Source: Fibrobacter succinogenes | GTDB taxonomy: Bacteria > Fibrobacterota > Fibrobacteria > Fibrobacterales > Fibrobacteraceae | Assembly (NCBI GenBank): GCA_902756345.1 | Contig: CACVQR010000001.1 | Coordinates: 310,001 to 374,000 of the forward strand | DNA length: 64,000 bases | Direction: 5' to 3' | Part shown: positions 1-64,000 of the stretch, one piece after another | How the letters are laid out: every line of letters begins with the position of its first letter | Numbering within the stretch: the stretch's first letter is position 1 | Position numbers and translations under genes: made by a program | Notes under the pieces: generated by a model | Databases searched by the model: none | Told to the model about the DNA's origin: nothing | The model's input: the letters and a program-made list of their open reading frames with translations, nothing else

Positions 1-994
1 TCGGATTGAAAATCTGGTTCGCCTCGTTCATCATGCCCCAGAAGGGCTGGTGGAAATACAGCGTGCATAGCGCAAAGAACGCCATAAAGATCTGCGCCAT
101 CGAAAGTACAATCAGGCTGTCTTTCTTAAGCAACTTGCCACTTACCGCAGAACCCAGCGCAAGGCCCAAGATAAAGGCCGAAAGCATCTGGTCAAAGCTA
201 TGGCTCGAAGACCCAAGCAACAGCGACAGCAAGCGAATCCAGACAATTTCATAGACAAACGAGGTAAGGCCCGTAATTGCCGCAATCCAGAACCAAGTGT
301 TCTTAGGTGGCATGGGCAACTTATGTTCGGCCACGTAATCTTCATCATGAAATTCGGGAGCGTCTTCATCTTTGGCCGGCACAGGAGACGTCGCAATACC
401 GATAAAGCTGAACACCGCCGCCAGCAAGAAGTTGATGGATGCAGCCACACACAAGGTCGCATGGTTACCAATCTCTGGAATCAAGAGATAGCTGGTCGCC
501 AAGATACCGATGGCAGAACCCAGGCTATTCGTAAAGTAAAGCATCGGGAGCGAAACTTCAGCACCGCTCTTGCGCATAAGACCCGCGGCAATGAAGGGGA
601 ACGTCATGCCCACCGCAATCGCAATCGGGAGAGTCGAACCTGTCGCAAGGGCGACCTTCGCCAATTCAGCCCCACGAGGCGTAAGGGAGGCTGTCCACGC
701 AGAATCGTAGAATATCCCGGTCAGCCAAATGTACAGCGGGTGGTATGCGACACCGCCAATACCGATAGCCAGTTCCACCAAGCCATACCCAAGGAGCGGG
801 CGCTTGGTTTTCTCGACCATCTTGCCTGCAATAAAGCTGCCTATGGCAAGGCCGCCCATATAAATGCAGAGCGTGAGCACCTGGCCGTAGCTAGAATGCC
901 CCAAGAAGAGTTTAAGGTATCGTGCCCACGAGCCTTCGTAAATGAGGCCCGCGAACCCGGACAGGGCAAACAGGAAATAGACTAGGATATTCAT
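1..994 (-). CDS. Spermidine synthase-like integral membrane protein, N-terminal part (C-terminus beyond window)
   Basis: The reading frame starts at the ATG at 994 and stays open to base 1, giving 331 visible residues. It begins MNILVYFLFALSGFAGLIYE and continues as a series of hydrophobic segments. Two related halves are visible: GFAGLIYEGSWARYL near residue 12 and GLTSFVYEIVWIRLL near residue 240. This duplicated xGxxxxxYExxWxR pattern is typical of the membrane part of fused MFS/spermidine synthase-like proteins, whose methyltransferase-like domain would follow outside the window. Substrate unknown. It lies 47 bases downstream of the PII-like gene and could share its transcript. Confidence 0.72.
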   Translation of the reverse strand, partial: MNILVYFLFALSGFAGLIYEGSWARYLKLFLGHSSYGQVLTLCIYMGGLAIGSFIAGKMVEKTKRPLLGYGLVELAIGIGGVAYHPLYIWLTGIFYDSAWTASLTPRGAELAKVALATGSTLPIAIAVGMTFPFIAAGLMRKSGAEVSLPMLYFTNSLGSAIGILATSYLLIPEIGNHATLCVAASINFLLAAVFSFIGIATSPVPAKDEDAPEFHDEDYVAEHKLPMPPKNTWFWIAAITGLTSFVYEIVWIRLLSLLLGSSSHSFDQMLSAFILGLALGSAVSGKLLKKDSLIVLSMAQIFMAFFALCTLYFHQPFWGMMNEANQIFNP

Positions 995-1041
995 ACCCTA
1001 ATAATAAAAAAAGTTATTAAGTTGTAAAAAACGACTCGGAA

Positions 1042-1446
1042 CTACTGCTGTTTTTCAGCGTTTTCGACGGCGACTTCGGCTTTTTCAGCCGCTTTTTCGG
1101 CAGCAACCTCGGCAGCCTTGATTTCGGCCTTCCACGGGGTAAGGCCTACCACGTTGTCGACCGGGAGCGAAAACGCGATTCCCTGGCCCATGGTGTCAAG
1201 TCCCGCCTTCTGGTAAAGAGCATGCAAAACGGCATCCTTGATCTTGGCGTCGACCAGAATCATGACGATTTCTTTTTCAGGCTGAATCGCGATATGGAAA
1301 AACGACTCGGCTTCCTTGTTCGCCGTACCGCGGGCATTCAGAATCGTACCGCCACGGGCACCGGCATCCTTCGCCGCTTCCATCACGGTTTCAGAGAATC
1401 CGGTATTCACAATACAAAAGATGACTTCGTGATTGAATCCGCTCAT
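1042..1446 (-). CDS. PII-like signalling protein with Ala/Glu/Lys-rich tail
   Basis: A 134-residue protein. Residues 1-105 look like a PII/GlnB-type ferredoxin-fold domain: hydrophobic strand at the start, GARGGTILNARGT loop, EKEIVMILV strand, and a GxGIAFSLPVDNVVGL end. The last 30 residues are almost only Ala, Glu, Lys and Val and probably form a free helix. The start overlaps the upstream PII-like gene by four bases (ATGA), so the two are likely co-translated. PII proteins bind nucleotides or metabolites and control a partner, often a membrane transporter; here the likely partner is the DUF1538 permease two genes upstream. The ligand cannot be read from sequence. Confidence 0.8.
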   Translation of the reverse strand: MSGFNHEVIFCIVNTGFSETVMEAAKDAGARGGTILNARGTANKEAESFFHIAIQPEKEIVMILVDAKIKDAVLHALYQKAGLDTMGQGIAFSLPVDNVVGLTPWKAEIKAAEVAAEKAAEKAEVAVENAEKQQ

Positions 1447-1856
1447 TTTTCGTTTCTCCGTACCGCATCGCGGTTGTCGCTTAAAAAGTTAAAGATGGAC
1501 TTGCCGATAATGCTTGCCATCGGAATCGTATAGGCAATGCCCTTGCCACCCACAATCGTATTGAATTTTTCGGCCAGACTTTCAAGAGCAGCCTGCAGCT
1601 GGTTTTCGCCAATCACGCTAATGATCACAGCGCGGTCCGAATCGGCAAGGCCCATGGCTGTCGCAATTTCACGCGGGGCTGTCCCTTGCCCGAACAACAC
1701 CATCTGCATGTTCACGCCAAAAGACTGGATGTGGTCCATGTAAAAGTCCGCCTTGGCACGGCCCACCACCGTAATCAAAATCTTGAGGCGGTTCATTGAG
1801 ACTTTAGCCCGGGTGCCACGCACGATTCTGTTTCGAATTCTTTTTTCGATTTCCAC
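1443..1856 (-). CDS. PII-like signalling protein
   Basis: The frame opens at a GTG at 1856, four bases after a GGGGA stretch, giving 137 residues; an internal ATG at 1796 would give 117. From residue 22 it reads as a PII-like fold: LKILITVVGRAKADFYMD, a loop around FGQGTAPRE, a VIISVIG strand and GGKGIAYTIPMASIIGK at the end. It differs in detail from the following PII-like protein, so the two could form hetero-oligomers or sense different ligands (inference). It starts eight bases after the DUF1538 permease gene ends. Confidence 0.8.
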   Translation of the reverse strand: MEIEKRIRNRIVRGTRAKVSMNRLKILITVVGRAKADFYMDHIQSFGVNMQMVLFGQGTAPREIATAMGLADSDRAVIISVIGENQLQAALESLAEKFNTIVGGKGIAYTIPMASIIGKSIFNFLSDNRDAVRRNEK

Positions 1857-1864
1857 AGCGTCCC

Positions 1865-3397
1865 CTACATAAAGTCAATAATCTGTTCATCGTCGGCATC
1901 TTGAATGCGACGCATCATCATGCGGTTACGGAGCGCCGTCGAAACGGTCGCCCTGAAACCGAGCACCTGTATCGTAATCAAGGGCGTCATCGCGACCATC
2001 GCGACAATACCGAAAGCATAATTCAAAATCGAATCGCCACCGTCACGCAGGCCCGCGCATGCACCAATCGCCAAGGGCAGAATAAAGCTAGAGGTCAATG
2101 GACCGCTCGCCACGCCACCCGAGTCAAACGCAATCGCGGTATAAAGCTTAGGCACAAAGAACGAAAGCCCGAGCGAAATAAAGTAACCCGGAATCAGGTA
2201 ATAAATAATCGGGAACCCGACAATAATGCGGATCATGGAAAGACCGATCGAAATACCGACGCCCACCGAAAGTGCAATCAGCATCGAGCGCTTGGTCACC
2301 AGGCCACCCGTTACTTCTTCGACCTGCTTGTTCAGCACGTGCACCGCCGGTTCTGCAAGCACCACCACCAAGCCAAGCACAAAGCCTGCCACCACAAGCG
2401 CACGTGGCATGGCACCCAGCTGCTTGCCCAGTTCAAAACCGATCGGCATGAACCCGACCGCCACCGCAGTCAAAAACACCACCAGGCCCACAAACGTGTA
2501 CACAATGCCGAACGCCATCGGAGTCAATTTGGACCAAGAAAGGCGAAGCACCGTAATCTGGAGCAGCATAAAGAATATCACAATCAAGCCAAGCGCCACA
2601 AGCACTTCTTTCGCAACGCCCAAAATGACCGGCAAGAAGTTCATGCCGAGACTTGCATCAATCGAATACGCCGATTCCGAAAGCTGGTACGTCAAATCTC
2701 CCTTCGAAAAAATCACGAGCCCCATGAGCGCAATAATCGGGCCCACCGAACAAAGCGCAATCAGGCCGAAGCTGTTTTCGTTTGCGTTTTTACCGCCAAT
2801 GGCTCCCGCCACACCCACACCGAGGGCCATGATAAAAGGAACCGTAATCGGGCCCGTGGTCACGCCACCCGAATCAAAAGCCAGCGGAACAAAGACATCT
2901 TTTCCAAAGGTGACCATGACCATGCCAAGCATGAACAACACGAGGTAGAAAAAGATGATGATAGTCGAAAGATCTTTCTTGAACACGATCTTGATAATCG
3001 AAAGCGCCAGGAAACAACCCACGCCAACACCAATTGTCGCGATCAAGAGAGTAGGCTCCACCGCCGCACGCACCTGCTCGGCAAGCACCGACAAGTCAGG
3101 CTCTGCAACCGTAATGAGCACACCCATCACAAAGCACACCGAAACAAGCAACTGCAGGCGCCTGGATTTGGCAAGGCCCGAACCCACATGTTCGCCCATC
3201 GGGGTCATGGCAAGGTCGGCGCCCAGGTTAAAAAGCCCGATGCCCACAATCAAGAAAATCGCACAAATAGAGAAAACAACAAGCTGTTTAAAGGACAATG
3301 ACACCAGCGGCGTGCACGACACCGCAAGCACAATCAGCGTGACCGGCAAAACCGAGCCAAACGCCTCCTTCAACTTGTCCAGCAAAATCTTAAACAT
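1865..3397 (-). CDS. DUF1538 family integral membrane protein (putative permease), internally duplicated
   Basis: A 510-residue, highly hydrophobic protein built from two homologous halves. The signature AFDSGGV occurs at residues 173 and 423, and VAEP/LAEP at 97 and 347, an exact 250-residue offset in both cases. This pattern, including GGVxxGPxT after each signature, is what I recognise as the DUF1538 family. The conserved acidic residues within membrane segments suggest transport of an ion or small solute, but the substrate is not established. It is the first gene of an operon with two PII-like genes, which suggests PII-type control of transport. Divergent from the sigma factor gene. Confidence 0.82.
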   Translation of the reverse strand: MFKILLDKLKEAFGSVLPVTLIVLAVSCTPLVSLSFKQLVVFSICAIFLIVGIGLFNLGADLAMTPMGEHVGSGLAKSRRLQLLVSVCFVMGVLITVAEPDLSVLAEQVRAAVEPTLLIATIGVGVGCFLALSIIKIVFKKDLSTIIIFFYLVLFMLGMVMVTFGKDVFVPLAFDSGGVTTGPITVPFIMALGVGVAGAIGGKNANENSFGLIALCSVGPIIALMGLVIFSKGDLTYQLSESAYSIDASLGMNFLPVILGVAKEVLVALGLIVIFFMLLQITVLRLSWSKLTPMAFGIVYTFVGLVVFLTAVAVGFMPIGFELGKQLGAMPRALVVAGFVLGLVVVLAEPAVHVLNKQVEEVTGGLVTKRSMLIALSVGVGISIGLSMIRIIVGFPIIYYLIPGYFISLGLSFFVPKLYTAIAFDSGGVASGPLTSSFILPLAIGACAGLRDGGDSILNYAFGIVAMVAMTPLITIQVLGFRATVSTALRNRMMMRRIQDADDEQIIDFM

Positions 3398-3498
3398 TTG
3401 CGGGAAATATAGAAAAACGCAAGAAAACGCACATTTTTATAATTATTTTTCTGAAAAACATGCAACCAGCAGGCATTCAGGTGCATCTAAAGGGTACA

Positions 3499-4041
3499 AT
3501 GGACGAAAAAGTGATACTTCAACACCTTAAAGGCGGCAGCCGCGAAGCGTTAAGCCTGCTTTGGCAGGCCCACAGCGCGAACGTGCTGAATTTGGCTTTT
3601 AGGATGATGAAGGACCGCGACGAGGCCGAAGACATTCTGATGGATGTCTTTGTGCAAGCCCCCAAAGCCGTCCAAGGCTTTCGAGGCGAATCGGCCCTCG
3701 GGACATGGCTTTATAGGCTCACGGTAAACGCCTGCCTCATGAAGCTGCGCGCCCAAAAGCGACACCGCGAACTCGAAGAAGAAAAGCTTGATGTCATTAT
3801 AGAAGAGGTACTTGGAAAAGACGACGCCAAAAACGAACACTTCGACGCAGAACTTCTAGAAAAGGGCCTAGCGGAACTCCCGGCAGAAACCCGCAGTATG
3901 CTCTGGCTCAAGGACGCCGAAGATTTGGACGTGAAGGACCTCGCCGAAATCTACGGGATGCCCGAAGGAACCATTAAAGCAAGGCTCAGCCGAGCCAGAC
4001 ACTTTGTAAGGGACTATTTAAAGGAGCGTAAACATGCTTAA
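3499..4041 (+). CDS. RNA polymerase sigma factor, ECF (sigma-70) family
   Basis: 180 residues from the ATG at 3499, preceded by AAAGGG seven bases upstream; an earlier ATG at 3460 lacks a ribosome binding site. Region 2 is seen in FRMMKDRDEAEDILMDVFVQ and GTWLYRLTVNACL, region 4 in MLWLKDAEDLDVKDLAEIYG followed by GTIKARLSRARHFVRDYL, the helix-turn-helix that reads the -35 element. There is no region 1 or 3, as usual for ECF factors. It overlaps the next gene by eight bases, which fits a sigma / anti-sigma pair. Confidence 0.9.
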   Translation: MDEKVILQHLKGGSREALSLLWQAHSANVLNLAFRMMKDRDEAEDILMDVFVQAPKAVQGFRGESALGTWLYRLTVNACLMKLRAQKRHRELEEEKLDVIIEEVLGKDDAKNEHFDAELLEKGLAELPAETRSMLWLKDAEDLDVKDLAEIYGMPEGTIKARLSRARHFVRDYLKERKHA

Positions 4042-4405
4042 CAAAATTGACTTTTCAAAGCTTGAAAGGCTTACCCCCCGGGAAGATTCCTGGGCAAAAG
4101 TCTGCGCCCGCCTGGACGTGGAAGCCTTGAATGCCCCCACAAAAAAGAATATCATTGCAATCAAGACTTGGTACAGCGCGATTCCGCTAGCCGCAAGTTT
4201 TGTGCTTGTGAGCCTGACTGCGATTTTGCCGTCTTTCACCAGCGACATTGAACAGGAAAATTCCGCTTCTACCGAATACGTTTCGATCAACAATTCCGCA
4301 CCGTCCGAAGTATTGAGCTGGTATTCTAGCCTCGGAAATTCCACCAGCGACGAATTCGAAACTCTGGAAGAAACTGTCGGCTTTAATTATTTAACCAAGG
4401 AGTAA
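4034..4405 (+). CDS. Small single-span membrane protein, probable anti-sigma factor
   Basis: 123 residues: a charged cytoplasmic N-terminus (about 1-45), one membrane segment (about 46-68, SAIPLAASFVLVSLTAILPS) and an acidic, Ser-rich outer tail. It overlaps the ECF sigma gene by eight bases. Position and topology suggest an anti-sigma factor, with the N-terminal part holding the sigma factor at the membrane. The zinc-binding HxxxCxxC motif of the ZAS type is absent, so family assignment rests on context. The outer tail ends four bases before the Cys-rich sensor gene. Confidence 0.6.
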   Translation: MLNKIDFSKLERLTPREDSWAKVCARLDVEALNAPTKKNIIAIKTWYSAIPLAASFVLVSLTAILPSFTSDIEQENSASTEYVSINNSAPSEVLSWYSSLGNSTSDEFETLEETVGFNYLTKE

Positions 4406-4409
4406 CCTT

Positions 4410-5072
4410 ATGAACGGAAACAAGCTCTTTATTGCAAGTATTATAGTGCTTACTCTCGCCTTAGGCTTTTTCGCCGGAAGGTTCTGCAATTTCAATTGTT
4501 GCTCTAGTAGCACAACCTGTTGTCAAAAGGGCGGTCCTTGCGCATGTTCGCAAGGTTTGCCTTGTGCCTGCGAAAAGAACGGACAGCCCTGCCATTGCCC
4601 GAACTGCGCAAAGCATGGTCACAAAGGCCCGCACGGCGACTTTGACAAGGGGCCGAAATTTAGGGGCAAGATGGACTTGGCCGCCATGGATTCCTTACTG
4701 CAGGTGACACCGGAACAGAAGGCTGCTATCGAAGCTAGCCGCGCTAAAGGTGATTCCATTTTCAGGGAACTCCGCAAGCAAAAGCACGAAGCCGAAAAGG
4801 CCCTGGGCGCCGCCCTTGAAAGCAAAGATGAAGTAAACATCGACGCCGCCAAGGCTCTGGTTCTCGAAGCGGACAAGGCTTTACTTGAGCACCGCGTCAA
4901 CGGGATACAGGCCCTTGCCGGAATCTTGACCGCCGAACAGCTTGAAAAGTTCAACGCCTTCCACAAGGAACAGATGAAAAACTTTAGGGAGCGCATGAAG
5001 AACGGACCGCACCGCGGTCCCCATGGCGGTCATGAACACGGCAACCCGCCTCCGATGCCTCCGCAAGAATAA
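4410..5072 (+). CDS. Cys-rich membrane-anchored Spy/CpxP-like protein, candidate periplasmic metal sensor
   Basis: 220 residues. A membrane anchor (about 5-22) is followed by twelve cysteines between residues 26 and 66 arranged as single and paired Cys (CC, CxC, CxxC), then a His/Gly stretch. Residues 90-195 are helical with two LTxxQ-like motifs (LQVTPEQKAAIE and ILTAEQLEKFNAFH), as in Spy, CpxP and the CnrX-type metal sensors. The tail is rich in His, Gly and Pro. With the sigma and anti-sigma genes this resembles cnrYXH-like systems in which a periplasmic metal sensor acts on a membrane anti-sigma factor. The dense Cys block in front of the Spy-like domain is unusual. Metal identity unknown. 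Confidence 0.7.
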   Translation: MNGNKLFIASIIVLTLALGFFAGRFCNFNCCSSSTTCCQKGGPCACSQGLPCACEKNGQPCHCPNCAKHGHKGPHGDFDKGPKFRGKMDLAAMDSLLQVTPEQKAAIEASRAKGDSIFRELRKQKHEAEKALGAALESKDEVNIDAAKALVLEADKALLEHRVNGIQALAGILTAEQLEKFNAFHKEQMKNFRERMKNGPHRGPHGGHEHGNPPPMPPQE

Positions 5073-5091
5073 TCTTTAATCCCTCAAAAAT

Positions 5092-5133
5092 ACAGAAAGT
5101 TCCCGACAATCGTGCCGGGGACTTTCTGTTTTC
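5092..5133 (+). terminator. Rho-independent terminator after the sigma factor operon
   Basis: ACAGAAAGTTCCC and GGGGACTTTCTGT form a long stem around a loop ending CGTGCC, followed by TTTCT. It lies 20 bases after the Cys-rich sensor gene. Confidence 0.8.
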
Positions 5134-5164
5134 TATTTATAATCTATTTCCTATTGTCGAATAA

Positions 5165-6274
5165 TCATTTCTTCATAAACGACAAATTTTGCGCCACACG
5201 GAAAATACCCTCGGCGCGATGCTTATTGCTGGCCGATTCTCCGTTGAGATTCTCCAGGAAACGAGTCAGTTCCAGCACGCCACCACCTTGCTTGAGCACA
5301 TACACGGAGCAAAGGGCGATTACGCCGAGAGAAGAATTGATGATATCAAGATCAGTACCCGCCAGCTGGAATGCCGCTAACTGGTATGCATCTTCCATAT
5401 TTCCTTTTATCATTCTGTCAATGTCGCCGAGAGTCGTAAATCCAAACGACACGAACACCGCCAAGAACCGCGAAAGCGACGTCTCGTGGATTTCGGCCTG
5501 GTTAATAGAGGCGATACGCTTATTCAGCGAATCGAAAGGACGAAGTTCCAAGTAGTTGCCAAAGGAATCGCCATTCAGTTCCACTTCGTCAAAACTGCCC
5601 GAACTTACCAGGGACTGGACCTGACGACGGTAATCGTTGATTCCCGAACGGATGAGGCAGAACTGTTCGTCGACTAGTTCCAACATTCCCGCGAGGCGGT
5701 TCAAATTGCGCAAGTATTCCTTGGGGACTTCAAAACCCGACTTGTAACCCGTATCGTGATCCAGCACCGACCACACATGCTGTAAGGCCGTGCGCATCTG
5801 CACCTCAAAACGAATCTCGTTCATTTGCGGAAACTCAGGATCAAAATACTTTTCTTTGGGCAAGCGACAAATATAATGCAGAGAATTGTAGCCGAAACTG
5901 TGAATTTCATGCATCTTACGTTTATCGATACTATTGCCCCAGTCAATTTCAAAAAGGCGACTCACGAGAGCGGCAACTTTATCGACTTCATCGCTATAGA
6001 AGGTAATAACGCGGACACCCAAAATATCCGTTAAGTCCGAAAGGGAATTGTACTTACCCGACTTACGTTCGAGTTTTCCTGCAAGGCTGTCTTCTGCCTT
6101 GACGCGCCCTTCGATGGCGTTGATGTATATCTTGTTTTCTTGGATGCTCTCGCGAAGAATTCGCTTGACGATGCGTAGTAGCTTCTCGAAGACGATGTGT
6201 TGTTCGCGGTACTCCTCCAGGATAAGCGTTTCCTTGGGGGGCAGGCCGTAGTCCTTGCTGATTACCTGTTCCAT
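5165..6274 (-). CDS. RelA/SpoT-type (p)ppGpp synthetase domain protein
   Basis: 369 residues from the ATG at 6274, seven bases after the HD hydrolase gene. The nucleotidyltransferase core lies at about 70-190: DILGVRVITFYSDEV, SFGYNSLHYI, IRFEVQMRTALQHVWSVLDHD and GYKS match the synthetase motifs (substrate-binding Gly-Tyr, catalytic Glu in the ExQxRT strand). No HD, TGS or ACT domain is fused, so it is a single-domain synthetase with a C-terminal extension of about 180 residues that I do not recognise. It probably makes (p)ppGpp or a related alarmone, or modifies RNA if it is a toxic-SAS type. The neighbouring hydrolase would reverse or restrain it. Confidence 0.85.
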   Translation of the reverse strand: MEQVISKDYGLPPKETLILEEYREQHIVFEKLLRIVKRILRESIQENKIYINAIEGRVKAEDSLAGKLERKSGKYNSLSDLTDILGVRVITFYSDEVDKVAALVSRLFEIDWGNSIDKRKMHEIHSFGYNSLHYICRLPKEKYFDPEFPQMNEIRFEVQMRTALQHVWSVLDHDTGYKSGFEVPKEYLRNLNRLAGMLELVDEQFCLIRSGINDYRRQVQSLVSSGSFDEVELNGDSFGNYLELRPFDSLNKRIASINQAEIHETSLSRFLAVFVSFGFTTLGDIDRMIKGNMEDAYQLAAFQLAGTDLDIINSSLGVIALCSVYVLKQGGGVLELTRFLENLNGESASNKHRAEGIFRVAQNLSFMKK

Positions 6275-6281
6275 GTCGTGT

Positions 6282-6845
6282 CTATTTTCCAAAGACTTTG
6301 TTGATAGTTTCTGCAAATTCATCGTAAGCGAAAGTTCCCTTGAGGCTAGCGAGTGCACGGGCAAGCCCGCGGAAATGCCATTCGTGCGAAGCCTTGTCCT
6401 TGACACAGAACAAGTCCCACACCTTGTCGCCAATCGCCTGGTAATCGCGGTAGATGGCGCGGATATTACTTAATTTATCTGCAATCGCTACGATTTTGAC
6501 TTCGTTAGTCGCCGAAGACAAGCGTTCAATCGCTTCTTCTTTGCGAAGGCGCCAACTTTCCTGACGGCTTTTGCCTTCAAATTCAATGTCGGATTCGGCC
6601 TCGACAAGTTCCGCAATGCGCTTGCCGAATTCCCGTTCCACGTCCTTGAGGGTAACCGCCGTATCTTCTACGGTATCATGCAATGCAGCGGCGGCCAGAA
6701 GTTCCTGGTCGCTTGTCATGGTCGCCGCAATCGAGACAGCCTCCATCGGGTGAACTATATACGGGAAACCCTTCCCCTTGCGTTCTGCACCCTGGTGCGC
6801 CTTGACCGCAAAAACAATCGCTTTGTCGAGAATTGATGTATCCAT
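6282..6845 (-). CDS. HD-domain alarmone hydrolase (SpoT/RSH-like, single domain)
   Basis: 187 residues from the ATG at 6845. Motifs of the RSH hydrolase domain are in order: AVKAHQGAERKGKGFPYIVH (His, Arg), ALHDTVEDT (the HD and the ED dyads that bind Mn2+) and VAIADKLSNIRA near residue 140. No synthetase, TGS or ACT domain follows. Predicted to remove the 3'-pyrophosphate from (p)ppGpp. It is the first gene of a two-gene operon with the synthetase and is divergent from pgi. The pair splits what is usually one bifunctional RSH protein; it could also be a toxic-SAS / antidote-hydrolase pair. Confidence 0.87.
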   Translation of the reverse strand: MDTSILDKAIVFAVKAHQGAERKGKGFPYIVHPMEAVSIAATMTSDQELLAAAALHDTVEDTAVTLKDVEREFGKRIAELVEAESDIEFEGKSRQESWRLRKEEAIERLSSATNEVKIVAIADKLSNIRAIYRDYQAIGDKVWDLFCVKDKASHEWHFRGLARALASLKGTFAYDEFAETINKVFGK

Positions 6846-6920
6846 GTCACTAAATGTATATAAAAATTTTTCTATTTTTACCCTCGCAACAAATAACCGC
6901 GCAGCGGAAAGGATTAATCT

Positions 6921-8540
6921 ATGTCGAAACTGACTGATTCTCAGGAATGGAAGGCCCTTGAGGCCCACGCCGAAGTCGCAAAGACCTGGCACATGAAGGA
7001 ACTCTTCGCGAAGGACCCGGCTCGCGCCGAAAAGTTCAGCGCCGAAGCCTGCGGCCTCTTCCTGGACTACTCCAAGAACATCATTACCGACGAAACCATG
7101 GCCAAGCTCCAGGACCTCCTGAAGTCTGCCGGTTTCGAAGACATGCGCCGTAAGTACTTTGCCGGCGAAAAGATTAACACCACCGAAAAGCGCGCCGTGC
7201 TCCACACCGCTCTCCGCTACAAGGGTAACGATCCGATTTGCGTCGACGGCAAGGACGTGATGCCCGAAGTTCGCGCCGTGCTCAAGCACATGGAAGAATT
7301 CACGAAGCTCGTGCGTACCGGCAAGTGGAAGGGCCACACCGGCAAGTCCATCAAGTACGTGGTGAACATCGGTATCGGCGGTTCCGACCTCGGTCCGGTG
7401 ATGGTGACCGAAGCCTTGAAGCCGTATGCCGACAAGCCGGCTGCTGGCGAATACTCTCCGGAAGTCTACTTCGTTTCTAACATCGACGGCACCCACATGG
7501 CCGAAACGCTCAAGAAGGTGAACATCGAAGAAACTCTCTTCATCGTTGCTTCCAAGACCTTCACCACTCTTGAAACCATGACGAACGCCGAAACCGCCAA
7601 GGCTGCCGTTCTCAAGGCATTTGGTGGCGACGAAAAGTCCATTGCCAAGCACTTCGTGGCACTTTCCACCAACACCGAAGCCGTGTCCGCCTTCGGTATC
7701 GACACCGCCAACATGTTCGAATTCTGGAACTGGGTGGGTGGCCGTTACTCCCTGTGGTCTGCCATCGGTCTTTCGATTGCGCTGCGCATCGGTTTCGACA
7801 ACTACATGAAGCTCCACCAGGGCGCCTACGAAATGGATCAGCATTTCAAGACCGCTCCGGTCGACAAGAACCTCCCCGTTATCCTCGCCCTCATCGGCGT
7901 GTGGTACAATAACTTCTTTGGCGCTTCCAGCTACGCCATGCTCCCGTACGACCAGTATCTGCACCGCCTTGCCGCCTATTTCCAGCAGGCCGACATGGAA
8001 TCCAACGGCAAGACCGTTGACCGCGACTCCAAGCGCGTGAACTACCAGACCGGCCCGATCCTCTGGGGCGAACCGGGTACCAACGGCCAGCACGCCTTCT
8101 ACCAGCTGATCCACCAGGGCACCAAGATGATTCCTTGCGACTTCATCGCCCCGGCCAACAGTCACAACAAGATTGGCGATCATCACCAGAAGCTGCTCTC
8201 CAACTTCTTTGCGCAGCCCGAAGCCTTGATGAACGGCAAGACCCTCGCCCAGGCTCAGGAAGAACTCCGCAAGGAAGGCAAGAGCGAAGAAGAAATCGCA
8301 TTCCTCGCCCCGCACAAGGTGTTCGAAGGCAACAAGCCGACCAACTCCATCATGATGGACTACGTTTCTCCGGAACAGGGCGTGATCTGGAACATCAACA
8401 GCTACGACCAGTGGGGTGTTGAACTCGGCAAGCAGCTCGCGAAGAAGATCCTCCCGGAACTTGCCAAGGCTGACGCTGAACTGAACCACGACAGCTCTAC
8501 CAACGGGCTCATCAAGTGGTACAAGGCTCATCAGAAGTAA
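6921..8540 (+). CDS. pgi: Glucose-6-phosphate isomerase
   Basis: 539 residues, usual length for the long bacterial enzyme. It interconverts glucose 6-phosphate and fructose 6-phosphate in glycolysis. Hallmarks: [15 protein letters not shown], the phosphate-binding [29 protein letters not shown] and [12 protein letters not shown]. The ATG at 6921 follows AAAGGA with good spacing. It is a monocistronic, strongly codon-biased gene. The complementary strand is almost free of stops, a by-product of that bias, not a gene. Confidence 0.97.
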
Positions 8541-8547
8541 GTTGAAT

Positions 8548-8615
8548 GTCATTGCACTTCGTGCATGACTGCGTCGGTTATCCAATGCGTGTGCAAGCAC
8601 CCGCGCTGTATAACC
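8548..8615 (+). repeat. Two-hairpin dispersed element, copy 1 (pair with 36576-36647)
   Basis: Starts seven bases after the pgi stop. Hairpin 1: GTCAT-TGCAC-TTC-GTGCA-TGAC. Hairpin 2: outer arms GGTTAT and ATAACC around inner GTGC-AA-GCAC. The second copy keeps the folds but changes both arms (see findings), which points to selection on structure. Confidence 0.55.
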
Positions 8616-8620
8616 TAGCA

Positions 8621-8663
8621 TGTCATTCTGGAGTGTCCGCAAGGACACGATAGAATCCAGGAA
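8621..8663 (+). repeat. Dispersed intergenic repeat, TGTCATTCTG family
   Basis: TGTCATTCTGGAGTG, a small hairpin GTGTCC-GCA-AGGACAC, then AGAATCCAGGA. Related copies lie at 9797-9882, 40413-40455 and 52282-52377; shared parts are TGTCATYCTG and GAAGTCGAAGRATC. Confidence 0.65.
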
Positions 8664-8669
8664 CTTAAA

Positions 8670-8697
8670 AGGCCGCGACGAAAAATCGTGGCCTTTT
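8670..8697 (+). terminator. Rho-independent terminator for pgi
   Basis: GGCCGCGA and TCGTGGCC pair (one G-T wobble) around CGAAAAA, followed by five Ts. Preceded by As, so it may also work on the opposite strand for the BASS transporter gene. Confidence 0.75.
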
Positions 8698-8746
8698 TCA
8701 TATTCACTTTGTTCGAAAAAAAGCGATTTTACGGATAAATGCTATT

Positions 8747-9742
8747 TTACTCCGCCTTTTTCTTGTCGCGCCAAGCGAAGATATTCGCGAGCACCGTTCC
8801 GCTAATGGAATGGTAAGCGCAACTCAAGGCGCAAGGGACCATGCAAAGCACCGCTTCGGGGTTCTTCGCCACATTTGCGGGGTCTGCAAAGAAGGCCATG
8901 GCAAGCACCGTCGCCATACCGGCATTCTGCACGCCGACTTCGATGGCGATGGTTCGCTTCTTGGCTGTATTGAATCTGAAAAGCTTACCCACGCCGTAAC
9001 CAAGCACATAGCCCAGCGCATTGTGGCAGAACACCACCGCAAGCACCAATAAAATCAGGCCGAGGCCGTTTGCGAACAACTGCGGGCGCACGGTCACGAC
9101 GACACCGCCCACAATCATCATCAAGCCTACCACACTCACTGCAGGCATGTTCGACTGGATTTCCTTGAACACAGCGCGCTTGCCCAAGAAGTAGTTGCAA
9201 AGGAATCCGATGGTAATCGGGGCGATCGTCACGTACAGAATATTCAGGAACATGCCCTTCGCATTCACATCAATGCTGGTGTCAGCAAGCCAAAGCACAA
9301 GCAGCGGCGTCATAATCGGCGCAAGGAGCGTGCTCACCATGGTCATGCTCACGGAATAGGTGACATCGCCATGGGCCAAAAAACTCATGACATTGCTGGA
9401 AACACCGCCCGGGCAGCACCCCACCAGAATGATACCCACGGCAAGGTAGGGGTCCAGCCCAAACACCTTCGTAAGCCCGAAAGCGACAAACGGCATAATC
9501 GTGTACTGGGCAACCGCACCAAGCAAAATATGAAGCGGTTGTTTCATCAAGTTCCGCACATCATCTATTGAAATGGTTAAACCCATACTCAACATGATGA
9601 CACCGAGGATGATGGAAGATACATTCCCGTGAACCCAGCCAAATGCGACCGGAACGAAGAATGCGACTACTGCGCTTGCGATAACAAAGGGGGAAGCGTA
9701 GTTCGAAAGCAGACGGCTAATAGCCTTGATTATCTTGAACAT
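8747..9742 (-). CDS. Bile acid:sodium symporter (BASS) family transporter
   Basis: 331 residues with about nine or ten membrane segments. Two family motifs are clear: GCCPGGVSSNVMSFLAHGD in the middle and EVGVQNAGMATVLA near the C-terminus, which correspond to the crossed helices that bind Na+. BASS proteins take up organic anions with sodium; bacterial members carry varied substrates such as pantoate or keto acids, so the substrate here is open. It follows leuS, separated by a terminator, and ends facing pgi. Confidence 0.9.
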   Translation of the reverse strand: MFKIIKAISRLLSNYASPFVIASAVVAFFVPVAFGWVHGNVSSIILGVIMLSMGLTISIDDVRNLMKQPLHILLGAVAQYTIMPFVAFGLTKVFGLDPYLAVGIILVGCCPGGVSSNVMSFLAHGDVTYSVSMTMVSTLLAPIMTPLLVLWLADTSIDVNAKGMFLNILYVTIAPITIGFLCNYFLGKRAVFKEIQSNMPAVSVVGLMMIVGGVVVTVRPQLFANGLGLILLVLAVVFCHNALGYVLGYGVGKLFRFNTAKKRTIAIEVGVQNAGMATVLAMAFFADPANVAKNPEAVLCMVPCALSCAYHSISGTVLANIFAWRDKKKAE

Positions 9743-9753
9743 GACTTAAATAT

Positions 9754-9783
9754 AAAAAGACCGCAGCGTTTTTGCTACGGTCT
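9754..9783 (-). terminator. Rho-independent terminator after leuS
   Basis: Read on the minus strand: AGACCGTAGC-AAAAAC-GCTGCGGTCT (one U-G pair) then TTTTTAT. Confidence 0.75.
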
Positions 9784-9796
9784 GAATTTCTATGGC

Positions 9797-9882
9797 TCCT
9801 ATCGCGTCCTCACGGACGCTCCAGGATGACATTCGGGTCAGGATCCTTCGACTTCGCCCTTACGGGCTCCACTCAGGATGAC
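9797..9882 (+). repeat. Dispersed intergenic repeat, TGTCATTCTG family (reverse copy)
   Basis: Contains GGATCCTTCGACTTCGCCC ... CTCAGGATGACA, the reverse complement of the core seen at 40413-40455, plus a second partial copy CGCGTCCTCACGGACGCTCC. It is directly followed by GACACAATC-AAA-GATTGTGTC at 9880-9900, a perfect inverted repeat that reaches the leuS stop codon. Confidence 0.65.
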
Positions 9883-9898
9883 ACAATCAAAGATTGTG

Positions 9899-12586
<2,688 letters not shown>

Positions 12587-12613
12587 TATTTTATACCTCT
12601 AGTAGGAGCTGCA

Positions 12614-12656
12614 AGGTATGAGGTTTGAGGTCGCCGAGCCCATACCTCATAGCTCT
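12614..12656 (-). repeat. Dispersed repeat, GAGGTATGRGGTCGCT family, upstream of leuS
   Basis: Contains GGTATGAGGTTTGAGGTCGC and CCCATACCTCATAGCTC. Relatives lie at 31056-31115, 32421-32537 and 37321-37370. It sits in the untranslated leader of leuS. Confidence 0.6.
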
Positions 12657-12859
12657 ATAATTTTTCGGGCATAAATTTAGAAAAAAGGCGAGAGCCGCGG
12701 CAAAAGTGCGCAAGGCGACAAAGCGCAAAAACAAGTTTTTGCATTTTTTGACAGCGGGTTTAAGCATGTAATGAATATCGCCAACTCGCTTTAATAAAGT
12801 CCATATTTTAAAATCATTTTTTTCTCGAACTCTTACACAAAATCACACAAAATTGTAAA

Positions 12860-12938
12860 AAAGGAAGCCCCGCCACTTGCGCAGCAGGACTTCCCGAGGT
12901 GTTTGATGGACTCCTAGCCCTCAAAAACAATATTATTG
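12860..12938 (-). ncRNA. Candidate small RNA with its own promoter and terminator
   Basis: On the minus strand TTGTCA (12973-12968), 17 bases, TAACTT (12950-12945) makes a plausible promoter. About 80 bases later GGAAGTCCTGC and GCGGGGCTTCC form a full stem (two U-G pairs) followed by six Ts at 12859-12854. No gene feeds this terminator, because metY ends at its own at 13134-13164. No known RNA family recognised. Confidence 0.3.
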
Positions 12939-13133
12939 TGAACAAAGTTACAATAAAGGGTATTTATTGACAAGGGGTGCAACTGAATTTATTTTATACA
13001 AAAAACTTACACTTCATTTTTCTTTTTTTGTCCACAATTTTTACACAAATTAAAACACTTTTTATTAATCTATACACAAAATTTTTTTTGATACATTTAT
13101 TAAAAAACGTTATTTTATAAGTAATTTGAGTAC

Positions 13134-13164
13134 AAAAAAAGACTCTTGGCATAGCCAAGAATCT
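13134..13164 (-). terminator. Rho-independent terminator after metY
   Basis: Minus strand: AGATTCTTGGC-TAT-GCCAAGAGTCT followed by seven Ts. Confidence 0.85.
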
Positions 13165-13185
13165 CTTTTTGAATGTTAAAAACAA

Positions 13186-14463
13186 TTACACTTTGTCGAG
13201 AGCCTGAGTCAAATCAGCGATAATATCGTCAACATTCTCGATGCCCACGCTGAAGCGGATCAGGTCCGGTGCAACGCCTGCCTCGATCAACTGTTCGTCG
13301 CTGAGCTGACGGTGCGTGTGGCTTGCCGGGTGCAGCACGCAGCTGCGGGCGTCGGCCACGTGAGTCACGATGCAAATCATCTTGAGGTTGTCCATGAACT
13401 GGATGCTCTTTTCACGACCGCCCTTGATACCGAAGGTGAGAACGCCGCAGGGGAGCCCGCCCTTGAACTGCTTCTTCGCAAGTTCGTGGTACTTGTTGCC
13501 CTCGAGGCCCGCGTAGTCCACCCAGGCCACCTTCGGGTGGTTCTGCAGGAACTTCGCGCAGGCGAGAGCGTTCTCGCAGTGGCGCGGCATGCGCAGGTGA
13601 AGCGTTTCGAGGCCAACGTTCAGGAGGAACGCATTCTGCGGAGCCTGGATGCTGCCGAGGTCGCGCATGAGCTGGGCCGTAGCCTTCGTGATGAAGGCGC
13701 CCTTGCCGAAAGCCTTCGTGTAGGCAAGACCGTGGTAGCTCGGGTCCGGTTCGGTGAGGCCCTTGAACTTGTCATGATGGGCTTCCCAGTCGAAGTTTCC
13801 GCTATCCACGATGCAGCCACCCACGGCCATCGCGTGACCGTCCATGTACTTGGTGGTGGAATGGGTCACGATGTCCACGCCGAATTCAATCGGGCGGCAG
13901 AGAATCGGAGTCGGGAACGTGTTATCGACAATCATCGGCACGCCGTGCTTGTGGGCGATGTCTGCAAAGCGCTTGAGGTCCAAAATCTTGCCGGCCGGAT
14001 TTGCAACCGTCTCGCCAAAGAAGCACTTGGTGTTCGGGCGGAAGGCCTTCTCGATTTCCTCGTCGCTCGCATCCTGGTCCACGAACGTGCATTCGATACC
14101 GAGCTTCTTCATGGTAACGCTGAAGAGGTTGCTCGTACCGCCGTAAATAGCGCTGGTGCTGATGAAGTGGTCGCCCGCCTCGCAGATGTTGAACACGGCG
14201 AAGAAGTTCGCCGCCTGACCGGAACTCGTGAGCATCGCAGCGACACCGCCTTCCATGGCCGCAATCTTGGATGCCACGGCATCGTTGGTCGGGTTCTGCA
14301 GACGCGTGTAGAAGTAGCCGCTGGCCTTCAGGTCGAACAGGTCGGCCATCGCGTTGCTGGACTCGTACTTGAAAGTGGTGCTCTGGTAGATGGGAAGGAC
14401 GCGCGGTTCGCCGTTTTTCGGCTGCCAGCCGCCCTGTACGCACAAAGTTTCGATCTTGGACAT
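13186..14463 (-). CDS. metY: O-acetylhomoserine aminocarboxypropyltransferase / sulfhydrylase
   Basis: 425 residues, the length of MetY rather than of the shorter cystathionine synthases. A PLP enzyme of the Cys/Met metabolism family that joins sulfide or methanethiol to O-acetylhomoserine. Seen: IYQSTTFKYES, YTRLQNPTNDAVASKIAAMEGG, the active-site lysine segment STTKYMDGHAMAVGG near residue 215 and the C-terminal RFSVGIENVDDIIADL. The ATG is preceded by AGAGGC. No sulfur riboswitch was recognised in its 200-base leader. Confidence 0.95.
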   Translation of the reverse strand: MSKIETLCVQGGWQPKNGEPRVLPIYQSTTFKYESSNAMADLFDLKASGYFYTRLQNPTNDAVASKIAAMEGGVAAMLTSSGQAANFFAVFNICEAGDHFISTSAIYGGTSNLFSVTMKKLGIECTFVDQDASDEEIEKAFRPNTKCFFGETVANPAGKILDLKRFADIAHKHGVPMIVDNTFPTPILCRPIEFGVDIVTHSTTKYMDGHAMAVGGCIVDSGNFDWEAHHDKFKGLTEPDPSYHGLAYTKAFGKGAFITKATAQLMRDLGSIQAPQNAFLLNVGLETLHLRMPRHCENALACAKFLQNHPKVAWVDYAGLEGNKYHELAKKQFKGGLPCGVLTFGIKGGREKSIQFMDNLKMICIVTHVADARSCVLHPASHTHRQLSDEQLIEAGVAPDLIRFSVGIENVDDIIADLTQALDKV

Positions 14464-14672
14464 TTTTGCCTCTTGTTAAAAACTTATCTATAGGTAGTTG
14501 CTCATTTGGGGCGACTAACATATTTTATTTATGGTTAAATATAGAAAAACACTATCGCTTGGCAATGCGCTTATGCAAATATCTGCATATATAATTCCGA
14601 TATCTACCCATAGCTTTTTTCTATAACTAAAAAATCGCGATTATTTGATTTAAAAAACTATTTTTTTTCACA

Positions 14673-15587
14673 ATGACTCCCGCACGCAATAATATGGCCC
14701 TATGGCATTTACTCGCCATTATAACTATCACCTTTTGGGGCACGAGCTTCGTAAGCACAAAAGTGCTCTTGAATCACGGGTTCTCGGCGGTGCAAGTTTT
14801 TTCGCTGCGTTTTGCAGTTACATACCTGATTCTTCTGGCTGCAAGCCACAAACAGTTCCGTTCTGAAAACTGGAAACACGAACTGATTCTTTTTATTTGC
14901 GGCATTACCGGATGCACACTCTATTTCTGGACAGAGAATACGGCCCTCACGCTTTCGCAGTCAAGTAACGTCTCGCTCATCGTCTGCACCAACCCATTGC
15001 TTATCATGATTCTCGGCGGACTCATTTACAAGAGCGAACGACTCGGCAAGCGGCAGATTCTCGGATGCCTGATCACGTTTGTCGGAATGGTGCTCGTGGT
15101 CTTGAACGGAAAATTCATTTTAAAGCTTTCGCCTGTGGGTGATTTACTCGCCTTCAGTGCCGGGCTTATGTGGGCAACCTTTTCGCTAATCATTAAACAA
15201 CTAAACGGCAAATACAGTTCCCTGTTCATCACGCGCAAGATGTTCTTTTACGGAACGCTCTCCTCTATTCCCGCCATGATTGTCGAAGCCCACGGTAGCG
15301 TTTCTAAAGCCCTGGACATTCCGTGGCACCATTTTACGGAACCCGTCGTAACGCTCAACTTTCTATGTCTAACCGTATTCTCGTCGCTATTCGGCTATCT
15401 TATCTGGAACAGCGTTCTTAAGCGTTTGGGCGTCGTACTTGCAAGTAACTACGGCTACGCCGTCCCCATGGTGACAATGATTACGGCAACCATCGCCCTC
15501 AGCGAGCAAATCACCGCCGTTGCCATCGTGGGTGCGGTAGCGATTATCGCGGGCATGGTCCTTGCGGAAATGAGACGCAGCAAATAA
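14673..15587 (+). CDS. EamA/DMT family transporter
   Basis: 304 residues with ten predicted membrane segments in two EamA repeats; the first has WGTSFVSTKVLL and the second ends GYAVPMVTMITATIALSEQITAVAIVGAVAIIAGMVL, both typical. Likely an exporter of metabolites such as amino acids; substrate not predictable. Divergent from metY across 209 AT-rich bases that must hold both promoters. Confidence 0.9.
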   Translation: MTPARNNMALWHLLAIITITFWGTSFVSTKVLLNHGFSAVQVFSLRFAVTYLILLAASHKQFRSENWKHELILFICGITGCTLYFWTENTALTLSQSSNVSLIVCTNPLLIMILGGLIYKSERLGKRQILGCLITFVGMVLVVLNGKFILKLSPVGDLLAFSAGLMWATFSLIIKQLNGKYSSLFITRKMFFYGTLSSIPAMIVEAHGSVSKALDIPWHHFTEPVVTLNFLCLTVFSSLFGYLIWNSVLKRLGVVLASNYGYAVPMVTMITATIALSEQITAVAIVGAVAIIAGMVLAEMRRSK

Positions 15588-15595
15588 AACCGGGA

Positions 15596-15847
15596 TTAGG
15601 GATTCACAGTAATATCGGTAAAGCGGTCGACGATAGTACCGTCGGCGAGCGTCACCTTGCTCTCGAAATCTTCACGATCGCGCACCCAGAGCGTTCCCTT
15701 CGGGTGGTCGGGAGTCTCGTACTCGCTGCGGTAAACGACAAGCGGTTCAACCGATTCACAATCTAGGGCGTCGGCGGTAACGACGGTGTAGATCATCGTT
15801 TCTTTTTTGTAATGGCGATAGCGGTGACCGGCAATTGCTTTCGACAT
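15596..15847 (-). CDS. DUF1653 domain protein
   Basis: 83 residues. The family pattern is plain: GHRYRHYKKETMIYTVV, EPLVVYRSEYE, LWVRDREDFESKV and VDRFTDI. DUF1653 is a small beta-rich domain of unknown function. It starts one base after the patatin-like gene ends, so it is the last gene of the six-gene operon that begins with the hybrid kinases. Confidence 0.88.
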   Translation of the reverse strand: MSKAIAGHRYRHYKKETMIYTVVTADALDCESVEPLVVYRSEYETPDHPKGTLWVRDREDFESKVTLADGTIVDRFTDITVNP

Positions 15848-15848
15848 A

Positions 15849-16718
15849 TTACTTTTCCAGAAATGCGAGCAGTTTGGGCATGAGCGCGGTTGCGTCTTTT
15901 ACGCCGAGATCGTACAGTTTTACGAGTTTGGACTTGTCTTTTTCCAGGCGGTCGATTTTGAAGCTTTCGCTCGGACGGATCATGAACGCAGAACCTTGAG
16001 CGACACGTTCCTCTAGCGTGCGCAAGCACTGGTTGTAGCGAATGTGGCGGTTTCTTGCCGCTTCGATAAACTTGGGGTACTTGCGGTAGAAAAGCTTGAA
16101 CAGGGGAATCATGGAGTTGGGTTTCTTGACAAAGCCTTCGGGCTGTGTGACGATAACGACCTGTTTTTTGTAACCCATGCCCGTAAACACTTCGAACGGA
16201 ATGCTGTCGCCGACACCACCATCCAGAAGCTTCATGCCGTCAACTTCTACGATATGGCTCATGAGCGGGAGCGAGGCCGAGGCGCGAATCTTGTCCATGT
16301 CTTCGGGCTTGTCCAAATCGCAAGTGAGCAGGTATTCGGGGCCGCCGGTTTCCAGATTCGTCGCGACCGCATAGAATTTTGTTTCGGCCGTATTCTCGCG
16401 GAACTTTTCGAAGTCAAACGGATCGATGACGCGCGGAATCTGATTGTAGCAATAATCCAGTTCGAAAAATTCACCGGTGCGAACCAGGTTGCCCCAGCTC
16501 ATGTAGCGCTTGCTCGCCGAATGAATGGTGTCGAGGCGCTTGTTGCGTTCGCGTTGTTCCGACAGATAGCTGCAGAGGTGCGTGGCTCCAGCCGAGGTTC
16601 CGGCACATGCTCCAAACTTGATTCCGTTATCCAAAAATACATCCAGTACGCCAGCCGAATACGCGCCGCGCATGCCGCCGCCTTCAACAGCAAGCGCAAT
16701 ATCCTTATACATCGCCAT
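15849..16718 (-). CDS. Patatin-like phospholipase family protein
   Basis: 289 residues from the ATG at 16718, which overlaps the Nudix stop as TAATG; a longer frame exists but lies inside the upstream gene. The nucleophile elbow GTSAG (Ser) follows the oxyanion loop GGGMRGAYSAGVLD, and the catalytic Asp is in LLDGGVGDSIP. It resembles the bacterial YjjU branch. Predicted lipid acyl hydrolase in the cytoplasm or at the inner membrane; no signal peptide. Confidence 0.92.
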   Translation of the reverse strand: MAMYKDIALAVEGGGMRGAYSAGVLDVFLDNGIKFGACAGTSAGATHLCSYLSEQRERNKRLDTIHSASKRYMSWGNLVRTGEFFELDYCYNQIPRVIDPFDFEKFRENTAETKFYAVATNLETGGPEYLLTCDLDKPEDMDKIRASASLPLMSHIVEVDGMKLLDGGVGDSIPFEVFTGMGYKKQVVIVTQPEGFVKKPNSMIPLFKLFYRKYPKFIEAARNRHIRYNQCLRTLEERVAQGSAFMIRPSESFKIDRLEKDKSKLVKLYDLGVKDATALMPKLLAFLEK

Positions 16719-17251
16719 TAGGCATTCTCCATGAGCCACAAATAATCTTTCGGATGTTCAACGAACTTTTCGGGGTGTAACTTATGCTTTGCAAAGAATT
16801 CTTCGCGAGTCATCCAGGTAAAGCTATCGACCTCGCCCGGTTGCGGCACAAGCGAATTCGCTTCTTCGTCGTTTAACGAAATCTTGTAGACGTCGTAGTA
16901 TTCGTTGTCGAGGTAAGAGCCGCCGTTAAGCACGCTTTCGTGCTTAGCCTCGAATAGATATTCGAGGTCGCGCGAACTCTTGTGCACGCCCAGTTCTTCG
17001 CGCAGTTCGCGCACGGCGGCATTCACGCTGGAATCGCCTGCCGAAATATGGCCTGCGCAACTTGTGTCGAAAAGTCCGGGGTTGTTTTCTTTCACGCGAC
17101 TGCGAAGCTGGAACAGAATGCGGCCTTTGCTGTCAAACGCCCAGATATGCACCGTGCGGTGCCACAATCCCTTGGCATGAACTTCGGTACGCCCACGAGA
17201 ATATCCGGCAGGAGTCCCATCCGCATTCAAGATATCAATTTGTTCTTCCAT
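16718..17251 (-). CDS. Nudix hydrolase
   Basis: 177 residues. The Nudix box is GHISAGDSSVNAAVRELREE plus LGV; the first Glu of the consensus is Asp here, while the metal-binding REx2EE core is kept. Overall layout resembles the YfcD / isopentenyl-diphosphate isomerase-like branch (WHRTVHIWAFDSKGRILFQ). Substrate unknown. The start overlaps the preceding hybrid kinase by 17 bases. Confidence 0.9.
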   Translation of the reverse strand: MEEQIDILNADGTPAGYSRGRTEVHAKGLWHRTVHIWAFDSKGRILFQLRSRVKENNPGLFDTSCAGHISAGDSSVNAAVRELREELGVHKSSRDLEYLFEAKHESVLNGGSYLDNEYYDVYKISLNDEEANSLVPQPGEVDSFTWMTREEFFAKHKLHPEKFVEHPKDYLWLMENA

Positions 17252-19739
17252 CCATCACTCGCTCTTTAATCGCTTTGACAATGCGTCTGTATTCGCGCAT
17301 CAAGTCATCATGGCGAACTCGCACATAGTCGTAGTCGCCTTCGTTGCAGGCAAATTCCATCGCCTTTGCAATACTTGCAATCTCAACCGCACCAATGTAA
17401 AGCGAAGAACTCTTCAGCATCTGCACCATCAAACGGTAACTTTCGAAGTCTTCGTCCTTGAACAACTTGTTCAAGACCACATCGTACTGTTTATCGACAT
17501 AAACCATCATCTTCTTGCGATAAAGGGCTTCATTCCTTTCGCAACAGAACAGGCCAACCGAGATATCCAACACATCGCTAGGTAGGTTCTCGTTCGTCTT
17601 TTTCGATTCCTGAATCAGCATCGGTTTCTTTACAGGCTTTTCTTCTGCAGGCGAAGGCTCTTCCACTTCTTCTTTCTTGGGCAATTCATCGTAATGCTTA
17701 ATCAACTCCTTCGGCAAGAACTTCAGGAGAATCGTAAACAGGGCATCTTCGTGAACCGGCTTCGTCAAGAAATCGGCAAATCCCGTCGTCTCGCAAATCG
17801 TCTTTGCAGAAGCGCTATCTTCGGCAGTAAGCATCACAATCGGCGTATGCTGATTCGGGTGATCGTCCAGCGTCTTCATGATTGTCAGAATATCCAAGCC
17901 ATCGACAATCGGCATCGTATGGTCAAGGAATATCATGTCGTAATGGTTACGCCTGAACTTTTCAATCGCCTCCATACCGTTCGAAACCGAATCGAAGCGG
18001 GCCAATGTTTCTTTTATAAGTCCGCTCATCACGCGCAAATTCATGGGCACATCGTCAATGGCCAGAATCGATGCATTCGGTGCAAAGAAATGAATGGACT
18101 TGTTTTCGGACACATGCACGAATTCGTTGTACCGCGTCTTAAAATCACCCATCAGCTCGTTTTTGACGACTTTCTGCGGGATTGCAATTTCGACAACCGG
18201 AAGCCCATCCGCAATATGGCTACTCCTGATTGTACCGCCGAGAGCGCCCACCAGCATCTTGACAAGCGTCAGCGAAGCCCCCGTCCAGCTGACGCCCGCA
18301 TCCGGCACATCAATCACCAAGTCAATCTTCTGAGTACTTTCTTCACCGTTTTCGTCTTCGGCCCAGCGGTAACCAATTTGAACAATGTTTGCACTGTTGA
18401 CGACCAGGCGTTCTGCGTTGAACAAGATATTACTTACAATCTGCCACAAGCGCGATTCATCGCCTTCAAGCTGAGTCGGAATCGAAGAATCGACCAACAG
18501 TTCGAACTCCACCGGCTTTTTGCGGTTACGGGCAGCACTGTAGCAATCACAGAGGACCGCAAACAGGTCGTATTCCTTGATCGAAATTTCAAGGCTGTTC
18601 GTGCGGATTTTGTTCATGTCCAAAATATCGTTCGAAAGCAAAAGCAGTTCCTGGCCCGAAGCGCGCATTTCCGAAACGTATTCCTTGAGCGAAGAATTAG
18701 TCGATTCCCTCAAGACAATCGCGCCCATATTCAAGACATTCATCGCCGGATTGCGAATATCCTGGCCCACGGAATCCATCATGCGCAAGCGATCCAGTTC
18801 GTCGCTTACCAAATGTCCCTTCAAGTGAGATTCCCGATTCCTGCGAACCAAGAAGAATCGAATTCCAAGGCCCGTCAAGAACAGCAGCATCAAGAATCCG
18901 ACAACCCAGAACACCAAGAAAGATAACTGGTTCAAACCGTCCGATACATCTTCGCCGGCAACCATTCCCGCAAGCATGAAATCGTCTTGCGAAGGCTTCG
19001 CCATATAGAAGTAATAGGTCTCGTTTCCTACTTGGACATTTCTTGCCGAGGCAAGTCCGCCATGGTCCATATCCTGACGGAGCCAGCCATAAATCTTGCC
19101 AACATCGACTTCACTCCACACAGAATCCTGGCGCCACTTTCCAGTATTATTCTGGATCAGGACCCGGCCATCGTTATCGATTATCTGAGTAAAGCATTTC
19201 TTCTCAAAGCAATCCGCATCGAAGAAATCGTTTATCGGGATTTCGTCGTACTGCAAGTACAGCACAAATCGGACGTTATGGCCATGGAACACCGGAACGC
19301 CAAGCAAAATCCCCATCCTTTCGCTGTAGCAAACCGATTGTCTGCCGCGGAACGATCCCATGATACACCGGTAAGTTTCGTCTGGCAGCATGAACCGCGA
19401 AGAATCCACGTACACCGTTCCATCAAGCGCAATCAAGCCATAGCTAGAATTTTCGTCCTTCACGTCCGACAGGGCTAAGAAATCTTCCACGCGCGCGCCG
19501 TCAGTTTCTATTTTACGCGCAACCATCGAAAGGGCATCCAGCTGTGCATGCAATTTCTCGTCCACAAGATGGGCGGTCAATACGGCTTGCTGCGACACAT
19601 GCTTTGTTACATAGGCATCCAAAAGAGTATCGAGCTTTACTCGAAGCAATACGCAAACAAGACACAGGACAAACACGACGGAGGCAAGCCAAACCACCAT
19701 CTTGATGTTGATCTTCGCGCTTCTAGGGGTTAGTTCCAT
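17235..19739 (-). CDS. Degenerate hybrid histidine kinase (pseudokinase) with receiver and altered Hpt domain
   Basis: 834 residues. Membrane segments at about 14-33 and 272-297 enclose a periplasmic sensor region with two Cys pairs. The dimerisation helix has MMDSVGQDIRNPAMN: the phospho-accepting His is Gln at residue 326 (codon CAG). In the ATPase domain the N box survives (NILFNA) but the DxGxG and GxGxG nucleotide loops are lost (DVPDAGVS, then directly VKMLVGALGG). The receiver (about 565-690) keeps IDD, the Asp in FLDHTMP, Thr in MLTAED and Lys in TKPV. The C-terminal Hpt-like bundle has VQMLKSSSLYIGA, with Gln 773 at the His position. It probably acts as a partner or scaffold, not a kinase. 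Overlaps the BMP gene by 17 bases. Confidence 0.9.
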   Translation of the reverse strand: MELTPRSAKINIKMVVWLASVVFVLCLVCVLLRVKLDTLLDAYVTKHVSQQAVLTAHLVDEKLHAQLDALSMVARKIETDGARVEDFLALSDVKDENSSYGLIALDGTVYVDSSRFMLPDETYRCIMGSFRGRQSVCYSERMGILLGVPVFHGHNVRFVLYLQYDEIPINDFFDADCFEKKCFTQIIDNDGRVLIQNNTGKWRQDSVWSEVDVGKIYGWLRQDMDHGGLASARNVQVGNETYYFYMAKPSQDDFMLAGMVAGEDVSDGLNQLSFLVFWVVGFLMLLFLTGLGIRFFLVRRNRESHLKGHLVSDELDRLRMMDSVGQDIRNPAMNVLNMGAIVLRESTNSSLKEYVSEMRASGQELLLLSNDILDMNKIRTNSLEISIKEYDLFAVLCDCYSAARNRKKPVEFELLVDSSIPTQLEGDESRLWQIVSNILFNAERLVVNSANIVQIGYRWAEDENGEESTQKIDLVIDVPDAGVSWTGASLTLVKMLVGALGGTIRSSHIADGLPVVEIAIPQKVVKNELMGDFKTRYNEFVHVSENKSIHFFAPNASILAIDDVPMNLRVMSGLIKETLARFDSVSNGMEAIEKFRRNHYDMIFLDHTMPIVDGLDILTIMKTLDDHPNQHTPIVMLTAEDSASAKTICETTGFADFLTKPVHEDALFTILLKFLPKELIKHYDELPKKEEVEEPSPAEEKPVKKPMLIQESKKTNENLPSDVLDISVGLFCCERNEALYRKKMMVYVDKQYDVVLNKLFKDEDFESYRLMVQMLKSSSLYIGAVEIASIAKAMEFACNEGDYDYVRVRHDDLMREYRRIVKAIKERVMDGRTN

Positions 19740-20826
19740 CGACTACCCCCTTGACGAACCAATCGAACCGATTCAGCATCTCATCGTCGGTCATGCTTTC
19801 GCCTTCGCCTACACGGATTTCACCTTGGTTATCTTCAATTGGACCGTAAAACACATCGAACTTGCCTTGCGTCAAGTGAATTTTTTCTTCTTCAACAATC
19901 TGACGTATCGACGCTTCGACATTGCGAGTCATCTCGGCCAAGTCCATCATGCCGCTTTCTAGCCCAAGCCAATAAGAACGCCCTTCAAATTTATCCTGGA
20001 GAACCTCGCGAATCTTGGGAACATAGAAATTTTCCCAGTGCCAAACCGGCGCCGTCAAGAACCTATCTGGGAACCTTTTGGAATTGTCCCTATTGTAACC
20101 GATAATCCAGACGTTTCTTTCGTCTGCAATGTTGTACGGAGACAACGCATCCAGATGAGTCGTCAGGACATCGATATTGTGATTATCAAGCAACGAGCGG
20201 GTCGAATCGGCAGCCCTGTTTTCATCGTTCCACGATCCAGTCCAGCTGACAAACACCTTCGCTTCGGGATTAACCTTCTGAACACCAAGCGCAAACGCAT
20301 TGATGCCGCGATTCACTTCAGAAATATTGAGCCCGGCCACATAACCGATTTCGTTCGTTTTCGTCTTCAATCCGGCCACAATTCCCGAAAGATAACGTAG
20401 TTGGTACATACGGCCAAAGAAACTGGACAAATTCGTCATCGATTTCAGTCCGGTCGCATGAAAGAACGTGACTTCCGGATGGTTTCTCGCCACAGCCATT
20501 TCGGCCGCGCCATAACCAAACGAAGTCGCTATGACAATCTTGGCTCCTTTGCGAACAGCTTCTTCCATAGTATCCTGCGCCGTTGAATCGAGCGGGACAT
20601 TCTCATAATAGGTAACCTCCAAATTCAATAGGGCTTGGGCTTGCGCTTTCTGAATCGCTTCGCAATGAGATTCGTTCCAGCTATGGTCATTACAGAGCCC
20701 CGCCATAATCACGGCAACACGAACTTTTTCCGGCTTTTCCTGGAATCCCGTTTCGGAGCCGAACATGAGCAACACGCCCACAATCATCGCAATCGCCAGC
20801 GCAGATGTTAGGACCATCCATTTCAT
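19723..20826 (-). CDS. Membrane-anchored BMP-family periplasmic binding protein
   Basis: 367 residues. An N-terminal hydrophobic anchor (about 4-24) has no lipobox Cys, so the protein seems tethered by its signal anchor. The rest follows the BMP/PnrA-like fold: VRVAVIMAGLCNDHSWN, IVIATSFGYGAAEMAVA, EVTFFHATG, EIGYVAGLNISEVNRGINAF and VWIIGYNRDNSKRFPD. BMP proteins bind nucleosides or related small molecules for ABC transporters, but no ABC gene is nearby. Flanked by two hybrid kinases with 4- and 17-base overlaps, it is best read as their ligand sensor. Confidence 0.88.
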   Translation of the reverse strand: MKWMVLTSALAIAMIVGVLLMFGSETGFQEKPEKVRVAVIMAGLCNDHSWNESHCEAIQKAQAQALLNLEVTYYENVPLDSTAQDTMEEAVRKGAKIVIATSFGYGAAEMAVARNHPEVTFFHATGLKSMTNLSSFFGRMYQLRYLSGIVAGLKTKTNEIGYVAGLNISEVNRGINAFALGVQKVNPEAKVFVSWTGSWNDENRAADSTRSLLDNHNIDVLTTHLDALSPYNIADERNVWIIGYNRDNSKRFPDRFLTAPVWHWENFYVPKIREVLQDKFEGRSYWLGLESGMMDLAEMTRNVEASIRQIVEEEKIHLTQGKFDVFYGPIEDNQGEIRVGEGESMTDDEMLNRFDWFVKGVVDGTNP

Positions 20827-23462
20827 CGTTCGTCAAGCCCCCTCTGGATGTTTTCAATCAGTTCAGCATGCAGAGCCATGGCGAGCTCATGAGTATCTTG
20901 AACAATTTTCATTCGAGATTCGCGGCTTGCCGTTTCCAGATTACGGAATATTTCCGCCATCGAGATTGCCCCAATGGCGACAGACGAATCATAAAGCACA
21001 TGCATGTAGAAACGGTAATTGTCCCAGTCGGAATTCTTGTAGCAGGTATCCACGTTTCTACACAGCGGAGAACCGACGTATTCCTGTAGCATTTCTACAT
21101 AGATTTCTTCGTCGTCGGCGCAGTAGTTCAAACCGGCCTTGATATCCAGGAACTCGCTGAAGGCCTTGAAGCGGTCAAGCAGCGTCGGCGCCGTAATCGA
21201 CCGCAGTTCAAGTTCGTCATCTCCGAACGTCGTTCCAATCTTGTTGCTAGACGTACTGCCCACTCCGTTCATCAAGTTCACCGTCGGGACCACAGGTTCC
21301 GTCAAGTCCTCGGGAGTCAGCACTAGCTGCTTGGGCAAGTACCACTTCATGGTGCGACGCAGGTCGCGTTCCTTGACCGGCTTAAGCAAATAATCGGCAA
21401 AGCCTTCGGCAAGGAACGAATCCTTGGCAAACGATTCCCCTTCAGACACAAGGGCTATCACAGGCGTATCCTTGTTCGGATACTTGTCCATCATCCTCAT
21501 TTTTCTAAAGACATCCACACCGTCCATCACCGGCATCATGTGGTCCAAGAAAATCAGGTCGTAATGTCTGGATTCTACCAGTTGCAAACACTGGTGACCG
21601 CTCAGGGCTTCGTCAATCTTCACTCTCGAATTGTTCAAGAAGCCGCGGAACATTTTGATATTCAGTTCAACGTCATCGACAATCAAAATTCTTGCTTCAG
21701 GTGCCAAGAACACTTCGGCCACTTCCTTGTTCTTGCGCGAGGCATTCCTGTAGCGCATCACAAAGTCGCCCATGGGTTCTGTATTCAGCACCAGCTGCGG
21801 AATTTCTACTAGGAACGAAGATCCTTCGCCGTAGCGGCTGTTAATCGTTATTTGCCCGCCGCACTTCGCCAAGAGCTCTTGTGTTAGGCTAAGTCCAAGA
21901 CCCATCCCCTCGATATCGCTTTCATCTTTTGGATTCTTGGGAAGGTACCTTTTGAATATGGTATCGCGGTCTTCCTTGCGGATGCCGACACCAGTGTCCT
22001 TGACGGCTATCTTCAACATGATGTAGTCGTCTGTCCGGAGCGAACCAATCGGCGGCAAGTTGTCAAAGCCCACCGACAAGGAAACACCACCCACTTCGGT
22101 AAACTTGACCGCATTCGAAAGCAGGTTGTTGATAATCTGGATAATACGATTCTGGTCGCCCCACAGGCAAGACGGAATATCGGGATCGCAATCAATGTGG
22201 AAGGTCAGGCCCTTCGCCTTCGCCTTCGGTTCATTTTCATTGTAGCATTCCTGCAAAACCGTAAACACATCGTATTCCATCGATTCAATACTCAAGCGGC
22301 CCGACTCGATTTTCGAAACATCCAGCACATCGTTCACCAACGAAATAATGCTTTGACCCGCACTCTGGATGTTATTGGAATATTCCTTCATGTTGTCATC
22401 GTGCAGTTCCTTTTGCACAATGGAATTCATGCCGAGAATACCATTCACCGAAGAACGAATCTCGCGGCTCATGCTCGTAAGGAACGCCGTCTTGGAGCGG
22501 TTCACGCGAATAAGCCTCAAGTATTTTGCAAATACCGCCGTGAACAGCAATACAAACAATACATAAATCAAGAAGATAAGAATCGCATTGCGCAAGACAG
22601 CAATATTCAAGGTCTTCCAGAGAGTACGTTCTTCAACAAGGCGGACTACATACCAGTCACCCTGCACCAGCGCCGAGAATACGCGATAGTCCCTGCCTCT
22701 CAGGTTAAAGACAAACGGTTCTTCGCTGGCAAACGAAATCGCCCGGGCCAGTTTTTCCTCGTCCGTGCCCCAGAAATCAGCCGACAAGTAGTTCTTTCCA
22801 TTCTGGGTAATATCCGTGTGCGAAATAACCACACCCTTCTTGTCGATAATGACCAACATGTTCGACAAGTCACTCTTCTTGACATCGGCAATTAAGTCCT
22901 TCAAGAACAGATCAACCGCAAGAACGCTTTTCTTATCGGAAAGGCGCAAACTGATGGTCACCACCTGTTCGCCACTGTGCGGATCCAAGTGAGTCGGAAT
23001 CAAGGCAACCTTGTCCTTTTCCATAGGGGCATTCTGGTACCACGGCCTAATCGAGGGTACATAACCTGCGGCAGGAGTCCAACGGCCCCCGCTCAGGAAT
23101 TCATCGCGGAGCAAACCAAACATATTGCACAAGACAATATCGTTCGAATGTCTGTAATATTCCGCTTCGGAAACCAGCAGCGATTCCATCTGCGCCAGCG
23201 TGGCCCCATGATCCAAACTCTTTTCTGCGATGCGAGTGGTTACGCGCAGCACCGATTCGCCGCGGGCCAAGATTCCATTAATCGCTTCAGCATCCTTGGC
23301 ATTGGACATCTTGCCCGCGAGCAAGGTTTCTTGCTTCACGGATTCCAAATAATCTTTGAATATGTACACGCCGACTATGGCAAAGGCTAGCCCCACCACA
23401 ACAAGGATTATCCCGTAAAGAACTCTTACGCGATTCTCGTTTTCTATAGTCCTAGAGAACAC
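20823..23462 (-). CDS. Cache-sensor hybrid histidine kinase with Arg in place of the H-box His
   Basis: I take the GTG at 23462 as start (879 residues); a TTG at 23513 is in frame but would leave four bases to the divergent gene. Two membrane segments flank a dCache-like sensor (RPWYQNAP, VVTISLRLSDKKSVLAVDL). The dimerisation helix reads FLTSMSREIRSSVNGILG: the usual His is Arg (codon CGC, 22464-22466). The ATPase domain is intact (NNLLSNAVKFT, DTGVGI, GMGLGLSL). The receiver has VDD, FLDHMMP, LVSEG and LKPV. The Hpt-like end keeps a His (MHVLYDSS) but lacks the following Lys-Gly. First gene of the operon. Confidence 0.88.
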   Translation of the reverse strand: MFSRTIENENRVRVLYGIILVVVGLAFAIVGVYIFKDYLESVKQETLLAGKMSNAKDAEAINGILARGESVLRVTTRIAEKSLDHGATLAQMESLLVSEAEYYRHSNDIVLCNMFGLLRDEFLSGGRWTPAAGYVPSIRPWYQNAPMEKDKVALIPTHLDPHSGEQVVTISLRLSDKKSVLAVDLFLKDLIADVKKSDLSNMLVIIDKKGVVISHTDITQNGKNYLSADFWGTDEEKLARAISFASEEPFVFNLRGRDYRVFSALVQGDWYVVRLVEERTLWKTLNIAVLRNAILIFLIYVLFVLLFTAVFAKYLRLIRVNRSKTAFLTSMSREIRSSVNGILGMNSIVQKELHDDNMKEYSNNIQSAGQSIISLVNDVLDVSKIESGRLSIESMEYDVFTVLQECYNENEPKAKAKGLTFHIDCDPDIPSCLWGDQNRIIQIINNLLSNAVKFTEVGGVSLSVGFDNLPPIGSLRTDDYIMLKIAVKDTGVGIRKEDRDTIFKRYLPKNPKDESDIEGMGLGLSLTQELLAKCGGQITINSRYGEGSSFLVEIPQLVLNTEPMGDFVMRYRNASRKNKEVAEVFLAPEARILIVDDVELNIKMFRGFLNNSRVKIDEALSGHQCLQLVESRHYDLIFLDHMMPVMDGVDVFRKMRMMDKYPNKDTPVIALVSEGESFAKDSFLAEGFADYLLKPVKERDLRRTMKWYLPKQLVLTPEDLTEPVVPTVNLMNGVGSTSSNKIGTTFGDDELELRSITAPTLLDRFKAFSEFLDIKAGLNYCADDEEIYVEMLQEYVGSPLCRNVDTCYKNSDWDNYRFYMHVLYDSSVAIGAISMAEIFRNLETASRESRMKIVQDTHELAMALHAELIENIQRGLDER

Positions 23463-23516
23463 AATCAAAATATAAGATATTTCGGAATAAAAATTCACTA
23501 TGCTATATTTCAATAC

Positions 23517-24605
23517 ATGAAGTTCGAAAAAGAAACATTAGAAGGCCTGCTCAAGAGGGCTGAATCCGAGGGAATTTTCAACAAGGCGGTCGCCGGGTTT
23601 ATTTTGTCCGACGGAAGCCGCGAGATTTTGACGCTTAATACGCCCGAAAATACGGTTTTCGACATCGCAAGCCTCACCAAGGTGTGCCCCACCTCCACAC
23701 TCGCCCTGAGTTACATTCTCGAAGGCAAGCTCTCGGTCGATACAAAGGTCATCGACTTCATTCCCGAACTCCAGACCAATTACCGCGAAGACATTCGTGT
23801 TTTCCACTTGCTGACGCACAGTCTCGATTACCGTGTGCCCATGAAGACCCTGCGCACGCTGCCTGCCGAAGGCATTCTGAACGCCCTGTTCACGTACCAG
23901 TTTGAGAAGGCGCCCGGCGCAGATTTTAATTACGGCAACCCCGCCAGCGTACTTCTTGGAATCATACTGCAGCGCCTTATGGGCAAGGACCTGCAGCAGC
24001 AAGGCCGCGAGCGATTCTTTATCCCACTCGGCATGACACGTTCCGGCTGGGATCCGCTTGACCGCGACTGGAATCCGATTCCGAAAGCAGAAATCTCGCC
24101 GACCGAAATTTGCAGTTTCAGGGGTCGCGAAATCCAGGGCGAAATTCACGACGAAAGCGCCTGGGTGCTGCGAAAGCTGTTCCCCGTCGGTAGCGCCGGC
24201 ATGTTCAGCTGCGTGCCTGATTTGCTGAATTTCGTACAAATGATTTTGAACGATGGTATGATTGCGAATGGATGTGGCGGGAAATGCGCACGGGTCGCTC
24301 CGGCGGGAATTCTCAAGATGGTCAGCGAAAACGCCTTTGCGCTCGATTCAGCCAGCAAGTATTCCACCGCCAAGGACGCCTGCACCGCCCTCGGCTGGGA
24401 ACTGAACAACGCAAAATTCATGGGTACAAAAATTTCGCCGCGTACCTTCGGCAAGACGGGATTCACCGGCGCAAGCATCGTAGCCGACCCCGACAAGGGT
24501 GCCGCCGTGGTGCTGCTCAGTAACTTTACCTACCCGCACCGCGAAGCGAACGCCGACCGCATCCACGCCTTCCGCGCATCCCTTAGCGACGCCTTCTTCG
24601 GATAA
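23517..24605 (+). CDS. Serine hydrolase of the beta-lactamase / class C penicillin-binding protein family
   Basis: 362 residues. SxxK catalytic motif SLTK in FDIASLTKVCPT near residue 56 and the YxN-type motif in FNYGNPAS near 144; the KTG-like motif is GKTGFTGASI near 320. Likely an esterase or D-Ala-D-Ala peptidase-like enzyme. No signal peptide is seen, which favours a cytoplasmic location. The promoter must lie in the short region shared with the divergent kinase operon (TATGCTATATTT at about 23499). Confidence 0.9.
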   Translation: MKFEKETLEGLLKRAESEGIFNKAVAGFILSDGSREILTLNTPENTVFDIASLTKVCPTSTLALSYILEGKLSVDTKVIDFIPELQTNYREDIRVFHLLTHSLDYRVPMKTLRTLPAEGILNALFTYQFEKAPGADFNYGNPASVLLGIILQRLMGKDLQQQGRERFFIPLGMTRSGWDPLDRDWNPIPKAEISPTEICSFRGREIQGEIHDESAWVLRKLFPVGSAGMFSCVPDLLNFVQMILNDGMIANGCGGKCARVAPAGILKMVSENAFALDSASKYSTAKDACTALGWELNNAKFMGTKISPRTFGKTGFTGASIVADPDKGAAVVLLSNFTYPHREANADRIHAFRASLSDAFFG

Positions 24606-24622
24606 TTCTATATTTGGGCGCG

Positions 24623-25396
24623 ATGAATTTCGAGCCTACAGCACTTGCACTTTACGCCGCCTATTTCGTATTAGGCGCAGTGGTAAGTCTTATCAATAGT
24701 ATCGCGGGCGGCGGCTCTACCTTGAGCCTTCCTATCATGATTTTTCTCGGGATGCCCGCCACTGTTGCAAACGGTACGAATCGTATAGGACTCATTATCG
24801 GGAATTTCAGCAGCGCCTTCAACCTGGCGCGTCATGGCTACCTGAACAAGCGCATTTTCTTTCAACTGCTCACGCCCACTATCCTCGGTGCCCTTCTTGG
24901 AGCGTGTTTCCTAGTGCGTATCGGTGACAAGTTGTTCCAGGCAATTCTTGCCGTCGTCATCTGCCTTGTGGTTATCATGAGCAACCTGCGCAAGGATATT
25001 CTAGGCAAGCCTCCGGTGGCACCGCCCGAAAAACTCACCCTCAAGGGCGCACTCGGCTTTTTCGGCATTGCCGTCTATGGTTGCATCGTGCAAGTTGGTG
25101 TCGGATTTGTGCAGATTTTTGGACTCACGCGCTACACCGGACTTTCGCCAATCCAGATTAACGCCCTCAAGAATTCCCTCACCAACGTGTTCTTGGTGGT
25201 AAGTACCGTCACCCTTGGAATCAACGGCAAAATCAACTGGCCCATTGCGGTGTTGATGGCAGGTGGCGCCTGGGTTGGAGGCTATTTCGGTAGCTTTTTG
25301 CAGCGTAAAAAAGGCAACAAGTTTATTCAGCGATTCATTAGCGTCTGCAGCATCGGCATGGCTATAGCGCTCGTGGTGGACTTGATTGTGAAATAA
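24623..25396 (+). CDS. TauE/SafE family membrane transporter
   Basis: 257 residues from the ATG at 24623; a TTG at 24614 is less likely. About eight membrane segments in two repeats, with NSIAGGGSTLSLPIMIFLGM near the start and VGVGFVQIFGLTRYTGLSPI in the second half, both family hallmarks. Members export organosulfur or related anions; substrate unknown. It starts 17 bases after the serine hydrolase gene and is probably co-transcribed. Confidence 0.9.
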   Translation: MNFEPTALALYAAYFVLGAVVSLINSIAGGGSTLSLPIMIFLGMPATVANGTNRIGLIIGNFSSAFNLARHGYLNKRIFFQLLTPTILGALLGACFLVRIGDKLFQAILAVVICLVVIMSNLRKDILGKPPVAPPEKLTLKGALGFFGIAVYGCIVQVGVGFVQIFGLTRYTGLSPIQINALKNSLTNVFLVVSTVTLGINGKINWPIAVLMAGGAWVGGYFGSFLQRKKGNKFIQRFISVCSIGMAIALVVDLIVK

Positions 25397-26347
25397 TCAA
25401 CTCTTGATGTTCTTGTAATGTTCAACTAGCTGTTTTAAGTTGAACGCTTCTTTCTTTTCCTGCACGGTTTTCAAGCCCGACATGATTTCGGCGAAGTAAT
25501 TCGCCAACTCCGCATCGCCGGCCAAAAAAGCTTCTTCACAATTCTTTTTTGCCACCGCCACGACTTCCGGATTAAATCCGAGTGTAACGCCAAAGCGCTT
25601 TAAAGACTCCGTCATGCTCCCGTCATTCGATTGATCAAGCTCAACATCGACCATCGTGGCATACCCCAAAATGTCGTCGACGATTTCATCTAGAACACAG
25701 CCGGAATCCGTATAATTCAACCGCGCAAAACTGCAGTATACCGCTTCCAGATACATCTTTTTGTAAAGGAAGTAATTGCGCAGGAATCTAAAACAGAGAA
25801 TCAAGTCGTTTGCCCTGTAGGCGACTTTCATGGCCGCCACCGCATCTTCTACTACATTCTCCCAACGTCCTTGATCGCTATGGATTCGCGCAAGCATGAG
25901 CCTGTATTTTGCCGAAACCGGGTTCCATTTTGTCGCATTGGACATTGCCTTTTCTGCGTCAGGATAATTTGCCAGGTTCAATTCCAAAAGACCCGCCTGC
26001 CGCCAGATAAATTCCATCGGGCAGCAGGAATGAACGTTCTTTACCAATCGACTTGACTGAGCCTCAAAATAATGCTTGTAAAGCGCACGCTCCATTCTGC
26101 TGGAAATCGAGATATATTCGACGGAATCATCAGAAACGAACGGATGATCTTCTGCCACCTTCATCAAAGGCCTGATAATGTCCAATGCAGTCTGGTAATC
26201 CCTTTCGTTAGTTTGCACATCGAGCGATTCCTGCAAAAGGCTCATCACGCCATCTCGCCCTTCGAAAACCTGGAGCTTTTTCCCAAAGATGGCCGTCCGA
26301 ACACGGAACAAGGCTTCAAGCGTATTTATTCTGTCAGTAAAAAACAT
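25397..26347 (-). CDS. Helical-repeat (TPR-like) protein of unknown function
   Basis: 316 residues from the ATG at 26347 (AGGGGA upstream); the frame extends further 5' but that part runs into the GIY-YIG gene. All-helical, with TPR-like pairs around residues 150-235 (AGLLELNLANYPDAEKAMSN, LARIHSDQGRWENVVEDAVA). No signal peptide or membrane segment. Likely a cytoplasmic protein-interaction protein; no specific function recognised. It ends head-on with the TauE/SafE gene without a clear terminator. Confidence 0.7.
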   Translation of the reverse strand: MFFTDRINTLEALFRVRTAIFGKKLQVFEGRDGVMSLLQESLDVQTNERDYQTALDIIRPLMKVAEDHPFVSDDSVEYISISSRMERALYKHYFEAQSSRLVKNVHSCCPMEFIWRQAGLLELNLANYPDAEKAMSNATKWNPVSAKYRLMLARIHSDQGRWENVVEDAVAAMKVAYRANDLILCFRFLRNYFLYKKMYLEAVYCSFARLNYTDSGCVLDEIVDDILGYATMVDVELDQSNDGSMTESLKRFGVTLGFNPEVVAVAKKNCEEAFLAGDAELANYFAEIMSGLKTVQEKKEAFNLKQLVEHYKNIKS

Positions 26348-26393
26348 GTCATCCCCTATTTCGACAGATTCTTTCTTGCAGAAATATACAATA

Positions 26394-26744
26394 TCAATCG
26401 TCGTGAGAGGTAATGTTTTCCCGTTTTTCGCGGCGCTTGCGGGCGCGACATTCTTCAAGGGTTTCGCCGAGGCCTGCGAGCAGTTCTGCGGCCAGGGGCA
26501 CATCCCCTGCGGCGAGTAGCTCTTTTTGCGGGCGGGGGAGTTTCTTGATGCGCGCCTCCAGACGCAGCGCCTCTTCGTGGGAGGAAAGCTCGAATTTTCG
26601 CAGAATGCACTGCGGCGGGAATGCCTTGGTAAACTTCGCTCCCTTGCCGGATTTATGTTGTTCAAAACGAGCTTCTACATCCACAGCATACCCCGTATAA
26701 ATGCGGTTGCCCGCACAACGGAGCATGTACACGAAGTGCGACAT
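26394..26744 (-). CDS. GIY-YIG domain protein (UPF0213-like)
   Basis: 116 residues. HFVYMLRCAGNRIYTGYAVD gives the two YxxxL/xYTGY motifs, followed by VEARFEQHKSGKGAKFT with the catalytic Arg and a conserved Glu near residue 62. The fold is that of small GIY-YIG nucleases; biological substrate unknown. The start overlaps the nhaA stop as TAATG. The tail is charged and rich in Arg/Lys. Confidence 0.92.
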   Translation of the reverse strand: MSHFVYMLRCAGNRIYTGYAVDVEARFEQHKSGKGAKFTKAFPPQCILRKFELSSHEEALRLEARIKKLPRPQKELLAAGDVPLAAELLAGLGETLEECRARKRREKRENITSHDD

Positions 26745-28090
26745 TACGATTCTTCGTGATGCGCCTTCGACACGAGGTTCATGTAGATGGTGCCAAGGAT
26801 TGCGGCACAGAAGCTACCCAAGAGAATACCGAGCTTCGCGGAATCCTGACGGTCGCCCACCTCGAAGGCGAGGTTCGCCACAAACAGGGCCATGGTAAAG
26901 CCGATACCGGCAAGCATACCGCCGCCCCACAAAATCTTCCAGCTGTAGCTCGGCTTCACCGACACGCCAATCTTTACGGCAAGCAGGCTGAACAGGAAAA
27001 TGCCTATCGGCTTACCCAGAATCAAGGCCAAGGCCACCGCACCCATCACAGGCACTTCCACGCCGCCCAGCTTGATTTCGACACCCGCGTTGCTGAGCGC
27101 GAACAGCGGCATGATAAAGAAATTCACCCACGGAACGAGCGGCTTGAAGAAGCGTTCCTGCATCGAAATACTTTCGCGGGCACCGCGCTTCAAAAGCGTA
27201 AACACCTCGTACTGTTCGTTGCGGTCCTTGGCTTCGCCCGAAAGAGCACCACCCACGCTGCCAGCGAAATGGGCGAGCTTGCCCTTCGCAAGCACAGGCT
27301 TTGCCGGCACCGAGAGTCCAAGTAGCACGCCCGCAATAGTCGGGTGCACGCCACTCTTCACAAAGAACGCCCACACCGCAATGCCAATCACGCCATGCAA
27401 CAGCAAGTTGCGCACGCCAATTCTAAACATCACGTTGATCAAGGCGAGCAAGGCAAAACCCGTACCGAGCGCAACAAAGTTCACTCCGTCGCCGCTCGGG
27501 TAACCAATCGCAATCACGAGAATTGCACCGATATCGTCGGCGATAGCCAGAGTCAAAATCATCACGCGGAGTGCGTGGGGCACCTTTTTGCCAAGGATAG
27601 CCATGCAACCCACCACAAACGCAATATCGGTCGCCGTCGGGACACCCCAACCATGAGCCGCACTATGTTCGCCATGCGGGCAAAGCAGCAAGTAAATCAA
27701 AGCCGGGAACAACATACCGCCAGCAGCCGCGATAATCGGGAGGCTTGCCGCCTTCGGGTTCCTGAGTTCGCCATAGGTCATTTCGCCCTTGACTTCAAGC
27801 CCGATATTGAAGAAGAATATCGTCATCATGGCGTCGTTAATGAGCCAATGCAAATCGGCCGAACCGACCCAACTGCCAATCGTCAAGGCAAACGGCATGT
27901 GCCAAACATGATGGTAAGATTCAGGACTGACATTCGCCCAGATCAGGGCCGCAATCGTCATGATAATCAAAACGATGCCACCGGTCGTTTCCACCTTCAT
28001 CAACCGTTCCATCGGCGTGATGATCTTGCGGATGGGGGTTTCCGGGAACAAATCTTCAATCTTGTCGCTGCTCGTTACTTTTGCCGACAT
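26744..28090 (-). CDS. nhaA: Na+/H+ antiporter NhaA
   Basis: 448 residues, somewhat longer than the roughly 390 of E. coli NhaA because of an N-terminal tail and a cytoplasmic insertion near residue 280. Twelve membrane segments. The ion-binding aspartates are in TATDIAFVVG and AIADDIGAILVIA, and the N-terminal FFFNIGLEVKGEM is typical. It exports Na+ in exchange for protons and controls pH and sodium. Upstream lies the inverted-repeat array at 28221-28515. Confidence 0.96.
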   Translation of the reverse strand: MSAKVTSSDKIEDLFPETPIRKIITPMERLMKVETTGGIVLIIMTIAALIWANVSPESYHHVWHMPFALTIGSWVGSADLHWLINDAMMTIFFFNIGLEVKGEMTYGELRNPKAASLPIIAAAGGMLFPALIYLLLCPHGEHSAAHGWGVPTATDIAFVVGCMAILGKKVPHALRVMILTLAIADDIGAILVIAIGYPSGDGVNFVALGTGFALLALINVMFRIGVRNLLLHGVIGIAVWAFFVKSGVHPTIAGVLLGLSVPAKPVLAKGKLAHFAGSVGGALSGEAKDRNEQYEVFTLLKRGARESISMQERFFKPLVPWVNFFIMPLFALSNAGVEIKLGGVEVPVMGAVALALILGKPIGIFLFSLLAVKIGVSVKPSYSWKILWGGGMLAGIGFTMALFVANLAFEVGDRQDSAKLGILLGSFCAAILGTIYMNLVSKAHHEES

Positions 28091-28154
28091 AGCTACCTGT
28101 AATTAGGGTTGAGTGATTCAGCCTTTCGCCTAACAAAATAATCATTTTTTTTGC

Positions 28155-28166
28155 GGGCGGCCGCCC
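28155..28166. repeat. GC-rich perfect palindrome upstream of nhaA
   Basis: GGGCGGCCGCCC, a 12-base perfect palindrome in an otherwise AT-rich region, 55 bases before the inverted-repeat array. No T run follows on either strand, so it is not a standard terminator. Confidence 0.5.
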
Positions 28167-28220
28167 CAAGTTGCTTATTTTTCCGTTTTTTATATATGTG
28201 ATTCGCCCCAAAAGACACTT

Positions 28221-28515
28221 GTACAGGCCAAACAGCGCCGAAAACCGATTCTAGCCTGTACAAAGCCCCCGAAAAAGCATTGTGTTTGTCTCTAAAACAG
28301 CCTCTGTACAGGCTAGAAATAAAGAGAATCCTCGCTTAGCCTGTACCACGCCGCATAAAAGCACAATTTTTTCTTCAAAAGTGCACTTTGGTACAGGCTA
28401 AACCGATAAAAGTACCACATTTGGCCTGTACAACATCAAAAAAATCAGATTTTTTTTCTTAAAAATCGGCTTGCGTACAGGCCAATTATCAAAGTCACCC
28501 ACGCCTAGCCCGTAC
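28221..28515. repeat. Regular array of eight alternating inverted 10-mers, 85-bp period, covarying arms
   Basis: GTACAGGCYA occurs at 28221, 28306, 28391 and 28475; its reverse complement TRGCCTGTAC (last copy TAGCCCGTAC) at 28252, 28337, 28422 and 28506. Both series step by 85, 85 and 84 bases. Between them lie non-repeated segments of 21 and 43-44 bases. Across the longer gaps the arms pair perfectly and differ from unit to unit: TTCTAGCCTGTACA/TGTACAGGCTAGAA (28249-28262 with 28305-28318), TTAGCCTGTACCA/TGGTACAGGCTAA (28336-28348 with 28389-28401), TTGGCCTGTAC/GTACAGGCCAA (28421-28431 with 28475-28485). The rest of the 526-base gap (28091-28616) shows only the palindrome at 28155 and, near 28585, a likely promoter for the DUF58 gene. 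No cas gene, transposase or integrase is near. Confidence 0.9.
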
Positions 28516-28616
28516 ATACCGATGTTTCGAGGTTGCAACAACTTCATTCCCTGCTCATTGGCGACTTTTTCTTTCGCACTTTTGTATATTCTTAGCGTAA
28601 AAAAAGAGACTTTGAA

Positions 28617-29507
28617 ATGCTAGATAAAGAAGTTTTAAAGACCGTGAGCCGCATTGAACTTAGCGTTCGCGGCACGCTCGACACCGTGATGACCGGTGCC
28701 TACCACAGTTCCTTCAAGGGGAACGGTATGGAATTCAGCGAGGTTCGCGAATACATGCCGGGCGACGACGTGCGTACCATTGACTGGAACGTGACGGCGC
28801 GTACCGGCACGCCGTACGTGAAAAAGTTTATCGAAGAGCGCGAGATGACCATGCTTTTGATGGTCGACGCTTCCAGCAGCTCGGAATTCGGTTCGGGCAA
28901 GCAGATGAAGGGCGAGGTCATGGCGACTTTAACCGCTTTGCTCGCATTTGCCGCCATCAAGAACAACGATAAGGTCGGCCTGCTCATCTACACCGACCAG
29001 GTCGAACTGTTCATCCCGCCGGAGAAAGGTCGCAAGCACGTGCTGCGGCTCATCCGCGAAATCCTTTACTTCAAGCCGCAGCACCACGGCACGAACACGC
29101 AGGTGGCGCTCGAGTATGCCGGCAAGATTCTGAATCGTCGTGCCGTCGTCGTGGTGATGAGCGACTTCCTGGACGAAGGTTTCGAGAACGCATTCAAGAT
29201 TCTCCGTAAGCGCCACGACGTGCTTGCGGTCTCTGTCGTTGACCCGCGCGAAATGGAACTCCCGCCCGCGGGCCTCGTAGAACTTGAAGATCCCGAAACC
29301 GGAGAAACACTCCTCATTGATACCGGCGATGCGACTTTCCGCGAAGCATTCGCCCGCGAGGCAAAACGCCAGGGCAAGGCGACCAAGGAACTGTTCCAGC
29401 GCATGTCCATCGATTTCGTGCGCATCGAGACTCACGACGACTTCAAGGAAACCGTCGCCCCGCTCATTGAGCATTTTAGGCGTAGGGCCAAGCAGAACCG
29501 TTCGTGA
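28617..29507 (+). CDS. DUF58 domain protein (MoxR-associated type)
   Basis: 296 residues. The family core GNGMEFSEVREYMPGDDVRTIDWNVTART (positions 37-65 by eye, key residues R44, Y46, G49, D50, D51, D55, W56) is followed by a von Willebrand A-like half with LLMVDASSSSEFGSG (DxSxS metal site) and VVVVMSDFLDEGFE. Such proteins usually sit with a MoxR AAA+ ATPase and Bat proteins; no moxR is in this window, but two Bat-like TPR genes lie at 36648-38107. Function unknown, probably assembly or maturation of envelope complexes. Confidence 0.92.
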   Translation: MLDKEVLKTVSRIELSVRGTLDTVMTGAYHSSFKGNGMEFSEVREYMPGDDVRTIDWNVTARTGTPYVKKFIEEREMTMLLMVDASSSSEFGSGKQMKGEVMATLTALLAFAAIKNNDKVGLLIYTDQVELFIPPEKGRKHVLRLIREILYFKPQHHGTNTQVALEYAGKILNRRAVVVVMSDFLDEGFENAFKILRKRHDVLAVSVVDPREMELPPAGLVELEDPETGETLLIDTGDATFREAFAREAKRQGKATKELFQRMSIDFVRIETHDDFKETVAPLIEHFRRRAKQNRS

Positions 29508-29510
29508 TAA

Positions 29511-30197
29511 TCACGAACTCTCGCAACCGCGCTCAATTATAATTGAGCGCTTATTGCTCACAGGCAGCAAGGATGTAATTTCTTTCTTCACGAATTCCAA
29601 ATCGCTGTTCGTGAGAATAGGAATCAGCGCGTTGATTTCTTCGACGGGCTTGTCCCACCACTTGAATTTCAAAAGGAGCGAAGTCAGTTCGCCATCAAAG
29701 CGGTAGCGGATCAACTTGACCGGGTTCCCGACGACAATCGAATAAGGCTCCACGTCGCTAGCGACAACGCTGTTCGCGCCGATAATCGCGCCGTCACCAA
29801 TATGCACGCCAGGCAAGATTGTCGCATTCTGCCCAATCCACACATCGTTCCCGATAACGGTATCGCCCTTGAACGGCATATCGCTTGCAGCAGGTGGCTT
29901 CATGTCCCAGCCTTCAAGCGTATAGAACGGGAAAGTCGAAACGGCATTCATCTGGTGGTTCGCGCCATTCATCACAAATTCCACGCCAGCTGCAATTTGG
30001 CAGAACTTCCCGATGATGAGCTTGTCGCCGATAAAGTCGTAATGGTGCGTCACATGGCTTTCGAATTCCGAGTCAGCGATGTAGGTAAAATCCCCGACGA
30101 TGATGTTCGGATTTTTGATGGTCGGCTTGACGTAGATTTCCTTGTCGTAGCCAGCGATGGGATGAATCGTATTTGGATTGGGGATTTGGGCGCTCAT
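29511..30197 (-). CDS. Vat/CatB-type hexapeptide-repeat acetyltransferase
   Basis: 228 residues with a left-handed beta-helix ([66 protein letters not shown]). The [15 protein letters not shown] stretch holds the catalytic His of the xenobiotic acetyltransferase family, which includes streptogramin A acetyltransferases (Vat) and CatB. Whether it modifies an antibiotic or a cell metabolite cannot be told. It meets the DUF58 gene tail to tail with three bases between. Confidence 0.9.
29529..29550. repeat. 22-bp perfect palindrome in the 3' end of the acetyltransferase gene
   Basis: The half site GCGCTCAATTA is followed directly by its complement. It encodes part of the C-terminal SIIIER segment and lies at the convergent ends of two genes, so it may act as a bidirectional transcription end signal. 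Confidence 0.6.
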
Positions 30198-30211
30198 GTT
30201 TTAAATATATA

Positions 30212-32182
30212 TCAAACTGTCGCGGGGCGGTAGCCGAGCAATTTCATGCTGTAAAGAGCCGTACCTTTGCTGATGCTGCGGACGCCTGTCGCATAACCGA
30301 AAATCTTACGCAGCGGGACTTCGGCCTTCAAAAAATGGGTCTTGCCGTCGCCACCGATTTCCTTCACCTTGCCATCGCGAGACTGGATATCGCCCGTCAC
30401 AAGGCCTGCAAAATTCACAGGGCATTCCAGCGACAGCTCCATGACAGGTTCGTACAATTGAACATCGGCAGGCTTGATAAGCTTGGTGACCGCATCGGCA
30501 CAAGCTTTTTTGATCATGGGCGGCAAAGCGCCTTCGGTCCAGGTGAATTCATGGACTTCAAAGCACACGCCTACGAGCGGGCCCTTGCCGAGTACGCCGA
30601 TTTCCGTAGATTCCAGAAGCGCAGAACGCACACCTGCCAAAATTTCGCGCGGGGCCGTTTCCAGAAATTCAGCCGACAGGCGGATATCATGTGCATCGCC
30701 ATCGAGCGGTGTCGCCGAAAGCTTGATAGAAATCTTGTGGGGGCCAAGCTGGAATGTATTTTCAACCGGGCCTACGTTACGGCACAGGCGTTCTTGCCAA
30801 CGGACTTCAGGTGATCCTGCCTTGACTTCGCAGCCGAATTCACGCTTGAGTCGGGCTAGCAATACGTCGAGTTGCACTTCGCCCACCGTATGCAAATACC
30901 AGAATCCGCCATCGTCTTTTTGCACGCGGAAACTCGGGTCCATGCGAGCCAAAACATTCAGGCTCTTTTCGACATGATGATAATCTTCGGCGCCCAGGCA
31001 TTCCACGCGAGTCTGCAAGAGCGGCTGGTACTTATCGCGGATAGAGGAATGAGCGCGCTCCCCTTGGTCGCTTTGAGGTATGGGGTCGCTCCGCCCTTCG
31101 GGCGTCACTTTGAGGATTTGTCCCAATTCGGTTTCGAACGGGCTGCGCATGGCGTAAATATCGCCCGAACGGATTTCGTCAACAGGCTGCAACAGGTTCG
31201 CCTTCAGGCGAGAAAATTCAAAACCCGCGGGCCATTCCTTGCGCTCCATGTTCGTATGACTGCGGAACAGTGAAATCTCGCCCACGCCCTTAAAGTGGCG
31301 CAAGCGAATCACCTGTCCTAATTCATTGTCTGCAAATTCAGGTACGTCAGGCAAGAAGAACGAAAGTGCTGTGGTAAGGCTGCGCACACCGAAGCCTTCC
31401 ATCGCTGAGCCTGCATAGCAAAGCGCATAATCATTGCTCTTCGCCAGTTCCTTGAGCCCGCGCAAAAGCGTCTTGGGTGGAACCGATTTTCCTTCGAGCG
31501 CAAGTTGCAAGACTTCGTCGTCAAAGTTGCTCGCGAATTCCACCGCCTCGGCGTAATGCTTCTTGATTTTCTCGGTAGAATCGCTCACCTCGCCTGCTTG
31601 CGGCCAGGAATCGTCAACAACTTCTTCGCCTGTATCCGAATGAATCAGGCGGCTCTTGCTCAGCACATCGAGTACGCCCGACATGCGTCCGCCCTTGTAT
31701 TCCGGGAGCGTCATGAGCACCGGGCGCACGCCTAAAACTTCTTCAATATTAATTAGCGTTTCGTCAAGCGAATAGTCGGGATTGTCGAGCTTATTGACAA
31801 ATAGAATCGTCCGCACGCCCGCTTCGCGCAGTTTACGGAAGGCAGCCACCGTCTGCGTTTCCACTCCGCTCGCGGCGCTCACCACAAGTACCGCGCCCTC
31901 GACGGCTGTAAGCGCCGTGTCGACTTCGGCGCCAAAATCCACATGCCCTGGCGTATCGATAAAATTGAACCAGGTGTTCTTCCATTCGAAATGCGCCACG
32001 CCGCTCTCGATGGTAATGCCGCGCTCTTTTTCTTCGGGCATGTAGTCCATGGTGGCAAGGCCTTCTTCCACCTTGCCCGGCCGGCGAACCTCGCCCGCCG
32101 CAAAAAGAATACGCTCCGAAAGAGTCGTCTTTCCGGCATCTACGTGGGCAAGGATTGCAATGTTGCGAACAGGCTGTGACAT
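30212..32182 (-). CDS. EF-G-like translational GTPase (ribosomal protection / EF-G2 type)
   Basis: 656 residues, close to the TetM-like and EF-G2 group. GTPase motifs: AHVDAGKTTLSERI (G1), ERGITI (G2), DTPGHVDF (G3), NKLD (G4). Domains II to V follow, with the domain IV strand WQERLCRNVG and the domain V end GYATGVRSISKGTALYSMKLLGY. It probably acts on the ribosome as a translocation or rescue factor; whether it gives drug protection is not evident. In domain II, about 24 residues (near GRSDPIPQSDQGERAHSS) are encoded by a dispersed repeat at 31056-31115, an in-frame insertion. Confidence 0.88.
   Translation of the reverse strand: MSQPVRNIAILAHVDAGKTTLSERILFAAGEVRRPGKVEEGLATMDYMPEEKERGITIESGVAHFEWKNTWFNFIDTPGHVDFGAEVDTALTAVEGAVLVVSAASGVETQTVAAFRKLREAGVRTILFVNKLDNPDYSLDETLINIEEVLGVRPVLMTLPEYKGGRMSGVLDVLSKSRLIHSDTGEEVVDDSWPQAGEVSDSTEKIKKHYAEAVEFASNFDDEVLQLALEGKSVPPKTLLRGLKELAKSNDYALCYAGSAMEGFGVRSLTTALSFFLPDVPEFADNELGQVIRLRHFKGVGEISLFRSHTNMERKEWPAGFEFSRLKANLLQPVDEIRSGDIYAMRSPFETELGQILKVTPEGRSDPIPQSDQGERAHSSIRDKYQPLLQTRVECLGAEDYHHVEKSLNVLARMDPSFRVQKDDGGFWYLHTVGEVQLDVLLARLKREFGCEVKAGSPEVRWQERLCRNVGPVENTFQLGPHKISIKLSATPLDGDAHDIRLSAEFLETAPREILAGVRSALLESTEIGVLGKGPLVGVCFEVHEFTWTEGALPPMIKKACADAVTKLIKPADVQLYEPVMELSLECPVNFAGLVTGDIQSRDGKVKEIGGDGKTHFLKAEVPLRKIFGYATGVRSISKGTALYSMKLLGYRPATV
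31056..31115 (+). repeat. Dispersed repeat inserted in frame in the EF-G-like gene
   Basis: CGCTCCCCTTGGTCGC, TTTGAGGTATGGGGTCGCTC and GCCCTTCGGGCG, then ACTTTGAGG. The same building blocks occur in reverse at 32491-32537, which is intergenic. Confidence 0.75.
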
Positions 32183-32194
32183 GATACCACTAAT

Positions 32195-32407
32195 TTAAAA
32201 ATTCTCGTCTAGCGTGAATTCGTTCGCGACCGCCTCAAGCTTGCGTTCGGCCGTCGCGTCAAGCGCCTCGGCATGCCCGCGCAACGCCGCAAATGGGTGG
32301 AAAATCTTTGCGCGGTCTTCCACTTTCATGCGCGGATGCTTCATCATAAAATTCCAATCGTTCCGCGGATACGGCAAATCAATGATGTCTTTGTAATTAT
32401 CAATCAT
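32195..32407 (-). CDS. YolD-like small protein
   Basis: 70 residues from the ATG at 32407; the open frame continues upstream but only through a dispersed repeat. DRAKIFHPFAALRGHAEALD is the core of the YolD-like family (RAKxFxPFxAL). In other bacteria such proteins are encoded next to Y-family polymerases, as here. Role unclear, perhaps regulation or assembly of the mutagenic polymerase. Confidence 0.8.
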   Translation of the reverse strand: MIDNYKDIIDLPYPRNDWNFMMKHPRMKVEDRAKIFHPFAALRGHAEALDATAERKLEAVANEFTLDENF

Positions 32408-32420
32408 AAAAGGCGGTGAG

Positions 32421-32537
32421 CTCGCGCCGTTGGCGCTTTGAGGTATGAGGAGCGAGGTATTAAAAGTTAAAAATTTTTCATTATCCACAAACCTCAAGCC
32501 TCAAAGCGACCCTGCAAGGGGAGCGACCTCACACCCC
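32421..32537 (-). repeat. Two dispersed repeats between the YolD-like and polymerase genes
   Basis: One copy at 32421-32460 (GGCGCTTTGAGGTATGAGGA) and one at 32491-32537 (AAGCGACCCTGCAAGGGGAG), the latter starting at the polymerase stop codon. They separate two genes that are usually adjacent. Confidence 0.7.
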
Positions 32538-33937
32538 TAGGCACGGTGTCCTCCGATTTGTCCGTTGCGTTCAATGGTGGTGGCACCTTCTTGCAAGTCC
32601 ATTCCCTTCACGATTGCATTCTTGCCGAAACGTTTCTTGATGAGGAGTTCCGCCTTCAGGCGTTTCTTTTCTTTTTCCTGCTTTTGCACATCAGTGAACA
32701 AGTCGTACTGTTCATGGCTCGCATCCACGATGTCGGCGGCCACCAAGTTCAAGCGGCGCACTGTCAATTTCGGGTCCACGATGCGGTCGAAAAGCTTCAT
32801 GACCGCATCGGCAATTACCGACTGCGAGCTGGTATAATAGCCGATACTTGCCGTGCCGTGTGCAGGTTTCGGAATCGTGCGCCCGTAAAAATCCGTGACC
32901 GTGACGCCGTGGTAAATTCCCTTGTCCACATTTTCGCGGTCGTAACCCACCGTGAGCACCATCGCGTTTGTCACCAAATCATGCGCAATCAAAGTCATCG
33001 AAACCGTATCGACCATTTCGCGCACCACGAGACGCGCCTTGTCAAACGGGTACGGGTCCTGCAGCACCTGGCCTTCGCCCGTGCTCCTGTTCCGCGGCCT
33101 CGACTTCTTGATGTCCGCAATCGTGCAAGGTTCGTAACCCCAAGCATGGTCAATCAAAATCTCCGCATTCACGCCGAAAAGCTTGTACAGCGCTTCGGGA
33201 TTTTTCACACTCACGCGGGCAATGTCACCCATCGTGTAAATGCCGCGCCCCGCATTCAGCCTGCAATTTTCCAGGCGCTCTGCAATCCCGCGGCCCACCT
33301 GCCAAAAACTCGTGAGCGGCCTGTGCGACCAAAGCTGCCTGCGGTAACTCATTTCATCAAGTTCTGCAATGCGCACGCCGTCAGCATCCGCATCCACATG
33401 CTTCGCCATCACATCCATCGCAATCTTGCATAGGTACAAGTTGGTGCCGATGCCACCGGTGGCCGTAATTCCTGTAGTCGCAAAGACATCTTGAATAATC
33501 GTCTTCACCAATTCCCGTGCAGTCTTCTTGTACAACTTCAGGTATTTCGTCAAGTCCAGAAAACATTCGTCGATGGAATACGCGTGAATATCTTCGGCGC
33601 TCACATACTTCAAGTAAACATTGTACACCTTCGTGGAATACTCCACGTACTTTGCCATCTGCGGCTTTGCGATGGTAAATTCAATCTTTTCGCCTGTACG
33701 ACGCAGCACCTCGCGCACCTTCTGGTTCACCTCGAAAAGTCGCGCACGCCCCGGAATTCCGTAAGCTTTTAACGCTGGTGTCACCGCTAAGCAAATCGTC
33801 TTCTCGGTACGGCTTTCGTCGGCCACTACAAGTTTCGCTTTAAGCGGATCAAGGCCCCGAAGGATACATTCCACCGAGGCAAAGAACGACTTTAAGTCAA
33901 TGGCCGCGTAAGTTCGAGATTCGCGAGGCTGATTCAT
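32537..33937 (-). CDS. Y-family DNA polymerase (UvrX/DinB-like)
   Basis: 466 residues. Catalytic carboxylates are in AAIDLKSFFASVEC (Asp 14) and HAYSIDECFLDLT (Asp/Glu near 118). IGTNLYLCKIAMDVMAKH and the little-finger domain (about 300-400) follow. A likely beta-clamp-binding motif QYDLFTD is near residue 417. This group performs error-prone translesion synthesis and is usually SOS-induced; I saw no clear LexA box. The downstream YolD-like gene fits the family. Confidence 0.92.
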   Translation of the reverse strand: MNQPRESRTYAAIDLKSFFASVECILRGLDPLKAKLVVADESRTEKTICLAVTPALKAYGIPGRARLFEVNQKVREVLRRTGEKIEFTIAKPQMAKYVEYSTKVYNVYLKYVSAEDIHAYSIDECFLDLTKYLKLYKKTARELVKTIIQDVFATTGITATGGIGTNLYLCKIAMDVMAKHVDADADGVRIAELDEMSYRRQLWSHRPLTSFWQVGRGIAERLENCRLNAGRGIYTMGDIARVSVKNPEALYKLFGVNAEILIDHAWGYEPCTIADIKKSRPRNRSTGEGQVLQDPYPFDKARLVVREMVDTVSMTLIAHDLVTNAMVLTVGYDRENVDKGIYHGVTVTDFYGRTIPKPAHGTASIGYYTSSQSVIADAVMKLFDRIVDPKLTVRRLNLVAADIVDASHEQYDLFTDVQKQEKEKKRLKAELLIKKRFGKNAIVKGMDLQEGATTIERNGQIGGHRA

Positions 33938-33951
33938 GAAGCCTCACGGTC

Positions 33952-35328
33952 TTATCTGTATTTTAATTCAGGGTGTTCGAAGTAAAAAGACTTCTTGTCG
34001 ACATACATTCGTTCGTCTGCAACATGCATCGCCCGACGAACATCGGGTTCACCACAACATACGCCAATAGAGAAATACACGTTTTCGGACAGTTTTGCCA
34101 TCGTGCGTATTTTGGCAATGCGGGTATTCAATTCGTCTTCCGAGATGCCCGAGACAAGTACCATAAATTCATCGCCACCGGCGCGATACACGTCTTCTTC
34201 CGGGAAAACGTATTGCAGAATTTCTGCCGCCGAACGCAACACTTTATCGCCAGAGAGATGTCCCTGTTCGTCGTTTGTGTACTTGAGTCCGTTTAAGTCG
34301 GCAAATATAACGGCCTTGGGAGTCGGCTTGCGCCCCGCCACAATTTGGTCAATGCGGTTGTTCATTACATTACGATTTTTCACGCCAGTAAGCGAATCGA
34401 TTGTACTTAGCGTTTGAAGCTTGTTCAAAAGCAAGTAACTCGAAATTTCAGACGCGATCAGGAATGTCGTGACTTCAAGCGTTTCCTTGATAATCAGCGT
34501 ATTGTCGACATTAAAATTAACCGTCCACAAGTAGCCAAGCAATTCACCGCCATGACGCAACGGGAAAAGCATAATCGTCTTTACGCCGGAAAGGTCAAGC
34601 ATCGAGCCCCAAATCGGGTTCGTCAAGCGCAGCTTTTCCATATCGCGTTCGTCTTTCACAATAATGCAGGTGCTGCCAGCAAGCGTTTCCGGCCATGTTT
34701 CTGCAATCGCGTAAAAGCCTTCGACATATCGCGACATCGGCTGTACTTTCAGACCTTCTCGAGTCGATTCTGCAAAAATGGAGCACTCGCGATTTTCAGC
34801 ATCGGTGAGCAAAATGCAGCATTGATCGGATTCGCAAGATTGACGGATATCCTCGACCACTTCCTGGAAGGTCTGCTTGACATTTTCTGCACCGCGCAGC
34901 TTGATACAAGCCTTGAGAACATTCGAGGCGGTGTCTCCGGAAAGGTCTGCCATGGCCGAAGAATCGGCCTTGGGTGCGACATCGTAACAGTAAACGCAAT
35001 AGCCGATGTCTTCGCGGTCGGAATCCAGCGGCATCAGGAACATGTTCAGCCAGAGGCCCATCATGTAAAGGTTCACATAAGCATGGAGAGGCTTGCCCGA
35101 CTGCACGCAGCGAAAACAGTGGTCTTCGAAGTTCTGGTTTTTCGGGAAGCAAAACTCATACGGACAATCCGGCACAAACGGGCGCCCCTGAGTTGACTCC
35201 ATTTCTTCGCGATGAGCCTTGTTTCCTGCCACGACTCGGATATTCCCATAAGATCCATCCGGGTAAAGTTCCACGGACATCACGCAGGCTTTCGCCTTAT
35301 AATGCGATAGAATCTTATCAAAATCCAT
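33952..35328 (-). CDS. Cytoplasmic GGDEF protein, probable diguanylate cyclase
   Basis: 458 residues from the ATG at 35328 (GGGAGG upstream). Residues 1-130 form a PAS-like region with a CxxC-like pair (DCPYEFCF and HCFRCV). Residues 135-290 look like a GAF domain. The GGDEF domain covers about 300-455 with YRAGGDEFMVLVSG intact; there is no RxxD inhibitory site five residues upstream (FPEE there). No membrane segment. Predicted to make cyclic di-GMP in response to a small ligand or redox signal. Confidence 0.9.
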   Translation of the reverse strand: MDFDKILSHYKAKACVMSVELYPDGSYGNIRVVAGNKAHREEMESTQGRPFVPDCPYEFCFPKNQNFEDHCFRCVQSGKPLHAYVNLYMMGLWLNMFLMPLDSDREDIGYCVYCYDVAPKADSSAMADLSGDTASNVLKACIKLRGAENVKQTFQEVVEDIRQSCESDQCCILLTDAENRECSIFAESTREGLKVQPMSRYVEGFYAIAETWPETLAGSTCIIVKDERDMEKLRLTNPIWGSMLDLSGVKTIMLFPLRHGGELLGYLWTVNFNVDNTLIIKETLEVTTFLIASEISSYLLLNKLQTLSTIDSLTGVKNRNVMNNRIDQIVAGRKPTPKAVIFADLNGLKYTNDEQGHLSGDKVLRSAAEILQYVFPEEDVYRAGGDEFMVLVSGISEDELNTRIAKIRTMAKLSENVYFSIGVCCGEPDVRRAMHVADERMYVDKKSFYFEHPELKYR

Positions 35329-35440
35329 ACAAGTTCGCCCTCCCACGGCATTATGCATTTTTCTACAATCAATTTAAAAAGATTTTGAGTAAATATATCG
35401 TCATCCGTTCATTATGCCTGAAATATCATATACATACGTC

Positions 35441-36511
35441 TTAATCGCGGTGTTCGTACAAATACAGATTCGCTTCGGGCTCTGCTAAATCAGAGCCTTT
35501 TATTTTCCACTCGTCATCGGTTCCGGTGCGGTACTTGACCACGACACGATAGCGGTTGTCCGTTTGCAGCACGCTTTGTGGAACCGTCCAGAAGTTTTCG
35601 GTGCCCACGACCATTTCGAGTTCATGAACATCGCGAGTATCTACGCCGTAAATCGTAATGGATTTGACCATGTCTTTCGGGTTGCGCACATGGATAATGC
35701 TCCAGAATTCGCTGGCACCTTCCTTGACCCAGATAGAGGTGGAGTCGCCCCACACGCCCTCTACACCTTCGCAACTCACAAATTCCCATTCGCCGGAATA
35801 ACGGCCAACGTTGATCCCCATAATATCAGAGGCCGGAGCACCGCCCAAGTCTACTCCGCAATTTGCATCGGGACAACGGTCGGTAATGCGCACCGTGACT
35901 TCTTTCCAGCCATCAGGTGTTCTCGCCTTCACATGCACGCAGCCACCGCAAGCGGCGCCACCATTCCACGGACCCTTTTCATCTCCGGGAGAAACGTTCA
36001 CGTGAATCGCCGCGTAATACTGGATATTAGTTTGTCCGTAGTTGCAAGCGCCACCCAGGCTCGTTTCTTTTGCCGTGATGCTCCCGTAAGTCGTCACGGA
36101 ACCCTTGCCGCCCTTCTCGGTGAGTTCAGGGTCTGCCGCGGTAAAGCTGTCGCAGGCGGTGCACTTGCCGTCATCGGGGGTGCTATTGCCAGAAGACGCG
36201 GGCGCCAAACTCGACGAAGAAACCTCCGACGCAACAGATGAAGACGATACCGGAGCCGATTCAGAAGATTTCGCGACATTCTCCGAAGAATTCGGCTCTG
36301 CACTTGACGAAGAAGGCTTTGATTCAGAAGATGCTTTTTCCGAACTCGAAGACTTGGCTCCGGCAGAATCATCCGCCGAAGAACTGGACAAGAGCGAGCT
36401 TTCGCTCGAAGGCGTATCGGCGGCATTTGCCGACGAAGAATCGTCACCGCAGGCGACAATGCCCGCACTCACCAAAGCGCTAAAATAAAAAACAAGGGCA
36501 AGATTTCTCAT
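35441..36511 (-). CDS. Expansin-like lipoprotein with Ser-rich linker
   Basis: 356 residues from the ATG at 36511. Signal peptide with lipobox AGIVAC near residue 21. Residues 22-110 are a Ser/Glu/Ala-rich linker. From about 120 it has a double-psi beta-barrel of the expansin D1 type (GSVTTYGSITAKETSLGGAC, VTVRITDRCPDANCGVDLG with the conserved Asp and Cys pairs) and then an Ig-like D2 domain with aromatic residues (about 260-356). Bacterial expansins loosen cellulose networks without hydrolysis. A cell-surface lipoprotein form would fit a cellulose-adherent bacterium. Confidence 0.85.
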   Translation of the reverse strand: MRNLALVFYFSALVSAGIVACGDDSSSANAADTPSSESSLLSSSSADDSAGAKSSSSEKASSESKPSSSSAEPNSSENVAKSSESAPVSSSSVASEVSSSSLAPASSGNSTPDDGKCTACDSFTAADPELTEKGGKGSVTTYGSITAKETSLGGACNYGQTNIQYYAAIHVNVSPGDEKGPWNGGAACGGCVHVKARTPDGWKEVTVRITDRCPDANCGVDLGGAPASDIMGINVGRYSGEWEFVSCEGVEGVWGDSTSIWVKEGASEFWSIIHVRNPKDMVKSITIYGVDTRDVHELEMVVGTENFWTVPQSVLQTDNRYRVVVKYRTGTDDEWKIKGSDLAEPEANLYLYEHRD

Positions 36512-36523
36512 ACAATCCAATAT

Positions 36524-36554
36524 AAAAAAGGAAGCCCCGGCACTGCGGCCGGGG
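36524..36554 (-). terminator. Terminator-like hairpin after the Gln-rich TPR gene
   Basis: Minus strand: CCCCGGC-CGCAGT-GCCGGGG, then CTTCC and six Ts. It resembles the hairpin at 12860-12893 in its GGGGCTTCCTTTTTT end. Confidence 0.65.
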
Positions 36555-36575
36555 TAACAAATGAGTGCCTTACCA

Positions 36576-36647
36576 GTCATTGCGCTTCGCGCAAGACTCG
36601 GCGGCTCGGCCATAGAAAAATGCAAGCATTTTTCTGCGGCGCTCGCC
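36576..36647 (+). repeat. Two-hairpin dispersed element, copy 2, flanked by a direct repeat
   Basis: Hairpin 1 TTGCGC-TTC-GCGCAA; hairpin 2 GAAAAATGC-AA-GCATTTTTC inside GGC/GCC arms. The sequence GCCTTACCAGTC stands on both sides (36568-36579 and 36645-36656), the second including the stop codon of the neighbouring gene, which looks like a target-site duplication. Confidence 0.55.
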
Positions 36648-37370
36648 TTACCAGTCTTTGGCAGGTCTTGCTTGGCCGCGGATAGGTTTCCAGGGCTTGC
36701 GTTCGCCGTTCTGCTCGTCGAAATCCTTCAGGAGCTGTGCCGCTTCTTCAGGGCTCATTTCACCCATCTGCATCGGCTGTTCCTGCGGTTCTTCGCCACC
36801 ATTGCTGTCGCTGGATTCGCCTTCGGGTTGCTGTTCAGGCTGCTGCTCGGGCTGTTGGCCGGCACCGCCTTCGTTGCTGTCGGAACTTTCGGACTTCGAA
36901 TCGCTGGACTGGTCGCCATTCTGACCATTCTGCTGGTCTTGATTCTGGTCAGATTCAGAACTGCTGGACTGCCCGTCACCATTCTGATTCTGGTCTTGGT
37001 TTTGCTGGTCCTTATTCTGGTCCTGCTGATTTTCGTCCTTGTTCTGGTCCTGATTCTGATCTTGGTTATTATCCTGGTTCTTGTCGTTTTTCTTGTTTTC
37101 GTTCTTCTGCTCGTCCTTGGCCTCGTGAATACGGTCCAGGAGCATTTGCAGTTTCTGGTCGTTCGGATAATATTGCAGGCCTTCGTTACAAGTAATTTCT
37201 GCCGAGGGCAAGCGGTTTTCAATATACTGGAACGCCGCATCGCTGTAGTAGGCGCTTGCCGACTTCGGCGCCGCAAACGCCGCCACTGCAAGGAAAAATA
37301 CAACTGCACAAATCTGAATAGCTCGCACCTCGAAGCGACCGAAGGGAGCGTGCCCATAGCTCATAGCCAT
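36648..37370 (-). CDS. Exported Gln/Asp/Asn-rich protein, BatC/BatE-like
   Basis: 240 residues. Signal peptide at about 17-40. Residues 40-85 are helical (TPR-like), 88-200 are extremely rich in Gln, Asn, Asp, Ser and Glu, and the C-terminus has MSPEEAAQLLKDFDEQNGER, a motif seen at the end of Bat-type TPR proteins. The first 17 residues are encoded by a dispersed repeat (37321-37370). Overlaps the stop of the next upstream TPR gene by one base. Probably part of a Bat-like envelope complex. Confidence 0.7.
   Translation of the reverse strand: MAMSYGHAPFGRFEVRAIQICAVVFFLAVAAFAAPKSASAYYSDAAFQYIENRLPSAEITCNEGLQYYPNDQKLQMLLDRIHEAKDEQKNENKKNDKNQDNNQDQNQDQNKDENQQDQNKDQQNQDQNQNGDGQSSSSESDQNQDQQNGQNGDQSSDSKSESSDSNEGGAGQQPEQQPEQQPEGESSDSNGGEEPQEQPMQMGEMSPEEAAQLLKDFDEQNGERKPWKPIRGQARPAKDW
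37321..37370 (-). repeat. Dispersed repeat forming the N-terminus of the Gln-rich protein
   Basis: Minus strand GAGCTATGGGCACGCTCCC, then TTCGGTCGCTTCGAGGT: the same blocks as at 12614-12656 and 31056-31115. Confidence 0.6.
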
Positions 37371-38107
37371 TAGATTACCTCCAGGTCGTTGTCGGTGTTG
37401 CTGGCGTCAATCTTTGCTTTGGGCTTTCTGCCCGCCTTGATTTCGATGACGTCATCAATGCGCTGCACGTGTCCGCTGAGCTGGCCGGCGGTTTCATCTT
37501 CGGCAATCAGGTTTTCAAGCATTTCCTTTGCTTCGGCGTACTTGCCGTCTTTGCAAAGCTGCAAGGCTCGCGCCAGAACTTCCTTGGCCTTGTCGCTCAA
37601 AGGCGGCTGCTTCTGGTCGTTATTCTGGTCTTGGTTCTGGTCCTGATTCTGCTTTTGCTTGTCGAGTTCTTCCTTCAGTTTGCGCTGAACGATTTCCACG
37701 TTCTTTTTCGCATTTTCAAAAGTGTTGTCGAGGTCAATGGCCTTCTTCAAGTAAGCGACCGATTCGCGCCATGCGGCAATGCGTTCGCTACCTTCAGCCG
37801 CTTTTTCGCCCATGCGGAAATGCGTATTCGCCAAATTGTAGGCAGCCTTCGCCGCCATCTTTTTGTCGGGCATGCGCACGGCGCTCTCAAGCTCTTTCTT
37901 GGCTTCGTCATAGTTGCCGAGCTTGTACTGGCAAGTTCCGATATTGTAGAACAAAAGCGGGTTTGCAGGCTCCGATTCACGGGCCTTCATGTACTTTTCG
38001 AGCGCACCGGCGTAGTCGCCATTCTTAAACAATTTATTGCCGTCATTAATGGGGCGCGCCCACAGCCCGGCAGCAAGTAAACACATCAAAAAAACAAGTA
38101 AACGCAT
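37370..38107 (-). CDS. Exported TPR protein, BatC/BatE-like
   Basis: 245 residues. Signal peptide MRLLVFLMCLLAAGLWA. TPR units at about 19-125 (NGDYAGALEKYMKARESEP, YNIGTCQYKLGNYDEAKKEL, AAYNLANTHFRMGEKA), a Gln/Asn/Asp linker near 155-175 and a final TPR-like pair. First gene of a two-gene operon. Role inferred from similarity to the TPR members of Bat aerotolerance operons; the usual MoxR and VWA genes are not adjacent. Confidence 0.75.
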   Translation of the reverse strand: MRLLVFLMCLLAAGLWARPINDGNKLFKNGDYAGALEKYMKARESEPANPLLFYNIGTCQYKLGNYDEAKKELESAVRMPDKKMAAKAAYNLANTHFRMGEKAAEGSERIAAWRESVAYLKKAIDLDNTFENAKKNVEIVQRKLKEELDKQKQNQDQNQDQNNDQKQPPLSDKAKEVLARALQLCKDGKYAEAKEMLENLIAEDETAGQLSGHVQRIDDVIEIKAGRKPKAKIDASNTDNDLEVI

Positions 38108-38190
38108 TCTAATACCTTCGACTAAGAATATACAAAAATGCCTAGCGCACGGCCAGACATTCTCTTAGGTAAAGATATGGCTTGACTTTA

Positions 38191-39963
38191 TTAATCTACA
38201 TGCACCACCGGGTTCACCCAGTCAATGTGGTCAAAATTCTTGGAGCCCAGTTCATCGGTTTCAAGAGAAATTTTTTTACCACCGCGAATGTCCAAGTCGG
38301 CAGTTGCCGTCTGGCGGCCTTCCATACGCCCGCTACGCCAGATCTCCTTGTCGTCGACACGCACGATAAATTCTACCACACCGTTGCCCGATTCATCGTC
38401 AACGCCGCAAGTTACGGTAAATCGAGAAGCGTTTTCCGGAAGCGCGTAAACATGTTTCGACGGCGCATGCGATCCGATTCCGTTCAGGTAAAGTGTGCCG
38501 TTCAAATGCAATGGATTGTTGTCGACCGTTTTGCCGATATTCGTGTTGCCGTAGCCTTGAGACTGGTGTAGCAATTTCAAGTTATAAACAAAGCTTTCAC
38601 CCTTCTTGAGGTGGTAAGCGGTTTTTGCCTGCTGCAAATAGCTCCCGCCCACATCTACCAAATAAATCAAGGCAAACAATGCATAAGGCACAAGCGCGGG
38701 CAACTTCACCTTGCCGCATACCAGCAAAGCCTTGTCGAGTGCCGCCGGCGCAAACGTATGCACCATGTAGGCAAGCATCACCACGATGCCCGCCATGGCA
38801 ATCCAGAACCAAAGCGCGCTTCCGCGAATCGATGTCATCATCGAAATGTTCAAGAAGGCGACCATCGAGAGGAGTACCGCCCAAATCACGACCGGGCGGT
38901 TCTTGCAGGCGACTCCTGCAATGGCAACGACAGCGGCTGCTAGCACATAGCGTTCATGCATGCACGGCAAAATCATAAAGAAGGCTAACGCATTCAATGC
39001 CGCCAAGGTCATCACGCGCGATACCGGCAAGCGCTTGAAGAAGGTCAACGCCATCACCGCGACCGAAACAACCACAAAGAAAATCTTTCCTAGCAGGCCC
39101 GGATTCATGAACGAGGGTGCCCATTCAAAAATCGGCCTTGATTGCGGCGTCATGTTCCCCGAGAACACCATCCACAAGTTACCCGCATTCATCGATGCAT
39201 AAGGATATTCGTCGATCGTACTCAGGTAAGCCTGGGCAAATTCCTTGCTAAAATTCCCCGCGATAATAAACGGCAAGAACACCAGCAGGAACACGCCCGC
39301 CATCGAGAGAAGTCCTTGCCACATCACCTTGCGGTAACGCAAAGAAAGCGCACCGAACACCGGCAAGAACATAATCATCTGGAACTTCGTCAAAAGTCCG
39401 AGCATAAACAGAGCCATGCCCAAGCCATAAGTTTTAGGCTTGCTGGCATACCAAAGACCCCACACGCAGAACGTCACCGGCAATACGTCGACCTGTCCCC
39501 AAATGGGGCCGTCCAGGTAAAACGCCGGGTTTGCCACCACCAGGAGCATCACGATGGTTTTGACTTCGGGAAGCCAGCTCTTTTTATGAATGCGAAGCCA
39601 CACAAAATGAGCAAGCGAAATATGCGCAAGAATCACCGGGAAAAGGCAGAACTGCTTGAGTTCGTATTCCAAATCCATATTGAGGCCGGTCACCTGGTAA
39701 ATGGCGCCAACCACGCGGAGCCACAACACATAAAGCGGCGGGTAGTTGCCGGTAAAGTTCCCGACACCCTGCTGCAAGTCAGTCACCCAATGGCGCCAGA
39801 ACGTCAAATCCGACGCGAACCCGATTCCGTGCAGCATCACGAAATTGAGCAGAATAACCAACAGTCCCCAAAGGGCAAAGGAATCCTGCTTAAAACAACC
39901 CTTGACTTTTTCAAGAATAGCCGGCACAAGATTTTTCAATGTAAACTTTATCGGTAAACGCAT
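38191..39963 (-). CDS. GT-C type membrane glycosyltransferase fused to an NPCBM domain
   Basis: 590 residues. Residues 20-440 carry 10-12 membrane segments; the first loop has the acidic ASDLTFWRHWV and NYPPLYVL pattern of polyprenol-phosphate-sugar dependent GT-C enzymes (related to GT39/GT83-type mannosyltransferases). From about 470 a soluble NPCBM/NEW2-like domain follows: LNGIGSHAPSKHVYALPE, FTVTCGVDDESG and EFIVRVDDKEIWRSGRM, a sugar-binding jelly roll mostly found in glycosidases. Predicted to add a sugar to an envelope polymer or protein outside the membrane. The fusion is unusual. Confidence 0.8.
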   Translation of the reverse strand: MRLPIKFTLKNLVPAILEKVKGCFKQDSFALWGLLVILLNFVMLHGIGFASDLTFWRHWVTDLQQGVGNFTGNYPPLYVLWLRVVGAIYQVTGLNMDLEYELKQFCLFPVILAHISLAHFVWLRIHKKSWLPEVKTIVMLLVVANPAFYLDGPIWGQVDVLPVTFCVWGLWYASKPKTYGLGMALFMLGLLTKFQMIMFLPVFGALSLRYRKVMWQGLLSMAGVFLLVFLPFIIAGNFSKEFAQAYLSTIDEYPYASMNAGNLWMVFSGNMTPQSRPIFEWAPSFMNPGLLGKIFFVVVSVAVMALTFFKRLPVSRVMTLAALNALAFFMILPCMHERYVLAAAVVAIAGVACKNRPVVIWAVLLSMVAFLNISMMTSIRGSALWFWIAMAGIVVMLAYMVHTFAPAALDKALLVCGKVKLPALVPYALFALIYLVDVGGSYLQQAKTAYHLKKGESFVYNLKLLHQSQGYGNTNIGKTVDNNPLHLNGTLYLNGIGSHAPSKHVYALPENASRFTVTCGVDDESGNGVVEFIVRVDDKEIWRSGRMEGRQTATADLDIRGGKKISLETDELGSKNFDHIDWVNPVVHVD

Positions 39964-39987
39964 GAGGGTAAATATAATTATTTGAGG

Positions 39988-41253
39988 CTATTTCCAAAAT
40001 GCAAAAAGCAGACTTGTCATTTTTTCGTGATCTGCAACGCTTGTCATTTCGCGAATGCTGTGCATGCTGAGCATGGGCTCGCCAATGTCTACCGTCGGGA
40101 TCCCGAGCGAGGCCGAAATGGCGGGGCCAACCGTCGAGCCGCAGGGCATGTCGTTACGCATCACGAAAGTCTGGCACGGAACATTATTTTGTTCACAAAG
40201 CATCTTGAAACGGGCGTTCGAAAACACGTCACTGGCATAGCGCTTTTGAGAATTCATCTTCAGTACCACGCCTCCACCCAGAACGGGAGCGTGGTTGGGT
40301 TCATGCCTTTGCACAAAGTTCGGGTGTTCGGCATGCGCCATATCGATGGAGAGGGCGAAACTAGACGAAAGAACGCTCGCAAGCTCGCTACAGACGAGAG
40401 ACGAAAGTGACTTGTCATTCTGAGCGGAGCGTAGCGAAGTCGAAGAATCTAGAGCAGCAGACATAGCAACGTTTTCTAGTACGCTCTTCAAGAAATTTCC
40501 GGCGGCGCCTTCGCGGGTCTCGGAACCGACCTCTTCGTTATTGAAGAATGCTGCTACCTGAAAATCCTTTTCCAACGCGCCTGCCGCAGCAAAAGCCTCG
40601 GCAATGGCGTGGCAACTGCTCAAGTTATCAAGGCGACCCGAATAAATCCATTCGTTTTCAAAACCGCCAAACTGCGCCGGCTGCGCATCAAAGAGCTGCA
40701 CGTCAAAATCAAGTAGCTTCGCCCCCGCAGGGAGTTCCGCCTGCAGGGCTTCCACAAAGCGTTCCTTGCCGCCCACGGCCGTCCACAATGCATTCAAATC
40801 GGTCTGCGGGTTCACCTTAAGGCCGTCCTGGTTCACGCCACGGTTCAGGTGGACCGCCAGTTGCGGAATGCGGAACAACTTATCGCCGCGAATCAGCTTG
40901 GTCTCTAACTTTCCATCCAGTTCATAGGCCAGCAATCCGGCGTAGCCCAAGTCGCGGTCCAGCCAACTCGTAAAAAGCGGGCTTCCGTAAATCTCGGGGT
41001 GCAAAGTGCGCACACCTGCCGCTGCAGCATCCGGGTTCGGCGTAATTTTCAACGTCGGAAAATCCGTATGCGCAAGGGCAATCCTAAACTGGGAGTCCGA
41101 ACAAATTTGTTTTGGCACCCGCACCGCTATCAAGGCGCCACCGCGCTCAAAAAAACGGGCGTTTTTTCCACATTTTGCGTCAAAAAGGGCCTTTAAGGCC
41201 TCAACCGTATGGTACGGAGTCACCGATTTGTTCAAAAATTCAAAGTATTCCAT
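39988..41253 (-). CDS. M18 family aminopeptidase
   Basis: 421 residues. Zinc ligands and catalytic residues of the M18 family: LAHTDFPTLKI (His), GRLDNLSS (Asp), NNEEVGSE (Glu pair), SIDMAHAEHPN (Asp) and MLSMHSIREM (His). The pattern GSTVGPAISA is also typical. It removes N-terminal, probably acidic, residues in the cytoplasm. In the loop before SIDMAH, residues around LDSSTSLRSAQNDK come from a dispersed repeat (40413-40455), an in-frame insertion. Confidence 0.93.
   Translation of the reverse strand: MEYFEFLNKSVTPYHTVEALKALFDAKCGKNARFFERGGALIAVRVPKQICSDSQFRIALAHTDFPTLKITPNPDAAAAGVRTLHPEIYGSPLFTSWLDRDLGYAGLLAYELDGKLETKLIRGDKLFRIPQLAVHLNRGVNQDGLKVNPQTDLNALWTAVGGKERFVEALQAELPAGAKLLDFDVQLFDAQPAQFGGFENEWIYSGRLDNLSSCHAIAEAFAAAGALEKDFQVAAFFNNEEVGSETREGAAGNFLKSVLENVAMSAALDSSTSLRSAQNDKSLSSLVCSELASVLSSSFALSIDMAHAEHPNFVQRHEPNHAPVLGGGVVLKMNSQKRYASDVFSNARFKMLCEQNNVPCQTFVMRNDMPCGSTVGPAISASLGIPTVDIGEPMLSMHSIREMTSVADHEKMTSLLFAFWK
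40413..40455 (+). repeat. Dispersed TGTCATTCTG repeat inside the aminopeptidase gene
   Basis: TGTCATTCTGAGCGGAGCG, then TAGCGAAGTCGAAGAATCTAG. It keeps the host frame open. The neighbouring 40370-40410 (AACGCTCGCAAGCTCGC and GACGAGAGACGAAAG) may belong to the same inserted stretch. Confidence 0.75.
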
Positions 41254-41349
41254 ACCCTAAAAATAGATATTACAATGATTTACAACTATTTCGCATACTT
41301 TTTTTTACCTAATGAATTTATTGACAAGTCTTTAATCTATATTCTTGAC

Positions 41350-42354
41350 ATGTCTTTTACAAAACCTCACGTTAACTGGATGGAAATTTCCGGCCTCCTG
41401 GTCGGTATCTTCTCTGCCGTCGCTGTGATGGTTTTTGGTATCGTGCTTTATGCAAAGCTTTTCTCCTCCGGCATGATCGGTGTGGAAGAATATCACCTGC
41501 ATAGCCGCTTCGAAAAGGCATTCGGCATTCGCCCGGGCACCCAAGTCCTGATTAGCGGCGTAAAGGTGGGCCGCGTAGACAGTATGTCTGTCGAAGGCGA
41601 TGGCGTCAAAATTCAGTTTATTATCGAGAAAAAGTTTCAGAACCTGATTACGGATAGCGCCAAGGTGTTCGCCATGCGCGACCAAAACATGATTGCGGCA
41701 CGCGTTATCAACATCGACATTCGCCGTGGCAAGGGCTCCGTATTGGAAGATAACGGTTTCTTGCCGCCAGGAGAATCCCAGGATATCGAAACCGTCTTGG
41801 AAAGGGTCGACATGGTTCTGGGCCGCGTAAACGGATTGATCGATGCCGCCGACACCATTCTCGGTATGGCCAAGGATACGGGTACAACCATTGGTGCTCT
41901 GTTTGGTTCCAGACTTTTGTATGACAACTTGAACCGCCAGCTTATGCGTCTCGACGACATTACCTATCAAGGCACAAAAGTTTTGCACCAGGCTTCCGGT
42001 TTGTTCGATACTATCCAATATCACGTTCCGGTCTTGCTTGAAAAGGTGGATACCATTGCAACGACTGTCTCTGAAATGATGGTTGAGGTCAGGCCCTTGC
42101 CGCAAAAGGTGGACAACGTGATGACTCGCGTCGATGGCTTGATGGGTCAGGTGGACAAAACCTTCGGCCGCGTCGACGGTCTCCTGAACGAGGTAAGCCT
42201 CGTTACCTCTGGACTTTCAGACTTTATGGAAGCGACGGAGCAGACACTCCAGAATGCAGACGACTTGATGGCAGGCATTTCGAACATGTGGATCGTGAAG
42301 CGTTCCATGCCTAACCAAGATTCCGTGCCCTTTATGGTGGAGACGTTATGGTAA
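41350..42354 (+). CDS. MCE/MlaD-family lipid transport protein
   Basis: 334 residues from the ATG at 41350; the frame is open further 5' through the aminopeptidase promoter region. One membrane anchor (about 13-37), then an MCE domain (about 45-125: GIRPGTQVLISGVKVGRVDSM) and a long helical tail with repeated RVDGL / KVD heptad-like units. MlaD-like proteins form rings that shuttle phospholipids across the periplasm. The usual ATPase and permease genes are not adjacent. Overlaps the next gene by seven bases. Confidence 0.85.
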   Translation: MSFTKPHVNWMEISGLLVGIFSAVAVMVFGIVLYAKLFSSGMIGVEEYHLHSRFEKAFGIRPGTQVLISGVKVGRVDSMSVEGDGVKIQFIIEKKFQNLITDSAKVFAMRDQNMIAARVINIDIRRGKGSVLEDNGFLPPGESQDIETVLERVDMVLGRVNGLIDAADTILGMAKDTGTTIGALFGSRLLYDNLNRQLMRLDDITYQGTKVLHQASGLFDTIQYHVPVLLEKVDTIATTVSEMMVEVRPLPQKVDNVMTRVDGLMGQVDKTFGRVDGLLNEVSLVTSGLSDFMEATEQTLQNADDLMAGISNMWIVKRSMPNQDSVPFMVETLW

Positions 42355-43115
42355 AGTTTAAAACTGCCATTATCGCACTCCTTGCCGCGGGCTCCATTGC
42401 AAGTGCTTCCGATTCGGGCGTTTACTCGTTCCGTGCCCAAAGATCTTTAGACAAGGGTAAATTCGCAAAGGGCTACAACCAGCTCGAACGAGCCCTGCTT
42501 GCAAGCCGCAAAGAAGCAGACTTGCTTTCGGAAGGCCGCGTACTTATCGCCATGGCGCAAATCCGTACCATGAGCCTCGACCTGGATTTTGCAGACTCGT
42601 TGCTCTCGGTCGTCCGCAAAGAAGTTTTGGACCAAGGTACGCTCTTGCAATACACGAAGGTGAAAATCAGCCTTTTGAATGCCCAAGAAAAATACAGGGA
42701 AGCGACAAAGATCTGCAGCGCCTACGACGAAAAAGCTTTAAAGAAAAATGAAGAAACCGCACAGGCTGCCTTCTACGGAGAATGCGCCATTGCCTATGCG
42801 GCTGTTCGCAGCGACCGCGCTCCCGACGCCTTAAAGATGACCGGCAAGCGTTCCGACAAGAAGGGCGGCTTTTACGCCTTCATCGCCGCCCGCATGGCAG
42901 ACCTTTCCGGCAGCGGCGAAGCCGATTCCCTTTACCGCGTTGCCGAAGAAAACGCAATCAAGGCAAACAAGCCCTACAACACGGCAACCATTCTTTATTA
43001 CCGCTCTAAATTGAAAAGCACTCCTAAAAACGAAGCAACAGACTTGAAAGCCCGCTGCAAGAACGCTTTTGAATTGATGGGACTTCCGAACAACGCCAAG
43101 CGCTGCGGGGAATAG
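42348..43115 (+). CDS. Periplasmic helical-repeat protein partner of the MCE gene
   Basis: 255 residues with a signal peptide cut near SIASAS (residue 20). All-helical, TPR-like spacing (GKFAKGYNQLERALLASRKE, ADSLLSVVRKEVL, ADSLYRVAEENAIKANK). It overlaps the MCE-family gene by seven bases, so it is probably translated with it and may act in the same lipid transport system. No specific family recognised. Confidence 0.65.
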   Translation: MVKFKTAIIALLAAGSIASASDSGVYSFRAQRSLDKGKFAKGYNQLERALLASRKEADLLSEGRVLIAMAQIRTMSLDLDFADSLLSVVRKEVLDQGTLLQYTKVKISLLNAQEKYREATKICSAYDEKALKKNEETAQAAFYGECAIAYAAVRSDRAPDALKMTGKRSDKKGGFYAFIAARMADLSGSGEADSLYRVAEENAIKANKPYNTATILYYRSKLKSTPKNEATDLKARCKNAFELMGLPNNAKRCGE

Positions 43116-43117
43116 CT

Positions 43118-43265
43118 TTAAAATTCGGAATTCGGAGTTCGGAATTCGGAGTTAAAATTCTGAATTCAGATTTCAGAATTCAGAGTTAAAATTCGGATTT
43201 GAAATTCGGAATTCGGAGTTCAGAATTCAGAGTTAAAATTCAGATTTCAGAATTCAGAATTTAAA
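43118..43265. repeat. Degenerate GAATTC-type short repeat tract
   Basis: About 150 bases made of near-identical 7-8 base steps (AATTCGG, AGTTCGG, AATTCAG, ATTTCAG), often separated by TTAAAATTC. Two larger blocks recur (GGAATTCGGAGTTC and CAGATTTCAGAATTCAGA). Similar tracts are at 44185-44278 and 52390-52423. It lies between the 3' ends of two convergent genes. Confidence 0.8.
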
Positions 43266-43310
43266 TCTCTTGGAAGTAATTTATACTCCCTCATTCCGAA
43301 TCTTTTTGCC

Positions 43311-44177
43311 TTAGTTTTCTGCCTTCGGCTCTACAGCGGCAGTCGTATCTTTTGTCGCCGTAGAATCAGCCGCGGCTTCTTTCGCCTTAGCTTCTGCGAG
43401 CTCGTCGTCACGAATCTTCTTCATGGCAAGGAGTTCACGGTAAACGATTGCCGGGTGGATCTTGCCATCGGCCATGCCATCGACGAGATACTTTACCTTC
43501 TGGTAATGCTCGTCCTTTTCCACATCGTTAATCAAGCCCTTATAGCCGATCAACCTTAAAATCTTTGAATAGAAACTCGCGCGGAATTTCTTGAAGCGCG
43601 GCTGCATCACGTCGTTCAACACCGTTTCGAGCGCAGTTTCCGTCTGCATTTCGTCAATTTCAAAACTGCGGTAAATCGTGCGAATATGGTCGGGAATGGT
43701 CGTGTCCGGGCTATCGAAATACTTACGCATCACGTTAGCGGCCTCAGTCCTGTTCGGGTAAGGTCCGCGAGCCAGGCGAAGCGCATAGTAAAGCGACAGG
43801 CGCCAGTTCTCGGGATACACGCGGCTTGCGCGGCGGAGTACCGAAAAGTCCGAAGTATCGGGAGCATCGATCGGGGTCACGCCACCAACAAAGTAATACG
43901 GCGTGTAGAACAAGGAGTCAAGGCTAGTAGAAAGTTCGGCCACATGACCGAGGTAAGCATATTCCTTACCGGTCAAGTAGCTTTCACCAAGTTCAGTCAA
44001 ACCCTTGATCCAAAAGAGTCCCGCGACCGATGCGTCGTGCCCTGCAGCCACATAATGCACCGTCGATGCCTTCGGCAAGAATGACTCGTCGAAGTTTGTA
44101 CCGGGAAGCGGCTTTGCGAAATGAAAAGCCGCTGCGATAACCGCGATAGCGAACAATATGACAACTAGGAAACGCAT
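43311..44177 (-). CDS. Membrane-anchored protein of unknown function
   Basis: 288 residues from the ATG at 44177. N-terminal membrane anchor (about 2-20), then a helical, TPR-like region (AGHDASVAGLFWIKGLTELGESYL, RASRVYPENWRLSLYYALRL) and an Ala/Glu/Lys tail. The YPENWRLSLYYA stretch reads like repeats that count steps in a helical array. No function recognised. Both ends are bordered by GAATTC-type repeats. Confidence 0.6.
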   Translation of the reverse strand: MRFLVVILFAIAVIAAAFHFAKPLPGTNFDESFLPKASTVHYVAAGHDASVAGLFWIKGLTELGESYLTGKEYAYLGHVAELSTSLDSLFYTPYYFVGGVTPIDAPDTSDFSVLRRASRVYPENWRLSLYYALRLARGPYPNRTEAANVMRKYFDSPDTTIPDHIRTIYRSFEIDEMQTETALETVLNDVMQPRFKKFRASFYSKILRLIGYKGLINDVEKDEHYQKVKYLVDGMADGKIHPAIVYRELLAMKKIRDDELAEAKAKEAAADSTATKDTTAAVEPKAEN

Positions 44178-44184
44178 AGGCAAT

Positions 44185-44278
44185 TCAGATTTCAGAGTTC
44201 AGAATTCAGAGTCGAAAATAATTCAATGGTTAATATAAATTTATTCCGAAATCTGAATTCATAATTCTGAATTATAAC
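44185..44278. repeat. GAATTC-type short repeats upstream of the unknown membrane protein
   Basis: AATTCAGATTTCAGAGTTC, AGAATTCAGAG and, after a 30-base AT spacer, CCGAAATCTGAATTC and ATAATTCTGAATTATA. The last part reaches the pyrF stop codon. Confidence 0.65.
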
Positions 44279-45165
44279 TGGCAGGCCTCCGCGAGTTTTT
44301 CGAGAGCGTCCACGCAGTCGTTTGCGAAGTTTTCGGGCTTGCCGCTGCGCTGGTAGGCAAAGTTCAAGCCACTGGAGCTGTTGAGCACGTGGAACTTGCG
44401 CTTGCCGCCACCGTTAGCGATTGCCGTAAGCACGGTCTTCGCGTCACCACCCTGACCGCCCGGAACACCCGGAATAGAAACACCCGGAATCAGGAACGGA
44501 ATTTCGTGCTTGTGGGCCACCGTGTAAGCGGTAATCTTTTCGAGTTCTTCAGGATGCGTTGCACCGACCACGGCACCGAGGTAACCGAGGTTGGCGTCCC
44601 ATTCCATAATCTTGTCAGCTACAGAATAGAAGGCTTCGGCAACATCGCGTGGATCATCGCTACGGGACACCGGCAAATCCTGGAAGTCGTGGGCGCCCTT
44701 GTTACTCGTGCGGAGCAACACATAAGCACCGTTTTCAGAATTTTCGCGAATGAACGGACCCACGGAATCAGCCCCCATCCACGGGGAAACCGTCACGGCG
44801 TCGGCCTTGTACACATCGTAAGCGGCGGTTGCATAAGCGGCGCTCGACTTACCGATGTCACCACGCTTTGCATCCAAAATAACGGGGATGCCTGCGCTGC
44901 GATAATCAGCAATCAGCTGCTGCAACACGAGCATCGCCTGCACGCTCACGCATTCGTAGTAAGCGCTGTTCGGCTTCACCACGGCGGGCGTCACGTTACG
45001 CTTTAAACAGCATTCCAGAATTTCGGAATAAAAACGCTTAATCTTGTCTTCGGCAGTACCTTCAGGGCAGCACGGGTCAATCAGCTTCATGACCGGATCC
45101 ATGCCGAGGCAAATCGGGTTACCGCACTTGGCGATACGTTCTTCTAAGCGAGCCTGGAAGTTCAT
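44272..45165 (-). CDS. pyrF: Orotidine 5'-phosphate decarboxylase (long type)
   Basis: 297 residues, the longer bacterial/archaeal subtype. The catalytic Lys-Asp network is in VILDAKRGDIGKSSAAYA; also NPICLGMDP, VKPNSAYYE and FLIPGVSIPGVPGGQGGD for phosphate binding. Last step of UMP synthesis. The start overlaps the stop of the methyltransferase gene (TAATG), so it is the last gene of the ispA-dxs-methyltransferase-pyrF operon. Confidence 0.96.
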   Translation of the reverse strand: MNFQARLEERIAKCGNPICLGMDPVMKLIDPCCPEGTAEDKIKRFYSEILECCLKRNVTPAVVKPNSAYYECVSVQAMLVLQQLIADYRSAGIPVILDAKRGDIGKSSAAYATAAYDVYKADAVTVSPWMGADSVGPFIRENSENGAYVLLRTSNKGAHDFQDLPVSRSDDPRDVAEAFYSVADKIMEWDANLGYLGAVVGATHPEELEKITAYTVAHKHEIPFLIPGVSIPGVPGGQGGDAKTVLTAIANGGGKRKFHVLNSSSGLNFAYQRSGKPENFANDCVDALEKLAEACQL

Positions 45166-46412
45166 TACTTAAGTTCCTCTTGAATCTGTGCAGCTTCGTA
45201 GCTGAGGATACCGTGAGCGACAGCGACGTTCAGGGATTCGAGTTCGCTGCTCATCGGGATCTTCACCGTTTCGTCGGCGAGTTCAATGAAGTACGGGTTG
45301 GTGCCAGCACCTTCGTTACCCACGAGGAAAGCCATCTTGCGAAGCTTGTTCGTAGGAATCTGGCGCAGGGACTGCTTGGCATGCAAATCGGTTGCGATAA
45401 TGGTGTAACCCTTGCTGCGCAAGAAGTTAATCTGGTCCACGAGATCCACGTCAAATTCAAAAGGCACACGGAGGAAGGTGCCCGAGGAACCGCGCACCAC
45501 CTTCGGGTTGAACGGGCTCACGGTACCGCGACCAAGAATCATGCCATCGGAACCAAAGCCGAGGCTCGTGCGGAAAATCGTTCCGAGGTTACCCGGATCC
45601 TGCACGGCGTCCACAAGCGTAATCACGCTGCGGCTCGATTCATAAACCGGCTTCTTGCTTGCGATGCGGGCTACGGCAATCACGCCCTGCGTGGTCATGG
45701 TCGAAGACAGACGTTTCATCTGTTCGTCAGTGAGCACGTTCAGTCTGATTTCGGCTTCGTTAATCTGTTCAATCAAGGCTTCGTCGTTAAAGGATTCCGT
45801 CACATAGACGCCCATCACGAGTTCGCGGTGATTGCTCACGAGTTCCTGCACCACATGCACGCCTTCACCAAGGAACTTGCCTTCGCGTTCGCGGCCCTTT
45901 TCGGTTGTGAGAGCCAAAAGCTTCTTGTACCAGGGCGGGTTGAAGTTGGAATCTTCGCTGGCTTCGGCCTGGGCCACGCGTGCTTCGAGTGCAGCTTCGT
46001 CCAATACTTCTTCGACTGCTTCCTTCTGTTCTTCAGGACGCTGGCGGTAAATCGGAGCACCTGCAGATGCAAATTCGCGGCGCGGGCGACGGTCGCCACC
46101 AAAGCGACCCCTGTCACCGAACGGGCGGCGACCTTCGCGGCGACCAAAGGAGCCACGGTCATCACCGTCGCGGCGCGGACGGCGTTCACGGTCAAAGCGG
46201 CCTTCGCCTTCACCATCACGGTTAAAGCGACGTTCGCCACGATCACCAAAAGGCTTACGGTCGCCAAACTTACGATCGCCACGGTCGAAAGAACGGCCAC
46301 CGCGTTCTTCGCGGTCATCGTCACGGCGCGGACGACGTTCAGGCTTCTCGCTCACTCCGAACTTACGGTCCAGAGTCACTTTTACGGTGCGGTTTTTATT
46401 TTCTTCGCTCAT
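45165..46412 (-). CDS. SpoU/TrmH-family RNA 2'-O-methyltransferase with RG-rich N-terminal extension
   Basis: 415 residues. The C-terminal SPOUT domain (about 255-410) has the knot motifs DAVQDPGNLGTIFRTSLGFG, FLVGNEGAGTNPYF and IPMSSELESLNVAVA. A substrate-binding domain (about 160-240) precedes it. Residues 20-115 are a disordered run of Arg, Gly, Asp and Phe with repeats such as RRFNRDGEGEGRFD and FGDRGRFGGDRR, an RGG-like RNA-binding tail not typical of this family. Predicted to methylate rRNA (RlmB-like) or tRNA. Overlaps dxs by four bases. Confidence 0.9.
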   Translation of the reverse strand: MSEENKNRTVKVTLDRKFGVSEKPERRPRRDDDREERGGRSFDRGDRKFGDRKPFGDRGERRFNRDGEGEGRFDRERRPRRDGDDRGSFGRREGRRPFGDRGRFGGDRRPRREFASAGAPIYRQRPEEQKEAVEEVLDEAALEARVAQAEASEDSNFNPPWYKKLLALTTEKGREREGKFLGEGVHVVQELVSNHRELVMGVYVTESFNDEALIEQINEAEIRLNVLTDEQMKRLSSTMTTQGVIAVARIASKKPVYESSRSVITLVDAVQDPGNLGTIFRTSLGFGSDGMILGRGTVSPFNPKVVRGSSGTFLRVPFEFDVDLVDQINFLRSKGYTIIATDLHAKQSLRQIPTNKLRKMAFLVGNEGAGTNPYFIELADETVKIPMSSELESLNVAVAHGILSYEAAQIQEELK

Positions 46413-48277
46413 ACTTTTTCCATGATTTGTTTGGCGACGGATTCCCCGTCAATTTTCAAAAGCTTGAACAAGGCAGGAATTTCGCCCTGTTCCACAAAAT
46501 GATCCGGCAGGCCAAAGCGCAACAAGCGCTTGCCTTCGAGTCCGAGATCTGCAATAAGTTCAGCCACGGCAGAACCGAAACCGCCCACCAGCGTGTTGTC
46601 TTCAAGCGTCACAATCACCTTGTGGGCGTCAAAGAGTTTGCGGTAAGCCTCGGTATCCAGCGGCTTGATAACACGAGCATCCACGACCGTCGGGTTCTTT
46701 CCGTTTTCGCGGAGAACGGCAGCCGTCTTCTTGAGTTCGTTCGTCATAAATCCTGCACCCAGGAGCAAGATGTCCTTGCCTTCTTCCAGAACCTTCGGGA
46801 GTTTCACGTCCACGGTTTCGGGAGCGGGTTTCAGGTGTTCTTCCAGTGCGGTCCCGCGCGGATATCGGATTGCGACAGGGCCCTTCATGTCGATAGACGC
46901 GCGCACCATGTCGCGCAGTTCGTTTTCGTTGCTCGGCGCCAAGATGGTGATACCCGGCACCGTGCGCAAGAATGACAAGTCGAACGCGCCATGGTGGGTC
47001 GGGCCATCGGCACCGACCAGGCCCGCACGGTCAAGCACCATCACCACATGCAAGTTCTGCAAGGCAATGTCGTGCATAATCTGGTCGTAGGCGCGCTGCA
47101 TAAAGCTCGAATAAATCGCGACCACCGGAACCACGCCGTCGCAGGCAAGACCCGAGGCAAACGTGAGCGCATGTTCTTCGGCAATGCCCACGTCAATCAC
47201 GCGGTCCGGAAGTTCCTTCGCCACAATATCCATACCGCAACCGGTAGGCATGGCTGCCGTAATGCCGATAATGCGGTCATCCTTCTTCGCGAGTTCAAGC
47301 AACGTCTGCCCGAACACATGCGTGAGTGACGGGTTCGGCTTTCCCGGAGCAAGCGGAAGTCCGCTTTCAGGGTCGAAAGGTCCAATGCCGTGCCACTTGG
47401 TCGGGTTCTTCACGGCCGCATCAAGCCCGCGTCCCTTCTCGGTCAAGATATGCACCAAGCACGGGCCCGGCTGTTCCTTGACGCGCTGCAACAGCATAAT
47501 CAGCTCGTTGATGTCGTGACCGTCGATCGGGCCAAAGTAACGAATGCCCAAATCTTCAAAGAAGCGTCCCGGCTTTACCGCAGTCTTCGCGGCGCGTTCC
47601 GCCTGCAGGAACAAGTCGCGGAAACGCGATCCCAAAATTCCCGGAAGGCGCTTCATCAGGCGGTCGAGGTCCGAACGCATCTTGTTGTAGACCGGGTCCG
47701 AAATCACGCGGTTCAGGTACTTGCTGAAGTTACCCACGTTCGGGGCGATGCTCATCTTGTTGTCATTCAAGATGATGGTCATGTTCTGCTTCGAAAGACC
47801 GGCATTGTTGATGGCTTCGTAAGCCATTCCGCCTGTCATGGAGCCGTCACCGATGACTGCGACCACGCTGTTCTTGCGCTTGAAGTGGTCGCGAGCCACG
47901 GCAAAGCCGAGGGCTGCAGAAATAGAGGTCGTCGCGTGTCCGGCGCCGTAGCAGTCGTACTCGCTTTCGTTCCTCTTCAAGAATCCGGAAATGCCTCCCT
48001 GCTGGCGAAGCGTCTCGAAACGGTCGAAACGTCCCGTCAAAAGCTTGTGCACGTAAGCTTGGTGCCCTACGTCCCACACGATTTTATCGTCAGGAGCATT
48101 GAACACGTAATGCAAGGCAAGCGTCAGTTCCACGACACCCAGGCTAGAAGCCAGGTGACCGCCATGCTTCGCCACTTGACCGATGATGGTCTCGCGGATC
48201 TGCGACGCCAGGTGATAAAGCTCCTCGACAGAGCAATGCTTTATGTCCTGGGGGGACTTGATATTCTTAAGGTCCAT
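46409..48277 (-). CDS. dxs: 1-deoxy-D-xylulose-5-phosphate synthase
   Basis: 622 residues, normal length. It condenses pyruvate and glyceraldehyde 3-phosphate, first step of the MEP isoprenoid route. Thiamine diphosphate site GDGSMTGGMAYEAINNAG, N-terminal HLASSLGVVELTLALH, and transketolase-like VGIAEEHALTFASGLA and GPTHHGAFDLSFLR. It starts inside the TAATG at the end of ispA. Confidence 0.97.
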   Translation of the reverse strand: MDLKNIKSPQDIKHCSVEELYHLASQIRETIIGQVAKHGGHLASSLGVVELTLALHYVFNAPDDKIVWDVGHQAYVHKLLTGRFDRFETLRQQGGISGFLKRNESEYDCYGAGHATTSISAALGFAVARDHFKRKNSVVAVIGDGSMTGGMAYEAINNAGLSKQNMTIILNDNKMSIAPNVGNFSKYLNRVISDPVYNKMRSDLDRLMKRLPGILGSRFRDLFLQAERAAKTAVKPGRFFEDLGIRYFGPIDGHDINELIMLLQRVKEQPGPCLVHILTEKGRGLDAAVKNPTKWHGIGPFDPESGLPLAPGKPNPSLTHVFGQTLLELAKKDDRIIGITAAMPTGCGMDIVAKELPDRVIDVGIAEEHALTFASGLACDGVVPVVAIYSSFMQRAYDQIMHDIALQNLHVVMVLDRAGLVGADGPTHHGAFDLSFLRTVPGITILAPSNENELRDMVRASIDMKGPVAIRYPRGTALEEHLKPAPETVDVKLPKVLEEGKDILLLGAGFMTNELKKTAAVLRENGKNPTVVDARVIKPLDTEAYRKLFDAHKVIVTLEDNTLVGGFGSAVAELIADLGLEGKRLLRFGLPDHFVEQGEIPALFKLLKIDGESVAKQIMEKV

Positions 48278-49164
48278 TAGTTAACCCTGGTAATGATGAA
48301 TGCGGCAATGGAGCGCAGAATCGTGGTGTCGCACTTGAGGCCATCCAAAGCCTTGAGCGATTCCTCGTACAGTTCGTGTGCACGCTCGCGGGACTTGTCG
48401 AGACCCACGAGAGCCGGGTATGTCGCCTTCCCCTTTTCGATGTCGGAACCGGCATCCTTGCCCAGTTCCTCGGTCGTAGAAACGATGTCCAGAATGTCGT
48501 CCACAATCTGGAATGCAAGGCCGATGGAACGGCCATAGTCGCGAATAGCCTCGATAGACTTGTCGTCGGCACCGGCAAGCATCGCACCCACCTGGAGAGC
48601 CGCCTCGATGAGGGCCGCCGTCTTGTGGTAATGGATGTAATCGACCGTATCAAGGTCCACCTTCTTGCCTTCACACTCGATGTCGATCATTTCGCCACCG
48701 ATAAGGCCGTAGGTGCTGAGCAGGTGCGCAAGCACTTCGATCGCCTTCGCATTGCCCGTCTTGCCCATCAGTTCAAAAGCCAAAACGCAAAGGGCATCGC
48801 CCGCCATGACGGCGGTGGCTTCGCCGAACTGCTTATGGCTCGTGGGCTTTCCGCGCCTAAAGTCATCGTTGTCGATGCAGGGCAGGTCATCGTGAATGAG
48901 GGAGAAGGTGTGAATCATTTCAAGGGCGCTCATGGCGTAGTCCACCGATTCGCCCTTGCCGCCGAACATGTCAAACGCAGCGCGAACAAGTGCCGGGCGG
49001 AGTCTCTTTCCACCGGCGAACATCGAATAACGCATCGCCTCGTGGAGCCTTTCCGGACGGTCGGCTACGGGCGGCAAAAATTCATCAAACTTCTTTTCCG
49101 CTTCTTTCGAGATGCGGGACAGGTAATCGAGGGCAACAGCCGCTTCTTTTTCAAGGGTTTCCAT
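48277..49164 (-). CDS. ispA: Geranyl/farnesyl diphosphate synthase
   Basis: 295 residues from the ATG at 49164; longer in-frame starts run into the intergenic AT-rich leader. First aspartate-rich motif LIHDDLPCIDNDDFRRGKPT (DDx4D type), second FQIVDDILD, and GGKRLRPAL near residue 50. It builds C10-C15 prenyl diphosphates from products of the MEP route, which begins with the next gene, dxs. Confidence 0.95.
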   Translation of the reverse strand: METLEKEAAVALDYLSRISKEAEKKFDEFLPPVADRPERLHEAMRYSMFAGGKRLRPALVRAAFDMFGGKGESVDYAMSALEMIHTFSLIHDDLPCIDNDDFRRGKPTSHKQFGEATAVMAGDALCVLAFELMGKTGNAKAIEVLAHLLSTYGLIGGEMIDIECEGKKVDLDTVDYIHYHKTAALIEAALQVGAMLAGADDKSIEAIRDYGRSIGLAFQIVDDILDIVSTTEELGKDAGSDIEKGKATYPALVGLDKSRERAHELYEESLKALDGLKCDTTILRSIAAFIITRVN

Positions 49165-49245
49165 ATAACCCCAAAGATACTTAATTTCGTGATTGTATAC
49201 AAGACTAAACAGAGCGAAACAAGCCCGCAAGATGCGAAAAAACAC

Positions 49246-49270
49246 ATAAAAAACCGCCCTTTTAAGGCGG
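49246..49270 (-). terminator. Rho-independent terminator after the repeat-domain lipoprotein gene
   Basis: Minus strand: CCGCC-TTAAAAG-GGCGG followed by six Ts. It separates the lipoprotein gene from ispA. Confidence 0.7.
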
Positions 49271-49301
49271 CTTTTACTTGTAAGAAAATTGTATTTGTTC
49301 C

Positions 49302-51008
49302 TTAGAACAGAGCACCGTAAATCGTCACGTTGTCGATGTAGAATTCGGTGCCGTCCTGCGGGAAAATGTGGAGCTGCTTGACCAAGTATTTTACGCCACT
49401 CCAAGAGGTAAAGCAAGTTTCCGTCTTGGCGTTTCCGACACAGAGTTCTGCCGGGTTCACGTTAATGTGTTGCCATTTTTCAGTGATAGGCATCCAATCG
49501 GTAGCTGCCTTCAGGCTCTTGGTGTCATTGATGTAGTTTTCAAGCGAAAGGCGAATGTTGCCATCGCCCTTGACGTCGAACACGACGGAATCGATCGCGG
49601 AGAAATTCATCTCGTGTTCGAAGGTCGTTCCGACAAGCACCCAGGCGTAATCGTCATCGGCAAGCTTGTATTCGCCATGGAACACCTTGGACTTGCGAGT
49701 CGAATCGTATACAATGCCGTCGGCCACGTTTTTCGCCAAAGGCGTAAGCGTCGTACCCTTGAAGAGTGCGTCCGTATTCACGTACCAACTCTTGATACCG
49801 TCTTCAAAGTCCTGCAGCACCATCACGGGGTTCGTGAACTTGGTACTGTACGGCTCGGCAATCGCCTTCCATTCGGCATACAGGGTCTTTGCGCTATCCG
49901 GCATCACAAAGTAGATATCGAGCGAATCCCTTGCCGGCACGCTGGGCAACACATAAGAGCCCGCGTTATTTGTCTTGACCAACAAATCGAGGCCGTAAAC
50001 GCCCACCCACAGGTATTCTTCACCGGTACGGAGCGTTACCTTGCTCGAAATAGAGGCAGTCGCTTCCAGGCGGAGCGTGTCGAGCTTCGCGAGGTCCTTG
50101 GCCTTGTAGACTTTGGAGTATGCAAATCCGTCCTTGGTAACCGTCAAGCGGTAATTGCCCGAGTCGGGCCATTCCATTTCAAAACGGCCATTCTTGTCGG
50201 TACGCAGGTCAGATTCCACCATCGTGTTCTGCACGGCGTAATCCTCAACCTTGGCATCGGCGGCGCGCAGGGCGACCGTTGCATACGTTGCCGGAGTTCC
50301 GTCCTTGAGCAAAGCCAAGACCTGCAGCAGCTTTTCAGGTTCAACCGTATCTTCCGGAGTCGTATCTTCAGGGGCCGCGGTTTCGCGGTAATCCTGCATA
50401 ATCGATTCCATCGGAGATACAAAGAGGTCCTTTTCGCCCAAGCTCTTGTCGAAGTCCTCGTTCACGAAGTACAGCTGCAAGGAGTCATTGGCCGGAATAG
50501 ACGAAAGCGCGAACCAACCGGATTCATCGGTCTTCACCAAGACATCGGTACCCACGATACCGACCCATACCGTAGACGATCCTTCAGGAACATCCACGAC
50601 ACCGGTAAGCACGGCGGTCGGTTCGAGGCGCACGGTATCTGGCTTGAGCGAAACACCCGCTTCTGCAAATTCATTGCGGGTCAAAACCCTGGAATAGGCC
50701 ACACCGTCGCGAACCACCGTCAATCGATACTTGCCGTCAGCCGGGATTTCAACCTTGAAGTTGCCCTTTTCGTCGGCATAGGAATCCGCAATCACGAGGG
50801 CATTCACTTCGTCAGCGGACGATTCCTTATAGTCCACCTTACGGAGAGCCACAGTCGCATAAGATGCAGGCTGGCCATCAATAAGAGCAAGTCCGTTCGT
50901 AGTAATACTACCCGGACCACCAGCCACGTCATCCTTGTTATTGGAACAGGCAACCAAACCCGCTAACGACAGCGAGAGCAAAGGCAAAAGAAAGAGCGAT
51001 TTTCTCAT
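49302..51008 (-). CDS. Surface lipoprotein with two carboxypeptidase-regulatory-like repeats and a beta-sandwich end
   Basis: 568 residues. Lipobox AGLVAC at about 16-21. Two related modules (about 35-215 and 238-375), each starting DGxPAxYATVALR and containing GKYRLTVVRDGVAYSRV or GNYRLTVTKDGFAYSKV, then a WVGI / WVGV strand, as in Ig-like carboxypeptidase-regulatory domains. The C-terminal 170 residues look like a carbohydrate-binding beta-sandwich (FDVKGDGNIRLSLEN, KWQHINVNP, FYIDNVTIYG). Probably binds polysaccharide at the cell surface. Overlaps the TIGR02147 regulator gene by four bases. Confidence 0.75.
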   Translation of the reverse strand: MRKSLFLLPLLSLSLAGLVACSNNKDDVAGGPGSITTNGLALIDGQPASYATVALRKVDYKESSADEVNALVIADSYADEKGNFKVEIPADGKYRLTVVRDGVAYSRVLTRNEFAEAGVSLKPDTVRLEPTAVLTGVVDVPEGSSTVWVGIVGTDVLVKTDESGWFALSSIPANDSLQLYFVNEDFDKSLGEKDLFVSPMESIMQDYRETAAPEDTTPEDTVEPEKLLQVLALLKDGTPATYATVALRAADAKVEDYAVQNTMVESDLRTDKNGRFEMEWPDSGNYRLTVTKDGFAYSKVYKAKDLAKLDTLRLEATASISSKVTLRTGEEYLWVGVYGLDLLVKTNNAGSYVLPSVPARDSLDIYFVMPDSAKTLYAEWKAIAEPYSTKFTNPVMVLQDFEDGIKSWYVNTDALFKGTTLTPLAKNVADGIVYDSTRKSKVFHGEYKLADDDYAWVLVGTTFEHEMNFSAIDSVVFDVKGDGNIRLSLENYINDTKSLKAATDWMPITEKWQHINVNPAELCVGNAKTETCFTSWSGVKYLVKQLHIFPQDGTEFYIDNVTIYGALF

Positions 51009-51847
51009 TTTTCTTTCTCCTTTTCCTTCAGGGGTTTGGTGAATGCCAAGGGGAACATCTGGATGTTCAACTGGAATACAGTATCGTCATCCGTCCCTTC
51101 TTGGGATAAACGTAGTAAATCTTCGCGGAAAGCGTTAATCTTTTCGCGCAGGAGCTGGATATCGTCCATGCAAAAAGTCATGGTGACCGTGCTAATGTCC
51201 CTGAGGAACGGCTGGTGCCTGTCCAGGGATTCGTCGGCAAGGCGGATTGTTTCGTGCTGGAATGCACGTACAGCCTGAGAACGCCAGTTCCCCCCCGTCG
51301 ATACAAAGGTGTCGTTCACCTTCCAGTAGCCGTCGCGGTCGGTCGAAATCATGTTGAGGTCCGCAAGCAGCTTGACGGCGTCGCGGGCTTCTTTTTCGGT
51401 GATATTCGGGGTGCAGCTTTCGGCAAGCCCCTGGTAGTCGTCCTTGAACTTGCAAATGCCAATCACGGAACGTATGGCATTGTAGTACCAGTGACGGTAG
51501 AATTCCAGTTCCTTCTTTTGCAACAACTTAAGAGAAACGCCCTTCAGGGCCTGCATGCGTTCGTAGTGTTGCAAGGCGTCGGCGTCGGTCTTGGCGCGGC
51601 CGAAATACACCATTTCAGCCCAATAGTCGGCTTCTTTGCCTTCAAGTTCGAAGAATTCCGCTGCGGGCTTAATCAGACTAAGGGGCAAGTGGATCTTGCC
51701 CTGCGATACGCGAAGAAGGTTGCCAGGATCAGCGCCCATCTTCATGGCCATGTAGCGCCACGAAATGACAGTCTTACGCTGCTTAAAATCCTCAAAAGCA
51801 TCCCTCAACCATTCGCGATAGTCCGTATATTCAAAAATCTTCTTCAT
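51005..51847 (-). CDS. TIGR02147 family protein, probable transcription regulator
   Basis: 280 residues. IFEYTDYREWLRDAFEDFKQ, ISWRYMAMKMGADPGNLLRVSQGK (helix-turn-helix-like), EADYWAEMVYFGRAKTDADA and the C-terminal VTMTFCMDDIQLLREKI are the pattern of TIGR02147, an expanded family in Fibrobacter. The DNA-binding role is inferred. It is translated just ahead of the surface lipoprotein (ATGA overlap), suggesting a regulator-target pair. Confidence 0.88.
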   Translation of the reverse strand: MKKIFEYTDYREWLRDAFEDFKQRKTVISWRYMAMKMGADPGNLLRVSQGKIHLPLSLIKPAAEFFELEGKEADYWAEMVYFGRAKTDADALQHYERMQALKGVSLKLLQKKELEFYRHWYYNAIRSVIGICKFKDDYQGLAESCTPNITEKEARDAVKLLADLNMISTDRDGYWKVNDTFVSTGGNWRSQAVRAFQHETIRLADESLDRHQPFLRDISTVTMTFCMDDIQLLREKINAFREDLLRLSQEGTDDDTVFQLNIQMFPLAFTKPLKEKEKEK

Positions 51848-51893
51848 AACTATAAAGATAAATCATTGACTATCAAAACCCTATGCCACAGAA

Positions 51894-52280
51894 TCAATCT
51901 CCGTTGTGGAAGTTTACAACGACTTTACAATCGGCATCACAGGTAGCCTCCCAACGGCATTCCGGCTTGTCCATTATGGACAAATCCTTGCAAATTCCGT
52001 CAAATTTGAGGATTTTGGGGTTTTCGGGGCTACGGCCGTAGGTGACCTTGTAGCTCAGTTCGCCGGCGCTAGAGGCCTGCACCGGCGGTTCGGCCATCAG
52101 GCGTGCCGTGAGCAAAATCACACACTCGTCCTTGCGGGGCATCAGGGTTTCATCTTCGCCCTCGGCCAAGACCCAATGCATCTGGAGCGGCTTGAAGTCG
52201 ACCTCGGGTTCGTGCTTGGCACAACCCGACAGGAGGAGAACAGATAAAACGAAGAGACAAAAAGCAACAAATAAACGCAA
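51894..52280 (-). CDS. Small lipoprotein of unknown function
   Basis: About 128 residues if started at the TTG at 52280; signal peptide RLFVAFCLFVLSVLLLSGC with Cys at the lipobox. An ATG at 52391 is in frame and would add 37 residues, but these are the translation of a dispersed repeat (52282-52377). The mature part has three more Cys near the end (ICKDL, ECRWEATCDADC). Not recognised. Confidence 0.65.
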   Translation of the reverse strand: MRLFVAFCLFVLSVLLLSGCAKHEPEVDFKPLQMHWVLAEGEDETLMPRKDECVILLTARLMAEPPVQASSAGELSYKVTYGRSPENPKILKFDGICKDLSIMDKPECRWEATCDADCKVVVNFHNGD

Positions 52281-52281
52281 A

Positions 52282-52377
52282 ACTGGATCCTTCGACTTCG
52301 GGCTACGCCCTTCTCCACAAGGTGGATAACAGCCACTAAGGGACTCAGTCCCAAGTGTTGTATAGCTCAGGATGATA
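52282..52377 (-). repeat. Dispersed TGTCATTCTG-family repeat at the 5' end of a lipoprotein gene
   Basis: Minus strand: ATCATCCTGAGCTATACAAC, GGGACTGAGTCCC hairpin, CCACCTTGTGG, then GCCCGAAGTCGAAGGATCCAG. It stands between any upstream promoter and the signal peptide. Confidence 0.7.
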
Positions 52378-52389
52378 CGTTTATTTTTC

Positions 52390-52423
52390 ATTTTTTCCGA
52401 ATTCTGAATTCCGAATTCCGAAC
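52390..52423. repeat. GAATTC-type short repeats
   Basis: CCGAATTCTGAATTCCGAAT, then TCCGAAC, directly after the stop of the GGDEF gene; same family as 43118-43265. Confidence 0.65.
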
Positions 52424-53752
52424 TTACCTGGTATGGCGGAACGTTGCACTCGTGACGCGGTTACGGCCGTTTTCCTTAGAGGCGTAAAGGGCCTTGTCGG
52501 CGCGTTCGAACAGGCGCTTCGGGTCTTCGCCGGCGATCATTTCGGCAATACCGAAGGAGCAGGTAATCTTCTGCTGCTTGATCAGCTGCGAGTTCTCGAT
52601 TGCCATACGGAGCTTTTCGGCAAGGAACTGGGCATTCTGGATCGGCGTATCGCCGCACAGAATCACGAATTCTTCGCCACCCCAACGCACCAGGGCGTCG
52701 GTATTACGGATCTTGCTCTGGATGAGCTTGGCGAGGTTCACAAGGACTTCGTCGCCCACCATGTGGCCGTAAGTATCGTTCACATGCTTGAAATGGTCGA
52801 TATCCAGAATCACGAAGGACACCGGACTGTCGTTCTTTTGCAGGTTTTCCTGTTCGCGCATGAGCACGCTGCTAAAGCCGGCACGGTTCAGGCAACCCGT
52901 AAGCGGGTCTTCCTTGCTGGACTTTTCGTATTCGCTCTTCTCGATTTCGAGGGCGCGCAAGTTCTTTTCAAGTTCTTCACGCTTCTTCTTGCTTGCCGTA
53001 CGTTCGCGGCTGTAGTCAAAGAAGCGGATCATCAAAATCACGAAGAAGGTAATGAACCAGAGGGCCACGAGAGCCGTCGAAAGTTCAGCCTTCGAAATCT
53101 TCTTGCCCTTGAAGCAGAGGCCCTTGATTTCAAGCGTTCCGTAACCAAGCGGAGCATTCGTACCCGTTTGGATTTCAATCAGCGGAATGTTCGAAAGGTC
53201 GACCCTTGCGTTATGGACGTTAACACCGTTCTGGGCGACCCACCAGCTGGCCACGCGGAATTCCTGCGGAACGAACACGGCCGGGTAGGTTTCTTCCAGC
53301 GGGAAGAATTCAATTTCGTTGAACTTAAGCGAAAGTTCATCGTCGGGGCGGGAGAACGTGCTGTCGTAGCCGCGCATGTAAAGACGTACGGTTCCTTCGC
53401 CACGGGGTTTCACCCATACAAAAATACTGTCGAACTTGGAGAGGTCCTTACCGCGGGTCTTGCCGTCACCCAAGAAAATCTTGACGCCCACATACGGGTA
53501 GGCGTAGCCTTCCTTCAGTTCGTAGTCCACGATAATGGAAGAATCGGTACGGGAAAGCTTTACAGCCGACGCACCGCCATCTGCAGAGTCCGTCTCGGCA
53601 ATAATATACGGATAGTCATGCAGGTACAAAGGCTCAATCACGTCTAGGCCATTCTGATGCGCAAAAAGTGCAATGACGGTGATTGCCAAAAGCACGAAAA
53701 TCAGAATGTTCATCCTGAACAGAACGTATATCTTCTCAAGTATCCTAGACAT
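52424..53752 (-). CDS. Membrane diguanylate cyclase with extracytoplasmic beta-sandwich sensor
   Basis: 442 residues. Membrane segments at about 11-28 and 228-246. The region between has beta-strand patterns like carbohydrate-binding sandwiches (VGVKIFLGDGKTRGKDLSKF, FVWVKPRGEGTVRLYMRGYD, LIEIQTGTNAPLGYGTLEIK). A short coiled coil (250-275) leads to a GGDEF domain with RWGGEEFVILCG and an RNTD inhibitory site exactly five residues before GGEEF. Predicted to make cyclic di-GMP under product inhibition, perhaps in response to a sugar polymer. Confidence 0.9.
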   Translation of the reverse strand: MSRILEKIYVLFRMNILIFVLLAITVIALFAHQNGLDVIEPLYLHDYPYIIAETDSADGGASAVKLSRTDSSIIVDYELKEGYAYPYVGVKIFLGDGKTRGKDLSKFDSIFVWVKPRGEGTVRLYMRGYDSTFSRPDDELSLKFNEIEFFPLEETYPAVFVPQEFRVASWWVAQNGVNVHNARVDLSNIPLIEIQTGTNAPLGYGTLEIKGLCFKGKKISKAELSTALVALWFITFFVILMIRFFDYSRERTASKKKREELEKNLRALEIEKSEYEKSSKEDPLTGCLNRAGFSSVLMREQENLQKNDSPVSFVILDIDHFKHVNDTYGHMVGDEVLVNLAKLIQSKIRNTDALVRWGGEEFVILCGDTPIQNAQFLAEKLRMAIENSQLIKQQKITCSFGIAEMIAGEDPKRLFERADKALYASKENGRNRVTSATFRHTR

Positions 53753-53856
53753 GGGAACTATCCTACCAAAATCCTCAATTTAAATATACAAAAAAGACAA
53801 AAAAAGCAATAATCTCTGCAAAAAAGAGTGTTGATACTTACGCAATAATGCGCCAA

Positions 53857-53889
53857 AAAGGGTCTTTTGTATGAAAAGAAGGACCCTTT
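53857..53889 (-). terminator. Rho-independent terminator after the CE2 esterase gene
   Basis: Arms AAAGGGTC (53857-53864) and GACCCTTT (53882-53889); on the minus strand the stem is followed by further Ts. Confidence 0.75.
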
Positions 53890-53899
53890 GCACAAAAAA

Positions 53900-55000
53900 C
53901 TAGCGGGAAAGCCACCTTCCGAGGCGCCCGATCAGGGGTCGAACCGCCTTCGCCATGTCTTCGTGTGAATGTATGTCGGGGTGTCCCAGGAGTCCCACAT
54001 TCGCCGTCGTGAGCGTCATGAATTCCAGGTCGGACTTTCCGGCAGCCTTTTGGGCGTCATAAATCGCCTTGACAGTCGGGGTCAAGTCATCGTTAGGCCA
54101 CACCTTGGTCGACAAAAGCAGGAACTTGACTCCCGGATGGGCCTTGCGGAGCTTGTCGAGAAGTTCGGCATAGGCCTTCTTGAAGGCATCGTACTTTGCG
54201 TAAGGCGGGTTCCCCTGGAAATCGTTGATTCCAATGAAAAGGACTATGACCTGCGGATGGAAAGAGTCAAAATCGTAACGAATGGACTGCTCGGAAACAC
54301 CGTTTGCAAGATCCCCCGGGGCTTCACCCGGTACTGTAAAGTCATACAAACGCGGAATCGGCCATTCCGGCACGATGTTGTCGTAATTGCGCACAAGTCC
54401 ACGCCCGCTAAAGGCATTCACCTGGAAATCGGCCTTGTAACCATCGGCAATCAGGAATGCGAAACTCTTGGAAGCGTTCGTCTTTTCGAACACCAGGGAT
54501 TCGTCCTGACCGTTCTGGCCTTCGTCGCCAAAGCCCACGGTAAACGAGTCGCCAATGAATTCAATGCGGCGGTTAGACGCCTTCGGAGGTTCGTCAAATT
54601 TGCCCGATTTGTCGGTGGCTACCCTATACAGGCGGACGCCGCCCGGATTGCTTTCGCTGATCTTGATGAGGCGATAAAGGTGCGGACCTGCACCGCCGGT
54701 CGTTTTTACTTTATACACATTCCGTGTGTTTGTTGTAAACACGGCAATCTCTCTTCCGTCTTCGTCGACACGGAATCTGGCTTCACCTTCCAATTCAAAT
54801 TCCAGCGACTTGGCCGCCGCCTTGAACTGCACCATGGCAGCCGGAGCACTTGTACGGCTATAAGCATTTCCATGTTCCCAGCGACCGCTGAACAACAGAT
54901 TCTTAGAGAACTGATCCACGGAGACCTCCGCTCCAAACGAGAATGATGACATGAGGGCAAGGCCCGCCAATGTCGAACAAATCCAATTCAAACAACGCAT
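53900..55000 (-). CDS. CE2-type carbohydrate esterase (SGNH hydrolase with jelly-roll domain)
   Basis: 366 residues. Signal peptide to about residue 23 (SSFSFGA). A beta-sandwich domain (25-140: FSGRWEHGNAYSRTSAPAAM, LEFELEGEARFRVDEDG) is typical of CE2. The SGNH domain follows: RIEFIGDSFTVGFG (nucleophile Ser), VLFIGINDFQGNP, and the catalytic His in GHPDIHSHEDMA. It likely removes acetyl groups from xylan or other plant sugars in the periplasm or outside. Confidence 0.9.
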   Translation of the reverse strand: MRCLNWICSTLAGLALMSSFSFGAEVSVDQFSKNLLFSGRWEHGNAYSRTSAPAAMVQFKAAAKSLEFELEGEARFRVDEDGREIAVFTTNTRNVYKVKTTGGAGPHLYRLIKISESNPGGVRLYRVATDKSGKFDEPPKASNRRIEFIGDSFTVGFGDEGQNGQDESLVFEKTNASKSFAFLIADGYKADFQVNAFSGRGLVRNYDNIVPEWPIPRLYDFTVPGEAPGDLANGVSEQSIRYDFDSFHPQVIVLFIGINDFQGNPPYAKYDAFKKAYAELLDKLRKAHPGVKFLLLSTKVWPNDDLTPTVKAIYDAQKAAGKSDLEFMTLTTANVGLLGHPDIHSHEDMAKAVRPLIGRLGRWLSR

Positions 55001-55026
55001 AGGGGAATAGTAGTAAAAAGTTGGTA

Positions 55027-55090
55027 GAGCTTAGTTCGCAGAACTTAGAAGAGTTATCTAAGTTCTAAAATCTAAGTTCTAAGATCTATT
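55027..55090. repeat. Short TCTAAGTTCTAA repeat tract
   Basis: GAACTTAGAAGAG, TTATCTAAGTTCTAA and AATCTAAGTTCTAAGATCT alternate between the two strands. It separates the divergent CE2 and cytochrome genes. Confidence 0.65.
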
Positions 55091-55106
55091 TTCTACATTG
55101 CTTTAC

Positions 55107-55583
55107 ATGAAACTTGCTCGGTTGGCATCTACAGGGATATTGGCCTTGGCAGCTTACGGTATGCTGCTCGGGGCCTCTGCATTTGCCGAAAACGGCAAGC
55201 CGGCCGAAACGAAATCGGCAGTGCAAAAGCCCGAACCAGGTTCCCCGGGCGACACGCTCACGCGCGAAGATGCCCGCATGGCGCTGCTTGTGTACAAGTT
55301 GCTCGACAAAGACGGCAAAATCAAGGGCGCGAACCTTGAACGCGGCGAAGAGCTCTTCATGCAAAACTGCAGACCGTGCCACGGCAACGACGGCAGGCGC
55401 TTCAACTTTTCCCCCTATTACGAAAAGCCGGCTTTCCTCGGAGACCGAGCCCGCGAAGAAATGCCGACTTTCTGGTATCATGTCAACTTTGGCGATAGCG
55501 AACGCGGCATGGCCGCCTACATCGACGAATTCACGCTAGAAGAACTCATCGACATTGCAGGCTTTGCCCAAACGCTGCCGTAA
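55107..55583 (+). CDS. Small periplasmic c-type cytochrome
   Basis: 158 residues from the ATG at 55107. Signal peptide to about ASAFA (residue 27). One haem-binding CxxCH in EELFMQNCRPCHGNDG; a later Met-containing stretch (EEMPTFWYHVNF) may supply the distal ligand. The fold suggests a class I cytochrome c. No oxidase, reductase or cytochrome assembly gene is near. A lone cytochrome c in a fermentative anaerobe lineage is noteworthy. Confidence 0.88.
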   Translation: MKLARLASTGILALAAYGMLLGASAFAENGKPAETKSAVQKPEPGSPGDTLTREDARMALLVYKLLDKDGKIKGANLERGEELFMQNCRPCHGNDGRRFNFSPYYEKPAFLGDRAREEMPTFWYHVNFGDSERGMAAYIDEFTLEELIDIAGFAQTLP

Positions 55584-57470
55584 TCACTGCGGCTGGCGGC
55601 CGTTATAGACCTTGACTTCTTGAATAAACGAAAGTTCCAACAATTCGGGGACTTCGCTTCCGTACGGTTGAATCTCAATTGTCTGCGGGGACTTCGCAAG
55701 CTTCAATGCATGCACAAAGAAGCTTCTTTCGACTTCGTTGTCGCCACGCTTGGTCGGGTTCTTGACCTTGGCCCCAATGAGAGCGCCCACGGTCTTTGCA
55801 TAGCGCAACACCTTCACCAAGTCAAACGTGCTCAACTTCTGGTAGTTGTTGCCGTACTTCGTCGAATTGAGCGCCGTCTGCAAGGTTTCCGAATTGGCGG
55901 TGTCCTTGAGTTCGTAATCCGGAGCCTTCGCTTCGGGCCAGGCGACCACAAAATCCTTGCGCCATTCTTCGGTCGGAGCGCTCGAGCGATTCTCGTTCTT
56001 GCGTTCCACGAACGGGCAATAGCCGTAGTTCGTAAGAATTTCAAAGGCGCGCGATTCCATTTCGGGCTTGAGCACAAAACCGTAGCCGGCAATGTACTCG
56101 TTGGCGCATTCCATGAACTGCGGGAACCTGGAAAGTTCGTTCAACACGTCGGCATTTTCGATTTTGAGCAAGCGAACCGTCTGCACGCGGGCGCCGTAAT
56201 AAGACGTATTCCATTCGGTAATCGTCGATTCCACGTTGACCGGCGGCTTAATCCAACCCTTGAAGTTTTCGATTTCGGATTCGGCAATACCGCACTTGAG
56301 ACCGCGGAGATAGCTTTCGCGATTCAGCGAGAAGCGCAAATACACTTCATCGTTTTCAACCTTCGCAAGGCAGGCAAGCATCAAAAGCACGCGCGGCGAG
56401 GTTCCGGTCGAAGCGATCAATTCAAAGTTCGGCAAGCAAGAGATATTCTGTTCCGGCACCGACGCAATCGACGATTCCAGCCAGTCGCGGCCGGCCTGTT
56501 CAAGCGTAACAGCCGCCACCTTGCCGCCCACCATGGTAAAGCGGACAAGGCCCAAGAGCCAAAGTTCGCGCAGCGGACGCGGCAAGTATTCCCAGGCAAT
56601 CAGGCCATCTTTTTCTTGCAGGCGGAACGTCGGATCCAGCACCCAGAAAATAGAAGAAGCAAAGAGAGCCGTACGCGGCTTGTCGAGCATTCGAAGCAAA
56701 CGCACGCAATGGCTGCGGTCGCCGCGGAAACGTTCCTTGAGCCACCAGGAAACCAAGTCCTGATGCAGGCGGAAACCGTTCTTGCGGATAAATTCAAGAG
56801 CCTTCTCTGTAGGGACAAGGCATGCGTCTTCCTGTTCCAGCCAACCGTTACCGGTCAGGAAACTGAAAATCAGGGAGACTTCGTTTTCGGCAGTCTTTTC
56901 GGAGATGCGCCTTGCAGAAGCAAACGCTTCGGTGCAAATCTGGTAGCTGCGACGGTGCAATGCATTGCTGTTATTGACTTTCAGGTCGCCGGTCATGGCC
57001 AAGGCGAGCACTTCGCAAATATGCCAGTCAATCAGGTTCTGGTAGAACAAGTCCGCACCCTTTACAGCGGGAGCTTCCACAAGCGGTTCATCAAAGATAC
57101 CGAGGAAGTTCGCAAAGCCGTAATACACCGAGGTGCTTGTAGACGGACTGCGCCAGAGCACATACTCGCGGCACATTTCGAGCAAGAAGGTCTGCAGGTC
57201 GCGGCACTTGCTCACAGGAACCGTCAGTCGAAGTTCGTTAAAGGTAAGACCTCTAGATGCACTATTGTAAATCAAAGTCATGCAGTGGCGCTGCCACGGT
57301 TCCATTTTCTGGAACAGGCCTGCGACACGTTCTTTGTCGTTATAAAAACCGAGCGTTTCATCTTGGATGAGGGCGTTGTTCAACAGACCCTTGTGGCCAA
57401 AAGCCTTCGCATGAGCATTGCGAAGCAGCGGCTTGGACATCCCTTCAAAAAAAGCATTCAAATCAAACAT
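55584..57470 (-). CDS. Large protein with helicase-associated (XPB/Ssl2 N-terminal-like) domain
   Basis: 628 residues from the ATG at 57470 (AAAGG upstream). Residues 345-460 match the pattern of the helicase-associated domain found before XPB-type helicases: SCLPNFELIASTGTSPRVLL, YLRFSLNRESYLRGLKCGI and KPPVNVESTITEWN. No Walker motifs or helicase domains are present, so it is a stand-alone protein. The N-terminal half is helical and winged-helix-like. Function unknown, perhaps DNA repair or transcription related. Confidence 0.7.
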   Translation of the reverse strand: MFDLNAFFEGMSKPLLRNAHAKAFGHKGLLNNALIQDETLGFYNDKERVAGLFQKMEPWQRHCMTLIYNSASRGLTFNELRLTVPVSKCRDLQTFLLEMCREYVLWRSPSTSTSVYYGFANFLGIFDEPLVEAPAVKGADLFYQNLIDWHICEVLALAMTGDLKVNNSNALHRRSYQICTEAFASARRISEKTAENEVSLIFSFLTGNGWLEQEDACLVPTEKALEFIRKNGFRLHQDLVSWWLKERFRGDRSHCVRLLRMLDKPRTALFASSIFWVLDPTFRLQEKDGLIAWEYLPRPLRELWLLGLVRFTMVGGKVAAVTLEQAGRDWLESSIASVPEQNISCLPNFELIASTGTSPRVLLMLACLAKVENDEVYLRFSLNRESYLRGLKCGIAESEIENFKGWIKPPVNVESTITEWNTSYYGARVQTVRLLKIENADVLNELSRFPQFMECANEYIAGYGFVLKPEMESRAFEILTNYGYCPFVERKNENRSSAPTEEWRKDFVVAWPEAKAPDYELKDTANSETLQTALNSTKYGNNYQKLSTFDLVKVLRYAKTVGALIGAKVKNPTKRGDNEVERSFFVHALKLAKSPQTIEIQPYGSEVPELLELSFIQEVKVYNGRQPQ

Positions 57471-57510
57471 CAAATCAACCTTTATTGGGGAGCCAAATAT
57501 AGTAAAAAAT

Positions 57511-58413
57511 TCACCTTAACGGATTCTTACGTTTCTCCGTCCTTTTCAATAAGCCCGTCAAAAAAAGGAAAAATCTTTCTGAACGCGAATTGTCCTGCTT
57601 GTTCCGGCGCAGCGTAATCACGATATCGCGCTTGAATTCGGCATCTGTAATTTTCAGCAGGCGTATCCGGCGGTTATTCACGCGACCCCAAGAATATTCG
57701 GGCCAGAATCCTACACCGATTCCGCTGGCGATAGCATCCTTTACGGCAAGGGCGTTATCGCTTTCAAAAATAATATGAGTCTTAAAGCCCACGCGTTCAC
57801 AATATTCATTACAGATATTGCGCAATTGCTTGGATCCATAAAGCCCGATAAAGTTCGTCTCTTGCAATTCCTTTAAACTGATGCTGTCACGCTTGCGGTA
57901 CTGCGCCACATTCGGAACTGCCAGGAATATGTTTTCGGAGCAGACAAAACTTTCTTCGTCCCCGGAACTGTATTTTTGCGCAGACGCCTTGTAGTCTGCA
58001 TATGTGCGAACGCAAATATCATAAAGCGTCGTTTCTTCGTTCTGCACCAAGTTGAATCGTAAGTCCGGATCATTCTGCTTGTACAGGATAACCGCATTGG
58101 TCACAAACGTCGAAGCCGCCAGGACATTCAGGTTCAAAGTCGCAGATTGTTCGTTTTCCATAGCACGTAACTGCGCCGGAAGCGCTTCGATATCCTCGTA
58201 AAGCGGTTTCACTTTCTTATAAAAATATTCCCCGACTTCGGTCAGCTTGATGTTTCTTCCCTGCGTTTTGAAGAGCCTTACGCCGAGTTCGTCTTCGAGT
58301 TTATGCAAGGCGTGCGTGAGCGCAGGCTGCACAATACATAGGGTTTTCGCACTTTGCGTGACATGCTCCGTGCGGGCCACCTCCAAGAAATATTTCAAAT
58401 GAGTAAGTTCCAT
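57511..58413 (-). CDS. LysR-family transcription regulator
   Basis: 300 residues. N-terminal helix-turn-helix MELTHLKYFLEVARTEHVTQ and VQPALTHALHKLEDELGVRL (1-60), then the ligand-binding domain with SIPxL-like strands (NIFLAVPNVAQYR, AIASGIGVGFWPEYSW). Co-inducer unknown. Divergent from the FISUMP lipoprotein gene, with a perfect inverted repeat between them that fits a LysR site. Confidence 0.95.
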   Translation of the reverse strand: MELTHLKYFLEVARTEHVTQSAKTLCIVQPALTHALHKLEDELGVRLFKTQGRNIKLTEVGEYFYKKVKPLYEDIEALPAQLRAMENEQSATLNLNVLAASTFVTNAVILYKQNDPDLRFNLVQNEETTLYDICVRTYADYKASAQKYSSGDEESFVCSENIFLAVPNVAQYRKRDSISLKELQETNFIGLYGSKQLRNICNEYCERVGFKTHIIFESDNALAVKDAIASGIGVGFWPEYSWGRVNNRRIRLLKITDAEFKRDIVITLRRNKQDNSRSERFFLFLTGLLKRTEKRKNPLR

Positions 58414-58433
58414 ACAATTTTCTTATCTAAAAC

Positions 58434-58458
58434 AATTCATCAAAAATATTGATGAATT
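58434..58458. promoter_or_regulatory. Candidate LysR operator
   Basis: AATTCATCAA-AAATA-TTGATGAATT, ten-base perfect arms, 21 bases upstream of the LysR start codon and 73 bases upstream of the divergent lipoprotein gene. Length and symmetry fit a LysR-type recognition site. Confidence 0.55.
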
Positions 58459-58531
58459 AAATATAAATAATCTATTAGACAATATGAATCGCCGGTTCTA
58501 AATTTGCACACGAAAACAACAAGGAGTACTT

Positions 58532-59098
58532 ATGAAACCGACATTCAAGACCATCGCACTCACCACCATTACACTGGGCGCCGCCGCAATTCTCTCGGCA
58601 TGCGACCAGGCAAACACCTGCAAGTACGATGAAGCCGCCAACACGCTTTCCTGCTCCGAAAAGACTTACAAGACCGCAAACCTCGGCGGTAAAGTCTGGA
58701 TGGCTGAAAACATTGCCGCCTACATTCCCGACTCCAGTGTCTGCTACGGCAACGAACACGTGAACTGCGAAAACATGGGAAGACTCTACACCTGGAGCGC
58801 CTCGATGACAGGTCTCTGTCCGAAAGGCTGGACACTCCCCTCGCAGGAGGATTTCAGGAAGGCCTTTGGCGGAGCCACTTCGGCAACACTCAAGGAAAGC
58901 GCCTCCTTCAACATGCAATTCGCCGGTTTCCGCTATTTTGACGGCAAATTCGCCGACAAGGGCGCAAGCGCAAGCTTCTGGACAAGCGACAGCTACGACG
59001 ATTCCAGAGCCTACCTCGTCCGCGCCACCGATTCGACCATCACTTACGAGCACTTCAACAAGAACATTGCCGCCTCGGTCCGTTGCGTAAAAGAGTAA
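58532..59098 (+). CDS. FISUMP-domain lipoprotein (Fibrobacter major paralogous domain)
   Basis: 188 residues. Lipobox AILSAC near residue 25. The family pattern is complete: YKTANLGGKVWMAENIA, GRLYTWSASM, LCPKGWTLPSQEDFRKA, FAGFRYFDGKFADKGASASF WTSD and the final AASVRCVKE. This domain is greatly expanded in Fibrobacter and is thought to be surface-exposed. Function unknown; possible control by the divergent LysR gene. Confidence 0.93.
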   Translation: MKPTFKTIALTTITLGAAAILSACDQANTCKYDEAANTLSCSEKTYKTANLGGKVWMAENIAAYIPDSSVCYGNEHVNCENMGRLYTWSASMTGLCPKGWTLPSQEDFRKAFGGATSATLKESASFNMQFAGFRYFDGKFADKGASASFWTSDSYDDSRAYLVRATDSTITYEHFNKNIAASVRCVKE

Positions 59099-59119
59099 AT
59101 TTGATGACGGAGGGATAAA

Positions 59120-60802
59120 ATGACCTGGCTAATCGATTTATTCGCAAAGCCCTCGGTAGGGCAACAAGTATTGGCAATCGCGCTCACCGCCGCACTCGGC
59201 CTCATGATCGGAAAAATCAAGGTCAAGGGAATCGCGCTCGGTAGCGCAGGCGCGCTTTTTGTGGGCATTGGCCTTGGCCACCTGGGACTCCGTGTCGAAC
59301 CGAACGTTCTCCACTTCATTCAGGAATTCGGCTTGATTCTGTTTGTCTACACCATAGGCATGCAGGTGGGCCCCGGATTCATGGATTCCATTCGCCGTCA
59401 TGGCCTTGTACTGAATATCCTTTCGACAAGCATTGTGCTACTCGGCGTTATTGTAACGCTCTGTCTGTACTTCTTTACAGATATGCATAACAACGTACCC
59501 GTACTCATAGGAATGCTTTGTGGCGCAGTCACAAACACGCCTTCCCTTGGAGCCGCCAACTCAGCCTTTGCCGCGGCCGGGGTGGATACATCTCTCACGG
59601 GTATCGGGTACGCTGTTGCATATCCGTTCGGCGTTATCGGAATTATTTTGGTCATGATTCTTGTGCGCCTCGTCTTTAGGCAAGACCCCGCGAAGGCAGC
59701 CGAAAATTATACGGCAGAAATCGCCGCCCACAGCAAAGAAATTGAATCTTGCAGTCTTACCGTCGAAAACCAGAACCTTTACGGAATCCAGCTCAAGGAC
59801 ATTCCGAACCTGATTTCGAGCGGAGTCGTCGTCACCCGCCTCTTGCGCGGCGAAAGCATTTTTACCCCGAACGGGAGTACGGTGATTGAACAAGGCGACA
59901 AGCTGCACATTGTGGGCATGCCCGAAGCCGTTTGCGCCATGGAAAAAATTATCGGCAAGCGTCTGGAAAAACCGATTACGCTTGAAACCAGCAACACCGA
60001 CAAGAAGATTGTCGTCAAGACGATTTTGGTGACCAACAAAAAGATTCTCGGCCGCACCATCGGTTCCTTGGCTCTTGCGGAACGCTACGGCGTAAACATC
60101 AGCCGCGTCACGCGCAGTGGATTCAAGTTTACAGGCCGCCTCGATTTGAGAATCAAGTTCGCCGACAAGCTTATGGTTGTTGGCACCGCCGAAGGCATCG
60201 AGGCCGCCGAGAAGGAACTGGGCAATTCGCTCACCGCTCTTGACCACCCCGAAATTCTCCCCGCCTTCCTGGGCATTTTCCTCGGAGTCATCGTGGGCAG
60301 CATTCCTATCGCGATCCCCGGAATGCCTACCCCGCTCAAGCTCGGTCTTGCCGGCGGTCCATTGATTGTCGCCATCCTCCTCAGCCGCAAGCGCAAAATC
60401 GGCCCGCTGAACTTCTTCATGGCAAACAGCGCGAACCTCATGCTCCGCGAATTCGGCCTCACGCTTTTCTTAAGCTGCGTCGGTTTGAATGCAGGAATCA
60501 AGTTCTTCGATGTTCTCTTGAACGGTGACGGTCTCCACTATATGGCGCTGGCAACCCTCATCACCTTCTTGCCGCTTGCCATTGTCGCTACCGTCGGCCA
60601 CCTGGTTTTCAAAGTCAACTACCTTTCGCTCTGCGGCGTACTTGCAGGCGCCACCACCGACCCGCCCGCACTCGCATTTGCCAACGGCCAAGCGAACAGC
60701 GAAGCAGTCAACATCGGCTACGCCTCCGTTTACCCTCTCACCATGCTGCTAAGAATCTTAAGCGGCCAGGTGCTCGCGATACTCCTGCTGCAAGCGATGT
60801 AA
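59120..60802 (+). CDS. AspT/YidE/YbjL family transporter with two TrkA-C domains
   Basis: 560 residues. Two membrane blocks of about 180 residues (1-180 and 385-560) flank two cytoplasmic RCK/TrkA-C domains (about 205-285 and 290-370: LYGIQLKDIPNLISSGVVVTR, ILGRTIGSLALAERYGVNIS). The duplicated GxVTNTPSLGAAN (CGAVTNTPSLGAANSAFAA) and AGATTDPPALAFAN motifs are those of the aspartate:alanine exchanger family. Substrate unknown. It follows the lipoprotein gene by 21 bases and may share its transcript. Confidence 0.93.
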   Translation: MTWLIDLFAKPSVGQQVLAIALTAALGLMIGKIKVKGIALGSAGALFVGIGLGHLGLRVEPNVLHFIQEFGLILFVYTIGMQVGPGFMDSIRRHGLVLNILSTSIVLLGVIVTLCLYFFTDMHNNVPVLIGMLCGAVTNTPSLGAANSAFAAAGVDTSLTGIGYAVAYPFGVIGIILVMILVRLVFRQDPAKAAENYTAEIAAHSKEIESCSLTVENQNLYGIQLKDIPNLISSGVVVTRLLRGESIFTPNGSTVIEQGDKLHIVGMPEAVCAMEKIIGKRLEKPITLETSNTDKKIVVKTILVTNKKILGRTIGSLALAERYGVNISRVTRSGFKFTGRLDLRIKFADKLMVVGTAEGIEAAEKELGNSLTALDHPEILPAFLGIFLGVIVGSIPIAIPGMPTPLKLGLAGGPLIVAILLSRKRKIGPLNFFMANSANLMLREFGLTLFLSCVGLNAGIKFFDVLLNGDGLHYMALATLITFLPLAIVATVGHLVFKVNYLSLCGVLAGATTDPPALAFANGQANSEAVNIGYASVYPLTMLLRILSGQVLAILLLQAM

Positions 60803-60817
60803 CTGATTTGAGCAATC

Positions 60818-60925
60818 GAGCCGAACGGTCTTTGTGAGCAGCAAGCGACTCGTATTGACGAGTCGTGGTTGCGAGAGTGAGGCGGCATCACATTTTTATT
60901 TGTGCGATAGAGCCGAACGGTCTTT
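60818..60925 (+). repeat. Direct repeat GAGCCGAACGGTCTTT
   Basis: Two exact 16-base copies, at 60818-60833 and 60910-60925, 92 bases apart, with GACTCGT...ACGAGTC inverted between them (about 60847-60862). Downstream of the transporter gene, before its terminator. Confidence 0.7.
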
Positions 60926-60945
60926 TAAGTACTCCATCGAACACA

Positions 60946-60971
60946 AAACGACCCCCCTCCGGGGGTCGTTT
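60946..60971 (+). terminator. Rho-independent terminator after the AspT/YidE-type gene
   Basis: AAACGACCCCC and GGGGGTCGTTT form an 11-bp perfect stem; symmetrical, so it may work both ways. Confidence 0.85.
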
Positions 60972-60980
60972 CCTGCATGC

Positions 60981-61010
60981 AAAAAAGCTCCCCAGAACGG
61001 GGAGCCTTTT
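60981..61010 (-). terminator. Rho-independent terminator after the tandem-repeat lipoprotein gene
   Basis: GCTCCCC-AGAAC-GGGGAGC flanked by A and T runs; on the minus strand followed by six Ts. Confidence 0.85.
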
Positions 61011-61027
61011 CGTTGCTCACATTTTTA

Positions 61028-61687
61028 TTAGTTCACCGGGCAAGCTTCAACCCATTCGCCCGCGATCGTTGCGCACTGTTCCTGGGTAACCGGAATGCAT
61101 TCAGCCATATCCGGAATATCGCTTGCCATGTAGCAGGTTGCACCACCAGCAGCCGGGCCAGCCGGGTCAGCCGGAGTTTCAGCGGCAGGATCGGCCGGAG
61201 TTTCGGCAGCCGGGTCAGCCGGAGTTTCGGCAGCCGGGTCAGCCGGAGTTTCAGCAGCCGGGTCGGCCGGAGTTTCGGCAGCCGGGTCAGCCGGAGTTTC
61301 AGCAGCAGGGTCAGCCGGAGTTTCAGCGGCCGGGTCAGCCGGAGTTTCAGCGGCCGGGTCAGTCGGAGTTTCAGCAGCCGGATCGGCCGGAGTTTCAGCA
61401 GCAGGAGCAGCATTTTCGCAACCCTTAACCGGAGTATCCTGACCCATAATCATCATATTCCACTGAGTACCATTGCACTGATAGTAGTCATTGTAATCTT
61501 CGGTAAGAACCTTAGCGCAAAGATTCTGAGTCGGAGAGCACGGAATCTTGTCAATATCCATAAAGGTCTTGACGCTAGCCGGGGCGACATCATAGGACGG
61601 ACCAGAAGAAGAGCTATCGTCACCGCAACCCACGAGAGCGGTCATAGCAAGAGCAGCAACAGGAAGAATAACTTTTTTAGTAAACAT
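61028..61687 (-). CDS. Lipoprotein with ten Pro/Ala/Glu octapeptide repeats
   Basis: 219 residues. Lipobox ALVGC near residue 21, then a globular part of about 75 residues with Cys (IPCSPTQNLCAKVL, YYQCNGTQW). Ten copies of AAETPADP (one is AAETPTDP) follow, encoded by 24-bp repeats, then a Cys-containing end (ATCYMASDIPDMAECIPV). Looks like a surface protein with a stiff Pro-rich spacer. It is related in its Cys pattern to the next lipoprotein upstream. Function unknown. Confidence 0.85.
   Translation of the reverse strand: MFTKKVILPVAALAMTALVGCGDDSSSSGPSYDVAPASVKTFMDIDKIPCSPTQNLCAKVLTEDYNDYYQCNGTQWNMMIMGQDTPVKGCENAAPAAETPADPAAETPTDPAAETPADPAAETPADPAAETPADPAAETPADPAAETPADPAAETPADPAAETPADPAAETPADPAGPAAGGATCYMASDIPDMAECIPVTQEQCATIAGEWVEACPVN
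61161..61400 (-). repeat. 24-bp tandem repeat, ten copies, inside the lipoprotein gene
   Basis: Unit on the plus strand is GCCGGGTCAGCCGGAGTTTC followed by RGCR, with few substitutions, mostly third-position. The unit is a multiple of three, so copy-number change would keep the frame. Confidence 0.95.
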
Positions 61688-61851
61688 TTTGTCTCCTTAT
61701 AATGAATTAGGTTGTCCCTAATATATATCCAATTTTTTCTAAATGGTTGCTTTTTTTAAACAAAAAATGATTTTTGTTGTGTTACAAAACAACGATTTTT
61801 GCAAACAACGCCGTTTTGTAAACGTCTGTATACAAAATAGCGCTGTTTTTC

Positions 61852-62676
61852 TTATTCTGCCAGTTCGTGAATCATTTCGCAATCAATGTAGCTGCCAGGA
61901 TAAACATAATACTGTATCCCGTCAATGACATCGTCACACCTTGTTCCACCTGCCGGGCACTCTGCCGCAATAACGGCATCATCATCATCGCAATCAGAAG
62001 GTTGATACCTGTCTGACGGAAACACGCCACAAAGTTCAGCGTCATAGCATGCAAAAGAACCACCACTCGAAGCAACTACAGGATCCGTTTCTTTTTTGTC
62101 ACCAGAATTTTTATCAGACGGCGTGACATCTTTTAGCTCGTTGTCGTCCTCGTCTTCCATGAGTTCGGCACAGCTAAAGTTTGCAAATAAAGCGCCATAG
62201 TAATAAACCTTGGCCGAGTCCGTTCCGTTTTTGTCCGTGTCGGAACAGACCTTTGTTGCTCCGGACGGGCAGCCATTCCCCAATGAGGCAGAAACAACCA
62301 TCCCCTCGGCACCTTCAGCTTCCGTCGTGCATATCATCCTCACGGAATCGGCAAAGGCCATATTAGCCTCGATGCAGGAGCGAGTCCTAAAGGCATCGCC
62401 CATTTGGTAATAGCACGAAATCAAGCCCGTAGAACCATCATACGTATCTTGATTAGAATCCTGCTTAGCAGGTTCATCTTTCCCTGTCGAATTGTCCGGC
62501 GTAGAAACGGCATTCTCGAAATTCTTTTCAACGGAATCAGGTTCCGTTGTATTATTGGCATACCACTTGGTATTATCGCGGTTGACATTGGCTTCGGTAG
62601 AGCTGTCGCTATCGCAACCGAAAAGGGCCACAAGCGCAAATGCAGCGACAGGCATTAAATATTTCAAATGTTTCAT
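61852..62676 (-). CDS. Cys-rich lipoprotein of unknown function
   Basis: 274 residues. Lipobox ALFGC near residue 21 followed by an Asp/Ser/Asn-rich spacer. At least ten Cys in the mature part in spaced pairs (ISCYYQMGDAFRTRSCIE, GGSFACYDAELCGVFPSDRY, ECPAGGTRCDDV), suggesting disulfides and a secreted fold. Same general plan as the 61028 lipoprotein. The 164 bases between them hold AT-rich DNA with no clear feature. Confidence 0.75.
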   Translation of the reverse strand: MKHLKYLMPVAAFALVALFGCDSDSSTEANVNRDNTKWYANNTTEPDSVEKNFENAVSTPDNSTGKDEPAKQDSNQDTYDGSTGLISCYYQMGDAFRTRSCIEANMAFADSVRMICTTEAEGAEGMVVSASLGNGCPSGATKVCSDTDKNGTDSAKVYYYGALFANFSCAELMEDEDDNELKDVTPSDKNSGDKKETDPVVASSGGSFACYDAELCGVFPSDRYQPSDCDDDDAVIAAECPAGGTRCDDVIDGIQYYVYPGSYIDCEMIHELAE

Positions 62677-62714
62677 TAGAACTCCTTGTATAACTCTTCA
62701 AACTAAATATAAAC

Positions 62715-62738
62715 AAAAAACCCTGATTTACATCAGGG
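62715..62738 (-). terminator. Rho-independent terminator downstream of the PRPP synthetase gene
   Basis: Minus strand: CCCTGAT-GTAA-ATCAGGG followed by six Ts. Confidence 0.8.
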
Positions 62739-62768
62739 GAATTCAATCTTTTTAAAGTTCGCTTTATT

Positions 62769-62887
62769 CGTTGCTCACTTCTTAAATTTATGCCGAGCGT
62801 AGGCAACAGGCATATAGCCTGTTGTCAGAGCGAAGGGTGAGCAACGAGTGACTAATCCTTTTGGAGTTCTCACATTTCGTTGCTCAC
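62769..62887. repeat. CGTTGCTCAC repeats and a CAACAGGC hairpin
   Basis: CGTTGCTCAC at 62769-62778 and 62878-62887, inverted GTGAGCAACG at 62837-62846, and a further copy at 61011-61020. CAACAGGC-ATATA-GCCTGTTG makes a perfect hairpin near 62803-62823. Confidence 0.6.
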
Positions 62888-62893
62888 TTCTTA

Positions 62894-64000
62894 TTAGAAA
62901 AACTGAGGCGGCCAACGCGGGTTCTTCGAGGACATATCGATCTTGTAGAAGTCCTTCTCGAAGCGACCGTCGTCCAGACCGTACATCTGCATCACGTGGC
63001 GGGCAATCCACTTGCCGAGCTTCATCACGGTGAGTTTCTTGCGGAGGCGGCCCTGGCAGTCGCGGTTCATGATATCCGGGAGAGTCGAGGTCGTGAGGAT
63101 TTCGTCAATTGCGTGGCTGTTGAGCTTTTCACGGGCTTCGGGGCTCGTGTGGAAGTGCGTCACGCCGAAGCACACGCGGTTGGGGTTACCCTTCTTGATG
63201 TGTTCGCAGCACTGCACGATCGTCGTACCGGTACGCACCATGTCGTCGAACACGATCACGTCCTTGCCCTCGATTTCCTCGATGCTGATGTCGGAAAGTT
63301 CCGGGTTGAAGGTCATGCTGATTTCGCGTTCGCCGGTACGCACCTTGTCCATCACCACTCGCTTGCATTCGGGCAGGTCGAGCGCTTCGTAAACGGCGTT
63401 CATGAACGGGCGTGCGCCCTTGTCCGGGGAAACGATCACGAGGTTGTTGCCGTCCTTGCCGGTCTGAACAAAGTTGCTGTTCTTGATGTAGTGGGCGTAG
63501 ACGTCCGTCGGAATCAGGTTATGGAAATTGTCCTTGCCGAAGATTTCGGCAAACAGGTTCTGCACCTTGATGCTGTGGTTGTGCACCGTGACCACGGCAT
63601 CGACACCGGACTTCTTCAAAAGTTCGGCATAAAGAAGGCTTGTGAAGGCCTGGCCATCGAACTTCTTGAGGTCGACATCCGGACGGTCCTTTTCGAGTTC
63701 ACCGATGCGGTGCGGACCGCGGTCCTGGGCGCTGTAGAACAAATCGGGTTCCACGAGCACCACCTGTTCGGCGCCGTTATCCTTGGCGGCACGGGCCAAA
63801 ATGCAGTTACGCATGGCGTAGTCGTTACGGCTGCGTTCATGGTTCGAAACCGAGCAAATCAGGACGATCTTCCCTTCCAAGCGACGGCCGATATGTTCCA
63901 TATCGTCCACGTCGAGCATGTAGCGGGGGCAGAATTCGGAGTTTGCGAAGGTCTTCAAGGAGACCACGTCGGAAATATCTTCACGGAGGCCGATGTACTG
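62894..64000 (-). CDS. prs: Ribose-phosphate pyrophosphokinase family protein, 5' end beyond window
   Basis: The frame is open to the right window edge, so the N-terminus is missing; 368 residues are visible. PRPP-binding motif DVIVFDDMVRTGTTIV, NHERSRNDYAMRNCILAR and LVIVSPDKGARPF fit PRPP synthetases, which make 5-phosphoribosyl diphosphate from ribose 5-phosphate and ATP. It is longer than the usual roughly 315 residues and more divergent than housekeeping Prs (GTGEREISMTFNPEL-like segments), so a specialised paralogue is possible. Confidence 0.8.
   Translation of the reverse strand, partial: QYIGLREDISDVVSLKTFANSEFCPRYMLDVDDMEHIGRRLEGKIVLICSVSNHERSRNDYAMRNCILARAAKDNGAEQVVLVEPDLFYSAQDRGPHRIGELEKDRPDVDLKKFDGQAFTSLLYAELLKKSGVDAVVTVHNHSIKVQNLFAEIFGKDNFHNLIPTDVYAHYIKNSNFVQTGKDGNNLVIVSPDKGARPFMNAVYEALDLPECKRVVMDKVRTGEREISMTFNPELSDISIEEIEGKDVIVFDDMVRTGTTIVQCCEHIKKGNPNRVCFGVTHFHTSPEAREKLNSHAIDEILTTSTLPDIMNRDCQGRLRKKLTVMKLGKWIARHVMQMYGLDDGRFEKDFYKIDMSSKNPRWPPQFF

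Follow-up and report, generated by a model that had tools for sequence, protein, structure and literature searches.

In the window, a stretch of 64,000 nucleotides of Fibrobacter succinogenes DNA, an operon encodes two hybrid sensor kinase homologues (K1 and K2) on either side of a BMP/PnrA-family, purine-type binding protein, and neither kinase homologue retains the phospho-accepting histidine of its H box. The loss is common to 12 Fibrobacter species in which, judged by substitution rates, both genes are maintained by purifying selection, and it arose by the stepwise decay of a complete phosphorelay at the same chromosomal site. The operon probably senses its ligand by restraining another kinase and does not signal alone.

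The five genes of the operon lie on the minus strand and are transcribed in the order K1, BMP protein, K2, NUDIX hydrolase and patatin. The overlaps of 4 and 17 bases between the first three had been predicted, and the operon continues with overlaps of 17 bases between K2 and the NUDIX gene and of 22 bases between the NUDIX and patatin genes. K1 (20823..23462) comprises a periplasmic sensor between two transmembrane segments, followed by DHp, ATP-binding (CA), receiver and Hpt domains, with Pfam matches to HisKA, HATPase_c and Response_reg. Orthologue comparison makes a GTG start at 23462 likelier than the TTG at 23513 given in the original prediction, which, if right, shifts the residue numbering of K1 by 17. 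The BMP protein (19723..20826; Pfam Bmp, 1e-52) and K2 (17235..19739) are followed by the NUDIX hydrolase (IDI/YfcD-like, 16718..17251) and a patatin-like phospholipase with DUF6363 (15849..16739). On the plus strand, a serine-hydrolase (beta-lactamase-like) gene (23517..24605) closes the insertion site on the side opposite the NUDIX gene; it only marks the boundary and is no part of the system. Of 80 Fibrobacter genomes, 78 have the NUDIX gene, whether or not they carry the kinases, which weakens the case for NUDIX and patatin as effectors, and the patatin gene adjoins it also at sites that lack the kinases. The NUDIX hydrolase is probably a housekeeping enzyme that is only co-transcribed with the kinases, and the patatin is probably a bystander as well. 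In one genome (G079), the patatin gene (L036:5539-6428) reads as two overlapping frames, possibly a frameshift or an assembly error. Nothing informative came from scanning for promoters and terminators, nor from looking for repeats upstream of K1.

The order HisKA, HATPase, receiver, Hpt was found in both K1 and K2 by Pfam, by motif alignment to intact orthologues and, for K2, by the fold of the individual domains. In agreement with the original prediction, the H-box position is occupied in K1 by arginine (CGC, 22464..22466), within FLTSMSREIRSS, and in K2 by Gln326 (18762..18764), within SVGQDIRNP; the other nine HisKA kinases of the window genome all have the histidine. The ATP-binding domain of K1 (21795..22160) scores 9e-20 for HATPase_c, and its N, G1 and G2 boxes are intact. 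K2 has no HATPase_c match, and a gap of ca. 25 residues from its G1 to its G2 box removes the F box and the ATP lid, which substantiates the predicted loss of its nucleotide loops; Pfam gives it a sub-threshold HisKA match, a receiver and a weak Hpt match. The Hpt histidine of K2 is replaced by Gln773 (17421..17423), and both receivers keep their aspartate (Asp657 of K1 at 21543..21545, Asp606 of K2 at 17922..17924), likewise as predicted. The original prediction was silent on the completeness of the K1 ATP motifs and on the Hpt histidine of K1, His838 (21000..21002). With a mean pLDDT of 51, the single-chain structure model of K1 was unusable. The K2 model (mean pLDDT 69.8, pTM 0.34) is usable by domain only and supports the domain identities. 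The best compact match to its DHp-CA region is the kinase region of RetS (7n0e_B, TMt 0.76), a resemblance in fold that is no evidence of a shared role.

A BMP search over 80 genomes of the genus, combined with reading of the gene neighbourhoods, yielded 12 genomes with this arrangement, termed type A; several genomes are drafts and the NUDIX site is not visible in a few, so that absences are lower bounds. In all 12, both K1 and K2 lack the H-box histidine, which rules out a recent loss specific to one strain. The loss is hence fixed, while the replacing residue varies, being R (8), S (2) or N (2) in K1 and Q (9), T (2) or K (1) in K2. With nothing conserved at this position, a substitute acceptor residue was rejected, as was an alternative DHp histidine, none being retained across all 12 genomes. 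None of the 12 has lost the K1 ATP-binding boxes, the receiver aspartate of either protein or the K1 Hpt histidine. Conservation extends to the DHp helix residues on either side of the lost histidine, again in both proteins. Whole-gene pairwise dN/dS values are 0.07-0.13 for K1 and 0.04-0.12 for K2, and they are low also in the DHp and the degenerate ATPase region of K2. The frames are open in all 12 genomes and no gene of the pair has the dN/dS of a pseudogene (overall range 0.04-0.13). A literature search on these loci found no paper, with subscription journals mostly outside its coverage.

The BMP-family protein between the kinases has a hydrophobic N-terminus without a lipobox cysteine, which is probably a membrane anchor, as had been suggested. 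Its nearest solved relatives, 3s99 and AtzT, both bind purines. The contact residues of AtzT map onto W50, S102, E170, W199, H224 and D226, the same letters as in 3s99, and none of the six varies among the 12 type-A proteins except for one D-to-N change; in the second BMP proteins encoded at other loci, the pocket has undergone E-to-Q or D-to-N changes. AtzT is a BMP-family purine-binding protein thought to serve uptake (PMC6834077), whereas here the protein appears membrane-anchored and the whole window genome (99.2% complete) has no match to the BPD_transp_2 permease (PF02653), with a control search positive in 12 of 14 genomes. The predicted absence of an ABC transporter thus extends, for permeases of the BMP type, to the whole genome, and a transport role was rejected. 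The conserved purine pocket and the missing permease together indicate that the protein is a sensor and not part of a transporter. In Clostridia, relatives adjoin a phosphoribosyltransferase and an ABC transporter; this neighbourhood fits a purine ligand. The ligand is likelier to be a purine base than a nucleoside, which shifts the class originally proposed.

The site itself records how the pair came about. The cassette sits between the serine-hydrolase-like gene and the NUDIX gene, which are direct neighbours at empty sites (e.g. G010, G043, G009 and G063). Three genomes (G040, G011 and G030) carry at the same site a REC-REC-HD-GYP protein, a histidine kinase (HK, ~760 aa), K1, two BMP proteins and K2, with every histidine intact. 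These loci share the site and homologous K1, BMP and K2 proteins with the window operon, but differ from it in having all histidines and ATP sites, two BMP proteins and an HD-GYP output protein. Intermediates retain the K2 histidine: G038 (read from two contigs) keeps HD-GYP and HK and has lysine in K1, G031 keeps HD-GYP without HK and has arginine, G032 lacks both and has asparagine, and G074 has a single BMP protein and threonine in a K1 with an intact CA domain. The K1 ATPase motifs are degenerate in G031 and G032, and K1 of G074 has serine in place of the Hpt histidine. In G108, which lies outside the genus, HD-GYP and two BMP proteins accompany a K2 that has its histidine. The order of decay is a full phosphorelay, loss of the K1 histidine, loss of HK, HD-GYP and the second BMP protein, and finally loss of the K2 histidine.

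In a separate, BMP-less lineage (G034, G036, G033, G035 and G025) K2 has no membrane parts. The first four have K1 with its histidine but no usable CA domain and K2 with a partial CA domain but no histidine, while G025 has lost both histidines; frames are full-length and dN/dS is low across domains. The K2 histidine was lost independently in this lineage, and within its five K1-K2 pairs (L205, L206, L182, L183 and L235), which divide histidine and ATP site, the one pair without either histidine represents an independent parallel decay. Trees force at least two losses of the K2 histidine and at least two, by parsimony three, of the K1 histidine. An earlier combined tree gave the same main groups, with the placement of the long-branched G031 and G032 unsure. 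Among at least 24 genomes with the pair, 17 lack the K1 histidine, 17 the K2 histidine and 13 both. Hence, positional orthologues with intact histidines do exist, yet the loss is not recent in this strain, and the complex proposed as new would be no fresh assembly but the decay product of a canonical BMP-sensing HD-GYP phosphorelay. Of the original view, it was upheld that the BMP protein is no transporter part, that K1 but not K2 keeps its ATP motifs and that the receivers have their aspartate.

Three side observations concern the fate of the lost genes and a possible spread of the module. A search for a relocated HD-GYP orthologue in G039, G074 and G032 found none above the generic 38-40% identity. 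A kinase of G074 (G074:C31:15041-16213) shares 53% identity with the HK encoded at the ancestral locus and is perhaps the relocated HK. Outside Fibrobacter, two loci in Agathobacter and Lachnospiraceae MAGs (L080 and L081) encode a REC protein, two BMP proteins and a hybrid kinase in that order, followed on L080 by HD-GYP. This may mean that the sensing module was transferred, or that the contigs are mis-binned.

The window genome has, on another contig (L004), a locus of the canonical type B, in which HD-GYP is present and the kinases are intact. Type-B loci have the same architecture and homologous K1, BMP and K2 proteins within the same genus, and differ from type A in the same respects as the three intact loci at the insertion site. 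They accompany the operon in 11 of the 12 type-A genomes, which form one clade and hence are not independent evidence. The complete genome G039 has the operon but no type-B locus, orthologous HD-GYP or close paralogous kinase, its next-closest kinases being ~33-36% identical. The type-B locus is therefore not an obligate partner, and dependence on its kinases is weakened. Where present, the type-B HD-GYP/BMP kinases would be the obvious candidate targets, but we infer that they cannot be the sole ones.

As neither K1 nor K2 has an acceptor histidine, the pair cannot start a phosphorelay itself. We tentatively favour the reading, which falls just short of being probable, that K1, the BMP protein and K2 form a kinase-dead, ligand-gated membrane sensor that modulates another kinase in the manner of RetS. 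The hybrid kinase RetS, whose HATPase domain is degenerate, acts on GacS in three ways: as a phosphate sink, as an HExxT phosphatase and by blocking autophosphorylation (PMC5992135). By sequence, autophosphorylation is likewise impossible for the present pair, and K1 has the ExxT residues, Glu at H+1 and Ser/Thr at H+4, each in 12 of 12 type-A genomes. These residues fit such a modulator, together with the K1 ATP site, the receiver aspartates, the K1 Hpt histidine and the low dN/dS. A purine-like ligand would bind the BMP protein in the periplasm and change the state of a K1:K2 heterodimer, which would then act on a separate active kinase as RetS does on GacS. K1 could remove phosphate as a transmitter phosphatase, its Hpt domain and the receivers could take phosphate up as a sink, and the DHp helices could be an inhibitory partner of the active kinase. 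The loss of the proline at H+5 of K1 may bear on the phosphatase activity, the decay of two K2 receivers (G002 and G039) speaks against the reading, and in type-A K2 the residue at H+4 drifts among N, E, S and A. RetS of Pseudomonas aeruginosa resembles the present proteins as a hybrid kinase without autophosphorylation that keeps receivers, phosphatase motif and periplasmic sensor. However, RetS has kept its histidine and lost its ATP site, which speaks against the analogy: K1 shows the reverse, K2 has lost both, and RetS is a single protein where here a pair is found. A stronger version, in which the pair and the purine-type binding protein form a ligand-gated phosphatase and phosphate sink, the locus signals in no other way, and this state evolved repeatedly by stripping kinase activity from a working phosphorelay, is possible but doubtful.

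An attractive alternative is a kinase split in trans, with the K1 ATP site phosphorylating the histidine of a different kinase in a heterodimer under control of the BMP ligand. Other lineages do divide histidine and ATP site between K1 and K2, and a comparable division of labour is known from R. sphaeroides CheA3/CheA4 (PMC3591291), which G034, G036, G033 and G035 match in part. It would explain why the K1 CA domain is fully conserved in 12 of 12 genomes though useless in cis, and G074, whose CA-intact K1 lies beside a K2 with histidine, would suit it. In the window, however, neither operon partner has a histidine to offer and G039 lacks a close histidine-bearing paralogue, which leaves this explanation unlikely. 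A little less likely again is a relay in which other kinases or acetyl phosphate feed the receivers and the K1 Hpt domain, the BMP ligand gating passage to a response regulator outside the operon. The retained receiver aspartates and K1 Hpt histidine are what it predicts, but the usual lysine of the K1 Hpt domain is gone (HxxK to HxxY/C), the conserved threonine of the K1 receiver is lost in most species, two K2 receivers (G002 and G039) have also lost acidic-pocket and lysine residues, and G074 lacks the Hpt histidine.

Less likely still is a phosphate-independent output, in which a ligand-driven shape change regulates a bound protein and the phospho-sites are structural leftovers. The loss of both histidines in two lineages (type A and G025) is in line with it, and DivL (PMC4211667) offers an earlier example of a kinase fold put to a new use; the full ATP site of K1 and the receiver aspartates would be left unexplained. 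That the operon is a decaying relic without function, as the stepwise loss of HD-GYP, HK, one BMP protein and then the histidines and the empty sites in related genomes might suggest, is very improbable and already disfavoured, given that the frames run full length and every domain has a low dN/dS, both in the 12 species and in the BMP-less lineage, and that the BMP pocket is conserved.

Modulation of another kinase, our preferred reading, has precedents in kinase-dead homologues that act through an active kinase, namely RocA of group A Streptococcus and a ChrS frameshift mutant of C. glutamicum (PMC7028121, PMC9491836) and Caulobacter DivL. None of the three is known to involve an operon-encoded hybrid pair or a binding protein in between. 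Periplasmic binding proteins that work with a hybrid sensor kinase and no transporter, as in TorT/TorS and LuxP/LuxQ, resemble the K1-BMP-K2 arrangement, but their kinases are catalytically intact, whereas here two kinase homologues, both without the histidine, flank the binding protein. To our knowledge, the RetS operon includes no binding protein.

Kinase-dead histidine kinase homologues have been known singly, while here two lie adjacent and flank their binding protein. Within one genus a graded series leads from an intact phosphorelay to a histidine-less pair, and a second lineage arrived independently at the same state. As an experiment of nature, the series can show what a sensor kinase must retain for a signalling task other than phosphorylation, and it supplies ready-made intermediates in which the K1 histidine was lost first and the K2 histidine later.

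Follow-up and report, generated by a model that had tools for sequence, protein, structure and literature searches.

The window, a stretch of 64,000 nucleotides from the Fibrobacter succinogenes genome referred to here as G000, carries an array of short alternating inverted repeats in the intergenic space between an nhaA-like antiporter gene and a DUF58/VWA gene. A sequence-only reading of this DNA had reported alternating arms at steps of 85, 85 and 84 bases between nhaA and a DUF58 gene. The array was found to be real, with eight arms of which the last had one mismatch (GTACGGGCTA), and the flanks were identified as Na_H_antiport_1 and DUF58/VWA genes. The features of the locus were as follows:

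26744..28090, minus strand: nhaA-like Na+/H+ antiporter gene (Na_H_antiport_1), flank of the array
28221..28515, unstranded: solo array with four dyads in helical phase, its cognate gene being elsewhere in the genome
28221..28261, unstranded: dyad 1, GTACAGGCCA-N21-TAGCCTGTAC
28262..28305, unstranded: inter-dyad segment 1, 44 bp
28306..28346, unstranded: dyad 2, GTACAGGCTA-N21-TAGCCTGTAC
28347..28390, unstranded: inter-dyad segment 2, 44 bp
28391..28431, unstranded: dyad 3, GTACAGGCTA-N21-TGGCCTGTAC
28432..28474, unstranded: inter-dyad segment 3, 43 bp
28475..28515, unstranded: dyad 4, GTACAGGCCA-N21-TAGCCCGTAC, right arm with one mismatch
28617..29507, plus strand: DUF58/VWA gene, flank of the array

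The array (28221-28515) consisted of four 41-bp dyads of the form GTACAGGCYA-N21-TRGCCTGTAC, with dyad starts 85, 85 and 84 bp apart. The arms alternated in orientation (+/-) and started at 28221, 28252, 28306, 28337, 28391, 28422, 28475 and 28506, which gave arm start steps of 31, 54, 31, 54, 31, 53 and 31 bp. The motif TTTGTATATTCTT was found just upstream of the DUF58/VWA gene and was kept in G071 and G005, and therefore the window array lies upstream of a probable DUF58/VWA promoter of which TTTGTATATTCTT would be a part.

Chance as the origin of the window array is ruled out by half-site counts and by genome-wide dyad counts. Near-matches to the half-site numbered 22 in the window against 7.3 expected (maximum of 16 in 100 shuffles), and the whole genome contained 27 dyads at ≤3 mismatches compared to 0 for a reversed-pattern control. 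The dyads listed were grouped in eight arrays of 3-4 dyads each: the window array, C1:106339-106634, one on contig C2, one on C4, three on C6 and one on C7. The arm-to-arm distance inside the dyads was 31 bp (30 bp in one) and the dyad-to-dyad step was 74, 84-86 or 96 bp. The half-site logo of the genome was GTACAGGCYAAA, with a weak A/T preference at -10 and near the dyad centre. The 21-bp dyad interiors were not conserved palindromes, and their identity between different arrays averaged 8.2 of 21 positions (6.8 when shuffled). Several arrays were located at the 3' ends of PFK, GAPDH, rpiA and glgB genes, and no shared function was found among the genes that flank the eight arrays. The 41-bp dyad with its 21-bp interior is a better unit than the pair of arms across the 44-bp gap, because the 31-bp arm step is almost invariant and the inter-dyad gap shifts by whole helical turns (33, 44 and 55 bp).

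The spacing of dyads was quantised far beyond this genome. In 54 well-formed arrays, whose detection imposed no spacing values, all 148 dyad-to-dyad distances fell within 62-65, 72-76, 83-86, 93-96, 104-107 or 115-117 bp, which is 6-11 helical turns. The best period was 10.5-10.6 bp with R = 0.88 (86 distinct arm/period values after collapsing repeats), and the largest R among 5000 random sets was 0.42. Solo arrays in two other species also had whole-turn steps (63, 74, 95, 128, 136, 158 and 168 bp). Site spacing is thus that of a helically phased protein-binding array. Base composition followed the same rhythm. In the GTACAGG set, A+T content oscillated with a period of 10.3-10.4 bp in phase with the dyad centre (r = 0.89, reached by none of 2000 shuffles), with peaks at 0, 10, 31, 42 and 53 bp from the centre. 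The oscillation was present in each of the eight arrays of the genome and continued to about 75 bp on the outer side of the end dyads, and lone dyads in other species showed a similar pattern. The phase recurred when 43 arm families were taken together (r = 0.92, period 10.5 bp, no shuffle as high). By analogy with the E. coli gyrase motif, which spans 130 bp with a 10.75-bp GC periodicity and offers a precedent for periodicity in wrapped DNA (PMC6379681), an A+T periodicity locked to the dyads would be the mark of protein-wrapped DNA.

Perfect complementarity of the arms across the long gaps was confirmed over 14, 13 and 11 nt. The covariation of these arms, from which the sequence-only reading had proposed three long-stem RNA or cruciform structures, is real in the window array but did not appear as a property of the family when 29 dyads and 21 inter-dyad gaps of the genome were compared with shuffled pairs. 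Across the 21 long gaps, arm positions 1-10 agreed slightly less often than in shuffled pairs, position 9 matching at 0.33 compared to 0.50, and compensatory arm changes were not above shuffled pairs either across gaps or within dyads of this genome. A search of 16 related array loci with the Rfam 15 covariance models gave no match except one cobalamin riboswitch. The proposed long-stem structures were therefore not supported; RNA stems with covarying arms were rejected on the genome-wide shuffles and the lack of an Rfam match, and the covariation inside the window array is a local accident. The riboswitch (L258, 1958-2145) is near a linked array at a Treponema locus and is probably unrelated to it.

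A candidate partner for the arrays was encountered at the mbl locus of the same genome, where a 279-aa gene starts 36 bp from an array copy. This gene (G000:C1:105467-106303), taken as the cognate gene of the window array, is on the same contig at a distance of about 230 kb, and it was absent from the mbl locus in four sisters. Inverted 8-mers in alternation, whatever their sequence, were then looked for in 400 kb each of G069, G042 and G003; only G042, another Fibrobacter species, yielded new arrays, which were arranged as in G000 but with TTACGGACTAAA arms. Among these three genomes only G042 had a homologue of the 279-aa protein, and its gene sits between two TTACGGACTAAA arrays. Homologues in G089, G071, G020, G041 and G067 adjoined arrays with arms of their own, including TTACATACTAAA, GTACCTATAAA, TGGGTACCAA, TGGGGATTAAA, GGGGCGTATAAA, TGGCTGACTAAA, GGCATATAA and others. 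Beyond nhaA, the four genomes G041, G067, G020 and G071 had an TTACATACT array and then the partner gene, and DUF58 came next in G041 and G067; in G000 the nhaA-DUF58 space holds the GTACAGG array and no partner gene. Because the other four genomes have array and gene there, the window array is solo and occupies one of the sites that the system uses.

At least 581 relatives of the partner protein were found among GTDB genomes. The best 80, which were studied, belonged to Fibrobacter, to Treponema and further spirochaetes, to Lachnospiraceae and Clostridiaceae, and to a few other groups. A linked array, defined as ≥4 alternating arms within 900 bp upstream or 700 bp downstream of the gene, was found for 64 of the 80 homologues with one mismatch allowed, compared to 2 of 56 control windows placed 2-3 kb away. 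With exact 8-mers, ≥4 alternating arms within 1.3 kb were present at 40 of the 80 loci and at 0 of 80 shuffles. The 16 homologues without an array by the linkage test included several at a contig end, and most others belonged to Lachnospiraceae. In 54 linked arrays, 45 were upstream of the gene and 9 downstream. Separately, 11 of 74 loci (L153, L155, L161, L274 and others) had a terminator-like hairpin with a T-run in the roughly 170 bp before the partner gene, on the gene side of a putative promoter, compared to 1 in control stretches; this suggests attenuation at some partner genes. A relative of the partner with 32% identity was also noted on a 4.2-kb contig from human faeces labelled Bacteriophage sp. 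(MT839528.1:380-1120).

The 279-aa protein had no match in Pfam or NCBIfam, and among 13 family members no Pfam family scored below E = 0.04; no relative was found among the sequences of solved structures. The only PADLOC match was to PDC-S68/S69, in which the C-terminal ~115 residues aligned with the end of PDC-S68 (E 2e-22). PDC-S68 is a candidate system protein of about 1,200 aa that shares this C-terminal domain with the partner, but it is much larger and nothing beyond these residues aligns. The motifs SKSE, PDFTCL and WEHFG were invariant in the family. In the predicted structure (pLDDT 84) the N-terminal half forms a helix, a beta-hairpin and a long helix. The best Foldseek hits included MunI, DrdV, Bax1, Hjc and RecU, all of them weak (E>0.05), and no match had E ≤0.001. 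Together, the invariant motifs and these non-significant structural matches suggest that the C-terminal part is a PD-(D/E)XK-type nuclease domain. Recognition of the arms is probably the task of the N-terminal part.

A nuclease-like gene next to constant repeats whose spacers are unique, and the hairpin before some of these genes, would also suit an RNA element, whether a TIGR- or CRISPR-like guide array, a set of stem-loops or type III antitoxin repeats. This is highly improbable given that spacing follows whole turns of DNA, that the arms do not covary, that spacer lengths differ by 10-11 bp within one locus and that no Nop or Cas match was found in the partner family. The search of spacers against phage and plasmid sequences which the sequence-only reading had proposed gave no convincing match for the window array: the best phage match had E = 1, and against plasmids there was one 39-bp match (E = 2e-4). 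On this result a CRISPR or phage origin of the spacers was not favoured for the window array. The exact dyad was found neither in IMG/VR nor in the GTDB r220 contigs, a set that possibly leaves out the records of this genome itself. TIGR-Tas resembles the present arrays in that conserved segments alternate with unique spacers next to a gene whose product may have a nuclease domain, but the spacers of TIGR arrays are usually 9 nt long and reach 12, the repeats are 8-12 nt and the protein has a Nop domain (PMC12045711), whereas gaps here are about 16-21 and about 22-75 nt, phased to DNA and without a Nop match. The arrays are not CRISPR or TIGR-Tas because of the effector, the partner family having no Cas or Nop match, the repeat and spacer sizes and the DNA phasing.

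Arms are specific to each gene lineage and track the N-terminal domain of the protein. Arm similarity rose with N-domain identity (Mantel p = 0.001), a correlation of small size that in part reflects the tree; the partial correlation with arms was 0.16 for the N-domain given the C-domain and -0.01 for the C-domain given the N-domain. In the protein tree, arm types followed clades. Proteins of members of the genus were identical to those in Fibrobacter records, and on this ground the genus is taken to be Fibrobacter. The nearest homologue, from a buffalo-rumen Fibrobacter MAG (L225), was 57% identical and was located at the mbl locus with the same two neighbour genes, and its array had GGCAGACYAAA-type arms in every dyad at 85, 84 and 85 bp. 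All arms of the mbl-locus array have changed together between G000 and L225.

Dispersed solo arrays carried the arms of the resident gene in the three lineages tested. G042 contained 36 dyads of the form TTACGGACTAAA-N16-TTTAGTCCGTAA at many places (control 0), none of which occurred in G000. Dyads of TTACATACT were dispersed in G067 and G041; in G071 and G020 they were confined to the vicinity of the gene, and in G000, G003 and G005 there were none. Solo arrays favoured convergent intergenic sites (12 of 25, compared to 22 of 116; p = 0.004) and avoided divergent ones (2 of 25, compared to 35 of 116; p = 0.02), the window array being one of the two divergent cases. This combination argues against plain operators and resembles REP elements. 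If the protein were a repressor or activator and the arrays the operators of its regulon, the position of 45 of the 54 linked arrays upstream of the gene, the window array between two promoters and a 12-bp half-site would all be expected. Such a regulator is nevertheless quite unlikely, since the site preference of the solo arrays is the opposite one, genes flanking the arrays have no common function and 3-8 dyads per array exceed ordinary operators. A regulon read from the flanking genes was rejected on the same lack of a common function.

Comparison with sister genomes showed that arms are conserved above the rest of the array. Between orthologous arrays of G000 and G005, 1 of 96 arm-core positions had changed, compared to 27 of 260 other array positions (p = 0.001), and for G020 the changes were 2 of 32 and 30 of 94 (p = 0.002); G094 showed the same trend of less changed arms, which was not significant. 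Together with the quantised spacing in 54 arrays and the phase-locked A+T content, this strongly supports the other suggestion of the sequence-only reading, that a protein could bind one face of the DNA. Whole dyads were gained or lost between species: the glgB array of G005 was short of exactly one dyad, the FKBP-M23 array of G020 was also short of one, and G071 had a single dyad where G000 has four. In addition, arrays were missing from the prfB, rpiA, priA and mbl loci of G071. Intergenic regions at the sister loci were simply different, and no clean empty site that had a target duplication was seen there. Absence from the mbl locus may represent loss because gene and array there are common to G000 and the distant species L225. 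GTACAGG-type arrays were kept by G005 and G094 without any partner homologue and by G020 with only paralogues of other arms, so either the arrays outlast their cognate gene or something else uses them.

Neutral repeats in decay, with no function, would account for presence and absence between sister species and for relic dyads in genomes without the gene. This explanation is disfavoured and has very little probability, as arms are conserved above spacers, phasing is exact in three phyla and arms change in concert in linked and solo arrays.

Some other features were observed at these loci. At the GAPDH locus of G071 (L134, 3220-5065), about 1.8 kb of extra DNA absent from G000 lies by a single relic dyad. 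Between prfB and PFK (L068, L070 and L072), several sisters have a short repeat starting GACACGAAWGTGTCATCCTGAGC after prfB, which seems to be one more of the intergenic repeats that are dispersed in the genus. The prfB homologues of several species (G008, G055, G049, G078, G050 and others) have one in-frame TAG within the open frame. In G093 (C38; L137, 2113-2341), a 94-bp unit with GCACAGGCCTA...TCTAGCCTGTGC arms occurs three times in tandem, in near-identical copies, beside a gene read from its sequence as a putative tyrosine recombinase, and G086 has a single similar unit. These repeats have 3-4 mismatches to the dyad and were rejected as dyads, since they look like coincidence.

The closest analogue is the RAYT-REPIN system, which is unrelated. 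In RAYT-REPIN a low-copy nuclease-type gene is linked to short inverted repeats that occur as dispersed intergenic doublets of lineage-specific sequence (PMC8049555), with a variable spacer between conserved inverted arms. Here, too, the gene is linked to inverted doublets that occur throughout the genome and have one sequence specific to the lineage. It differs in that the partner protein is unrelated, dyads are whole helical turns apart, spacers are unrelated between arrays and several paralogues with different arms often occur in one genome. The cognate Y1 (HUH) transposase family, PF01797, was absent from G000, G042 and G067 and was present once in G041 and once in G005. A RAYT-REPIN-like selfish pair, in which the nuclease-fold protein copies or moves arrays as non-autonomous satellites and the arms are recognition sites for mobilisation, would fit the one cognate gene that in each of three lineages goes with many arrays dispersed over the genome, the four loci without arrays in G071, the gain and loss of whole dyads and the convergent preference. 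We consider it unlikely: dispersed arrays share arms and not spacers, unlike copies of one element; neither target duplications nor clean empty sites were seen; three of the genomes have no Y1/RAYT gene; and ordinary recombination explains duplication within arrays.

BIME-2 elements, as strong gyrase sites of E. coli, are similar in that inverted elements alternate in intergenic arrays close to the ends of genes, with a 10-bp G+C periodicity of the wrapped-DNA type (PMC6379681). The present arrays also have a periodicity round a symmetric centre close to the 10.75 bp of gyrase sites (best periods 10.3-10.6 bp). They differ from BIME-2 in their strict species-specific arms, dedicated linked gene and whole-turn spacing; BIME-2 consists of REP palindromes without a dedicated gene, and here interiors are not conserved palindromes and the gene is linked at 64 of 80 loci. 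That the arrays bind gyrase and manage supercoils beside expressed genes would be in line with the gathering of gyrase downstream of active genes (PMC6379681) and with the arrays at the 3' ends of PFK, GAPDH, rpiA and glgB. It is very improbable, as the arms have 10-12 nearly invariant bases which change wholesale between species, and arrays occur in genomes with the cognate gene and not in 800 kb of G003 and G069, both without it.

On the layout, phasing, gene-array linkage, lineage-specific arms and dispersal, all computed directly, the favoured reading (probability of about 0.72) is that the array is a docking site where a cognate nuclease-fold protein binds and wraps DNA. Its cellular role may be that of a selfish element, of a nuclease held in check or of chromosome architecture. 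Each 41-bp dyad would present two inverted half-sites (GTACAGGCYAAA), three helical turns apart, to be held by a symmetric, presumably dimeric, protein. As the dyads are whole turns apart (eight in the window array), neighbouring complexes would face one way, and the phased A+T-rich minor grooves would let the DNA bend round the assembly into a wrapped nucleoprotein array. The 279-residue protein, whose gene is 36 bp away from another array of the genome, is the likeliest binder; we infer arm binding, dimerisation, wrapping and autoregulation for it. The gene-adjacent array would be its 'home' array, usually upstream and perhaps autoregulatory, and the window array and six others would be dispersed solo arrays, satellites which in genomic behaviour would be to this gene as a REPIN is to a RAYT.

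In the open-access literature no description of this array layout was found, and the earlier statement that no described element was known to have it held within that scope. The arrays and their genes apparently form an undescribed two-part bacterial system, made of a nuclease-like gene and phased dyad arrays with a site sequence of its own for each gene. The whole-turn dyad spacing and gene-specific site sequence suggest a protein that wraps DNA at chosen places of the chromosome. More tentatively, and at less than even odds, these may be members of a widespread class of elements, in which a nuclease-fold DNA-wrapping protein of fast-changing specificity has its own phased arrays, the arms of which change together at linked and dispersed sites. 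Such elements would act as a chromatin-like system, selfish or defensive, with the nuclease held on or aimed by the arrays. Found in 54 arrays that span 43 arm sequences and three phyla, the whole-turn rule seems to be a direct trace of protein-DNA wrapping in the genome. The correspondence of one gene lineage to one arm sequence over 43 arm families is a natural data set for a DNA-recognition code, and it raises the question of what makes bacteria retain a nuclease-like protein along with the arrays that it probably binds at many chromosomal sites.
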